Assembly: GCA_001630475.1 (NCBI GenBank)
Contig: KV419411.1
Location: forward strand, 623,153-687,152
Direction of reading: 5' to 3'
Source: Sistotremastrum niveocremeum HHB9708
Taxonomy: Eukaryota > Basidiomycota > Agaricomycetes > Sistotremastrales > Sistotremastraceae
DNA length: 64,000 nt
A model generated the notes under the pieces. That model was given only the letters and a program-made list of their open reading frames with translations. It had not been told where the DNA came from and did no database searches. A program made the translations under genes and the position numbers. Shown piece after piece: positions 1 to 64,000 of this stretch. Each line of letters begins with the position of its first letter. Positions within the stretch are counted from its first letter, which is position 1.

Positions 1-1035
<1,035 letters not shown>

Positions 1036-1117
1036 CGTGTTGAGAAGTTGAGGAGGAGGTAGAAGTCGGGGAGAACTGTAAAGCTCTTGGGGATTTACCA
1101 GGCCGCATTCGAGAGTA

Positions 1118-1124
1118 CTTATAG
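1118..1124 (-). promoter_or_regulatory. Probable TATA box of the manganese peroxidase gene
   Basis: The minus strand reads CTATAAG about 83 nt upstream of the peroxidase ATG at 1035, a usual distance for fungal secreted-enzyme genes. This is a motif match only; transcription start is not visible from sequence. Confidence 0.4.
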
Positions 1125-1144
1125 GTCTGCGTCGTCAGCCTTTC

Positions 1145-4139
1145 ATGGCCATCGTCTCTGATTTCACACCCATGGGGACTGCGAGGTTAGCGGCTGGGGA
1201 CGATGGCCAATTCATTGCATCCAATGGCAGCGACCAGATCAACACACGCAAGGCGTTACCCTCTGGAAAAAATGATCCTTTCCGGCGTAGAAGTTGTCAG
1301 AGACCTGGAGTGGAAGGAGAAAGAACAACTTTCGAAAACTGCCGCGGACGTCTTCGACCAATGAAAGCGAAGTACATTGGGACACATGGTGGTCGTAGAG
1401 AACAGAACAGTATGAAGGTTGGAGAACTGTGCGACTTCAAGACCACAACATTGGGGAGAGGTTTCGTTCCGTTGGTTTGGTTGTTGTATTTATGTTGCTC
1501 CAACTTTGATGGGAACGCCGGCATCAAACCGTGGAAAAAGGAGGATCCGCTTCCATTAGGAAACGAAAAAATACGACAACGCGATTCATGGTTGCGAGAC
1601 TCTCAGCTTCAGAGCTTCACAGACGAACGTTTCGCGTTCAAGCTCTGTCGCATTGAATACGCTGAGTGAGAATTTCAGCAAGCGTCAAAGGGTCCGGCTG
1701 CCCAATGGGTTGCCGTGCCGCACCAGCCGTGCCGGTCCAAACCCTTGGTAAGGCACCACTCTCCTGAGGGTAATAATTATAGTGGCCCATTTTTAGCTCT
1801 ATACGATCCTTTTTTAACAACCTACTCTTTGTTGACTTCTATGCCACTACAACACAAACCAAGTTCGTTTGACCCTCGCCTCTTTTCTTAGAAAGTAATC
1901 GACTCTGCAATGTCGGCAACCTTCAGGCATGATTCATCTGATGTTCTCACACAACCTAATGCCCTGATTTTTGTCCTGCTAATAAGGTTAGTCCGATACG
2001 CTTTCCCAGGAATATGCGCGCTGTCAGGAATATCCCGTATAACCCCAGAGAGGCTTTTCCGATCGCTCGTGCTTCGCTCCTCGGGACGATCGTCGTTTGA
2101 ACTTTTCCAAATGCAGCGATATAAGCAACCTCTTTTCTCGCTATAGAGGCCGAGATGAACCAATGCACGGCCATCTTCCCACCCCATGCAACCGTCGCTG
2201 CACGGTTGAGCACGAGGTCATACGCAAAGTGATACGCAGAGCAGCCCGAAGTGTGCGAAGCTTTTGATGCCGCCTGTAGGATCAAACCTGTCCTGTCAAA
2301 GCGCGTGAGAGTCTCAAACTTGAAGGAAATCAATGAGCCGCTCACAATTCGCGAGTTGATGTATGAGTTGCAGGATCACAGGCGTAGTCAGGTTAATTTG
2401 ACAGTTCAGCTGATTACAACAGGGTCTGAGCGAGTTTCCCCGTTACATCATAGCCTGCGAAAGACTATATCGCGAATTTTCGAGAATTTGATGACAAAGG
2501 CTCAAACGTTCTGAGTTCTCAAATCCCAGCATGCCTGCGGTCAGGAAGTGGAGATTGCACTTTTCTCAGACAGTCATTGAAGGGTATCCGTGCTTCCGTA
2601 TGTCGGTCATCCAGAAAAAGCAGTCTACGGTAGACACAAGACTATCAGTGCAAAAGTTGTTTGGCAATAGATCGAACGTGATTGGGTATTTTCACTCCCT
2701 TGATCGAACAGCGATCATGACTCGGGCTTGTTTCACCTCGGCAATTTCGCCTTTGCAGTGTACCGGATCGTGGAGGTTAATTTGGAAGTAGATTCTGCTT
2801 CTTCTCCTTCCGCGGAAAAAAAAAAGCACTCAAGCCCGTCGCTATGTATTGACCTTCATGATGTTGCAATTCATGTGAACGAAGTTAGTATTAGACTTGT
2901 GTAAAAGCATGTGTTTGCCGGTAAATGTACTCACTATGACGTCCGAGACCAGTTTCTCGCTAGTTCCGTCGATGCAATGCGAACAACAGCGACAAGCGGC
3001 CCTGATACGGATCTCGCACCACGACTTGCTATGGAACGAAAGACAACAATCGTCAGGTATGCGTTGTGCAATACAGTCACGGCGTGGCTCAGGAAAGAAT
3101 CTTCCTTTGTGGTTGGATTGTTGAAGTCGCAAGAGATATCTGATGAGAAGACACTGTATGTTCTGATGCTGGATTGAATGCGGAAGTTGAAGGTTTTCCG
3201 AGGAGTGAACTCATCGAAAGTGACCTGCTGGGCGGATGCCCAATTGAACCTGAAAGATGGTCATTGGTCGCGCTGACAGCACAAGCTATTCGAGAACCGG
3301 TATGTCAAAACAGCATTCGAAACTTTCACGGTTTGAGAGGAGAGGTTGTCCAGGAGAACTGCGCCGGTGCAACTGTCGAGTGCTATGAAAATTGTTGAAG
3401 ATTGAGTCGGAAGAAAAGCATTCGGCGTTCTCGTTGGCTATCGCCGAGGGGCCTCGAACCAATCACGTAAGCAGTATTAGGTAAGCCAACTTCGTTATTG
3501 ACTCTCTGACCTGCTCATGGTGCTGATACAGTACTACCTGGGGGCCGGCTTGAAGGTGGATGGAACGGTCGAAGACGTTCCTACTTGACGTGGCTCTGGT
3601 ATCCTCAAGAGCTAATCGGGTCGTTTACTTGTACAGTGACGATCAGGCCTGTTCACTGGCACACTTGAAGCCTTTGAATCGTCCTTCGACGACCGCCTGA
3701 TTTTCTTTGGTCCCGTCAGATTCAATGAGAATTAAGGCGGAAGTAAGCTTTGTCTTATGGTTCAAGCAGACAATAAGCTGGAGCGCAGATCTCAGGGTCA
3801 GCCTGCACTGCAGGCAAGTCCTCATGAGAACAAGTGGAACCGCCACGGGCATCCGTCCAATAAGAGGCTGCGAGCTCGCCGCATGGGCAGATTTGGAAGC
3901 CGTTTACGACGATTCTAGGCCGAGGAGACCTTTCCGTGAGTTTCGATGTATTGTCGAAGCCAAAGAAGCAAAAACTCTGGCTCAACTGTGAGATTGTTGT
4001 TCCTTTCTCTGCTCTTATCTCAACCCCCGTCAAAGTTCCTCATGCAGTCACGCGTGCTCTCCGTTTGCAAGATACATATGGAGAAGTATCAGTGCGGTCC
4101 AACCTCTGCTGAAGGGTGGAGGTATAACATCCTCTTTCC
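1145..4139. other. Intergenic stretch without a gene I can support
   Basis: This 3-kb stretch lies between the divergent peroxidase and amidase genes. Open frames are short, overlap on both strands, and show no domain I recognise. The longest (minus strand, 1956-2345) lacks an ATG start and shows no family signature. It may contain regulatory DNA for both secreted enzymes or decayed sequence. Confidence 0.5.
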
Positions 4140-6187
4140 ATGTACACCATGGAGTTGAAGTGTCTTGGGTGGCTTTTCGTCGTTCTACTTCAGCTCACAG
4201 GGACACTTGCGATTCCCAGGAGCCCTCACAAATCCATCAGGGCGTCCAAATTTCCCAACCTCTACGAAGCTTCAATATCTGAGCTTCAAGCCGGACTGGA
4301 TGCCAGGACCTTCACCAGTGTCGATTTGGTCAAGGCAAGGCATCAGCCCCAATCATTTGTCCTATTTTACCAACTCTGACTGTCAACTTTAGGCCTACTT
4401 TGCCCGACAAAATGAAGTCAACTTAGCTGGCCCAACGCTTAGAGCGATCCTCGAACAGAATCCATCTGCGCTGGAGGAAGCAGCGTTCCTTGATGCAGAG
4501 CGGAAAGTATCAGGAAAGCGGAGCATTTTACATGGGATTCCGGTGTGTAATCTATGCTCTCCGAGACGACCCTTGATACAATCTTACTTCGCAGGTCCTT
4601 CTGAAAGACAACATAGCTACCACTGCCTCTGAAGGTTAGCATATCTCTTTTCCATTGATGCGTGTCATTAAGATGTGCTAGGGATGAACACGACTGCTGG
4701 TTCCTTCGCATTGCTGAACTCCATCGTACCCGGCGATGCAGGCGTGGTTAAGCGCCTGCGTAAAGCAGGAGCCATTATCCTTGGCAAAGCAAATCTGTCC
4801 GAGTTTGCGCATTTCCGCGGAAATCAAGCTTCGGGTTGGTCGGGTAGAGGAGGACAGAACACAAGTCCTTACTTCCCTGGCGGAGATCCTTGTGGTAGTA
4901 GTTCTGGGTCAGGCGTGTCCGCTGCTATCGGTTTAGCTGCTGTGACTTTGGGCACCGAGACAGACGGGAGCATCACATGCCCAACGTCGCATAATAACCT
5001 TGCAGGCATCAAGCCAACCGTTGGATGTATGTCCGAGTCCCTCTTTCGTTGCCAGAGCCTAAGCTAATTTTTGTATAGTGACGTCACGCGCAGGAGGTAG
5101 CGATTTCATGAACTCTCGAAATGAAAGTCTGTTTCTCAATCCTTCCCACAGTTGTTCCTATCTCTCAGAATCAGGATACGGTTGGCCCTCTCGTCCGATC
5201 GGTGTCAGACGCTGCAGCCGTTCTGTCAATCATTGCTGGACCCGACCCAAATGATAATTTTACATTGGCTCAACCTTCCCCGGTCCCTGATTTCACAAAG
5301 GCGCTTAATAAGAATGCTCTTCAAGGGAAGCGGATAGGAATTCCCAGACAAGTCTTCCTGAACGACAGTGTTACTGGTAATGTGAGTGCGAATCTCCGCG
5401 CCGCTGATAGGGGGCTGACCTTAAATCATCCCTTAGGATCCGTCAATTGGAGTAGCATTTGAGGCCGCCATCGCCACCATCAAGTCGCTCGGAGCCACGA
5501 TAGTCGATCCCGCAGATTTTCCCAATGCCAATGATTTCTTGAGGAATAACAATGAAACATTCGTCCTGGACGTTGACTTCAAGGTTCGCCACAAAGCCCT
5601 TTGGCCTTCGAAATACTAAACCCCTAATTTAGATACAATTGAACGCGTGGTTCGCTTCCCTGAGGTTCAATCCTACTGGCGTAGAGAGTCTAGCCGATCT
5701 GATCGCGTTCAATGACAACAATCCGGCGCTAGAAGAGCCGCCTGGGTTCGCCAGCAACTCGGACTTGATCGCGGCTCAGGCAACCACTGGCCGCAATGCC
5801 ACTTATTTCACGGCCTTGGCAGACGATCATGTCTTAGGTGGATCAAGTGGAATCGACGCCACCCTCAAAGCCCATAAGCTGGACGCTCTGCTGCTCCCTG
5901 CCGCTGGACTGACTACCAAGCCCGCCGCGGTCGCAGGGTACCCGATCGTCACCGTTCCTCTTGGCTTCTTCCCAGACAACGTGACACAAAGAAGAGCTGG
6001 ACCTGAAACCGTCTACCCTGCAGCTGGGATGCCATTCGGATTGTCGTTCTTGGGAACAGCCTTCAGCGAGTTCGAGCTGATTGGCTTCGCCTTTGCGTAT
6101 GAGCAGAAAACGCAGACGAGGTTGGCTCGAAAGGCATTCGCTGCAGCAATACCTCAAACTCAATTATCTGATATTGTGGGCAAGTAG
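4140..6187 (+). CDS. Secreted amidase-signature family enzyme
   Basis: Hydrolyses carbon-nitrogen (amide) bonds; the natural substrate cannot be read from sequence. Eight exons: 4140-4334, 4393-4542, 4595-4634, 4682-5026, 5079-5096, 5152-5381, 5437-5583 and 5633-6187, giving about 559 residues. A hydrophobic N-terminus (residues 5-25) looks like a signal peptide. The Ser-cisSer-Lys triad of the family is visible as Lys119 (LLKDN), the cis-Ser in the GSSSGSG loop near residue 201, and the nucleophile Ser225 in TETDGSITCP. The spacing of the two serines (24) equals that of fatty-acid amide hydrolase. Two Met codons (4140 and 4149) are in frame. Odd points: the first intron is best read with a GC donor, and exon 5 is only 18 nt. 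Many fungal amidases of this type are secreted proteins of unknown role. Confidence 0.93.
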
Positions 6188-6553
6188 GTCGTAGGATTCG
6201 TTGGACTTTGTAGATAGCGATGTACCTTCTGTCGATCGGTCATGGATGTCCTAGGCGCTAGGGTGTACTATTTCTCAATGAACGTCGGATTTATCAAGTT
6301 GTACTTGTCTTTCTCACTTCTAGGCTGTGCGACGGCCTCTGCGGTCTGCCAAAATATTCTCCAGTACAAAGACCATCGGGCTGCAACACGCTATGACTGG
6401 TCCTGACTTGAACGGCCTCTGGGCTGACTAAGTGCTATACTAATCGATATCACACAACTGTTCTATCCATGTCATGTCGACGTCTGCTTGCTATAAAGAT
6501 GCTTGGACTTGATGGAGGTAACCGAACATCGTTCTCGTTGTCCACATCCAATA

Positions 6554-7641
6554 ATGGCCATCACAACTGTCGGTATCGCGGGCGCAGGAGATGTGGCCAA
6601 GTTTTTTGTGGAGGAGTTGGAGAAGGACGAGAGGTTCAAAATCGTGGTGTTATCCCGTGCTGTACGTCTAAACTAAATCGAATGATCGAATAAATCCCCT
6701 GACGTATCATTGGTGTAGCCTAGAGAGTGGTTTGCGAGTCGGTCTACAGTCCAAATGAAAATTACCGATTACACTTTTGACTCTCTCCGCCCCATTGTGG
6801 AAGACCTTGATATCCTCTTCTCATTCTTGCACGACAACTCCTCTTTCTACGTCAATGCTCACAAAGCAATGCTAGATGCCTGTTCAGCGTCTCCAAGATG
6901 CAAACGATTCGTCCCATCAGAATATGGTGGAGACATCGACAAATATCCTGACCTTCCAAGATTCTACAAGCCCACTCATGGCGCCTTTAGAGAGATACTC
7001 AACTCAGACTCGCATGGCGTGGAATGGACTTTGGTCAACATTGGATATTTTATGGACTATTTCTTGCCTCCAGCTAAGACGTATATGAAACCTTTGACTG
7101 GTATTTGGCCTATCACCGGTGACGATGTTATTATTCCTGGGACTGGCGATGAACCCGTCGGCTTCACAAGCGCACGAGATGTCGCAAAGGGTTTAGTCAA
7201 GCTAGTTGATGCGCCATTGTGGGTGAGTGTTCACTGAGGCAAATGCTACTTTCCACAGCCGCTTATCAGCGATATCTAGGACAAGCACATCTACATGTGT
7301 GGTGAACGGACCACATTCAACAGGGCTGTCGAATATCTCCAACAACGTCGAGGTAGGCCGCTCTCCAATCTGTCGTCAATACGCCGTAGCTCACTAAAGA
7401 TACATCAGGTCGTCCATATAATATCAGCTACCGATCAGCCCAAGAAGTCGCTGACGAGATTCCCGCGCACCTTGATGATGATGATCCAAAATATCTTTGG
7501 AAGTTGTACATGGATGAGTGGATTTACGCAGGAGCAAGTGCTCCGCCTGAGCATTTGGTCGAGCAGCATCGGATGCAGTACTTTGCAGACGTTCGATTTC
7601 GAGGTATCGCTCAACTACTTGATGAAGAAGATCTAGAATAG
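6554..7641 (+). CDS. NmrA-like / isoflavone-reductase-like NAD(P)-binding protein
   Basis: Atypical short-chain dehydrogenase of the NmrA type, which binds NAD(P) as a redox sensor or reduces small phenolic or ether substrates. Four exons (6554-6661, 6719-7222, 7280-7352, 7409-7641) encode 305 residues. The N-terminus TVGIAGAGDVAKFFVEEL is a Rossmann GxxGxxA loop. FVPSEYGGD, about 100 residues further on, matches the conserved substrate-side motif of the family (FIPSEFG-like). The C-terminus, ending at LDEEDLE, is helical and charged. It follows the amidase on the same strand after a 366-bp gap, but the two genes need not be functionally linked. No catalytic Tyr-x-x-x-Lys pair typical of classical SDRs is obvious, so the activity is uncertain. 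Confidence 0.88.
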
Positions 7642-7896
7642 CTGGTGATAGCTTCAAGTGTCGGTCCACTTCATTGTATAGGAGGGCGACGCGTAGTGTC
7701 AGCTGCGAGGTCATTTCTTGGGTGCAATATGTCAGGATTCTCGATAGCACCAATACAGTTGGCAGACACCCAATGACTAACCTACGGAAACTTACTAGAA
7801 TCGAAAATCTGAAATACAAATTACTACGAAAACATAAGAACGCGAGTACAATTTGAAAGCGCTTAAGCATAAACAACAACGAAATCAGAAACACAA

Positions 7897-10133
7897 TCAA
7901 GAATCTGAGGAAAGGTCCTTAGGAGGATTGACACGCAAAATGACCCTTGGAACCTTCTTCTCGGATGGAGGAAGTTCCTCAGTCTTCAAATTAAGGGGTT
8001 CAGAAGGAAGTGCAGCGATCCCGTCAGGAGGGGCACTGGCAATATCCGTTTTCTTGGTTGCCCCCTTCTGAGTGCTTTGTTTAGAAACGGGTGGGGTTTC
8101 GACAGGAGGTTTCTTTTTCTCGCGAGTACTTCTGCGCTCCGGGATCGCCTCAGCAGTCTTCAAGCGATTCGTCGCGCTCTTGGGCTGAGGGGGGTCTAGA
8201 ACAGCCAGTACCTCAACAGATCGCTGAAGCCATGTTTCTGGCGGCACGACACTTGAACGACGCGTCTTAGCGCCAGTGGCTTTCTCTAGCTGTCTCAAAT
8301 CGTAAGGTTCCGGTGACAAATGAGATGAGAGGAGTTCATACCTTTGTTAAATTCTCCACGCTCCAAAAGGAGTCATCGACTACATCATGGGATGGATTGA
8401 CAAGCCCAAACAGATGAGCAAAAGCACCGCTGCTTAGGGCACGGAGGGAATAACCGCCTTCCAGTACGCTGATGACACGACCCTTTGCATATGTCGAAGC
8501 AAAGTCGCAAATGTCGGCGGTAAAGCGGTGATAGAACGACGTAGGCACACGACGACCATGACGAGACATGGAAGGGTATTCGTGAACGGAAGCGTCGAAG
8601 CCACAGCTGCGGAATCAATCAATACATGTCACGGAAAGAGGGGGAAAGCGAGATCCGTACCTGATGAAAACCAATACTTCCTCGGTTTGGCACATAGATA
8701 TCGCGAAATCTCGCGCTCGATCGAGAAGTTTAAGGTACCCGGGGTAAACGTTCTTGTAGAATTCTTCATCAGTGGTATATTCAACGAGGTGCTGATTCTC
8801 AATCCATTGACCGTGAGGGCCGTGAATAGAAGTGGAAGCTGCTTGAATCAATGCCGAATTTCCGTCCTGGCAATTAATGTTTAGGAGGTTCTAGGACGTA
8901 TACCGGACAAACGTACCTCGCACGGGAACGAAAGGATGTCATGCAATGAACCATAGAATACTTTCAAGCCCTTTGGTCCTTCTGTCGCAATTGCTGAGGC
9001 TGTCGCATCTTCACGGCCCTCACGCTCGAGCTCCTTTCGATAAGTCTCTTCGTTGATTGACCAGGCGATCGATTGAGTCCCATTTCCGTGATGGAGGTCT
9101 ATATCCAGCACAATGACCCTGTTGATGTTGTGTTTCATATGAGCTAATTACGACCTCTGAAAATATGAACATAGGAAAGTGGAGAAATATAAGCACCATG
9201 AGCCGCCGCCACCATGACGTTGTTGACAAAGCAAAAGCCGGACGGTGTGTCCTCTCCACAGTGATGGCCGGGAGGTCGGATAAGCACGAATGCATGTCGG
9301 GGATCCGTAGTCCGTTTTTCGGGGCTATCATTGACCTGAGGAATTGTGATTTTGTCTGATGCTGTATGGTTGACGACTAAATCGACAGCTTCGCACACGG
9401 TACCCAGCGCTCCGGAAACTGCATCAAGAGACTCGGGACACACTGCAAAATAGTTAGGCATGGCTTTGATTATATAAACAGGGCTGACAATAAAGATCTC
9501 CTTGATTAAGGCCTTCTGGGATTTCGCTGCCGCCATTTGCTATCTTATTGTGGCTCTCCGAAGCCCAAGAGATGAATTGATCGATATAACCTGGTCTGAG
9601 CACATCATGGCGTTGGTCTTAGTACTCTAAGAGAGGTTAGAGACTTACCCATCGATATCACCATGAATAAATTTCACCGCAGGGTTTGTTGCCAGGTCTA
9701 CTTTGGAGGCGCTCTTGATGACGTCAACAATATTAGTGACCGATAGTGGCTTCGCAGGCGAAGAAAGAGTGAGGCCCTCTAACGCTTGAGCTAGCTCATC
9801 ACCGGCTGTGGCTTGAGGTTCAGGCTTGATCTTAACATCATCGATCGATGAAACCAAAGCAAGACTCGAGGATAAGCTCTGGATGCATTGTTCCAGTCTC
9901 GCGATCGCCCCTGAGAGACCGATAGCAACTGAACGCAATCGTTCTGGACGTTCGACAATGGCTGAGTCGTCGTGAGTTCGGATGTACTTGTGAGAACGAC
10001 ATAGTTCCTGAAGCAATATCGTGGGCTTGCACGCGTTCTGGAGGTGGTCAGAGGGAATTGGCGGCGCGTCAGTACGTGAATCTCCAGGAGCGTCAATACT
10101 CTCGGTCTCTTTCTCTGGATTAGGTTGAGCCAT
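7897..10133 (-). CDS. HOS3: Class II histone deacetylase, Hos3-like
   Basis: Zinc hydrolase removing acetyl groups from lysines of histones or other proteins. Seven exons on the minus strand (10133-9649, 9595-9489, 9442-9197, 9143-8917, 8866-8661, 8606-8342, 8289-7897) sum to 642 codons plus stop. The catalytic His pair is H257/H258 in PPGHHCGED. The zinc ligands are D295 and H297 (LDIDLHHGNGTQ) and D428 (CGFDASVHE). The transition-state Tyr is Y476 in LEGGYSLRA. An N-terminal motif IVERPERLRSV and the long basic, Pro-rich tail after residue 515 fit fungal Hos3 proteins rather than Hda1 or Rpd3. It is convergent with the NmrA-like gene, with 255 bp between the two stop codons. All active-site residues are intact. 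Confidence 0.94.
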
Positions 10134-13100
10134 GATAAGATGTCCCTTTCGATTTGGTTAGAGCTTCGCGAGGCTCTGAAGACTGGACGAACTCACCTAT
10201 GACTGCGAACAATTGCAACGCGAAGGCTGATGCGGTCACGTGGACAGGATCTTTCCTTTTCCGCAACCAAGCCCTTCGGTTCGCCAGCGCGACAACCATG
10301 AAACGCGGAAGGCAATTTTCTAATCTGCCTGAACGACTTGTAATTTCTGAAGGTTCCAATCTGCATCTTTTCCTGTTCGTTCTGGGAGACTGAGGCAGCT
10401 TGCCTGTCCGTGCAATCCAACGACAGTGGCAGTTGAATCGTGGTCCTTGTCATTCTGATCAGCATTCCTGTTGCTCAAGCTACAAAGGTTCTTAAACGTC
10501 TATTTATATTCTTAAGGCAACCCTGAAGTCAATTTCTGGCCTGATAGTCGAGTGCTGTCTTGGATAACATTCCCCACACACCCGAAAAGGCTTATCGATT
10601 CTTTGTAGTGCTGCAGGGTTATTACTGGTAAGTTGCTAGCGCTGATGCATAGGGCTACGTGTCCGTACCCTGCACAATGACTTTACTAATTTGGGCTAAA
10701 TAAAAGATCACTCAGAGCATCCTAAGGATCACTGCCACGTGGCATTGCGAATGACGGTTCTACCATGGGCGTTTGTCGAGTCTTCAGAGCTTCAGAGCTT
10801 CAGACGTGCTCCGTGGTATCAAGACTCGAAGGTGCAACTCTACGGTGCTTCGATCAGGGGGATTTACGTGAGTCTCTTCCATTTCGGTTATCGGTCGTCG
10901 CGTATGCATTCCGAAGCTTCGCATCGATGACAGATGGACAAGTGACCCTGGCGTTGTCTACAACTCCTTTCACTCAGCCGTACTTGAAATTTGAAATCTT
11001 ATGGTGGCTCCTTCCTATCATGGCTTCAACATTCGAATATCTCAAGACCCCGAAAATCCCTGTATCTTCGAACCCCTCCGGACTATTACAGCAGCTACAG
11101 GATCTACTGTCTTCGACTCTTCTCTCGAGCTTCGAACATATTGTGGCCTTCTTGCACGTTCTGAATCTACTGAAGCCAATTCTGAGGGCTCCGGATACTA
11201 TAGCCGACACCTTCCTGTTTTCGCCGAGACCGGAAAGTCTCACCTACGGCGTTTAGAGAAAGTCCGCCGACGAATAGTTGTGAGCGGCTGAAACCCTCAG
11301 GGCCGTGTCAAAATTGCCGATATGTTGTCTCCAGTTCAACACTCCAGTAATCCGACCTCCCGGATTGATTTGATTCAAATAATATTCATAAACATTCTCA
11401 AAGGCTCATTCCGGAGATGTGCCCTAGTCGTTGCTTTGATGACCCGGCCTGCCCCATCGACTTGTTCAACGCGAGTAATATTCCATGTCGCTCCACTTGA
11501 GTCGAAATCTCACCATTGTCGTCTCATAACAGACTCCATAATCGTTGAGGCTGACATAGGTGAACAGCTTATCCACGGCGTTCAACACACATGCGTCTGA
11601 CAAGTAAACCCATGACCAACGTTGTTTTGTTTTGGCTTCAATGACACGGTCTAGCGCTCCTCTTCATGGTCTTTCATGCGCCACTGTTCTGGCTCCACGT
11701 AATCGAAGTGATTCCCAAGAGAAGTAAGTCAACGAGATTGCTACCCCTGATAACGATTCGCCCCCCTGGTCCCTCAGCATCTCCATGTGCAGTCACACAA
11801 CTCTCCGATTCGCCGGATATTCATATCTCCATGGATCGACAACGGACGTCTAGCGCCCATGAACTTCCAATCTGATAGCAGTATCCTCAAAATGACTCGG
11901 TTAGCCAGACGCAGAGTTAGTCAAATGCGCGAACGGTTCAGAGGTAGATCAGTCCTGAGAGACTTGTCGCTGGTTCCATGGTGCATTTTCCTCGTCGTGC
12001 AGAGACTCTATCAAAGCGGGCGATATCAGGGCTAGCGCTAGGAGAGAGACGGCCTCAGAATATACTTCGATGCGCCGGGAAGCTCACATAGCAATTGGCA
12101 TTTGCCCTTGCAGCCACAATAAGGTAGACACCCTGAACGATACATTCACCAGTGACAAGTCGCCGCTGTGCACGTGTGCACGTTACGTGAACCATGATTC
12201 TGTTCGTCCATTATTTTTGGATTAACAACCTTCCGTCTGTTGGATAAGGAGTAACGTTGTTTATTGCCAGAGATATCAAGCTTAGCGTCAGTTCCGTTGG
12301 ACCCCTTTGGACAAACACCCATTCAGCGAACTCCATTCGTCGAGACATTCGCATTTCAACCGCGCAAGTCTTCCAACCTTCCAAGACTCTCCAGCCTTTC
12401 CCCGATGACGAAATACGACGCTTGGATTGTTGAACTCGGACAATCGGAGGCACTGGACCGATCTCGACGACAAACCGCGATGGAGAATTTAGGAACGGTG
12501 CCATTTCTCCCCGGATAAGATGACAGTCCTAAAGAATCGAAAAACCCCTCTGACAAGAATAGATTCGATGGAGTCCCTTCAAATATCTCCATTGGTTGCG
12601 AAACAAAGAATGCCAAGGGTCAACAAATGAGAGAGAAAGGCGACAGATCCAGTGTCGACAAGAAGACTTGTCTGCCGCCGAAGGACGAAGACTGAGTGCG
12701 ACAATCATAAGCCAGCGAGGTTTTCTTCATCAGCACGGTCGGTGTGACGAATCGAGCGACAGATCTGCCAATAAAACATCGTCTGCTCGACGCCGCTGTC
12801 GAGCAGGCTAGCTCCAGCTCCATCTCTCGCCAAAAACCTGGTCCTCAAGACATTGACGTGATAGATGTGGCTGAAAGGGGATCGCAGTCGAGCCGCTCCA
12901 ACCGATTCCCAGCGTTAACGCTCAGACATTCTCCGTTCTGTGAGGATTTCATTTTGAGCTATTTCTGTGAGATCGCAACTGTCAGATTTTCTGGATCCAG
13001 AACTGATTGGGTAACTTCTCTAACCGCTTGGAGTCCATGTGGTGAACAGGCACGCTTCAAGAAGTGCTCATGCAGCAGAACCATACCCCTGAAACGTCTA

Positions 13101-16100
13101 TTCATTGATTAAAAGAGGTTGGGAAAAACTGACGATATCAGGGCACACAGCTACAACCGGCAAGCGAACCGGCGCCCGTGCCTGGCGTGCAATGTCACAG
13201 CGTGAGCAAGTTGCTGGCGGATGAGTGAACAAATATGATCCACGCTCCAGCTACCAAATGCATTGATATGTTTAGAAGATAAGGTGGTTCCGTTGAACCT
13301 GATCGACTGTTCTCTCGCTGTGATGTGCCTGAATCAAATGAGAAGATGACGGACGATCTTTGAGTCTGCTTCTGTTATTGATTGAGTGCTTACCGATGGT
13401 CATCCGATGATTTCCAGATCATAATTCAATCAAATACTAACAAACCATGACCGCCGATAGTGATGTTGGGATAAACCTTGGGTCCGCGCGGGAATTTAGA
13501 GTCCTTTTCAAGTCTTACGAGACGAAGATGTTTTGGGTGACTAGTCGTTGTTCTGTACCAGGGCCTCAGTTAGGAAGACAGTCGAGAATCTGAGACATTT
13601 TAGCGGACCAGGGTGCCGGATGCGAACCAGTCTTGACATTTCTACATCGTTGAGGCCTAGCCGATTAGTATCTTCCAGTCATACTTCACAATCAAATAGA
13701 CGACCTTGTGGTAGAAGACGAAATCGCTATCTGATAGAGATATCGCCCAATAGCAGGTTCAGAGCTGCCACTCGACAGCGCTATACACACGGCGGATTGA
13801 TGCCATCGTGACAGCCTCCCAGTTCCGTTGCTGACTGGTGCTTGGCAGAACGATAGCCAACAGGTCTGCTGACCACGACCACCGAGTTGCCTATTACTCA
13901 CCCAAAACTCACATCGGCATGTACATCAAGCTTCCCAGGTAACTAGGCACAGACAGGACGCCGTCGTCAGTTAACAATCCCTCTAATTTTCCTGAAGTAG
14001 GTCAATCAAAAGATTTGGATGAATCAGATGGCCGTTCTCCCCGGGCGTGATGACTGGGAATTGAGAGAATTGAACAGCGGGGATGGAACAAAGCTACATG
14101 CCATGCGTGCCATGCGGTCCACCGCGAGCCGGCGCGAGGTCGCACTGCCGGATATTATGTAATCACCGGCTTTTGCGTCAATGCTCCCGAACTCGATCAA
14201 TCCGGCGATCACTTATCAAATCGGAATTGCCCCGTCATACCAGGCACGATCAAAATGCAATGAAGTGGCCGAAATACTAGGGTCTCCGTGGATCCCTGCT
14301 TTTTCAAATATTCTTTTATAGGAGAGGAATTTGTGAGAAACACCGCCGAACCGAAAAGAAGGTCCACATGCACACTTTCGCGGTGGCAATACCTCCCCAT
14401 GACCCCCAACCCACCAGTGTCCAAGAGACAAGGCTCAGATCTATTCACAGCGTGCTTTGACGCGGGACTCACGAGTTACGCAGACGTTTAGGAACCCGCA
14501 CCTCTCAATCTCCCTCCGCTCTCTCCAACCCAAACGGTTAGATTTGCACAGCCACACCATCGGCATTGTCGCGTGCCTGAGATGAATAGGAGGTAAGCCG
14601 GCTTTAACGGCCTTCTATATGCTTCCGTTCCGTCACTAAGGGTCTCAGCGTACCCGAAGTGACTCCGGTTACTACTTTCCCATCTGTTTGGTTCACGTAT
14701 CTGCACGCGATCTGCACGATCCCCTTTAGCCTAAAGCCTTGTTCAGAACCCGGCAATAGTACCAACGATTGTCCATATCGTGGCTTCACCAGGGAAGTGA
14801 CCCCCTCGACGGCACATTTCGTACCTGACTCAATTGGGAGATTTCCGATCCTGATCTTCCATACATGCGGTCAACATATTGGCGATCGAGCAGTACACTT
14901 TAGAGGTCGATCATAAACTCCGGTCGACCGAGGCCAGGCACAAAGTAAGAAAACAGCCAGGGGTCCATATTGTTTGTTAAATATGATAACAATCGATGAA
15001 GAATGTTGGACCTACATTCAGGGAATATCCATGGCGATCGTAGCATTACACAGGTCCCTGAATTATTGCGTACATGGGCGGTGAAGGAATGAAGATCATG
15101 GCACCATCCATTTCATTTCGTTCTACATAATAAATACGTACCTTACGCCCAATGCGGCCGCTGTGCTTGAGTCTTGTTATCTTATTTGATATCGCGCCGA
15201 AAAACAGCAACAACGCTTTTTTGGCAGTTCTCTTCCTAAGAGCCATCCGGCATTTTCCTGGTTCGCTTACGGCTGGACAATTCGTGGTGGCGAGAAGCGA
15301 AGGGGACCGGTCACTCGAACCCCTGATTTATCGGAAGTCACCTCATCGCTGCTTCACGCCTCCAGCCCACCCGCTGGAATTTCGGACTGAGAGCCATATC
15401 TATACAATGAGAAATCAATAATAAGCGAGACTGCACATGGACTTGCCCAACAAAGGTACCTATGCTGACAATTGACTGTTAATTCATGTGGTCCGGAAAA
15501 AGAGAATAGCAGGGAGGATCCGTTGCATCCCAAAACCTGGCCTGACCATTGAAGGGACACGTTCAAAGGGCAGATTTTCGATCAAATAGATAATAAAAAG
15601 GTAGTAGCGTCAATTTACTCAACTGCGTCTTCATTTCCATGGAAGAACGAGAGGCACATGCAAGCATTCTGCACGCAATGAACGGCCTGATACGGTGACC
15701 GGTAAAGCTAAATCATTTCCACATCCGACTGAGAAATCAGGGGCGCGAAAAAACTCACAATGACCTACTATGACACGTAGAGATGAAGATGCCATCCAAC
15801 TGCCTGAATCAGCAGTACTCGAGGAGGTAGGCGCGCCCACCAGGGTGAACGTTGAACTGGGGACCGGAAAACCTTGTCTAATCTCCGACGAGCAGCGGGG
15901 CATCCGGGCGACTCGGAAGCGGAGCCTGAATTCATCTCTCCTGCAAACATGGCCCTTTCACGCTTTGACGCCTGGGAGTTGTGTACCACGACATTCTCAA
16001 GTCGAGGCTTGGGGCCCCCATGGCATGCTACGACTGCTAGTCAGGGATTTCATTTCTCCCTATCGGACCTTGCATTTACCAGGCGATCTAATCAATCATC

Positions 16101-18492
16101 TTCAAGATGCGAACGGAACCGAAGACTCATAATTCACATCGACTGAGCAGCTACCGCTAGACCACTTTCTCCGTCCTGTGTGTCCCGGTCTCTTTCAACA
16201 GAAGATGAACAAGTCAATACTCCGGTTTGATCTCAGGCGTCTCAGCCTACGTCAGGTCTTACCCCACGCCGGAGAGTCATTGGGCTAGCATTACCCGAAC
16301 GGTTATCGAGACGAATTACGTGTGACAACCTTGTAGGCTGTAGCGCGTAGCGGCCCGATTAGCCGAAGGTTGAGCATGGATCTCCTTCTAGCTATTCAGA
16401 TCCCAAAACTGTTCAAAAATACGACAAACTTACCCGAAGTGTACAATGTTCCGAATGCGAAGCCCATTCTCTGTGCTCCGCGTTTTGAACACAGCCTTCA
16501 TGTGTTACTCACGAACGTTCAGTGGACGAACTACTTGCTGCGTCGCAGCCGCGATCTCTATGTCTCATTGATGGCTCAGACTCACCTATTCGCTCAGTTG
16601 TCCACTCGGCGCAGTGCGCACCGCTTGCCTGTACTAGTCTTCTTCCCGAACGTGCTGAAGATTTCCCAAAGAAGAAGAAGGAGAAGAAGTAGAGGCAAGC
16701 TACCTGCGAAGAGACCTGATTCCCTTGAGTTCTCAGGGCTTAGGGGACGAGGAGGATTCGCACAAGGAAACCAGACATAATTACATGGTACCAAGGTTCC
16801 AACAGACGCTACCCACGACTTGTCATCTCTTGAATACCAGGTCCGTCTTCCCTTCTGGTCGTCTTGCATGAGCTTCCCTTATTCGATCACTCCGAGACGT
16901 CCCAGAGAAAAAGTACCACGGTTCTCTTCGGGTATCGGCAGAACATATCGATATTCCTTCAGGGACAGAAATTGAACGGATATCTAGGCGGCGCCCTACC
17001 GTTGATTGTCTCCCTTCGAATTCGTCTTCACTAGTCCTGCGAACCCTGCTTTAAGGGTTTTGTGCCAGCGTTGAGAACGAACTTGAGTGTTTCAGGTTCC
17101 TATTACTAAAGAAAGTAACTCGGCCCGGGATCAAAATTCTTTTTGCCTATCAATCTGTCAGGGGGACATGCTCGTTCGTTGATGTGGGGAGGTTCGATCA
17201 CTGGCAGGCAGGGAACTCGTGGTACCGGAGATGAGATTGCAGCCCAAGATGCATATTAATGATAGGACAGTTGTGTTGGCGCTACGAGCTACCGGTACGA
17301 GCGGTAGGGCAAGTAGACAGCTCGAGGCGGAGGATACAGGGGCCACTCGATGAGATCTCCGAGATCGCGTAAAGTGAAAGTGACGCTAAGATCAGGATCT
17401 TCATTTCGTTACGATTTCAGATTTCATTCAGTCCGGAATAGAGTTGGATCGATTTTACCCTTTGAACCGGAATGGTAATATATCATATCATAATCATATC
17501 ATATCGATGTCGATGGCATGCGCTTTGTTGCGTCGATGTCATGTCAAAGAAATGAGGTTCAAGGCAATGCATAACGATATATTGGTATATCAAATTCCTA
17601 GGCACTAATCGAGGGCATCGAGTGTACTAGTGTACATCTATGTTGCCTTTATCTTCTTCTAGATCTGATTCTGATGAAAAGAATGGCAGGCATGCAAGAA
17701 AGCTCCCAAGAAGACAGGGGTACGGAACGAACGGCGTAGCGAAGGGGTAGCGAGGGGATGTGCGCCGTGCGCAACCGTTAACCCGCTGCATATGCATGGA
17801 CTAGGAGTTTGTGTCTGACGAATCAAAGTGATGGCGGGCCGTTTACCGTTTGAAGAGGCTAACCTAATCTAGGCACCGAGTTCGCGACGCGACGTTTGGT
17901 TTGACGCTTGGAAAGAAAACAAAGTCAGAGGTTGTTGTCATGGTGGAGCACTATGGTCTTAGCGTGTATATGTATAGATATATGCTTATGCTTGGGCTTA
18001 TGCATGAGCATGAGATATGTACGGTTCCAATTGGGATCGGACCTGCGAAGTTTGATTTTGGGAACAAAGCAAGGAGAACAAAAAGAGTACAATGTAAGGT
18101 CCAGCGGACTCGCTAAGAGAAAGAGGACAGTCGCAGTCGTGAGATGTAGAAGTAGCAGGGGTACGAGTAGGAATAACGAAAATTCGAAAGGAAAGGTCAT
18201 CAGTGTCTGGATATGGCTTCGGCTATTCGATGAAGGCATCGCAAACGGTCGTTACAAAAAAGGGGTCGAGTCGGAGAAGTAAGAGAGGAGAATAAGAACG
18301 AGCAAGAAGAAGCGATATCGAAGCAGAGCATAGCAAGCACGCACGAACAATGGTGTCAATGCGAACAACAAAAAAGATATTCTTAAATATCGTCAAAGTC
18401 CCGGCCCCCTCACAACAAGCCGACGACGGGAACAAAAAGCCAAAAAGAGAGGGACAAAAAGGCCAATTGCGAGTCCGTGCAATTGTCAATCT
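10134..18492. other. Gene-poor stretch of 8.4 kb
   Basis: No complete gene or recognisable domain was found on either strand. Open frames are short and interleaved, without a start, introns and stop that join well. A few minus-strand pieces look faintly coding, for example around 12356-12823 and 12962-13110 (short ORF starting MNRRFRG), but they could not be joined. An AT-rich run of ATATC repeats lies near 17478-17506. Decayed genes or old transposon remains are possible but not shown. Confidence 0.5.
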
Positions 18493-19966
18493 TCAAACGC
18501 CCACACCAAGTCCTACTCCAAGTCCATAACTCATCTCCATTGTCTTTCCGTCACCAGGTACACCGTGTGCTGTGACGCCCCCATTTGTAGGTGTCCCCGT
18601 CGGTGCTGTTCCATAGACTGAAACTAGATCTGCATATGTAGGGAATGACTCGGCGGACATGGAGGGATGATGTGGATATGACATTCCGTGAGATTGATGA
18701 GAGTGATTGGGAGGGGGAGTATGCGGATGTGATGAGTGATTGTGATGCGATTGGGAGTGAGAGTGGGTCGATGTATGTGATTGGGCGTGATGATGTGAGT
18801 GGGTGTGGTGCGCGTGGGGTGTATTTGAATGCGATTGGGAATGCGAGGCGGGGAATGAGGAGGAGGTATATGAGGATGGATTTGAGGTGCCGTTTTGAGC
18901 GTGGTGCGCTGAGGAATGGGGTGAACGGGCGGGAGAGGATGTCGAGGATGGATTTGCGATCGTGTCTAGTTCGCGGAGGAGAGTGAGGATACGGCATGGG
19001 GGAGAGTCAGAATTTGAGTATTGGTGTTCGGGCATGTGTTCGAGTTCGCGAAGAGCATTCGAAAGAGCCATAGGTGAGAACGCGTAGGGATTGCGCATCA
19101 TACATTTGCATCCGTTGGTATATGATGAGCGTGAATTCAGAGGCTGTTGATTCGAGTAGTAAGGAGACGATGAGGCGGACGAGATGGATGAGGAGAGAGA
19201 ATGTCTTCGTTCGGATCCATACTGGGGAGGACTATGATTTAAAGGAGGTGACGAATTTACGGGGGTGGGGATGAAAGAGGCGGATGCGGACGATGAGGAT
19301 GTGGCAGCCGAAGAATCGTACGCGTTTTCGGGGTATCGGTAAGATGTGGCGTACGGGCCGTCATCAGATATCTGGACGCCTAGTCCACTGACCCCATGGC
19401 GTCCGGAGCTCGTCGACGTGTTGTTAGGAGCTGTATTCGACCTTTCGTGCCATCTGTCGGTGGCAATGGCGACGCCGGTGACGACCTGGGACTGGACTTG
19501 AGCTGCCCATCTCGGATGGGGCTTGTTCTTGAGCTCTCTGACGAGGGACTCGAGTTCGGCGACGCGAGCGCGTAAACGCTGTGTCTCGGATAAGGATGGG
19601 TCGTCACGCGTCGAGGGATCGTCGGTTTCGTAAACGCAGAGCCCGGTGAGTCCGAGCTGGATGCACCGGGTGCAAGGTCGCTTGCGGTCGCATTTACGTT
19701 TCGCAGCATGACATGACCAACACGACTGGGCTGAAGAGGAGAAGACATGAGATGGCTGTGCTGAAAAAAGACAAGAAAAAAAGGTTACTGGTTCTGTTGC
19801 GGCGGCGCTTTCGATGATCGTCCTCAAAGTTGAGGACTAGGTCGCCAGAGTCGGACTCGACTTTGGTATTTGAGGGAAAGTCGAATGGATTTGGCGGGTT
19901 CGGGATGGCGGTCGGTGAGCTCGCAAGCTGCTGGGTCGGGGAGGCGGAGAGGATGTGGTCGAGCAT
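18493..19966 (-). CDS. Zn2Cys6 (Gal4-type) transcription regulator with His/Ser-rich tail
   Basis: Nuclear DNA-binding regulator; targets unknown. Two exons (19966-19789 and 19730-18493) give 471 residues. The binuclear zinc cluster is C63-x2-C66-x6-C73-x5-C79-x2-C82-x8-C91, preceded by a basic run (RKRRRN). A leucine-containing coiled coil (ETQRLRARVAELESLVREL) follows and would support dimers. A second short conserved-looking block near residues 270-330 begins CKCMMRNP and ends LLRELDTIA. The region just before the C-terminus is a long, low-complexity run of His, Ser, Gln and Pro, read from GTG/GAT-rich DNA at about 18660-18860. No fungal-specific TF middle domain is visible. The intron of 58 nt sits just before the zinc cluster. 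The gene stands alone between two gene-poor stretches. Confidence 0.9.
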
Positions 19967-22900
19967 TTTGTGGGAGGCGGCGGCGACTGAGGAGAAAGTG
20001 GACGGTGTAAGTTTCGGAGAGAGAGCTTATATCCGGAAGCGGAAGCGGAGACTCGGAAGAAGGGCAGGTCGTCAGGCACAACCGAGCCGTACTCTCGGGT
20101 CACTCCAATCTCAATCTGTCTTTCCGCCCACCCGCAAATCCTTGTGTCTCCGGCTCACCGCTAGCCGCAGCCGACGTCGTGCTCGCTGCCGGCCGACGCG
20201 TCGGTCAGCGCGCCAGTTACGTGTCCGCCAGTCCCGCCGGCGCGCGACTCAGAGAGTGGTTGTGCGCTGGACGTCTGGCTTGTCGATGCATAAACTATGC
20301 ACACATGTCATCTCCATTCCCGGGACCTGAAACGCAAACAGGACCAAATACCGAAATTCTTAAGCGATCGGATGCAATTCTCCGTTGCTCGGCACAAACG
20401 ATGGAAATCCCCGCTAGTCCAAATATGTACAAAGAAGGATCTATTCATCACGCCTTCCAGATTCGGCGGCTTCTTCGGCAGCGCTGGATTGGGGCATAAG
20501 CTCTCCCTGTTCGTACATCGCGCTCTATCACTTGCGCTATGCAGCTGAGATCCACACTAACAGTAATTGTCGCCTGCAGATCTCCAACTCTGACTACTCT
20601 CGTCCAAGTTCGACCCCCGCCCCGAACTCCCTGGCGTTTTGTTCCGGTCGTTGCGTTCATTCGATTCCGACGCCTTCCATCTTCATTAAATGCATCTCTG
20701 CCATCCAATACACCCTTTCCATATCAGATTCAGGCAATCGGGTCGACTATCTCAATGCTTGCGGAGCCTTTCGCCCATCCATCCCGAACCACGCCCTTCA
20801 TACTCACGCAGCGCTATGCATTGACCCACCAACCTTGTCCAACTGACCCTGCTCTCCTGAAGTCTCAATTTGCCTCTTTCAGCCACGACGCCATTCCCTT
20901 CATTTCTCAACCAGCTTCCCCCGCCCACTGCCTCTTTCGTCACTGACAGATTGCCCAATGCCCTTGGAGCCATCTTCTCGACTCCGACAGCAGTTGAACG
21001 TGATACGAAGCACTACCTCTCCATCCTCTCGCCCCTGTATCATATCCCTCATTCCCTCACATTTCCGGGTCATTTTACCCCCTTTTTGGCCCGTCGGCTT
21101 ATTCGGAAATATCTCCTCCGATACGAATGGGCAAATAGACGCAAAATTTAAACTACCTATATTCAAATCAGGCAGCTCCTGTTCCCACTGACACCTCATC
21201 ACCCCCCAAGCGAGAATATAATCGTCCAGCGAGGGACCCCACGCTGCACTCCGGCTCGCATGTTTCCTCTGGCATTTGCCAGCAACTTCAATACCTCAGA
21301 CTCTCTTCTTCGTCATCGATGACGAGCAGGGCGCTGCTCTCCCTGTGAACCAGTTCTAGATGCAGTGTCCCAATGCCTTCCATCGTCTCACGCAATCTTT
21401 AGAAAAACAGGCGATACTGACGGACTCGGATCAGCAGATTCGTGTCTGCCCCGAGGCCCAACTCTCTGGTCGCCTATTCCTCTCTCCTAGACTCCCTCGG
21501 ACGACGTCATCACTTCCGGAACCAAAAAGAACATAGATAACGTGCTATGCTTGAACTTACTTTGATCTCCGGAGCTATCCTCAAAGCCAAGCGGTCATAG
21601 CGCCTCTTCGGGTATCCCGCCGCCCGGTCTATCACGCTCGCTCGGTAATCTCTGCTGCAACTGGCGAGCCAGACATTGGAAACTACTCCGAGATCTATTT
21701 CCTTATTCACTCGACGATCCTGATACAGCACCGTAACCAAACGCGAGACGCCATGCATCATACCTTCGGAGTACGCTCGTCTAAGTCTTAGCACTGTACG
21801 TAAATGCCTCTCGTCTTCCTCCCTTCGTCTTCCATCCACCCGCGGCTCTCCCTAGTTCTCCCTATCTTGTCGAGGACCTGCTGTAATCATGCCATCTTCG
21901 CGAAATATTTACTGATGGACTTATTCAATGATTTGATGAGCAAATTCGACCGGCTAGCACGGAGCGAGATCTCCCGTCGGGGGAATACTATCGCAATTGA
22001 CTTGCTTGATGATCTCGATTTTTATCGGTCCGCAGCTTTTATCGGTCAATCGTTTATCGGATCTCTTCAACCGGGTGGCATCCCCGTCTCCGAGAGTCCC
22101 AAGTGACGAAATTCGCCGTGGATGGCCAACTTATAGCGCATATGATTAGATGCCTTTATAGCTTCTGGCTACTACGACCGGCATAATCATCTCTTTCGTC
22201 CTCGTACGACTACATCCCTACGGCGCCGGAACGACGTGAGGTGAGATGACTTCCGTCTGGATATCTATATCCAATTATCCCGTTCGGCGGAATGACAAAC
22301 GAATAAATCTCGGTCGATGAGATCTAGAGAGTATTAGTATCCCGAGTCTATCAGCCGATATGCGTACCGGCGCGTAAACAAGCAGTCACAATGTTGGAGC
22401 GCTGGCTATAGTAGCATAACGTTATCATATCATGCACTGCACCATCAACGAGCATAGGATTTATCACTGCCAATTTATCCTCCATTCATGATCAACGACT
22501 CTGTAAGCTCAGTTGTAAGACTCCGCCACGACGACTGACTCCACGGCAAGACTCCATCTAGATTCCCGGAACCTTGATTTTCGGTTTCAGCTATGTCCGT
22601 CGGCGCCGAGAGTGATCGGTGTGTTGTCTGTGCCTGGAATGATGCGTTCGGAGAGTCTGAGAGGCTGGATTCCGATGAAGCCCAATGGTATGTTTGGCCT
22701 ATTGGTTGTGGAGAACTGTTTGTTGTCGGCGGTATGAAGAGAAGTTAGAAGTCTTCGTGATGAATTTGGGGATTATTACTAGTAGGAGACCGGCGCATAT
22801 ATGGACCTATTCGGATCTGTTTGAATTCGGATCGCGTTGACAGATAGGTATTCTTGGAGTGCCTTAGTATAAGACTTAGATATGAGGTTAGATCGATCGA

Positions 22901-25900
22901 GGGATGTCGCCAGTGGTGTGTGGCGATGGACGAATTGCCTCACGGTGTCTTGTACTGCTTATAGAGGGTAATTCATGGATCAATGGTAACATTCATAGAA
23001 GTGGGGAAGCAGATCTGGAGTCGTAGCCTGACAGACGGAATCGCGGCTTCAGCGCATACAGTGTACTCTCTCCGATAAGATAGCTACATGCTTGCACTCT
23101 CTTGAAAATGGACGGAAATCGATGAGAGAGCAAGACGAACGTGCCAGGGCAGCCCCACAAGCCGAGGTCTAGTAGCTAAGCGATGTGAAGAGAGTAGTAC
23201 GTGATAATGGACCTACAGCATGGCTCTACAGAGACTAGTGTGCGGTGGGGGTGACATGACGCTCTTTTCTTCCGTAAAGGCCTGTGAAAGTCGACTTATT
23301 AATTCTGCCTACTGGGTCAACCCTAGATAAGCGAATTTTCGGTGCAATTGCCTCTTAAAATAGTTCAAAAATCAGCGAGCAGCTCAGGTCTTGCACGGCT
23401 TCTTGGGGGCTTCAGGCCGCCAGTTCTCGGGCTGCGGGAGGTCAGAAGGACACGGATGGAGAACTCCAACCCTGAGAAAAAACGGATCTTGAATAATGTC
23501 ATAATTTTGGTTTTAGGTGATAGTCGAATGTCACGATCCAAGTTCAACCTTCTAAGACTAATCATCTTAGCGACGACAACAACCAGGATCATCAAGCGCC
23601 CATAGAAGCGTAGCGCAACGGAGGGAAGCTTCTCTCGGAACACAGAGACGTTTTGAAAACAGTGTATTAATGAAAGTGCACACTGGTTGGAGACCATCGA
23701 ACCCTCGGCATACTAACAAGGGGATCTAAGCTCAGGCCCTACGAAAGATTAAAATCACTGGCCTATGGTTGTTCGATTCATCAGTCTCGAGAGGTTGCCA
23801 GGGAACAAGACGACCCTCGCTTACGGGAAAGTTGCGTAAAAACTGTAAAGTTGGGAATCAGGTCGACCCCACACCGGCTATCGATCGATTGCGTTCCGCT
23901 TACCCTCGATCAAGATCGTGACCTCGGACCGACCCTTCATAATCCAGGATCCAAAGGTATTTCCTAAGCGACGAAAGGTACGGCAAAAGTTAGAAGACTC
24001 TCACAGTTGTACACCCCGAAGCGCCAGCGCCCTTAGCCTCCTGAATGACCCTGACACCTGAGGAGGTTGTATATAGTATTGTATGCGCAAGGAATGAGAC
24101 CCGTTCTATCTCCGCAAGGCTATTGGATTCTGATCAGCACCGGCATTTGCGCAGGATTGAATTTCTTTCAAGGAGTGAAGACCCCATCGACTGTGGGGTA
24201 TGATTCTTCAGGTCCAAGGCCTTTTTTCTTGGCCGTGTGTTCTAGCGCTGACGCTTCTTGGTCTTCTTATTCTGACCTCATGTACCAGCTCGTTGAGACG
24301 GCCCTTGAACTAAATATCGGGTTCAGAAGGTCAGAGGTCCGTAGTATAACATCAGACACGGAGGTGACAGTTCCTGTCAGTTGCTTTAGAATGCCACCGA
24401 ATGGGCAACACCAAAGGACCTGGTCGCCTCGCCGAGAAAGGGACAGAGTTAGCTTAGTTCCATAAGTCGACTTTTATGAGGGCCTGTACCAAGCCTTGTC
24501 CTGAAACAAAGATGCGGTGGTAGGCCAGTGGCGCGACAGACCACGTGACACCATGGACTGTGGAATAAGCAGTTCATTCGTTGAGCCGAGACTGTCCTTT
24601 CCGGACCTTTCGGGGTTTCAAGCTTATTGATTTCGAACTTGAACGAGTAGTTTTTCTATCCAAGCCCGTGTTACAAAGAAGGCCGACCGACACTTGGCCC
24701 ATTTCTTGCACAGTCCAATTTACGGCGCAAAGCGTCAAATAGGTCTGCGAAATATCTGCAGCATCAGTCAAATGGAGAAGCAACCTCGTGATACTTGTTT
24801 TGACCTCTGAAGCAGAGAAGATTTCGGCCGAACGCTGACATCAGCCACCCCGCTCGCCTCTAGAATTGAGCTGTTCACGTTCCTCATTCAATCCTCAAGA
24901 AGCTTCCTCACCCCATAGCGTGTAACTGGATTCTAAGAGATCACGTCAGGTCACCGCACCTTCTCTACGGGTCTGTCCACCTTTCCGGGTTTTCAATAAT
25001 CAATATATCCACTTCTAATAAGAAAAGACCAAAGCTGTCACTTACCCTGTCATGCCCACTTCTGGATCCGAGGACAGTATGGAACCCCGCATTCATTTGT
25101 CTCAATGATGATCAGTTCGGCTAGATGTAGAGTTAATATTAAATCTAGAAGAAGAGCTGAGGCGGGGCTGCTAGTTCCGTTGATCGAGATTGAGTGCCAA
25201 ACCCAGGAACTAAACTTGAGCAATCTCGCCTTCACTTTTTCTGGTATCCTGGTTGTAAGGAAGAGTGCGGATCAATTCGGACATGATTTAGCGGATCACA
25301 GACAGAAGTTTGGCTCTCCAAAACAGAACCGAACTACCATCAAAGGGCGTAGACATTAGAAGACCTCAAAAGCATCACCAAAGCTGACACGTCGGAAAAG
25401 GATTTGCGAACACTGAGGACGAATTCAGTGCGTTGGGGACAGCGAATACGAATCTCTCACGAACCACATGAGGACCTGAATGATTTCTCACAGCTTCCGA
25501 CGAGATAGATCGTCGTACATCACACGGCATGCAGTGTAGCAGAGTCAAAACAACAACTGTCATCAAGTGGGGTGCGTCTGGAAGTGATCAAGTTAATGAG
25601 AGAACTTTACCCATAACATGACTTGATGCTTCTCATGGAAAGATATCAGATTAGTGGGGTTCAGGCCACTGGTGGTTGGACATCCCGGCCTATCCACAGT
25701 TGAGCTTTCATCTCGAACTTCCGCGCCGGCTTCCCGTTACGAGAGAGGAGCTTTGGAACATGCTGTAGACTCAGATCACTGTTCAATGAAATCTACAGCC
25801 TGGTGTACGCTCAGTTGGAGCGTTTAGGAGAACATCGGTCCGAGCCGAAGAGCTTTAGCACATCATCGTGATGTGCCTCGGGAAGCCGTCGGGGAAAGTC

Positions 25901-26903
25901 AAACCACAGTGGACCTCCTGAGGCTCATTGCGAGAGCGACAGCGCTGTTCCGTTTCTGCTAGTGGCTCTGGAATTGGCTAGGCTGACTTCCAGAAAACAG
26001 TTAGTAGTGTCCGCTACACATTGAGCACGCGAGTTTCGCTCGGAGGAAATTTCATCCTCGAACCGGCCTCGTGCCACTTTACCAGTGTGGGTAAGTCCTG
26101 CCAGCGCCCCAGGACCAATAGAAGCGAACGTGTCGATCGTTCGAATACAGCTTCAAGGTTTCCCCATGAGAGCTAGCCTCGGTACATTTAGCAGTGTATG
26201 TTGTTTCCTGGTGCGAGTTTTCATACAATTTCCGACGAACGCCGTTCCAAAACGAGAGAATTGATACAACGCGGAGTTTCGTGCCGGAAGGCAAACGAAC
26301 TGCAGAACGCGAGACGTCAGGCACGACTGTGGGTCCCTGGATCTAAAAGAACTTGTTGTCAGATAGTCAAGGGGGGTAGCTAGGCGACTTTGGAAAAAAC
26401 TCGACAATTCAGGCAATGCACCGAGAACTTGGCAAGATATCCACGCGATACTCTCTTTGTTAACTTCGATGTTCCTCAGCAAGATTCGGCGTTCAAGAAT
26501 GTCAGGCGATGTCTGCAACTGCCTAGCGACTACCGAGCTGCACGCGAAAGTATTGAGAATGCACCGCTCGGCTGAGCCTGAGGAACATCTAGCCGAGGTC
26601 GAAATATAAACTCAATGTGACGTAGGAAAGCTGATCGGCATTTTCCATCACCCTAACACTTCGGCCTCTGAAGGTTTAAACTTGCGCCATTTTTCACGGA
26701 ACTGCTGACAGGATAGAGGAATCAAGTCTTCGTGACGCATCATTTGAATGCATGAGAAAATGAATGTAGAGTACGGATAGCGTTAGCACAGCGTAAAGAC
26801 TAATGGTGACGATCATTACGGTCACGGAAAGGTATGAAAGGTCGGTGATATGGTGTAAAGGAAAGCCGAAGCCGTGGAAGATGAAAACCAGTCAGGAGGC
26901 CGT
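19967..26903. other. Gene-poor stretch of 6.9 kb
   Basis: This region holds the promoter of the Zn2Cys6 gene and the 3' side of the importin gene, but no gene I can support. The part near 20.1-21.3 kb is C-rich and T-rich on the plus strand, as is common for basidiomycete promoters and leaders. From 21.3 to 26.9 kb only short frames without domains appear, such as 24067-24465 on the plus strand, whose first codon is not ATG. I see no terminal repeats. Confidence 0.5.
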
Positions 26904-29900
26904 CTATTGAGTTGTTCCCGCCTCTATCTGTTCAGCCTTTGACATTACTTCCATCAACAAGACGTGGAAGTCAGGCGAAAGTGAAGTCGTCGAAGCTTGG
27001 TAGGCGGAGGGATTTTTCATTTGGAACGCTACAAGTAAAGGGTCAAAGGTGTTCTTCAAGGAAAATCATATACGGGGCAGGGAACTTACACGTCAATGCA
27101 TGCTTGAAGGTCAAGTAAGGGTCAACACTCTCTAACGGACTGAGATATCCGATCTCCTCGTCAATTGATTCATCCGAGTCTGAATCGGACTCTTCTCCAG
27201 CATCCTCAGGCTGTGGTTTCTCCTGAGTTGCTCTCAAACGAGCACCCTGCACGATCAGAAGGATTAATGAATCGTTTCAGTCCACCCGATTTACGTCACG
27301 GAGACGAAATGAGGCTGCCTACCTCTTGTGCGAGATACTCGATGTATTGAGAATCCTCGTCCCATACGTCCTGATCTTCATACGGCAGAGTCAGCCACAA
27401 CGGAGCATCGGGTTAAGTGGAGTGGAACCAACCGTCTTCATCATGTTGTGCGAGATCAAGTTTTTCATTTTCAAATTGGAATTTATCTTCTTCATCGCCC
27501 TCTTGTAAAGCTTCGGCTAATTCTCGCCGGGCTGTGTTCGGGGAACGAGGTCAATTCTCCGGGATGACATCAAGGGATAGAACGAAATACCTGCAACAGC
27601 ATCGGGCAAGGTCTTGAACGAAGTTAAAATTCCAGTGACAAGGAAAGGCCAGCCTTGTTGGAGAGACGGAGGCACTTGAGAAGGCTCGAGATCGAGCAGA
27701 CCACACATGGCCAGAATGCTCAGTTTCTTGTCGTGGACACGTGGGAACCCTTTGTCACTCTTCACAGCATCGAACCACTTATCAAAGAAGAGCTTGAGAA
27801 GACTCTGACTGCGCGCGTTGATAGTGTGAAGCGCAGCCACCGGGTTATAGAGAATCGTGTTAATGAGGACTTCCAAATTAGCAAGTCGAAGAGAGCGCGT
27901 CTCCGCTGGAGGATCAAGGATTTTCAAAGATGTGTCGATGATAGTCGGAATAGTCTGCCCAGCATTCGATATATCAAATATTGTCTCGCGAAAAACGTGG
28001 AGGAAGGTGCTCTCACATCATCGACATGGCCACGGAGATTAAGCATCAAGGCTTCGATGAGTTTACAGCCATTGCAGCGGTCGTTCTCACCCAATTGATC
28101 GTTCGTCATAGTAGTTACGTAAATGTCGAGGATCTTTGCGACATAGTCCGGACGCGCGATGAACATATCCTTTCCAAAGGACAGGAAGTTGTCGAGGGAT
28201 GGTAACATCTCTGCGAGTAGCGTATGAGTGCAAGTTCATTGAAGAATATGAGGAATAATTGACCATCCAAGAAATCAACCGCGTCAGATTTGAACAAAGT
28301 ATAAGTCAAATCGAATATCGTCCACATCTCAGGCGCGATGCTTCGTAGGTTGAAAGTCAGACTATCAACAAGATCATACACATTATCAAAGAGATCTAAA
28401 GGGAGACAATTAGGATATAGTTTGATATAAATAGAATATGGTATATACCTATCGCTTTGGTCTCCAGGGTATATCGGATGATGGGAATGATCGTCTGTTG
28501 CATCTGAGCTAAGATCTCGGGCGAAGAATCAAGCGAGGACACGATCTGACAAGAAAGTCAGATAGAGTGACGGCACACGAACGTTCTTGCTGACCGTTCC
28601 GATAGTCTTTGCCACACCCATAGCGGCAAAGGTCTTATCGTCATCTTGATCCGTGACGTCAAGATCCACCTTCACCGACATTTCAGATTCGTCGACGATC
28701 TGAGCATTGGCTTCTCGAAGGAGGCGGAGGTAAGATTCGCACTGCAATTCATGAATGATCGAGATCTTGACGTCAGGGGAATTCCAATACTGACCAGCCG
28801 AGCAGTAAGCTGAGGAGCCACAGGAGTGAGTTCTTCTCTGAAGTAATCGACCATTGTTTCCATTGCAGTATTAAGAAGGTCGAGATCAGTTTCGTCCGCC
28901 AGTGCCAAAAGGTCTGAATGATGCCACACTTTTAGTACGTCATCGAGATTGATTTATGAAAAGCACGAACCTTGAATAACTTTGCCAACCAATGGCGATG
29001 TTGTCGCAGCCACTATCGCAGAGTATAAGCGTTGGTAAGGACATGCGACGGAATATCCATTACCTTCGGTATGCTGCTTGACCATCTCGTTGAGCGCTAA
29101 TGCCGCGTGGACTCGGACCGGTAATTCCGGGTCGTCTAACGCTCGTAAAATGCCACGATAATGCACCAACAGATTCTGAGCTCGATTGATTAGCGAATCG
29201 AACACGACTCTAGGGCCAAAGTATCACCTCTGGACTCGTCCACTGGAGATCGAATTTCTCCAATGTGGAGGTGACCTCACATGCCTAAATCGATGTGTCA
29301 GGGATCAACGGTGACATGATATAGCAATGATAGATTCACCATAGCACGGAGAAAAGGTTCGGGGCTTGTCAGGTCTGGCAGGACGTGCCTGACCAAGAAT
29401 TGCTCCATGGCGGGGCGTACAGTCGGGTGTCGCATAATGAAAGGTGCTAATGCAGAAGTCATATTTATAGCACCGAACTTCTGCACAGGGGTCGGGTTTC
29501 TTCATCTCATGTTAGAGAGACGAGTTATAAGGTTGAGCGAAAACGAAACGAACCCATCAAGGACGGAGTTAATGAAATTGAGTATAGGTAAGAACGTAGT
29601 CTTTAGTCTGCTGCTTGCCAAAGCCACGAGGAAGGATGTGGCAGAGGAGACGGGTGAATTATAATCTTCATATTCATCTGCCAGTTTGATGAGATCAATG
29701 AATTCGGTAAGGCTATGAAGGAATTACCGATGGAAGTACGGATATATTCAACGGGATCGGTAGCCCACAACTCCTGCTTGTTCGGAGAAAATGAGAGCTG
29801 GGGGAAGACGAAGGAGGAGACGAGGCTCTGGAAATGAGGTTTGAGGAGTTGCCAAGTTGACTTCGGCTTGACGCTGTAGAGGAATCGGCATTCATGCACT

Positions 29901-31111
29901 AAAATGCTATCTGACAAAACGCACCATTCTGTGAAGAATTGGAAAATGAGGTATTGACACTTTCTCGAGAGCCACACTTGGCCGGAAATATATAGTTCGA
30001 CTTGGTGTAGGTAGGTCTTGATGATCTCGGGTGCGAAACTGGACACGAAATGCTCGGCGAAGGCGATGTAATCCTTCTTGAGGGTGGAGGGAAGTTGTGA
30101 GGGATTGCCAAATCTAAAGCCCATTAGAATTTCGGGCTACAGGATAATAAAATAAGACGCACCGATGGAACAGACGGTCCAAAGTCCCATAAGCCCATTT
30201 CTTCGCTTTCCACCACTCACTGCGCCCTCTCTCCTCTTCGTCTTGGGGAACAAGCTCAGGAGGAATCTGCAGATTCACGACTGCGAAGAGTAGCCGGCCC
30301 CACGGAACGATACTCTGTGGACTTTGCTGGTGCTGACTCAGATTGAGCACCAAGGTGGATTTGTAGGTTTTCAAAATGATGTGGAGGAGGAAAGGAACCT
30401 CAGGCGACTGAGGAGTGAGAGGTGCCATAGGTTCTGAGAGCAATTTATGAGCAATTTCGACCAGGGTCGGGAATGTCTTGGTGATGACGTCGGGAAGAAC
30501 GGTCTGTCCTTGACGATATCTGAAAGATTTCACCACCTCGAGGAGGCCAATACATCCTGCGGTCACCTCGCGTGGTTCTGAGCTGTGGAGGAGCTGCAGG
30601 ATCTCATCGATAAGACCCGGCCATTGCTCTGGGAAATCGTTTGCAACGATCGCACGGAGAGAGGCTGCCACGTGAACGTATGTGTTTCTACCAGGTGCAA
30701 TTACGAGGAGTCTTAAAATGTTGGCTTTGATGGCAGCACGGTCTGACATAGCGACTACTGGTCTGTCAGGTCTGGCTCTTGCAGGGTCCACATAGTACTT
30801 CTGTATTCTATTCTTGAAAAAGACGGTGCAAGCTTGTCGGACGCCACTGAAAGCCGCGTGAATATCCTCAAAATGAAATAAGAATACAACAACGTACGCA
30901 TCGATACTCTCTGTTGCAATGATCTGCATCAGAGCAGGGAGTAGTCCCTCTTGATCGCTGATCTACATACTGAGATTTAAGACGCGTTTTTCGCGTAAGA
31001 CCATTCAAAACGAGATCTGACCTTGCGAATCTCAAGTTCTCCTGCTTTCTGGACATTTGGGTCCGGACTGTACGTGCTTGCGAATAGGGTGGACAAGGTG
31101 GCAATGTCCAT
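26904..31111 (-). CDS. Importin-7/8 type karyopherin beta (Nmd5/Sxm1-like)
   Basis: Nuclear transport receptor that binds Ran-GTP and carries cargo such as ribosomal proteins, histones or kinases through the nuclear pore. I traced 20 exons from ATG 31111 to TAG 26904: 31111-31022, 30962-30898, 30846-30163, 30113-29925, 29873-29728, 29677-29554, 29499-29340, 29284-29228, 29175-29064, 29012-28971, 28928-28795, 28741-28595, 28545-28449, 28395-28264, 28210-28017, 27954-27591, 27531-27433, 27375-27323, 27246-27090 and 27028-26904. They sum to 1056 residues, the usual family size. The importin N-terminal domain is seen around RQACTVFFKNRIQKYY and DFPEQWPGLIDEIL. Family motifs continue through PFIMRHP, PELPVRVHAALALNEM and VYDLVDSLTF. 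An acidic stretch (EESDSDSDESIDEE) precedes the C-terminal SPLESVDPYLTF block. Introns are 42-76 nt. Confidence 0.94.
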
Positions 31112-31525
31112 CTGAGAAGCGAAGGCTATAAACGCACGTATGAGCCCAAAATGAAGGTCAATTACAGTTAAAAGAGATGAATTGATGTGGTATGGGACGG
31201 GCGGGTATCAATGAACAGCGTGCTTGATGTGGAGAACAAGAAAGGCGCAAAGCCAGAAATTTTGACGACTACAGCTGTGACAACCTGTGACGCCCGTAAC
31301 ACAGCCCTTTGACTCGTTCTTTTTCTTTTTGGAGCCGTGCCCTACGCCTCTGCTCCTTGGTGTGCTAGGCAACCAGTCTATCCTCTCTGATGAACGGGTC
31401 CCGACCGAACTACTGGCTATTCATCTCCTAGGATCGCCGAGGCGATCTTTTATCGATTAAACTGAATCCACAGCCGCAGTCTCAGGCGTTTGCCGCCACG
31501 GTCTTCTGGCGCCAGTGCCCCTAGT
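31112..31525. promoter_or_regulatory. Shared divergent promoter region
   Basis: These 414 bp separate the start codons of the importin gene (minus) and the coiled-coil gene (plus), so both promoters must lie here. A T-rich run with TTTTTCTTTTT occurs at about 31320-31330. No unambiguous TATA box was identified. Confidence 0.5.
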
Positions 31526-32301
31526 ATGGCTGACGACGACGACGCATTTTCTATTCATTCCCGACTCTCCGCCGTTAATCTCAAAGGATGGAGTGATAAC
31601 CTTACGGGTTTAATTGCAGAGGCTGCTCAACGGCAGTTCTATTATCAGAGCCAGATCGCAGGAGCGCTCCAACGACGGCAAGAGCTGGAAAGCATCCGAC
31701 TACAACTCGAAATGCAACTGGAACAAAATAGAGCCGATCTAGAGACTACTGGTCTAGCCTTGGCTCAAGCTGAAGCTGGAGAGGCCGAAGCCAGCGAAAG
31801 ATTACGTGTTCTCCGAGAGGTCGATGCAGAAGCCCTGGCAATTAAACAGAGAGCGTTAGAGGATCTCACTGCTACTATGGGAAGGATACCTGCTAGGGTG
31901 TGTATGAATCTTCTCATCGTCATGCCACCCCAAGAGGATCTCATCTTTCCCCGGATGTCTTTAATGATCAGGGCCAGGCTTTACTGGCACCCGGTTCAGC
32001 GTACCTTTTGCCCAGGCCACTTGCTCCTCCGGATCCTGCGGTTGAAGAAGCACTAGCACAGGATCTCAAGAAAGCTCTCGTCCGTGGACCCGACGCCAGT
32101 CAGGTGGGTTCTACTTCTCCCCTTGTGTTACTCGAGTTAATGACGCTCGTCAGGATGATGGTGTACGTTGTGCTTTCCTTCATCGTCGTAACTTTTCTGA
32201 TTCTTTCTCAGGCTGCTGACGACATGGATGCCGTTCGTCGAGATATTCGGGCGTACATCCGAGGAACGCCCCTTGCTACCACCTCCAGTTTACCCCTGTA
32301 G
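31526..32301 (+). CDS. Small coiled-coil protein of unknown function
   Basis: I do not recognise a family. Three exons (31526-31897, 31972-32103, 32212-32301) encode 197 residues. The first exon is acidic at its start (MADDDDAF). It then forms a long predicted helix with heptad-like Leu/Gln/Glu spacing (about residues 45-115; contains LESIRLQLEMQLEQNRADLE), so a coiled coil is likely. The short middle exon is Pro/Leu-rich and the last exon is helical (MDAVRRDIRAYIRG). The second intron, at 108 nt, is longer than most here. It is divergent from the importin gene and convergent with Mrt4 (160 bp between stops). The start at 31526 is the first ATG in frame. Confidence 0.72.
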
Positions 32302-32461
32302 ATTTATCTCTTACTCTTCTCATCCCACGGATATCCAATACCACAGTATACTCATGACGCTTTATGACAGAGAGATGACATAGTAGGTACATGAACATCG
32401 AAAGCAATAGCATTAGGCAAGATATACAAAGAATAAATATAATTTTAGCGATGTGCATTAA

Positions 32462-33531
32462 TCACTCTGCTATATCCTCGGCGTCTTTCTCACCTGCCTC
32501 TGCATCCTCTACGACCTCGTCTATTGCTGCATTGGCCATCTCGCTGTCAGACACAAGTTGTGTCAGTTCCCCGGTAGCAGCTTCCCATCGAGCTTGCAAG
32601 ACCACTTTGAAGGTGACCAGCTTCTCTCCGATGAGCTTCAGTAGCTGAGCCTGAAACAATCGAGTTAGGACTGAGATTATAAAGCTGTCCGAAGGACTTT
32701 ACCTGCTCCGCCGTAAGAACATCCCCATCTTTGCAAACAACATGAGGAGAGGTTAACGAAGGCACGCCCCTATCTAACGTCGTGACCAAGCCTAATTTCC
32801 GTAATTGTGGGTCCATAGAATGGGGGAAAGGCTCGGGGATATCTGAGTGATGTTGGAGAATAGGCCCTAAGAAATAGGAGCGTTGAATAAGTGAATAATG
32901 CGGGAGATGCCCTGGCTCGAGTCGTACCTATCGGTAACACTACTGTCTTTGTCGATACGTTCTTGGCACGAGCGAACTCGGGTACTTTGAAGTCGTCGAA
33001 CCACTCGATGACTTCCTGAGGTTCTGTATCGGTGAAGAAAAGCCCGACCTGGCCTTGGATTTTCTGGTGTTAGGAAAATAGTTCGTCAGACAATTTTCGG
33101 AGTGCACAAAATTCAAAGAGACGCACCTGGGCAATTTTATGAAGACCAGTCTTATGTTCGGTCTCTGGTGAATCTCCCAGGGCTTTCGCCATAAGACTGG
33201 AGCGCGCGAAGATGAGTCGACCTGAACTGACGGTTCAAATCATTAGTGTTCTGCATGACTCTCTCACAGGCACCGACGAACTCTTTCCACAGCTTTCGGA
33301 CATCCTTCAGAGGGGCGTTTCGCATCGACCCGACACTGAACAGCCATATGTACTTCCACTTGTCCGCATTAGCCTGGACCTCCTCGAAAATCTTTCCCTT
33401 TTGCTCTTTAGTTTTCTTGGCAGTCTTGGTCAATGAAACTATGCAGGGACAGCATTATCACTCTGTTAAGAAACAAGACAACTCGAGCGAAATGGTAACA
33501 CACCAACTTTCGATCTTTTTGATTTAGGCAT
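32462..33531 (-). CDS. MRT4: Ribosome assembly factor Mrt4
   Basis: Nucleolar paralogue of ribosomal stalk protein P0 (L10 family) that holds the P0 site on pre-60S particles and is later exchanged for P0. Six exons (33531-33504, 33438-33268, 33221-33127, 33063-32928, 32866-32703, 32650-32462) give 260 residues. The start [15 protein letters not shown], the block [19 protein letters not shown] and the segment [10 protein letters not shown] match Mrt4. Further matches are [14 protein letters not shown] and a C-terminal block around [18 protein letters not shown]. The acidic tail ([16 protein letters not shown]) is common in basidiomycete versions. The donor of the second intron has two in-frame choices (GTGAGA or GTGCCT). 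I prefer GTGAGA, which gives a 46-nt intron with a CTAAT branch-like site. Confidence 0.93.
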
Positions 33532-34836
33532 GGTCTTGAGAGCAGAGCGGTGTCTATGGATTTTTTTTTCTAAACTCCGATAAGAATTCTTGACAGGCGC
33601 CCGAGCGGCAGCTTCGGAAGAAGGTTTCTTTGAACCTCGATCATCAAGTCCTCAATTTTCTGGTCTCATTCTATGGAGCCCAGGCTCGGATATCATTCAA
33701 CCTGCTTTGGTTTCTTGGAAACAAGAAGTTCCTGACACGCCTAATCAGAAATCGTTGCCTGATATCGTGGGCTCACTCCCACAAGCAGAAATTTGCGATG
33801 AGTGCCACACGGTTGGGGTCACACTACTCTACATATCAACAGTCTCGACACACGTCTGGTGACTTGTCTCACCCCTGGGGTCTTTTTTCGCAAAATGCTC
33901 CCTCGGGCTGACTTACCTGGTACATTATTGCCATAGTATCCGACCAGAAAAGCATGCCACCAATTTTGGCATTCAAGCCCGGATTTCTGAGCCAATTGGC
34001 TCGTGCCTTGAAACGCCGTTCCAGAAGCTTTGACCGGTGTTCAAATCTACAGCCTCTTCAAAAAATCTGCAGTTGTGTCATTTTGCCGACACAGCCTATT
34101 TTCGGCAGTGACTCGGCAAAGTGGCGGCTGCAGTCAGATCGCGACAATGCAAGCACCTACCAGAGCCCACTATGTGCATGGTAAGTATTCCAACTTCGCT
34201 TCGGCCCCGACTGACTGTCCCCGGGAACTCAGATTTCTATCGTGCACTATCAGATAACGAACCTGGGCTAGCCTTCTTGCTGTGCACCTTTTGGGCAATA
34301 TCGCACTCTTCCGGTGGCAACATCCTTCGCTCATCCCCCGCCCAATCTTCTTGAATTCATATCGTATATTGCTCGCGCAGGGACTTGATGCCGAGCGCTG
34401 AATCTCGTTTCAAACTCAAACAAGCCCACTCAATCGTTCGTCAACTCATCCAAGTGCCCTTCACACTCGCACGTTTCGAACCGCTGCACTCCATCGCAGC
34501 AGCTCCACGCGCTTCCTTGTGCTACAACAAATGACTCCAATCGAATAACGGCCTCACGCCGACACTCGACGTCCGCCGAGTCGGGAGGCCTCTTTTGTCT
34601 GACGTAAGCCACCGGCTACCGCGGAGAGTTCAGGTCCTTCATAGCACGAAACAACCGAATTTGCGGGCTTTGACAAAAGTAGTGCTAACGATCGACCCCG
34701 TGCCTGCGGTATTCGCGAGGATCATAAAGCCTACTAAGCCTGCTGATGGCCCACTCGACGACTTCCTCCTCAACCCGCTTCCTCATACAAGTCCATCTCC
34801 CAAGGCTTCATCCCCATTTCAATTAACGTTGAAATC
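33532..34836. other. Intergenic region between divergent MRT4 and the AsaB-like gene
   Basis: These 1.3 kb lie between two divergently transcribed genes and should contain both promoters. No gene or RNA could be supported; the short frames on both strands carry no domain. Confidence 0.5.
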
Positions 34837-35893
34837 ATGAGCGTCGCTACAGATTTTGCTCCCAGACCGTATGACGTTCACGCGAAATTGAACTATTACG
34901 AGCCCATCGGCTCAGAGCCCCCTTATCAATACATAATGGAGCCTCCAGAGGGAACGCCTAAACATAATCTGGGCTATGATGTTCAGGACAGTATAATCCA
35001 CGATGTTCGTGGAAATGAAAAGGTACGCGGCAATCTTTGCATCTAGTCTTCGGATCTGAACTGATCTATATCTTATCTGCTTTGTTTGGCTGCGCCTTCA
35101 TCTACCCTTCGTTTGTAATTTGATCATCAGAGCTTTTCCCTTGAAGTCAACGGATTCCAATGGGCAAAGCATCATAGTCAGGAAACGGAATTCAGGGATG
35201 ACGCAGAAATCAGGGCGTCGTATTACCCGGAGATTGAGTCACTGCTAAAGAAAATCACCGGGGCGAAACGAGTGGTTTGTTTCGAACACCGAGTGAGGTG
35301 AGTCTCAATCATCGTTCGCATGGCTTCCAATCCTAACATGGCATCGGTAGACGTGATTACGAGGGTATGAATGGCCTGGAGACCCGAGCGCCCATTCGTC
35401 GTATGTCCTATCGTCATCTATCGTGCCAGCTCGTCGGGCGCTAATTCCCCTCTCAGGCGTACATATCGACCAAACCTACGAAGCCTCGGTAGGCAGGGTA
35501 CATCACCACCTCGGCGCCGAAGCGGACCGTATACTCAAGAATCGTGTTCAAATCATCAACGTCTGGCGACCAATAGGAAAGCCCGTTGAACACGCCCCGG
35601 TAGCGGTCGCAGACTGGCAAACAGTCGACCACTCCGATCTCGTTCCCGTTAAGTTCTTCATTTCGCCCACGAGGGAGGGTGGAGTGTTCAGCGTTTGGCA
35701 TAATCAGAAGCACATGTGGTATTATTTGGCCCATCAAACTCCGGAGGAGGTCATGTTCATCAAATGCTTCGACTCGGAGACGGATGGAAGAGCAAGGTTG
35801 ACGCCTCATACTGCGTTTGATTTGGATGTCCCGCCGGGGACACCAAATCGCGAGTCGATTGAGGTTAGGGCGTTGGTACTGGATGCAGAGTAA
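34837..35893 (+). CDS. AsaB-like / CmcJ-related hydroxylase or desaturase
   Basis: Member of the fungal family that includes AsaB, CTB9 and so-called GA4-desaturase-like proteins, related to the cephamycin 7-alpha-methoxylase component CmcJ. Members act on secondary metabolites. Four exons (34837-35022, 35131-35297, 35351-35400, 35457-35893) encode 279 residues. The N-terminus (YYEPIGSEPPYQY) and the segment IHDVRGNEKSFSLEVNGFQW are family-typical. HID at the start of exon 4 followed by TYEASVGRV, the block NVWRPIGKPVEHAPVAVAD, and the late PHTAFDLD give a possible His-x-Asp...His metal set. The family is often treated as Fe(II)/2-oxoglutarate-like, and that assignment is inference. No other biosynthetic genes lie next to it, so a cluster role is not supported here. 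Confidence 0.87.
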
Positions 35894-36392
35894 GCTCATG
35901 GTCACGGATGGGGTTGTCGACGAACGTTTTGTGGATATTCTTCACTCAAACTTTCGCTCTTTCTTTTTATTACTTGCATTGACATCACGTTCACACTCGC
36001 TTTCGAAGTTATCCTCATGTTGACTCAGCATCCATCTTATATCACTGCCCACCAGCTATCTCCTGTAGCGCATCACATACGAATACTGCTCTCTTGCCTG
36101 AACTACGCACGCCTCAAGGCCTTTCTGAGATTTCCTTCCAGCGGGAATAATTATTAATGCCATGCAAAAACTACCCTACCAATACCCTCAAGGTCTCCAG
36201 CCAACTAGTAGCCTGTAGCGAAATTGATGATGACCACAAAGAAAGTAGCAATGAAGCGTGAAAGCGATGAAAATGAATGAAGATACAGCGTCCGTTTTCG
36301 CCATACCTCAAATTGTGCGTGACGATTCAGATGAGCAATGCTTGGAACATCTACGGCCCTCTTAGCCTTTCAAATTTCAAACCCATGCCACC
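35894..36392. terminator. Convergent 3' regions of the AsaB-like and peptidase genes
   Basis: Both genes end into this 499-bp gap, so two 3' untranslated regions and poly(A) sites must be here. No coding frame was found. Confidence 0.45.
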
Positions 36393-38244
36393 TCACAACC
36401 TCTCTCTTGAGGCGAATGGATCTCCATACTCCTGATTCTTAGAATGAGAGCCCATAGCTTGCATATGCATAGGTGGCGGCGCTGGCTCGTCCAAAGGTCT
36501 ATACGGGCCCCTCCGGAATCCTTCCGCTGTACTTCTCAGAGCAGCCGCGTTCCGTCTGGACAATCGTCGTCTCTTCAACCATCTCCAGAGACAACAGCCA
36601 ACGGCTAACGCTAGAATTCCACCGGAAACGATGATAATGAGAGGCATGTATCGGATGACTTTCTGTTCGGCATGTTGGACGCGTTCACCGTCTGGTACGG
36701 GAGATGTTTGACCTTTTCCGGCGGGAAGGAGGGTGTATTGAGATGAGGAGGTCGTATCGATGCCTTTCAGACGGGCTGTGACGAAATCTGAGTGGGCCTC
36801 GGCGGGGTTTGTGGTCGAGATCATTTGAATGTAGGGATCAGAGGTTGAGCCGTTGGATCCTGCAATGAAGTCGCCGAAATCGAGCAACGTGTATGCATTA
36901 CGCTAGAAGACGGTGAATTAGAAGAGATGGCGAAAGGCGAGAAAGAACGCACGAGGAAGCCCATTCCCAAGATAAGATCAAACTCTCCTTGCAAACTGAA
37001 TGCAGACGTGATCGGTTGGAACTTGATAAAGATTAGTATATGGCTCTGACTTCGTCGATAATATTACGTACTGTTCCGACGCAGACGGTTTCTCCCTTGG
37101 AGTTGGTCATGGCGAAATCACTACTTGACGTATCAAGAGGATGCACGGGGAACGTGACGCCGCCAAGCTTGAAACTAATATTCAGCTCCTGGCCACAAGG
37201 GATTGTCCACACAGAGTTCTCGACGCTGTAGTTCGCTCCCTGAACCCGCCCATAGATGGCGTCAGACACCTTTCGAGGCACCTGCGGTAGGGTGAACCCG
37301 GAATCTATAACTGCGAATAGCTTTCCGCCGTTGTCAGGGACAATAGAAGATATCTTGATTGGCTGTCCATCCGGGCCGATGATGCCATCTTCGTCGAGGG
37401 TCGTTGTCCAATGCTGCGCGGAGCGACTGGATGAGTCGAGTACTTGAACAGGGAGTTTGGGTTGAGAAGTGATGTTATCGAAGGGAGCGATGATTTCGCC
37501 AACGGTGAGTTCGCCGGAGAAAGATTGAGTAGGATCGCCGTCTCGTTGGAGGAGGAATGAAATGAAGTTAGGAGTTGAAGTGTTTTGAAGGAAAATATTG
37601 TCGAGAACAGTGTTGCCCGTTGAATTTCCAAGAGCACCCAGGATGACGCTGCCTGAGCTGGGGCCGAGCCCGACCAAGCCTGAGATACCTTCTGAGGAAA
37701 GGTCTGCGGTGAACGTTGAAGTGTCTTTTACAAGCACTATGAAGCAGTTATTGAGCAATACGAAGAGGGCCTCTGCGCAAGAACGTACAGTACGCCTGCT
37801 TCTCGACCGTATATCCTGCGAAATCCACAGTAGCAGTGTTCACGTCGCCTTCGATGCGATCAGTACTTTTTGCTCCAGCCGTTATGAATACGAAGACATA
37901 CCGGTGGCTTTTCCCACTGCGTATTGGATTGCAGTCGAGACACCCAAGTCTGTGCTGTCCTGGATTTGGCCTGCCACCCATAAATCCGCACTCCCTGTGT
38001 CGATAATTACTTGGAACGGTGCTCCCGATATCGTCAGATTCCCAACGTATTGAGTGTTCTGCTCATCGTTGAGAGGGATATTCCCGACGCTGTCCGTCGT
38101 TGACCCCGATATGGGCTCTGCGCGATTTTGTAGGGACCGCCGTCGTGGAACTGAGCGGATTTTTGTACGGAGACCTTCAGACGATGGTGCGAATGAAAGA
38201 AGGGAGAGTAAAAGGAAAAGAGAGTGAGGGATGAGGAGTTGCAT
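36393..38244 (-). CDS. Membrane-anchored pepsin-like aspartic peptidase (A1 family)
   Basis: Endopeptidase of the secretory pathway, predicted to sit in the membrane with the catalytic part outside or in the vacuole. Five exons (38244-37902, 37848-37789, 37736-37072, 37021-36953, 36902-36393) encode 548 residues. A signal peptide covers about residues 1-23. The first catalytic motif is DTGSADLWV (Asp82) and the second is VIDSGF (Asp279). Between them lies the flap-side block SGLVGLGPSSGSV. ILGMGFLRNAYTLLDFG is the conserved strand near the end of the lobe. A transmembrane helix spans about 465-486, followed by a basic stop-transfer (KRRRLSRR) and a Pro-rich cytosolic tail. The second motif has Phe where Thr or Ser normally follows DSG/DTG, which could lower activity. 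It is convergent with the AsaB-like gene. Confidence 0.92.
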
Positions 38245-38409
38245 ACTCCTAGCACAAGTTGGACAAAAGGTAAAAGAGAGGGAAATATCTTTGGCCCGGC
38301 TGTGCTTTGATGTACTAATTTAGAATGACTGCAACTCAAAATCTAATTGGGCGCCGGCGCTAATTATAGTCCATTAGCATATTCCGTACACTCAACTACA
38401 AACCTTTTT

Positions 38410-38832
38410 CTAATGTCCTCGCTTACGCGCTGGCGGCCAGTTTTCTTTACCAGTCGCTCCCATGGCCATCAGCTCTACTTCAGTGTCAGACTCACCCATG
38501 GCCTCCTTCAACTGACGCCTCAGGGGAACAATTAGAGGCGTTGTACATAGCATCCTGTACAGGCGCACTTCAGGCCCCAATGCCTTTGGGTTTCCGTTGA
38601 CCAAACAGTCAATCCTGCGACCAGTCAGTGTGATAGTAATGGACGGGTACAACGATGAGTCTTACCCGATTTTTCACAGCAACTGTGCCACCATCAGGGC
38701 CCGTATCTTGTCCACAGGCCGTCGAACTATCTGAGCCATTGCTGCACGTTGGTGCTATCGTGATTCCGCACTCGCGCAGTGATTACAGGCAGCCTTCGGC
38801 TTCGAATTTATCATGCGGTAGCCCATCAAGAC
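38410..38832 (-). pseudogene. Probable decayed gene fragment of unknown family
   Basis: A minus-strand frame opens after a good acceptor (TTTTTCTCAG, exon from 38832), reads KFEAEGCL, then hits a TAA at 38785-38783. It continues in the same frame with RECGITIAPTC and GPDGGTVAVKNR to a good donor at 38665. A typical 51-nt intron (38665-38615) follows. The next exon should read IDCLVNGNPKALGPEVRLY through to the stop at 38410, but its phase is wrong (0 against 2). One stop and one phase break in otherwise gene-like sequence suggest a pseudogene. A sequencing error or a missed splice choice could also explain it. I do not recognise the family. The tail holds a KENW segment that resembles a KEN box only by chance-level similarity. 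Confidence 0.42.
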
Positions 38833-39047
38833 CTGAGAAAAACGGCCATTTAGGCCCTCATTCCCTCGTGCTATATGAGGTCAGTGATGAAAGTATCACG
38901 ACACCGCGAGCAGCGGAAAACATATGTTGCGGCCTTGCTGTCTGGCCCACGCATGTGTTCAGACATGGATCGGCGAGTTGTTGCCTTGGTGTGTACTGTT
39001 CTCCCCCATTGAAACTGCTGGGCTCATAGTCCATCAATAGTCGAACG

Positions 39048-42000
39048 ATGCATCCCGACTTCTCTCGACGAGCACCTCGTGATCCTGCAGTTCGAGATGT
39101 GCATAAAGTCCAGGACATACTTGAGCGAGTGCAACCAGCTCCATCCAGTACAAAACTCAGGATTAGCGACATCTATCCAAACCCACTCCTCCGCAGCCAA
39201 ATTCCACCAAAGATGACCGAACATCGATCTGCCAGTGGATCTAAGGACATTCTCAACGCCTTAAAGGCATTAGGAACCTTGGCCGGAACGAAAGTCCCAT
39301 ATCTCAGCAGCATCGTGAACGAAGCCATTTCGATATACGAGGTACGAATTACCTCTCGCACTTATACAATTGTTCTGACGTCTTGAACAGGTTGTCCAGG
39401 CTCGCGATGAAAATGACCGCGACATCAAAAGACTCACTTCTCAAGTATTGGACGTGGCAAAGGCGATCGCAGAAGCATTGCCAGGACTAGTTAGTGCTCC
39501 TGGACCAGAGGGCACTGCGGAACTTGTCGATTTCGCCGCCAGACTAATGGGGTGCGTATATATGTCGTTGCCATATATGATCAGCTGATTCACTTTGTTG
39601 TGTATGATAGAACACTGGACAACATATCCAGACATGTACAACGACAGTCCGAAAGAACCCGAAACCAATTAAAAAGTAATGCTGTCGAAAAAGCAACGCG
39701 CGAGTTAGAAGAAGAGCTGAATACATGTCTCGACTTGTTCATTGTGAGTATGTTCGGGACTGCGCCCCCATGATACAAGTTTGCTAAATGTGGGACCAGC
39801 TGAAGTTCGGTATGCATAATCTCAGGTTCTCCGAGCTCTCTGTCTCCAGGCATGCCCAGTGGAATGAGGATGTCCAGCGTGCTCTGGATGAGACCCTCGC
39901 CGAACAGGATGAAATGCTTACTGCCGTCAATCTGCCATTGGTACGTCGTGATTGACAATCATCATATCTTGATGCTGACTTCAATGAAGCCACCGGCTAC
40001 TGTTGTGCATAACAAGTTTGCTTTCAATGCACTACCTTCCAAGCCGCAAGTCTTCTTCGGACGCGAGGATTCCCTTGCTCTTGTCCTGAGTCACATCTGT
40101 GCTGCGACACCTATGCACACTGTGATCTTAGGGAGCGGCGGGATAGGAAAAACCAGCCTGGCATTGTGTGCCCTCCACGATCCTAAAACTTACATCGTAT
40201 ACGGAGAAAATAAAGTCTTCCTCTCCTGCGAACCTTTCGCCGACGCAGATGCTCTGCTCGCCGGCATCGGCAGTCGCTATGGCATCCAAGACTCTGTTCG
40301 CAGCGATGAAGTCATCTCGGTTCTCATGGGCATTATTTCCGAAAACGCCAGATCGTTACTTGTCCTCGACAACTTCGAAACACCTTGGGAGCAAGCTTTT
40401 AGGAGGGAGGAAGTGGAGAGTCTGCTATCTGACCTTGCTGCGATTCCCGGTCTCACCCTATTGGTGACTCTGAGAGGCTCCGAACGTCCTTCGAATATTC
40501 GATGGGCCCGGCCATTCATCCCGCCGCTATCTGGTCTTTCTCCTCACGCCGCAAAGGCTACATTCATGGCAATTTCAGATAGCCAATGCTCAGACGAGGA
40601 TATCGATGAGCTACTAGCCGTGCTAGATAACATTCCTCTCGCTGTTACCTTGGTGGGCAACCTAGCGCAGTATTCGCTGTGTTCGGAACTGCTTGCGAAA
40701 TGGAACGAAGATAAGACCACGATGGTCACTAGAGGATTGGCGTCGGCAGACAGACTTTCCAGTCTCGACATGTCGATCCGACTATCTCTGTCCAGCGAAC
40801 GCATCACTCGAGCGCCGAATGCGTTCACAATTCTTCAGATCCTCTCGCTACTACCTGACGGCCTTTCCGTCGATAACCTACTCCGAGTATCGCGTGAGCC
40901 TACTCATGTTCGTCTCTCCATTTCTACACTACGTCAAGTAGCTCTCGTCTACGAGCATACTGATCAAAGACGCGGTGAGACTGCATCAACCGTTCTACGG
41001 GGCTTAACCCCGATCCGAGAATATATGACAGAACATCACCCTATCACCACAGCAGACTTCATATGCCTTCACGACTACTATCTCAGCATCGCGCGCGTCT
41101 CGCCTCCCGGTAACATTCTGCAATCGGACTTGCGTTCGCAATTGGCGAATGTATCGGCTGTGTTCCTGAAGGCGCTTACCGGGGATCACGAAATTCGACG
41201 CAGTGTACGCGTTATTCTGGATCTCGGGGAAATGCTCAAGCTCCCTGGAGCTTCGAGAGATCTCACACCTGCAGCGCTCGATGCAGCGAGACGAATTTCA
41301 GATGAGCAGCTTGAGGCTGACTGTCTTCTGGCGGTCTCGGAGTATGCTTGGTTCCCAGATCAAGACTTCTCGGTGAAGAGGCGATACGTTGAGGCGGCCC
41401 TCTCTCTTTACCGAAAGCTCTCCATCCCCGAAGACGCGGTTCAGACGGGGAAGTCATTGGCGCTCCTGAGTCACACATTATGTCGATGTGGGCAGCTCGA
41501 CGATGCCGTTTCGACTGGCCTGGAAGCCATCGATATTCTATCGAAGACTTCCAATTATCATGAACATATCTCTGCGCTCTGTCAAATGAGCCGATTGTTC
41601 GGGATGATGCAAAAGATCCACCCTGCTATGGAACTGGCGAATCTAGCGCTCGAGATCGCGACCGATCATCGCTTGGACTCCCTACTTCCAATGGTACATT
41701 TTTGTCATGCCTATATCCATTTTAGGCGGTACAATTTCAAGTCCAGCCAGCGTCATTTGATGAAAGTATCGGAAGCGCATCCGTTACATTGGGACAAGGT
41801 GACGAGAGAGTCTGCTATGGCTGCCAATACAAGAGGCGAGATCGCACTCCTGCTTTCGCGAGTCGATGAGGCCGAAGAAGCATTCAATTATGCCAACCGC
41901 ACGTGGAGAAAACTGGGACGGCGAGACTATATGGCCGATCATTATGCCAGGCAAGGGCTGTTATACATCCACAAGAAAGATTATGACGTTGCCGTCAAAC

Positions 42001-42566
42001 ACCTCATGACTTCCATGCGACTATATCGCAAGATGAGATATAATTGCGTCGCTCGTAGTCTTGTACTGCTTGGCGAAGCCGAGATACAGAGGGGCAACTT
42101 CAGGGTTGCCACTTCTCACCTCGTTGAAGCTCTTCGGCTAGCCAAGGATGACGAGATACGCTTCTGTATTGAAGCATCGGCTTTAGCGCTTTTGGGCGAC
42201 GCGGCGTTACGCCTCGAACAGAAACCTGAGGCTCGTACGCGTTATGTGACCTCCTTCCTTATCCATCGTCGCGACAACGATCTACTTGAAGCTGCTTACG
42301 GGATGCGTCGCCTGGGAGAATATATGTCAGCATGTGGAGATTTTGAGGACGCAAAGTCGTGCTATGCCGTGGCCCTCGATATGATGCAGCGGATGGGCAT
42401 ATCTTATGCGGTGGCAGACTGTCACTTCAAATATGGACAATGCGCTATCGAGCTGGCCCGACATCATTTTGGGAAGGCCGCATCGATATATGAAGAAATT
42501 GGTGATAGCGCACTCGTCAGTGAGTGTCAGCGACATGTCAATAATCTGTCCAGCCAACCCGTTTGA
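39048..42566 (+). CDS. NLR-type STAND protein: helical-bundle N-domain, NB-ARC ATPase, TPR repeats
   Basis: Predicted signal-transducing nucleotide switch of the kind fungi use in self/non-self recognition and regulated cell death. Five exons (39048-39341, 39391-39551, 39611-39743, 39800-39940, 39990-42566) give 1101 residues. A second in-frame ATG at 39213 would drop the first 55 residues and is equally plausible. Residues about 65-230 are a set of amphipathic helices (DILNALKALGTLAGTKVPYL; ATRELEEELNTCLDLF) resembling the MLKL-type four-helix bundle common at the N-terminus of basidiomycete NLRs. The NB-ARC follows: P-loop GSGGIGKTS (291-299), Walker B LLVLDNFETPWE (366-377), sensor-like LLVTLRGSERPS and a degenerate GLPLA motif (NIPLAVTLVG). 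The C-terminal 450 residues are helical with TPR-like pairs (HYARQGLLYIHKKDYDVAVK; ALALLGDAALRLEQKPEA). Confidence 0.9.
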
Positions 42567-42910
42567 GTACTTCGGCGGCGAGAGTGTGTCGCTCGGATGA
42601 GGTTGTGTCTTGTCCATCGATATCAGGATATCGAAGCCTGCTAGGATAGGGTTATCCACCCCTCGGAACTTAGTCAAGCTCTTCTCCCCCTTTCTGTGAT
42701 TATCGCTTCTTGCCCACGAGATCCTCAGAGAAGCAGTGCTCAAGACTAGATACCGCGCTCTGAGATACGAGTACAGGCGCAGGTTCTCCTGCCAGTGAGC
42801 CGAGGTTTCGGGATTCTGCGGTCTGTGTCAGGAACCACCTTCGAAATCAAATTTTGAAACTATATGTACTATCATTACTATGACTGGGACTACATCTAGC
42901 ACAATCAGTC

Positions 42911-43791
42911 TCATATGATGTCACAATGACACAGAGTTCCTTCAGATTTAATCTCACAGTCACAATGACATGGGCAAATTCCGGCGATTATCGCCGTCAG
43001 CCCGCTACTGTTGGCGGCGCCAGGGATGATCTCTCTTTGGCTTTCTGTGGAAGCACACGTTAGCTCGTCCTGAGCGGTGAACTTGTATGATATGTGAATG
43101 GACTTGATCAAACATGACACGCATAAGTACGCACTGTCGCACAGAAAAATTCAGGGAGCTTGAGCGACCCGGAGGGCCAGCCTGGGGGCATTGGCGGAAA
43201 CCAAGACTCGAAACTTGTAAATGGTCTATATACTCTCTGGATCGTGATACTCTGATCTAAGCATACACAATTTGATCCACGAGAATAGGCAACGCACCTT
43301 GGTAGATTGGGCAGTAGCTGAAAGGATCCAGTCGCCTTCGCTGCTTTGACAGTGCTCGACTCGGACAAAAATCTCGGTTGGCTCATCACGTGACTTTGAG
43401 CTCATACTTCCTTCCATTCTAATTTCAAGTCCCGTATCAGGACTAATTGTCACCCGGAGCTCAGGTTTTATGTCTGCGACTGGCGCTGTGTTCGTCAGGC
43501 CCTTGTCAATGAAGTCGTCATGAACATTACTATTCGATTTGATAGGTTTTCGATAAACGGAAAGCCGTTGGTAAGTGCGACATTTCTGAACCTATCAAGT
43601 ATTTCCCAGTGTTAGTGATTGTCCCACGCACTTCAACTTGTCTCACTCACGAGCTGGAAAGTGATTACGAAGGCCGCATTCGCGCCGATTTTGAAACTGG
43701 GATCAGACGTTGAGCTCGATGATAGTGATGTTGGGGTGCGTTCTGAGGTGAGCAGAGGAGGTGCTATCAACTCTTCAAGCTGCCTATTCAT
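42911..43791 (-). CDS. Small protein of unknown function with Cys-rich C-terminus
   Basis: I do not recognise the family. Exons 43791-43651, 43591-43298 and 43236-43135 join in phase and read MNRQLEELIAPPLL, then KIGANAAFVITFQLVQKC, VTISPDTGLEIRMEGS and WFPPMPPGWPSGSLKLPEFF. The middle part looks like a beta-rich domain. The last intron has two donors. GTGCGT would end the protein at 42997 with a short tail. GTACTT (4 nt further in) would give a tail ending in CPCHCDCEIKSEGTLCHCD before the stop at 42911, a Cys/His-rich end that could bind metal. Around the tail the DNA repeats a GTCACAATGACA motif. It lies 345 bp from the NLR stop codon, in convergent orientation. Confidence 0.6.
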
Positions 43792-45643
43792 TTTGTGGGA
43801 GGCACAGTAGTCTCTCGAAACAAGAAGAAGGATGTTTAGCCTGAAGAGAGCGAGGAGAGAGTGGTGGTGGTGGTGCTGGCTTAGGCTGGTTTGGAGATCG
43901 CCAAAGAGACGGATGAGGAGGGTAGACAGACGACCTTATATATGCGAGGATGTTCTGAATAGGAGATTTCGAAGCAGGAAAATGGAATTCCCAAAAGGAA
44001 ATGACAGCTTTCGTGCCGGGTAGCATGGGTTGTGGTGCTTTGATGAAATTTAATTTGACCTCTTCTTGAGCTCATTCCTCACACTTTGCGCCCCTGAGGT
44101 CGGCTCTCATGGGCTCCATGCTGATGCTCATGGAGATGTACGAATGCCGCCCTAGGTAGCATTTTCAGCATAAAGCCATGCCAATTGTTGATTATTGTTG
44201 TAGGGCCACACGAACGGACGAACACACACCTGAACCTGAAGCTGTATCGCATTCGGGGCCGTTCAGCTCAATGAACCGCAAGGAGAAGGGTACATCCAAT
44301 GAGTTGACCCAACTTGATCGGACGAGGGTGGGTTGTGAACTCCTCACAGCGGGCAGCGCGCGGGCTAAAGCAAGATCCGTCAATGGCTACTTGATAGATC
44401 TAGTACCTTTCCGACGTAGGCACAACCGATCGAAAATTTTCAGAATTATCTTCGCAAAAGGCACTGCACGAGTGTTCCACGTTCACGGTTCAGCGCTGGA
44501 CCCTGGCGGAGATCCGTATCCTGGGAAATATAGCCCATGGAAAAGAGATGAGATTGGAGTGAAGAAAGCGTATTCGCCACATAGAGTTGGGGAACCACCG
44601 GCATCTTTCGGTCATAGAATGGTACCATAGTGTGTCCATGCCAGCCAGCCTGGAAGCTCAATGGCTTTGAGAAAGCTGAACTAAATTTCAGACTTCCACT
44701 TCATCAAAGGAGGTCCTTAAAATATGGTCGGGCGCCATGAATCGAGGTATCATTCGGGGGAGCAATTCAATAGAATGATAGACTCGGAGGACTCGTGTCG
44801 AAACAGGCCGCTGGGATTCCATACTCAGGAACTGTATGACCAGCACGTGGTGTGCCAATAGTCAGCAAAGATTGTAGATCTCGTGAAATTATTGGAGGAC
44901 GACTGGTAAAATATCCAGCATCGCTACGCGTCAGTCCAGAGAGCCAGAGAGCACAGTTGAAGTTCGCGACTGAGCGCTGAGCGCTTGAGGAAAGGTGTGA
45001 CGACGCGTTACATCACACTTGTCACACTCAGGCTCTGCTGCTGCTTTGGCCTCTCCGTCGCGTCAAGCATCTCATCAAGCTGCAGATCGTATCATCGTTC
45101 AATGCTTGTCGTATTGCGACCACGTCTTTTCTTAGACACTCCATCAATCAACAGCGACATACTTTCGACTCGTCAAGGACTCCACGACGAAGGGTCTCAG
45201 CCTCTCAGGCGCTAGTATTTCGATCCAAGTCAAGATGCACGTCGGAACTTGGTCCTTATACGCTTGGAGAGTTGTGCTCGCACTCCCGGAACGCGAACCC
45301 TAGAAAAATCTCGCTTTCAAGATGCGTCGATGTGGAAGGGAAACCATGCGCCCATCGTTTTCAGACTCGTGTTGAGCCAACTGATTATCCGGCTGACAAT
45401 TTTCTCATGGTGGTGAATTGCGACAGATTCTCAAGGAGCCGGATACACCGTCTGACTGTGATTGGTAGTAACACATAGAAGCAACGGCTTTTGAAGGTTT
45501 AGCAGTACAAAATCCTGTAAAGCAACACATGTTCTTACAAGATGAATGGTGGCCATCCTCACCTCCCTGAGCGGCCGGCCTCTTAGCTCAGCACCCTCGC
45601 ACATCGGTCCTCGTTCATACGAAGACACCGCTCAGATCTGCCC

Positions 45644-45937
45644 TCAAAGCTTTAAATTTTGTCTTCGATTAGCCAGAGAATGCTTCTCTTCCCAGCCCCT
45701 GGAACGTGGCACCACTCCTCGCACACGAGGCAGCCTGGCGACCTGGCAAGATGCACTTCGTTGGAATACTTCCTTGCAGATAGGAACCTCGGAATCCCAA
45801 TCATTCCACGGACGATATCCCAATCCGTCTTTAAGGAATTTCATAATAGCTTGATTTCCTAAAATCAATTTTGACCCGGCGATCGTGTCACCATGCTGGA
45901 GATCGAGTTTCGACAGTCGATGAGAGAAATGCGGCAT
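45644..45937 (-). CDS. Small unassigned ORF, 97 residues
   Basis: An uninterrupted frame starts at ATG 45937 and reads MPHFSHRLSKLDLQHG to a stop at 45644. The composition is protein-like (GDTIAGSKLILGNQAIMKF; GYRPWNDWDSEVPICKEVF) and ends in a basic segment. I recognise no family and cannot find flanking exons. It may be part of a larger gene or a chance frame. Confidence 0.22.
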   Translation of the reverse strand: MPHFSHRLSKLDLQHGDTIAGSKLILGNQAIMKFLKDGLGYRPWNDWDSEVPICKEVFQRSASCQVARLPRVRGVVPRSRGWEEKHSLANRRQNLKL

Positions 45938-47042
45938 TTTTCTGCATCATATACGACTATCTTGTGAGCGTATTCCTCGTTTCCCATCAGGTCGGATTGC
46001 TTCTCGTTCCGTGGGTCAGATGGCCGATTACATGGGCGCTCTTTCCGGTCTTCGCAGTGAAGCCACTCGCTACCCCAATCTCTACGTCCCCGCAATGCAA
46101 CAACCTTCGGCACGAGCTTCCCTCATGTTCTCGTCGATGACTTGGACCCTGTCGATCGATGGTCCGAAGAGTTTGAGGTTCAGACTCTGATGATCTATAC
46201 CCATTCCTCTATCTCTGACGCGCAGACGGTCGAATTACAGTCGCGTGGTTCTTCGCCCGGCAACACGGTCCTTGAGCCTCAATCTCATTGAGAGGGGTTC
46301 AGTGCATTCATGGGCGTGGCCATCCTCAAAGGTGAACCCGAGACGGATGCCGAGTTGGGATGATAAGCCAAGTTCGGCTCGAGTGGTTGCGCCTACGGTG
46401 GCCATTCCTCCATTGGGAGTTGTATACGATTTGCGGGTTTTGTGGGACCTATTCAGAGGTTTCTATCCTCGTTTGCGACGCCCCCGCGTTTTTCTCCGTT
46501 TTCTCGTCTGCATCCTCTTCGATTTAGTCATGGTATTCCCTGCGTACTGTGTGTAGCTGTGTAATTGCGACAATATCCGTTCGATAAAGCTCAAACTGGA
46601 TGTTGATATTGTTCGGTCCTTCCAGGACCTCCTTGAACGGAGATGGTCGATTTGTACGACACTCAAGAAGGTTGACTGAGCTTCAGGGTAAGAGATGCTT
46701 TTTGGATATCAACGATCGATCTGAAGTCTAAATCACAAACATGTCAGCAAATGCAGGGAAAGGAATACGGAGAACTCACCGATCAAGATGGAGAACCCGG
46801 AAAAGACTGGATGAATGCAAAGGATGAAATCCAGGGAGTTTCCAAAAATTCGTTCTTCGGTGCCTTAGCCTCCATCTGAGAGCGATCATGTCATACAACA
46901 GCCAGAGAGGGCCGATGCGATGAGCACGCCGCTTCTCGAAGAAAGCTGACCCATTCGACGCGCCAAATGATTGAAAATGTCGACGGCCACAGTCTACTGT
47001 GCGCAGACGCACAATACGAAGGGAGAGCGACAACAGGTGGTG

Positions 47043-47149
47043 CAAACCCCTCAAACAATCGTATGACACAGGCCGCACGTCCTATCCAGACGTTTCCTGC
47101 GTCGACATACGACCACACATGCAAAGCAGAGGAGAATGAGGGGAAGTCC
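47043..47149. repeat. Direct repeat, copy 1 (107 bp)
   Basis: This segment, starting CAAACCCCTCAAACAATCG and ending GGGGAAGTCC, recurs 335 bp downstream with 5 mismatches in 107 bp. The pair lies directly upstream of the Mak21 gene. A third, shorter similarity (GAGAGTAGGGGAGAAGGAGG near 47310 against GAGAGTTGGGGAGAAGAAGG near 47495) follows the same order, suggesting a larger duplicated unit with internal loss. Confidence 0.85.
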
Positions 47150-47377
47150 TGTAGTCGTCAGCCCGATTCGGTCCAACCTGACCGCCACCGCTGTCCCCAC
47201 CACCACGATCCTGAATAGGATCTCTCGAACAAGAGCCCATGTCTCTTTGTCCATCGCGATGCCAGCGGTCGCTGGCGTTGATCCCGCGGAAAGACCGCTA
47301 CTCCTGGATGAGAGTAGGGGAGAAGGAGGTAGAGAGCAGGGACTGCAATTGCACAAGAAGAGCGACGAGAACTAGGC

Positions 47378-47484
47378 CAAACCCCTCAGACAACCGTATG
47401 ACACAGGCAGCACGTCCTATCCAGACGTTTCCTGCGTCGACATACGATCACACATGCAAAGCAGAGGAGAGTGAGGGGAAGTCC
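47378..47484. repeat. Direct repeat, copy 2 (107 bp)
   Basis: Second copy of the repeat at 47043-47149, with the same orientation and 102 of 107 identical bases. It ends about 105 bp before the Mak21 start codon, so it may carry promoter elements or be a recent local duplication. Confidence 0.85.
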
Positions 47485-47588
47485 AGTACTCGTGTGAGAG
47501 TTGGGGAGAAGAAGGTCTGGCGAATTCCGTAGGGGGGTCCGATATCATGTAGTGTTGCGACACAAAATTCGAGCGGAGATGATAGTTT

Positions 47589-50500
47589 ATGACTAGACAA
47601 CGTTCAAGGGCACAGAGCGAGAGTACAGACAAGGGCGAAGAGGACGGTTGCCAACGTCGGAAGCGGAAACTCGGAAAGGGAGTCCGAAGTGCCGATTCCG
47701 ACGGCTCGGCAATAACGGCTTCGGAATCTCGGGCTTTCGGAAGGCAGCAAATTCTCTTAAAATTCTCGTTTTCTGCGCTGTCGATGTCGACATCATCAAC
47801 GACGAAGAAAAACCTGGTATGTCAACGACACACTCTCTGCATCCGTGGTTTCAACGATTGATCTGTCGAATAGCTGATCAAAGCTGATCCATTGTGGTAC
47901 AATTCTGCACCGACTTTACCACCCACTGCCTCTCTTCCGACCGCGTCGCAGGAATATATTGAAGCCCAATATGCACGTGCAAAGGAGCTGCATGAGGAGG
48001 AGACAGCACGTTATTCGTCTTCGGAGGGTGGCTTGACAGGAGGAGGGTCTCAGAACGATGCGAAATTCCTGCAGAGAGTGCTGACTGGCGGCACAATGAG
48101 TGATCGTCTGAGTGCGTTGGTCTTGATGGTCCAGGTGAGTGATCTATGAATAGCACAATGGTATATACTGAAACGTCGACTTCAGGCCTCTCCTTTACAC
48201 AATACTCGTGCATTGACGTCTCTGCTGAGCATCGCGCAGAAGAAGAGTCGAGAGGAGTCTTTGAAAGCACTTCGTGCCATCGTCGATTGGTGGGAGGCTG
48301 GTGGAGCCCCAGATAGGAAATTGAAGTGAGCATATTCTCTTCGTAACCCGCGTACAGATTTTGAGCTATTTTCAAGATATTTTCGGGACCAGCCTCTTAC
48401 TCATCCTTCTGTGACTGATGTTCATCGTGTGCTGTGGTTCATGGAAGACTGGTTGAAAAAATATTTCTGGGATGTTCTGACTATACTTGAGGTCAGTTTC
48501 AACTGAAAAGCATACCGTCCTACCTGACACATTAAAATCAGACGCTCACGGCGGATCCTCTTCCTTATGTTCGTATCCGTTCTACAGCGTTGATCGCTGC
48601 ACTTTTGAAGGCAAAGCCTGAGCAAGAGCACAATCTCCTCAGACTATTGGTGAACAAGCTTGTCAGTTCGTTCCCCGATCACGGATATACGTATATTGAC
48701 CAACACATCAGGGAGATCTCCATAAGCCTCTCGCGTCCAAAGCTTCCTATCACCTCCTTCAAATCCTTCAGCATCACCCCAACATGAAGTTAATAGTAAT
48801 CAACGAAGTCTCCTCATTACTTCTTCGGGCTCCTACTTCGACATCCGCCGCACTTCCCAAGAATGCCACCAACGGCAAACCTCACGAGAACGGAAAAGCT
48901 GCTGATGCGAACGAGCATGCACGATATTACGCGACCATCACCTTCAATCAAATCACTCTTTCACATTCGAAAGTCGAAAAATCAGTGGCTTCAGCGCTCG
49001 TTGGTCTCTACTTTGAGTTATTCAAGAGCATATTGGGTTCGACTGAAGCTGATATACCCATTGGAACCGACGAGCCGACTGAAGAGAAAGTGAAAGGGAG
49101 AGAGGAGATGAGGAAGGACAAGAAACGGCGGCAAAGTAGGGAAGGAAAGACGAAGAAGAGCGATGCTTCTAATGTTTTTGGGGAAATCGAGAGTGGCCAG
49201 GAGAAGCTGCTCGGGGCTATCCTCACTGGGCTGCATCGTGCTCTCCCCTATGCGGAGATCGACGGTCCTTTGTGCGTCCCTTTTGTTTTCGGGAGCCTGA
49301 GATCTGACCGTTTTCCAGGATTGAGAAGCACATGGACATACTCTTTCGACTATGCCACACCTCCACCTTCAATATCTCCGTCCAGGCCCTCCTTCTCGTG
49401 CACACAGTTTGCGTTGCAATTTGCAAGCCTGTCTCATCGACAAAGCCATCAGCAGCAGCTCAGAACTTTATCACCAGATACTACCGAGTTCTCTACAGCT
49501 CTCTATTTGATCCACGATTGGCAACATCCTCGAAGCAAGGGCTTTATCTGAATCTCCTTCTGCGGTCAATGAAGGAAGACGAACTCGTCGATCGGGTCAA
49601 GGCGTTCATTCGCCGGCTTATCGGCGTCATCTTGACAGCCGGTATTGCCGGAGAGATTTCTTTCGTCTGTGGCTGTCTGTACCTTCTTGGAGAGGTAAGC
49701 TCTTGCTCTAACATGCGAGACTACGCTAACTCTTTTTAGATCACCTCAACCACTCCTGGATTGAGAAAATGGATTTCAAGTCGCAAAAACGAACCTTCGA
49801 CATTCGACCCGAAAAAACGAGAGCCGGAATTCGCTGGGGCCGGAGAAGGATGCGTCTGGGAGCTGGTAGGTCTTGATGCCGTACTTGTTGTCTGACCGCT
49901 CACATTTTCTACCACCAGTCGCCTCTCTTATATCACTATCATCCCTCGGTCTCCTTGCATGCAAATCAACTGCTGACCCAAACGACCGTTACGGCCAATG
50001 CCGATCTGGGATTGAACACTTTATCACATTTCTTGGACAGGTCTGCCTTCCCTGGTAAAAAATAATGTTCCTGAAACTTAATTTGTTTTTCTGCTCAGAT
50101 TTGTATACCGAAATCCCAAGAAGCCTAAACCGAGAGGCGAATCCGCTATGCAGCCTGCGGCTTCGTCTTCGGGAGCTGGCCTTATCATCAATACTGAGGC
50201 TATTCAGGGAACTGTCGTTCGTGACGAACAGTTCCGAAAGATGAGAGCTGATAGGGTTCCAGCTGACCAGGTGAGTTTGTTTCATACGCTCTCACTCTTC
50301 TGTCTCGATCGCTAACACACCTCACAGCTCTTTTTCCATAAATATTTCTCTCAGAAGCACGAGAGAACGTTAGAAAGGGAAGCGAAACTCAACAAACGCA
50401 AGAAAAAGGCTGGCGGCGATGACGACGATGACGACGATGACGACGACGAAGAAGACGAAGAAGAAGATGCCGCCTCTGCTGCAGAAGAAGCTAAACCCGC

Positions 50501-51043
50501 ACAAGCTGAAGACAGTGAAGAGGACGCCGAGGTGGAAGAAGACAAGGAAGAAGAGGCTATCTGGAAGGTTTGTCTGCAATATATTATGGAAAATTTCGCT
50601 TACTGACCAAATCGCGTCAGGCCATGAAAGCGTCGATGCCAGGAGCAGAGGACGAAGAATCGGACGACGACGACATATCTCTCGACGATGCTTCTGCAGA
50701 TGACTCTGACGAAGACGAAATAGACGAAAAACTGTCCGTTGACGAGGACGATGATGAAGACGCAGAGATGGATTTCGTCGAAGATGACGAAGATATCATC
50801 GGAAGCGACGAAGAGTTCCCTAATGGTCTGATAGACCTTGCAGATCTTCCTGAAGACGGCGCGGATGAGGATGAGGAAGAAGAATGGGGTGGTATTGGTA
50901 CTGCGGGACGCTCGAAACGAAAAGCCGATGAGGATGGGGAGAAGAAGGGCGGTAAGAGGAGGAAGTTGAGACAGCTGCCTACGTTCGCTTCGTATGAGGA
51001 TTATTCGAAGTTGATCGAGGGAGCTCCGGAAGACGATATATAG
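47589..51043 (+). CDS. MAK21: Ribosome biogenesis protein Mak21/Noc1 (CBF domain)
   Basis: Nucleolar protein that pairs with Noc2 to carry early pre-60S particles through assembly. Twelve exons (47589-47816, 47874-48134, 48186-48325, 48377-48491, 48542-48661, 48712-49271, 49319-49694, 49740-49865, 49919-50040, 50099-50270, 50328-50567, 50621-51043) sum to 960 residues. Family blocks include LLIKADPLWYNSAP, the helical repeat segment PLPYVRIRSTALIAALLKAK and QILQHHPNMK. The CBF/Mak21 domain follows, with RYYRVLYSSLFDPRL and LNLLLRSMKEDE. Next come LLYHYHPSVSLHA, KKPKPRGESAMQP and LFFHKYFSQKHE. The tail is extremely acidic, with long Asp/Glu runs coded by GAC/GAT/GAA triplets at 50417-50465 and 50640-50800, and ends basic (GGKRRKLRQLPTF). 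The start at 47589 gives a shorter N-terminus than yeast; an extra upstream exon cannot be excluded. Confidence 0.93.
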
Positions 51044-51817
51044 GATGTAGCTTGCGACTCCTACTCTACGATCGCTTAATACTACTCACTGTGCATTCAA
51101 TGGGGAACCTTCTGGAGCCTGTGGGATGCTCGAGCTTAATCAGCACAACATCTACGACCTACGGCGTCGCTCAGTCTGAGTTCACCTTCTGAATTTGCTT
51201 CCCTTAACATCATTCGTGCATGGTCCACTCCAGTACTGGTGGCATCATCACTAGTGACGTCCGATTATCATAGCCAATCAAAATTTCTCATGCTGGATCG
51301 CGAAGACTGGATTTAGAGCCGTCGACGATTGATGCGACTCGGATGCATGACGTCGACTCTGCAGGCAGAATTGGAAAGACTGTTCTGTCGACGACGTCGA
51401 CTTCAAGCTAACAGTGTCACTATACAATTTTTCTTCCATTGGTAATACAAGTCGATGGCGAGACTTCCATCGTTACATGCGGAGCTCTACTGTGGAGGGA
51501 GTCCAGGGACGGGATAACGAGTATGTCATTCATCTATTGAGCGTTCTAGGATATGGACTGGAGTCACGATGCATGGCGGTCCGAGAGAGAACATGAAAGC
51601 ATTCGAGGCAACAGCGCATATCGGCTATTTGAAGACAACGAAGGGGATTTGGTGGGTTTTAAAACGGGATTCGAAACGAGGATGAGAATGAGAATGAGAA
51701 AAGGTCGGGATACAATTGCGGATGGGTCAACACGTCTTGCAGTCGGGAGAGCGGAACGATTCGAAATGATACAGTGATGCGATGCGATAGCGGATGAAAC
51801 GGGGCGTTTGGTGGGAT
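51044..51817. other. Convergent 3' intergenic region
   Basis: Between the Mak21 stop and the stop of the Ser/Pro-rich gene. No coding frame or RNA was seen. It must hold both polyadenylation regions. Confidence 0.45.
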
Positions 51818-52489
51818 TCAGAAGAAATGATCCTGTGTGTCGAATGAGCCCACGAAAAATCCTTCGAGTTGAGCGAGGCCGAGTGGTGGGGTCATTAATA
51901 CAGGGAGGTGGTCAAAAGGGATGGAGATAGGTCCGTTCGAAGTGTTGAATTGATAATGCGATCGAGGAGTCAGTGAAGGCAAAGGTTGGGTTTCTGGGGG
52001 ATTAGATGGGATCGGTCGACGCGACAAAGAGCTGGTTAGGACTACGGAGGGCGTGAAGGCGGGTGCGATGTGAGAATCTGTGTTTCCACGGGTGACTGTG
52101 GGGGCGATGGTTTGGGGAAAGGGCGAGTCCCGTGCCATTGTCACGCTGTGTGTGGGAAATTCATCGGGAGAGCGAGGTATAGGGTCGATTGTTTTAGGAG
52201 CGGACATATGACGATGAATAGCGTATAACGAAAGCTTGGGACGTGGCCGTGCACGTTTATGGGGTGTAGAGCGAGATGCGATAGATGAAGGTGGCGTAGA
52301 AAATGAGTGAATAGATGATGTTGAGCTGGATAAAATGCTGTTGCGACAATGCTGGAGCGAGGAGCTCAGCGAGCACGAGAGGTCCTCAGCATCAAGCCGT
52401 AAATATGTGGATGGGATAGGACATTGGGAAGGCTCGTCTCGGTTGTCATTGTCAAGATCGCGCTGAGGATCACTGGTACGCGTCGACAT
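51818..52489 (-). CDS. Ser/Pro-rich hypothetical protein
   Basis: A single uninterrupted frame runs from the first ATG at 52489 (MSTRTSDPQRDLDND) to a stop at 51818, 223 residues. The frame stays open about 60 nt further upstream without an ATG. The protein is rich in Ser, Pro and Thr (SSSTSSIHSFSTPPSS), with a basic patch (KRARPRPKLSL) and a more ordered C-terminus (SIPFDHLPVLMTPPLGLAQL). That suggests a disordered regulatory protein. No domain is recognised, and the length of the open frame is the main evidence. Confidence 0.5.
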   Translation of the reverse strand: MSTRTSDPQRDLDNDNRDEPSQCPIPSTYLRLDAEDLSCSLSSSLQHCRNSILSSSTSSIHSFSTPPSSIASRSTPHKRARPRPKLSLYAIHRHMSAPKTIDPIPRSPDEFPTHSVTMARDSPFPQTIAPTVTRGNTDSHIAPAFTPSVVLTSSLSRRPIPSNPPETQPLPSLTPRSHYQFNTSNGPISIPFDHLPVLMTPPLGLAQLEGFFVGSFDTQDHFF

Positions 52490-53987
52490 ATAAGGAGGCG
52501 AAGGCGGGAATGGGGGCGGGAACGGAAGGCGTAGCGAACGTCGGGACGACAAAGGCGCAGGTCGTAAGGAGTGGGCGGGAGAAAGGAGAGTCGTGAGCTG
52601 AGGTCAAAAACGAACATTGGCTTATATATCTGCGGTGACGTGACGCGAGTCAGCCACGTGCTCTTTCTTCCGGAGCTAAACGTGGCCCGTGCGGAAGCTA
52701 AATTAGGCAACGATCCCGATGCTGACTCATCAGGCACGGACTCGTGCTCTCGTCAAGTTCTATGTATCATGTCCTTTCACTACAGGTGAAGCCATTCTGT
52801 AGCCGTAACACGGGAGCACAATAGTCCATGGACGGAGGAGCGAGATATTGTAGCGGACCCCGAAGCATTGCTCTCTGTATGTCCAAGTATTCGCTCGCAG
52901 CCACTCCGAGGTCGAGGAGAGGACAGAGTTCTATGACAGCTTTCGTGTCTGGCGACCGGGTGTAGGACAGGTGTCAAGGGTCAGAATGACAGTGGAAGGC
53001 ATATATGAGCCGGCTGTGTTATCATGCGAGTCAGTTTCATCCCTGGCCTCGTTGCAGTCGATAAGTCACACCTGGTTGATGCGGCACCCCCTCCCTCTGC
53101 ACGATCACGTCTCAAACACAGCAGTCACATATTACAGTCCTGTAGGTTCTCTCTGATTGGTCATTGATATCCATTTGGAATGTCGATAGCTTGGAGTGTC
53201 TGCCGAGCGCTGGGGCATGTCGGCGGGCCATGGGAGAGAGCCTTCAAGAAGTTGACCAGGTCGCTTTTGTGACGAGGATAGATATCATGATTATCACAGA
53301 AGATACAGATGACTGAAGACTAGTCGCCATCCAGGTCAGGCCCTCGCCACGTTGTGTAAGAAAGATGCTGATAACGGGGGACGACGACGGTCTGGAGAGT
53401 CGTTGAACGAGGTCAGCACTGTACAGATGGCCGGAAAATGTCAGAACACATCATACTGTTCGCCAGACAGGAGTATCAAGGCATGAGTTTAGGAGCATAC
53501 CTCTGTATCAAGCCTTCAACCATTCTATGCCAACTCCAATTCAGCGTCTCCTGGGCACTCCCCGGCCTTGATTTCTTTCGGAAAATGTAGCCCAAGCCAT
53601 TCCAGATAAAGAGACCAAGTAGCGAAGCCATCCGTCGAGATAGAGGCAGGGAATGGGGGTCCTCGATTGTGTAAAGTCTATTGGCGACAGACAGGGCAAG
53701 TTCCGACCGCTACAGCGTGTCCGTTTTCCCTTTGACGACACATTTAGATGCGTCGATAGTCGGCCCGATGCCAGGTATCCCAGGTATTTCTCCTCGAACT
53801 CGTGGAACATTCCTGAAGGCAGTGGTCTGTCGGTGCAATTGCGGGAGTGCGGAGTTTATACATTGGGTCGATTTATTCCATTCGAAGGGTTCGTCTGCCA
53901 AAGGGGGTCAAGGGAGGATTCGGACCATTAGGTACTATGTTTAACTATGTACTAGTCTTTCGCTAAAAATACAGAGCGGTTGGTGAC
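52490..53987. other. Intergenic stretch without a supported gene
   Basis: About 1.5 kb between the Ser/Pro-rich gene and the Zn2Cys6 regulator. Frames at 53541-53931 overlap on both strands and show no domain. Nothing else is seen. Confidence 0.45.
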
Positions 53988-56293
53988 CTAGCTTTCGAGG
54001 TTCATGAGTTGGCTCCAGTCTTGCTGCATGGCAGGGGAGGAGGATTGATGATACTGCACGGCACGCTGACGAAGAGTGTCTGGTGGTGTTATATAGGGGT
54101 TAAGACGAGCATGGAAGAGGAGACAGAGTGACGCACCGACGATGGGGAATATTCTGCCAAGCTTCTGCATAGCGTCGAGAACAATCTGGTATTCGGCATT
54201 CAAGATATCCAAGCTCTCTAAATCGTAGAACGATGCTGATTTTTGGACCGCGGCCATTTCGTTGATGAATACGCCGGCAGTTGACAACCATAGTGTCTAC
54301 GCACGAGTGACGGATGATCAGAACAAAGAGAGATTAATGAAGAGAGAATGACACTCACCCCCATTAAAGGATCCAATATATCATACTGACGAGGCTCAAG
54401 ACTTCGAATGATCTCTAGCACTGCCCGTGCCTCCGTAAGACTTCGGCCCCGAGTATTCTCGTCCATGCTGACAAATGGACTGAAGAGGTTGATACTTGTA
54501 GCATGCAAAAAGGTATGAGCCGACACGAGTCTTGTATCGGCCTCCTTGGAAGAGACACTGGAGATGGAGGGAAGACGGGAAGCGAACAACTCAAGAGCGC
54601 GTTCGAGCGCACTATATCGGATCCAATATTCGTCGGGTAAGACAGTACCCGGTGAGATCGTAGTAGCTTCGAGAGAGAGTACCGAGGCTCGTCTGAAGAG
54701 CGCGGCCGCCTGAGCGAGGAGGGCTTCGATGTTATTAGGCACAGGTTCGTCTGCTGCGCTACACAAGCGCGTGATAGTGTCGGCAAGTCTGCCTGGAACA
54801 ACCTAGATTATACTCAATGCATAAAATCGTACGATACAAGTTAAGCCTACCTCTTCGAACCCCTGCCCAGGCCAAGGTGTCGTAATTTCCATGTCGAGGT
54901 TCGCCATCTGGTTACTGCTGTTGCCGTTCGTGAACAGCACCGATGTCCCGAGGGCGACACTCCAACATCTGTCCATGTAGAAAACTTGCCAGAACACTCG
55001 AATTCTCCTTTCTCTCTCGGACTGAGTCGGCGCCGGCGGAAGTACGGGAGTTCCAACGGTCGGATGTGACCACAATTCGTGACTTCTGCTCGTGCCAGTC
55101 GCGACGCCTTCACGATCGTCTTCGGGCCAATCGATCTGATGAAGCCGACATTGGAGACAAAGAGAGACTGCAGCTGCAGCATGATACATCCCCTCGAGAA
55201 CGTTTCCGTTGATGTAAGAGTGTAAAGCAAGAAGATAACATGTTTTGATGACGTCCACTGTATCTTCGGGACCTGTGAGGGCCTGGTTAAGGGCTTGAGT
55301 CGCGGAAGGGATCAATTTCTCGATGAAAGGGGAAGCCCGCTGAAAGTCGGCGCCGAGGAGATACCCTGCCGTACGTAAAACGAGGCTGTGCGACTCAAAA
55401 GTATTGGACAACCCAGTGATGGGGGTAAGTTGAGTGAGGTGATGGAGAAATGTTTGTTTTCTGTAGTGTGTCAGTCAAAAATAACAAGTCTTTGCACATA
55501 TAGCGACTCACAATTGTTCCCAGAAGGCTGGGTGAAGAGGCGAATCGAGGCTGGGGTATACTGATGAGAGCGATCTAGGAGGTGGAATTGATCCTGTGCG
55601 CATGGAAGGCATGGCAGATCTATGGGGATGGACGGAGCCTGACATCCTCGTCTCGAAAGATGAGAAAGATCCAGCCCGCGAACTTCCCAGACTCGTGTCG
55701 GGAGATCTTGACGATCTCCAACTTTGAGTGGGGGACGATATAGAAGACCCGATAGAAGATTGTGGGGATGATGGAGGGGTGTTTTCGAGTTGTGCCACTT
55801 GAGCTTGAAGCTCTTGGAGACGATCTTCGAGGATTTGATGGCGGCTCCTGTGAACGCCATCATCGTATTGGCATCCATCTTCGCGACAGGCACGTTGGCA
55901 AGCACCACAGTATGGTCTCGCACGGTCGCATTTCTGAAGAGAAAATAATACAGAAAATTAGTCTCTGGAGTCGTGCCAGCGGAATAAAACAAAATGTCTC
56001 ATACCACTTTCATGTCTCTGATGACGCACGATCAACGACGATCTCGCACATTCAGATCTGATACCCACCTGCATGACCGACAACTGGGACCTGCAGGGCG
56101 CCAGTTTGATTTTTTGGAATTACTATGAGTTGAAATTCGGGTGGCGTCGGGGAAGTGATCGAAAATAGGCGTACCAGGGATAAGGAGTATAGCCGGGACC
56201 GGCACTAGAAGGCATCTGGGTCGCAATCATGGATGGATTAAACGGCGTAGTATTTGAGTCAGGAGGGCTGGGTGGCGATGTGGTCGAGTCCAT
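53988..56293 (-). CDS. Zn2Cys6 transcription factor with fungal-specific regulatory domain
   Basis: Nuclear regulator; the target pathway is unknown. Eight exons (56293-56175, 56122-56069, 56017-56005, 55933-55512, 55460-54851, 54802-54359, 54296-54137, 54079-53988) give 637 residues. The zinc cluster is C54-x2-C57-x6-C64-x6-C71-x2-C74-x8-C83 and is split over three exons. The middle one is only 13 nt and is needed to obtain the correct C-x6-C spacing. A coiled coil (RHQILEDRLQELQAQVAQLE) follows. A Ser-rich linker leads to the fungal-specific transcription factor domain: TCYLLALHSYINGNVLEGMY, the RIRVFWQVFYMDRCWSVALG block and ALERALELFASRLPS. The length and domain order are normal for the family. 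It stands in a gene-poor neighbourhood next to the mobile-element zone. Confidence 0.92.
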
Positions 56294-57929
56294 GGTTGTA
56301 GTTGGATTTTAAGCCCAGAGGCCGACTTAGGAACGATAAGCCGGTGGAATTCTCAGGCTCAACCTCACGCCATAACTTACCCCGACAACACTGTAAAGCG
56401 CCCCTAAGACAACATGAGAACTCAACCTGATCCGGTACCGAACGCTGGTCAAGGCCGAGTAGCAGCTGGTCCGACAGCGAGCGGGCAACGTCGAGCTGAA
56501 GAAGGTTGAGCCCCCGTGGCCTAGACCGCATCCTGTCTCATCACTGGCCGTTTCGACGTCGGTCGCAAGACCATTTGGCATTCAGTTCGTTGGTAATTGA
56601 GGGATATCGCTGCTATAGGAAAGGACAGCGTTTGTATCGCCGAGAGCGAGTGAGCTGCCGCACGGAGGTCATCGTCGTCGTGGCGTGTGACAAGGGCAAG
56701 ATAGCTGGGCAGGTCACTGGGCGGGCTGGTGGTCCAATCACTGGACACGGTTAGCAAATTGCAATTGGAAGACTCTGGTTCTGTTTCTTTATGGTATGTG
56801 CAGTCCAATGCGCTCATTATCGCACTTTTCATTTCTCAGCGTACTCATCCAAAGCCCTTTCGGCAGCATTCGAACGGCAGCCGAAACTTTGAACCTCACC
56901 TCAAATTTGTGTTCCTTGAGCTCACATGACCCTCGAACCCTACCCCAGCGAATCTTTGGTCGAAGGGTCAAGCCAAATGAGACAAGCAGCGATCCATCGT
57001 AGCCAGAGCAATCGTCCATCTCTAGTCGTCCACAAAAACCGAAATCTCACCTCGCCGTTTCCTTGCTGAATTCCACTCAATCCCTCTCAAAACACCAGCT
57101 GGCCCAAACCCAGAAACCCTGAATTGTCCGTCCTCGCCCTCAACCACGTCAGTGACACAGAATTGCCCTCGCCTCTTCGCTCGATCCCCGCACCTATCTC
57201 GAGGTGTGCTGCTCAGCCCCATAGAACAGTAGACAAGTGAATGAATGAACCAAAACCTACGTTTTCTGTCTTCAAATCCTGGAGCGCGCGAAAGGAAGTG
57301 TGGTTGATCAAAGAGGTGCGTGTCGGGGCCGTTCCAAGGACACGAAGCCCTCTCACGAGCTCTGAAGCAGTGACGGTTTCGAAATAAGCATGCAGAACAG
57401 CAGACTATCCCGCAATCGCCATTTAAGACAAGAGCGTCTCGCGATTTGACAGGCGTGTCCTGACTTCTTCAATGGACGAAGAATGATAAACCCATATCCG
57501 GGTGGCATTGATAGCTGAGAACTGAGGAACTGCTCACAGCGAGCTTGATGCTCTATAGCTCTCTCTTCGACATATACCTGCGATGCCGAGGGTCTAGACC
57601 GGCGCCAAGCAGCTGGTCTTCGGTGGCCGTCGGCGAACCCTTCGGCGGTGACCGTGGCTGAATATTGTCCCTCAGACTAGACCGTCTTGTTGACCGACAT
57701 GACCAACATAAGCAGATATAATCGATATAATTGCCCTGTAGTTTTCTCAAACGACAACTGCATGAATATCATATATTTTCACTAATGTTACAACATCGAC
57801 GATGATGTGAATTGACCTGGAAGAGGCTTGCGACCATATACTTAGTTCGGTTTGTCTGAGGCATGGAAAACTTGACTAAAGAGGGAGCAGAGCATCAGAG
57901 TTGAATTTTTTCGAGTCCGGATACGCGCA
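56294..57929. other. Intergenic stretch without a supported gene
   Basis: About 1.6 kb between the regulator's start and the tyrosinase relic. The short frames on both strands have no domain. It should hold the regulator's promoter. Confidence 0.45.
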
Positions 57930-57984
57930 TTAGTAATGCTCAGTGCGTCCGAGTCCTCCAGCGCGACCTTCGGTCACGGAGTGC

Positions 57985-57994
57985 AAGACGCGGT
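57985..57994. repeat. Target site duplication of the outer element, left copy
   Basis: AAGACGCGGT, identical to 59451-59460. It belongs to the last tyrosinase exon, where it reads ACCGCGTCTT on the coding strand. Confidence 0.88.
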
Positions 57995-58626
57995 AAGGAT
58001 GAACACGAATATCGCCAAAAAAAAGGTACCCATGGATGTACCTGGGTAGGTACCTGTCTTTTTCATTGTTTACAGGTCCAGGTACACCATCTGGCCAAAA
58101 GTTGACAGGTACAGGTATTGGAAATCTCAAAATTTCATTTATCCAGGTACCTCATGGATATACCTGTCTAAGGACAGGAGTCCTCTGAATCTCAGATCTA
58201 CACACATATCCTCCCATACAAGCTCAAATCTCATTATAAGACTACTTCTATTGGATCAGTATGAGTCAGAGACAAGCATATCTGGGCCTCACTTGAGTTT
58301 TCAGTACCCATTGGGCATCTACTTGGGCATGAGTTGAGGTACTTGGGTTCAATCTGGATACCCAAAAGCACTCAGATACTTGGGTATGGGTGTTCAGATG
58401 GATATTTTTATTACATATGGGTACTCAGGTGCAGATACTTGAGTCCAGTCTGGATACCCACATTACTCAATTCTACCCATATTCATGGACCTGCAGGTAT
58501 ACCTAGGTCACCTGCCAAGGTACCTGAGTCGTTCAAAATCATGTTGCCAAAAATTTTGACAGGTCCAGGTACTGAACCCTGAGGGCCAGGGTACCTGCCC
58601 CTAAGGTACCCATACTCGCGAGTCTA

Positions 58627-59431
58627 CTGTAGTAAATGGACCATAGCGGCGTGTCCCCTGTCCCCAGGGTCCGCCGTGCCGCAATATTTTGAAAATGTCC
58701 CTTGTCCCTTCAGCTTCAAATGAATGAATAAATCTTGAAAATAGTCGAAATAAATCCCCAAAATATTCCTGGCCATGCGCAAACATTGTCTGTGCTTGCC
58801 CGAGGCACTTGCAGCTAGTGTTTGCAAGTCAGGTCACTTAACCGCCAAATAACTGCGACTTAGCCGTAACTTAACCATTTGTGACCTAACCATGGTTAAG
58901 GTCATGGCTCAGAGCTGGTGGTCAAGTCACAGTCATGGACCTCCCGGAAATCCTTGACCGCTTGCCTTAACCAACATGGGTAGATCCTTGTCTGCAGCCT
59001 TCCCCAGGCCTTCTGGTGTGTTCTGCTTGTCATATACATCATATATGAGGTCCAAGAACCCAGATTAAGTAGTAAAAAGTGGAGATTTATGACTTTTTTG
59101 AGGTCATAACCGCATTAACCGGTCAAAGTCAGGTCATGGTCACCCAATTTTGGCTTAACCGTGACCGTTTGCGGTTATAGGTTACAGCAAAACCCCAAAA
59201 AATAACCGCGGTTTGGTTACGGTTAGGGCCTCTGAGGTGCCCATAACCTAACTTAACCCGACTTTCAAACACTACTTGCAGCGCAATTCGAACTAGATAA
59301 CATAGATTTATAATATTTCAGAGCAAATTTTGACATTTTGTCCCTTGTCCCGGACCCTGTTGCCGCGTCGCCGCAGTGTACTTTCGCTGTCCCCTGTCCC
59401 CACCCCCGCCGCAATGGTCTGTTTACTACAG
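58627..59431. mobile_element. Middle nested element with TA-flanked inverted ends
   Basis: The left end CTGTAGTAAATGGACCATAG has an imperfect inverse copy at the right end (AATGGTCTGTTTACTACAG), and both ends are bordered by TA (58625-58626 and 59432-59433). Subterminal CCCCTGTCCCC and CCCTTGTCCC tracts mirror each other. The TA border points to a Tc1/mariner-type mover. It has no coding capacity. It lies inside the outer element, close to that element's right end. Confidence 0.75.
58818..59272. mobile_element. Innermost nested element, hAT-like, 8-bp duplication
   Basis: The ends read TAGTGTTTGCAAGTC and, in inverse, GACTTTCAAACACTA, with CTTGCAGC as an 8-bp direct repeat just outside (58808-58815 and 59275-59282). 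If the terminal TA belongs to the element, its span is 58816-59274. An 8-bp duplication and a TAGTG-like start are typical of hAT elements. The inside is a repetitive field of TTAACC, GGTTAAGG and TAACCGTGACC motifs in both orientations, with no coding frame. Confidence 0.75.
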
Positions 59432-59450
59432 TATATTCGTGTTCATCCTT

Positions 59451-59460
59451 AAGACGCGGT
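59451..59460. repeat. Target site duplication of the outer element, right copy
   Basis: AAGACGCGGT, identical to 57985-57994. Collapsing the two copies leaves the tyrosinase frame continuous, which confirms the borders. Confidence 0.88.
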
Positions 59461-60440
59461 AACTATGATACTTCGAGAGCTGAGTCTCATCCTTGTAATG
59501 GTCTCCGGTACCAACGGCGAGGGAGACCTTCAGAGAAGGAATCGAGTCGAGAGGAACTTCTTCCCCGTAAAGCTAAAGTTGACGAAAAAGTCAATTATTC
59601 CTGCGACAGCACACAATCGGAAACAACACTCACTTTGGTTACTTTCCAATGAAGGTGCTTCTTCAGGTATTCCTCCACGTGATCAGGATGGAGAGAGCTC
59701 AGCGCAATCGAGCTATTTTGGACGGCGTCCAACAACGGAACTGTGACATGGACTTGCCCCGTTGCCAAAGTTTCATCCTCTTGTTGAGAGCGACAATTTC
59801 CACAACCTTCCGGTCCACCGGTTTCTTCGGGACGTGCGCTGAAGTTGTAAACGGTGCCGACTTCTTTGTCCTTGCCGACGTAAATATGAACTTTGAATGC
59901 GTCGCCTCCAAGAGCGAACCTACAGAATGGGTCAAGGGACGATCGTCTAATGTAAACTGAACTCACTTCTTGTAAATAACGTTGACAACGTAATCATGTT
60001 GGGAGGTCTGAACGTCTGAGCCCGAGGTTGAGTCCAAAAGAACGGAACGGCTGTTACTATAAAGGTTGTTGACGGCGGCTCTGATAGATGCGGTGTACAA
60101 AGGCTGGCTGAATTGACCATTCGGCCAGTATTTCTCAAGCCAAGGTTGAAGTTCCGGATAGGAATAACCATATTTCTGCCAATCGCGGATGTCGTCAGAG
60201 TTGAAGTATTGTCCGTGCGCGTTCACATGGAAAGGTGCAAGGCCCCATTTTGGTTTGACTTTTTGACCGGCTGGGGTGGACCAGTTTCCTTCGGGATCGG
60301 TGAGTTGTTGGCTCGGATCACTGAACCAAGCATTGGGGTTCAAAGCTTGCCAGATGGCAAACTGACGATCCACATTACTACATCGATAATCAGCAAGTAG
60401 GCAAGACCAGCGAAATAACTAGTTTACCAATGATCAAGGG

Positions 60441-60975
60441 GCATGCACCGGCAAATGCCGAGACACCGGGTCAATAGGGTATAGGGCTGAGAGCTCCTTA
60501 AAAATATTTTCTGACATCAAAAATTTAATTGTCTCAGCAGGTCTCAACATGCATTTCCGGATGACTGAACAGTTCAGAGACCGTGCAATTGACGTTCTCC
60601 ATCGTGGTATCAATATACTTGAGTTCTCCGGCTTCAAGATGCCTTAAGCCTGCTGACAAATGCTTTAACCCAGCGGGAAGACACCGAATTGCGATACTGC
60701 ATTGTGTTTACATACCTTCAGATGATCAACATGACGAATTCGAACCCAACCGATCATGACCACAATGACTTATCAATGGGACTTCTCGAGAATCGAGATA
60801 GAGACTTAACAACTTCGACTGGACAATTCTCAAAGAGTCAAAATATTGTAAAGAATTACACAAGAGACACATCGATATTGCGGCCTTCTGTCGACATCGA
60901 GCCCGAACAAAGAAGAATCAACCGGAACAAAGGCTTGTGATTTCGGCGCATGGAATCATGGATGCTCAGATGGCC
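60441..60975. other. Unassigned sequence abutting the truncated tyrosinase
   Basis: On the minus strand a short coding-like fragment (HLEAGELKYIDTTMENV, about 60640-60540) is followed by several stops. It does not resemble tyrosinase, and its family is not recognised. A plus-strand frame at 60689-60940 has no domain. The change marks the 5' breakpoint of the tyrosinase relic. Confidence 0.4.
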
Positions 60976-61094
60976 TTACGGTACGAGCCAAGACGAAATT
61001 GGTCGTTGTGCAACGTCTGCAAGATTGACTGATCTCGTCTAGAGTTCGAAGGTCCAGTCCACGTGACTGCAGGCAACCGAAGGTCGTGGTGGGG

Positions 61095-61190
61095 TCGTGA
61101 CTGGACTGCAGTTGCTGGTCATCTGGATTTCTGAAAATCAGGCAACTGGCAACTGCAGTCATGACCAGTCGCAACCGTGGTCGTGACTGA
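61095..61190. repeat. Imperfect inverted repeat
   Basis: The left arm GGTCGTGACTGGACTGCAG and the right arm (inverse of CTGCAGTCATGACCAGTCGC) share most bases around a short centre. GACTGCAG, GTGACTG and CAGGCAAC motifs recur in this part of the window (for example near 61060 and 62064). It is probably the remains of a hairpin-type element. Confidence 0.5.
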
Positions 61191-61444
61191 GGACCCTTAA
61201 GGGTCCTAGGAAAGGGCATACCCTGGGTATTTTGGGTGTCAAGTGGGTATTTATGGCCATATATTCATCATATATTGTATTATATAGTGTTCCTATGTGT
61301 TACTAGACACTATATGACCACTAATAAGACCTAAAAGTAATATATAATTGACTAGAGGTGCAACCCTAACGGGCAATACGAGTTGTAGCTTGTCCAATGC
61401 TCACTGAACTGGAATTATAGCAGCATACCCAAGGTATTTTAGGT

Positions 61445-61820
61445 AAGGATGTTAGATGAGTGGTACCCGGTATTGCATGCCCGGGTACCTGCCACAGGTA
61501 CCCGCCAAGGACAGGTACCCGTACACACAATACCTGCATGTATCAATACCCGGCAGATGCAGGTATTGGTTCTGGGAAATTTTCACCACAGGTACCTGCC
61601 TCACCCATAGGTCTTCAGATACCCCAAATTTTTTATGGCTCCAAATTGCTCAAACAGCTCGAAAAAATTGTTTTAAAAATAGGAAATATATTCTGAATAT
61701 CTGTGGGTATACCTGACAGGTAGCAGGTACCCATGTCAAAATACCTGGCAGATGTGGGTATGGATTCTGAATTTCTGCGCAGGTACCCATACCCGCAAGA
61801 TATACTCGTTTAACATCCTT
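61445..61820. mobile_element. Second member of the AAGGATG-ended, GGTACC-rich element family
   Basis: This 376-bp element starts AAGGATGTTAGATGAGT and ends with the inverse ACTCGTTTAACATCCTT, ends related to those of the element at 57995-59450. Like that element it is filled with GGTACC and CAGGTACCTG motifs and has no gene. The flanks are TATTTTAGGT (left) and AATTTTAGGT (right): a 10-bp target duplication with one changed base, or 9 bp exact. Shared ends, content and duplication size define one family. Confidence 0.82.
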
Positions 61821-61861
61821 AATTTTAGGTCTCAAGTGGGTATGGCCACATATTCATCATA

Positions 61862-61959
61862 CTTCAGAAAAAATTAGACCTATTAATTGTACTTTTGAGT
61901 ACTTTTTAGTGCTCCTGAGCGCTCAAAAGTACAATTAGTAGGTCTAATTTTTTCAGAAG
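61862..61959. mobile_element. 98-bp hairpin MITE with TA borders
   Basis: Two arms of 38 bp (61862-61899 and 61922-61959) are inverse copies with two differences. The left arm starts CTTCAGAAAAAATTAGACC. The loop is 22 bp. TA stands at both borders (61860-61861 and 61960-61961), the duplication made by Tc1/mariner-type movers. The RNA of either strand would fold into a near-perfect stem. Confidence 0.85.
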
Positions 61960-62063
61960 TAGTCACAGGCAAAAATGGAAAAAGTCCATTTGTGACTGGA
62001 CTTTCAGACCCTAGATGAAGAGTTTAACCAGTCACAATCCCACCACAACCTGTGCTTGCCTGC

Positions 62064-62131
62064 AGTCACGTAGATTGGACTTTGGAACTCTATTTTAGAA
62101 GAGAGTTCCAAAGTACAATCTGTGTGACTGT
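62064..62131. repeat. Short hairpin inverted repeat
   Basis: A 29-bp arm beginning CAGTCACGTAGATTGG (62064-62092) faces its inverse at 62103-62131, with 26 of 29 bases paired and a 10-base loop. It is probably another miniature element or the core of one. Confidence 0.75.
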
Positions 62132-62144
62132 AGGGCAAACTGGC

Positions 62145-62290
62145 AGGCAACCTGACAGATTGCCCACAGGTACAGGTACCTGCCTCAAATTTGGAAGTCA
62201 AACCCGTATCCGGCAGGTTTCTGCCCCCCAAGTACCTGCAACCCGTGGGTAGACCCTGCAGGTACCCGTCAACCCATCAATAACGGCAGG
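62145..62290. repeat. GGTACC-rich patch
   Basis: Contains CAGGTACAGGTACCTGCC, AAGTACCTGCAACCCGTGGG and CAGGTACCCG, the vocabulary of the AAGGATG-family elements. I do not see AAGGATG ends here, so it may be a truncated copy. Confidence 0.5.
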
Positions 62291-63179
62291 AGAGTGGAGA
62301 GAGTACGTACATGGGCATTGCAGTGAGTGGGACTAAAGACCAAATTTATCAATCACACTGGAGGACAAGATGGACGCTACAATGCAAGAGAGACGGGCTC
62401 GAATGAGTGGACAAATAGGCAGAGAAGTGATGTCAACATACGATCTCAAACCAACGTGCCCCAGTATTTGCACTCTATACCTGTTCATGTACACACTTGA
62501 GTCCCATGGAGGAAAGCAGGCAAGGGGGAATTGAGGAATTGATCCAGATGCGGCATCTTGAGGATGAAAGCCGCGTCGTCAAGGGCAAAGGTTCCGACTG
62601 GAGGGGTAAATGGCGACGCGTCAACAATCGGATGACAAGAGAAACGTAGATGTCGAAGGAAAGTGAGGTGCCATGCAAGGAGAAATCAAAGGCGAGATGA
62701 GATAGAGCATGTGGAGGACGCAATGTAAGTAAGAAATAGAGTTAGTACAAGAAACGAAATGACGATTTAAAACACACCCAAACACATCATGGCCCTTATC
62801 ACATCAACGATCATCTTGTCCCACCAGACAGCTCCAGAGCCCCGATACTGACACACGAAAGACGATCTTGATTACCCGTGCTTGACTTGAGGAGCCAACG
62901 GAAACGACTCAGATGCGAGAGAGAAAAAGTGGAAATGGGACAAGAGAACTTTGTTGATGACGATTGGAAAGGTCGACAAGAATAGATTTTGGCACGTCCG
63001 TGGTGATAACGATGTGAGATATCGTGAATAGGATGTTAATGGACGAAGGTGATGTGACGCTGAAGCTGCAGAGCCCAAGAGGCGCCCAATCGATGGTCAA
63101 GAGTGCCGCTTACGGTCAACACACCACGTGATGATGATGATATAATATATTTATGAATTTAAGCAATATATATATTAAT
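62291..63179. other. Intergenic stretch without a supported gene
   Basis: Only short frames are present, with no domain on either strand. A T-rich minus-strand run near 62470-62720 could be an untranslated region. Confidence 0.4.
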
Positions 63180-63310
63180 TACCGCGGGTATGGCGGGTAA
63201 CCCGTCGTTCCAGAAATCCAAACTCGTATCCGCCGGGTTTGGCTGCGGCAGATACCTAGTGTCGGGTACCTTTTGCGGGTACCCGGGTGACACCCAGCCC
63301 ATGGGCAACC
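63180..63310. repeat. GGTACC/GGGTA-rich patch
   Basis: Motifs such as GCGGGTATGGCGGGTAACCCG and CGGGTACCTTTTGCGGGTACC resemble the filling of the AAGGATG-family elements. An AT-rich run (ATAATATATTTATGAATT to TATATATATTAATT) lies directly to the left. Ends are not visible. Confidence 0.45.
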
Positions 63311-64000
63311 TTAGCCGTAACCTGACCAGCAGTTATTAGTCACAGGCAAAGAGCGTTCTTCGAGAGAGTAGTCACTGCACATAATACACCAAATTTGCCG
63401 GTCCGACCAGATCGTTCTTGTCACGTCAGCTCTGCTCCCTCTATGAGTACAGAAATCGTGTTTGATCCAGACAGATTAGAATGGAATTGTCGAAGGAGGT
63501 GAGAAGCTGAAGTCATCGCAAGGAGATTCTGGATGATTGGGGACAGTCCGAGGGCATTGATGACTACGCTGAGGCAATATGACATAGAGTAGTTGAGTGG
63601 CTTCTGGAGTAATTGTTGCATCACCTTTGTTTTTGAGCCCGTCTTGCCTTCAAACATCCGACAGTTATACACCTGCTTGTCGACGCGCGGATACGGCAGT
63701 TTGACAAGGACGAGAGCTTGTAGCGTAGGTGACAATCAAGAGGCGAGGGGGGATAACAAGAGAGCACAGAAGAATAATGAAGAATGCAAAATATGAGAAG
63801 ACAGTGACTTGTGAGCAGTCGTCAATCGAGGAAGATGTGACATGCGGGGTGAAGAACGCACCTGCTATGCTTCTGGAATCTGGATTGGCATCACATTAGA
63901 ACTGATTGAGGTCACTGCTTGCTTGAACAGCCGTTTAGCCAAGCTTATATCCTGATCCTTGAAGCATTGGTCTACGGAGATGATGACAGACATTGTGATC
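63311..64000 (-). other. Possible start of an unidentified gene at the right edge
   Basis: On the minus strand an ATG at 63993 opens MSVIISVDQCFKDQDISLAK, running 43 codons to a TAG near 63862, directly followed by a GTGCGT donor-like site. A further coding-like piece (KLPYPRVDKQVYNCRMFEGK) lies at about 63700-63620. I could not join them in phase, and no family is recognised. Upstream exons may lie beyond the window. Confidence 0.22.

Follow-up and report, generated by a model that had tools for sequence, protein, structure and literature searches.

The window, the whole stretch of 64,000 nucleotides of Sistotremastrum niveocremeum HHB9708 DNA that was analysed, is located at the end of contig C18 of the genome, which was searched over 34.7 Mb in 111 contigs. 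A nest of three short mobile elements lies in it, to the left of a tyrosinase gene on the minus strand (frame 59595–60373 (−), Tyrosinase_C E 2.8e-19), whose end at 59595 leaves 135 bp to the outer duplication. Farther left of the nest is a frame with a fungal-specific transcription factor domain (Fungal_trans, 54806–55411 (−)). Sequence comparison within the window gives three concentric inverted-repeat pairs at 57994–59451: the outer pair (57994–58012/59433–59451) is 19 nt long and 100% complementary, the middle pair (58619–58651/59407–59439) is 33 nt and 85%, and the inner pair (58810–58834/59256–59280) is 25 nt and 84%. Each level thus has its own inverted ends, as had been read from the letters of the window in the original prediction. 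An ORF scan found no ORF of ≥110 aa inside the nest, and Rfam found nothing matching in 57500–60000. The features are listed in Table 1; the final two bases of the outer left segment are the TA target of the middle element.

Table 1. Components of the nested insertions and their positions in the window
Feature	Position	Strand	Sequence	Copies elsewhere
Outer 8-bp target duplication, left	57986..57993	.	AGACGCGG	
Outer hAT-like MITE, left segment (633 of 651 bp)	57994..58626	.	starts TAAGGATGAACACGAATA	solo copies L002–L006, 651 bp, 30–34 differences in 633
Middle-element TA duplication, left	58625..58626	.	TA	5/5 close solo outer copies have GAGTCTATATTCG, without a second TA
Middle TA-flanked MITE, left segment (189 of 338 bp)	58627..58815	.	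starts CTGTAGTAAATGGACC	
Inner-element 8-bp duplication, left	58808..58815	.	CTTGCAGC	single CTTGCAGC at the same place in solo middle copy L012
Inner hAT-like MITE (459 bp)	58816..59274	.	TAGTGTTTGCAAGTC...CTTTCAAACACTA	
Inner-element 8-bp duplication, right	59275..59282	.	CTTGCAGC	
Middle MITE, right segment (149 of 338 bp)	59283..59431	.	ends TTTACTACAG	
Middle-element TA duplication, right	59432..59433	.	TA	
Outer MITE, right segment (18 of 651 bp)	59434..59451	.	TATTCGTGTTCATCCTTA	
Outer 8-bp target duplication, right	59452..59459	.	AGACGCGG	

The outer element, with the inner layers included, runs from 57994 to 59451. Close full-length copies of it (L002–L006) are 651 bp long, and a 290-bp MITE family has its left 84 bp in common with the outer family. 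The ends are TAAGG..CCTTA in all 36 outer pairs (measured within the fetched loci, window included). When the terminal T and A are counted as element, the flanks match at 8/8 in 30 of these pairs. As a control, the right flanks were dealt at random among the outer copies; 862 of 36000 pairs then matched at ≥7/8, about the level from self-pairings alone. The six pairs that lack the 8-bp duplication are in L046, L070, L077 (twice), L080, and L081. L077 holds two 290-bp MITE copies (299–588 and 849–1138), and the 8-mers at their flanks are crosswise reverse complements (GTTCATAT with ATATGAAC, CCTCAGAA with TTCTGAGG), as would be expected after an inversion between two oppositely placed MITE copies. 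This reading covers only the two L077 pairs among the six.

The consensus of hAT ends is YARNG, and both the outer ends (TAAGG) and the inner ends (TAGTG) fit it. The outer duplications favour nTnnnnAn: of 60 positions scored, 29 carry the base of the motif, T at 2 or A at 7 (binomial tail 8e-5 against 0.25). The same motif is reported as the target of Hermes, a hAT element (PMC2803484). Duplications of 8 bp are described for hAT elements, together with ends of 5–27 bp (PMC3517528), and for Zisupton (PMC12730594). From the 8-bp duplications, the TAAGG ends, and the T2/A7 preference, we infer that the outer family is probably hAT-like, although the duplications of Zisupton have the same length.

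A domain search located hAT dimerisation domains at 21 places in the genome. Comparison by eye of these places with 100 of the 112 outer-end matches, and reading of one of the 21 loci, that on C39, gave no autonomous element with outer ends. The end match at C39:45943, 2.4 kb from a hAT domain, is not autonomous; it belongs to a 631-bp outer-family copy flanked by an 8-bp duplication of its own, GGAAGTAT. At four places (C42, C47, C68, and C86) an outer end without a partner was considered as an autonomous candidate; all four loci show outer-type MITE sequence, with long N runs in three of them.

A different mover that also leaves 8-bp duplications, for instance a Zisupton (KDZ) or a P-like element, could instead act on the outer family and perhaps on the inner. 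The duplication length known for Zisupton would suit this, as would outer and inner ends that stand here without a linked transposase, but the lean of the duplications to the Hermes target, the fit of both ends to YARNG, and the 21 hAT-domain places in the genome make such a mover unlikely.

Mutator-like target duplications are 9–11 bp, and the outer element had originally been given a 10-bp duplication and a superfamily of its own, which would be of this kind. With the ends used there, each one base shorter than ours, the window does match at 10/10, but only 3 of 34 pairs do so (window included). A T precedes and an A follows these shorter ends in 34/34 paired copies, found with a pattern that excluded both bases, and the T and A are therefore part of the element. 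Beyond them, none of the 36 pairs matches at 9/9 or 10/10, and a Mutator-like outer element is very improbable. The first and tenth letters of the supposed 10-bp repeat are chance matches between flank and element. The false 10-bp signature and the third superfamily arose because the outer ends had been set one base short. Outer and inner duplications are in fact both 8 bp, so that the three different signatures do not stand, and with a hAT-like outer and a hAT-like inner element the nest would hold two superfamilies. A single copy can thus mislead on duplication length: here two letters that agreed by chance made an 8-bp signature look like one of 10 bp and brought in an extra superfamily.

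The inner element was assessed in 36 near-full-length copies, window included, from 40 matches (4 partial matches were left out). The flanks match at 8/8 in 34 copies, at 7/8 in one, and at 2/8 in one (L099); the 8-bp duplication proposed for the hAT-like inner element is thus seen, at ≥7/8, in 35 of the 36. The empty site is present in the solo middle copy L012, where CTTGCAGCGCAA occurs once at the insertion point. Inner duplications have T at 2 or A at 7 in 27 of 70 positions (binomial tail 0.008 against 0.25), a modest fit to nTnnnnAn; A at position 4 and T at position 5 are likewise in excess, at 29 of 70 each, a pattern that differs from the Buster motif. Comparison by eye of 100 of the 197 inner-end matches with the 21 hAT places gave no autonomous element with inner ends. 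A candidate relative at C14:807650–809651 has inner-like ends but is mostly N, and the inner-type ends on C51 and C59 sit in another repeat beside N.

The middle element spans 58627–59431 with the inner element included. Its border of TA, as predicted, is a property of the family: TA is found on both sides in 16 of the 17 non-window copies with both ends, and these 16 have lengths of 337–350 bp. The exception, L020, has an altered right end and no right TA. The family is diverged: even its closest aligned members disagree with the window at 64 of 337 or 338 sites.

A coding relative of the middle family is located on C5 (G000:C5:28624–32400; L130, L134, L135). Its end, from 28624, is 84.5% identical over 97 bp to the MITE copy L026 and 77% identical over 70 bp to the right middle end of the window. 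This end is followed by a 404-aa ORF whose match to Peptidase_C48 (Ulp1) is weak (E 0.024, below the cut-off), and 2.4 kb beyond the ORF is a frame with weak matches to DDE_3 (E 1.6e-4) and DDE_1 (E 0.0016), both below the Pfam cut-offs. Each of the six DDE_1 places in the genome has a relative of the 404-aa ORF at a distance of 1.5–2.2 kb, and four of them (C35, C9 twice, and C42) are matched by the N-terminal transposase ORF of C5; the C9 matches are to 580-aa frames that hold DDE_1 over the cut-off. Because no right end was recognised on reading the C5 locus, we regard it as a one-ended relative and not as a demonstrated master.

The TA duplications and the terminal likeness to the DDE_1/DDE_3-like element on C5 suggest that the middle family is IS630-Tc1-mariner-like. 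The middle MITE may further be a deletion derivative of a two-gene IS630-Tc1-mariner-like transposon with a Ulp1-like cysteine protease beside a DDE_1 transposase, a tentative reading to which we give slightly less than even odds. No description of this arrangement was met in the portions consulted of the literature on Ulp1 with pogo or mariner elements, and the terms Ulp1 and protease are absent from the pogo survey PMC7325037. Two middle ends 9.5 kb apart on C30 were considered as the borders of an autonomous element; between them lie two direct repeats of 851 bp, identical to each other and separated by about 9.1 kb (L015:1641–2491 and L034:537–1387, G000:C30). This MITE copy has probably been split by an LTR-type insertion of about 9.1 kb, likely an LTR retrotransposon.

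All three families exist separately in the genome. A search with 57900–59550 gave at least 44 matches (40 of 110 candidates were scored, so that copy numbers are minimum values). No scored match apart from the window covers the query from end to end; the others hold one layer each, either 57994–58626 alone or 58816–59274 alone. The two halves of the middle element, searched separately, are found at 18 and 19 places, window included. The end sequences of the outer and inner families (TAAGGATGAACACG and TAGTGTTTG) are likewise dispersed: the outer end has 112 genome matches within 2 mismatches as against 6 with the reversed pattern, and the inner end 197 as against 5; for the middle end the numbers are 36 and 0. 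The three inverted-repeat pairs exceed chance because each delimits a repeat family scattered through the genome. All three layers thus occur as solo copies, with the TA duplication of the middle and the 8-bp duplication of the inner element as anticipated, and the proposed nest of three separate insertions is upheld. The result named beforehand as refuting it, genome copies always in the form of the complete unit, was not obtained. A single compound element with subterminal inverted repeats would explain why all three repeat pairs are concentric, but every layer is found alone, each with its own duplications and empty sites, which leaves this reading a negligible probability.

The insertion order is outer, then middle, then inner, and follows from the nesting alone. 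It is the age order first proposed, with the outer element oldest and the hAT-like inner element youngest, and for the outer and inner elements it is consistent with divergence. Among 6 outer copies compared over 633 bp, 15 substitutions are private to the one in the window, which is 30 sites away from its closest relatives; among 28 inner copies compared over 459 bp, the one in the window has 0 private substitutions and is 5 sites away from its closest relative. As the private counts use different copy numbers, the nearest-copy distances (4.7% for outer, 1.1% for inner) are the fairer comparison, and they reflect family age as much as insertion age. Copies of the middle family have diverged far more than those of the outer, although the middle copy is the younger insertion here, and divergence cannot date the middle insertion. 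The claim that the families were active in turn thus holds for the order of these three insertions but not for the ages of the families. The outer copies L002, L003, and L004 differ at 0 or 1 site, and the outer family therefore also moved recently.

Related insertions are seen at other loci. The inner family is also located inside a 290-bp outer-type MITE on C12 (L083:621–1081), and a different 506-bp element with hAT-like ends lies inside another 290-bp MITE on C6 (L078:591–1096). The two elements share an 8-bp insertion site, TATATACT, close to the right end of their separate hosts, whose flanks differ from each other. On C25, a 651-bp copy contains a 1209-bp element (L095:665–1873) with TAGTG..CACTA ends (TAGTGATGG..CCATCACTA) and the 8-bp repeat TACCTCAT. 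The insertion is within about 21 bp of the right end of the host in 3 of 4 nested host copies, window included, which is a small number. By rough copy counts the four MITE families amount to about 44 kb, or 0.13% of the genome. Two of the 36 inner copies are located in MITEs (tail 0.001), but without the window, which was selected for its nest, the count is 1 of 35 (tail 0.044), and we do not claim enrichment of nesting.

With these elements, ends, and duplications, separate existence of each family, and a fixed order, we read the locus as a fungal intergenic region into which non-coding MITEs inserted three times in succession by cut and paste, with a probability of about 0.9. On this reading, a 651-bp hAT-like MITE inserted beside the 3′ end of the tyrosinase gene and duplicated the 8 bp AGACGCGG. 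A 338-bp TA-duplicating, putatively IS630-Tc1-mariner-like MITE then entered at a TA 18 bp from the outer right end, and a 459-bp hAT-like MITE followed mid-way in the middle element, duplicating CTTGCAGC. The transposases would have been supplied in trans by autonomous relatives, presumably of the superfamilies suggested above. The locus thereby delimits three MITE families of a single fungal genome, complete with their duplications and empty sites, and firmly fixes the order in which three insertions reached the same place. Of the results, the connection between the TA family and a possible Ulp1-carrying transposon most deserves to be pursued.

The end sequences of the nest gave no match in the literature text searched, and no description of its families was met in the parts consulted of the literature on nested fungal MITEs. 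The outer and inner elements resemble hAT MITEs such as Mar of Drosophila, which is described as short and non-coding, with 8-bp duplications and short terminal inverted repeats (PMC3517528). In the same account, Mar has Buster-type nnnTAnnn duplications and 11-bp ends, whereas the outer element here leans to nTnnnnAn. The middle element is like IS630-Tc1-mariner/pogo-like MITEs in its TA duplication, inverted ends, and lack of coding capacity; unlike them, its family has as its sole coding relative found an element that also carries an Ulp1-like ORF. The families are new, but the nest is an ordinary one of a well-documented kind, as the account of the DcSto elements of carrot illustrates (PMC3695323). 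There, MITEs are likewise found within MITEs of the same and of other superfamilies; the carrot nests are from a plant, involve Stowaway and Tourist elements, and are described with two levels, whereas the nest described here has three.
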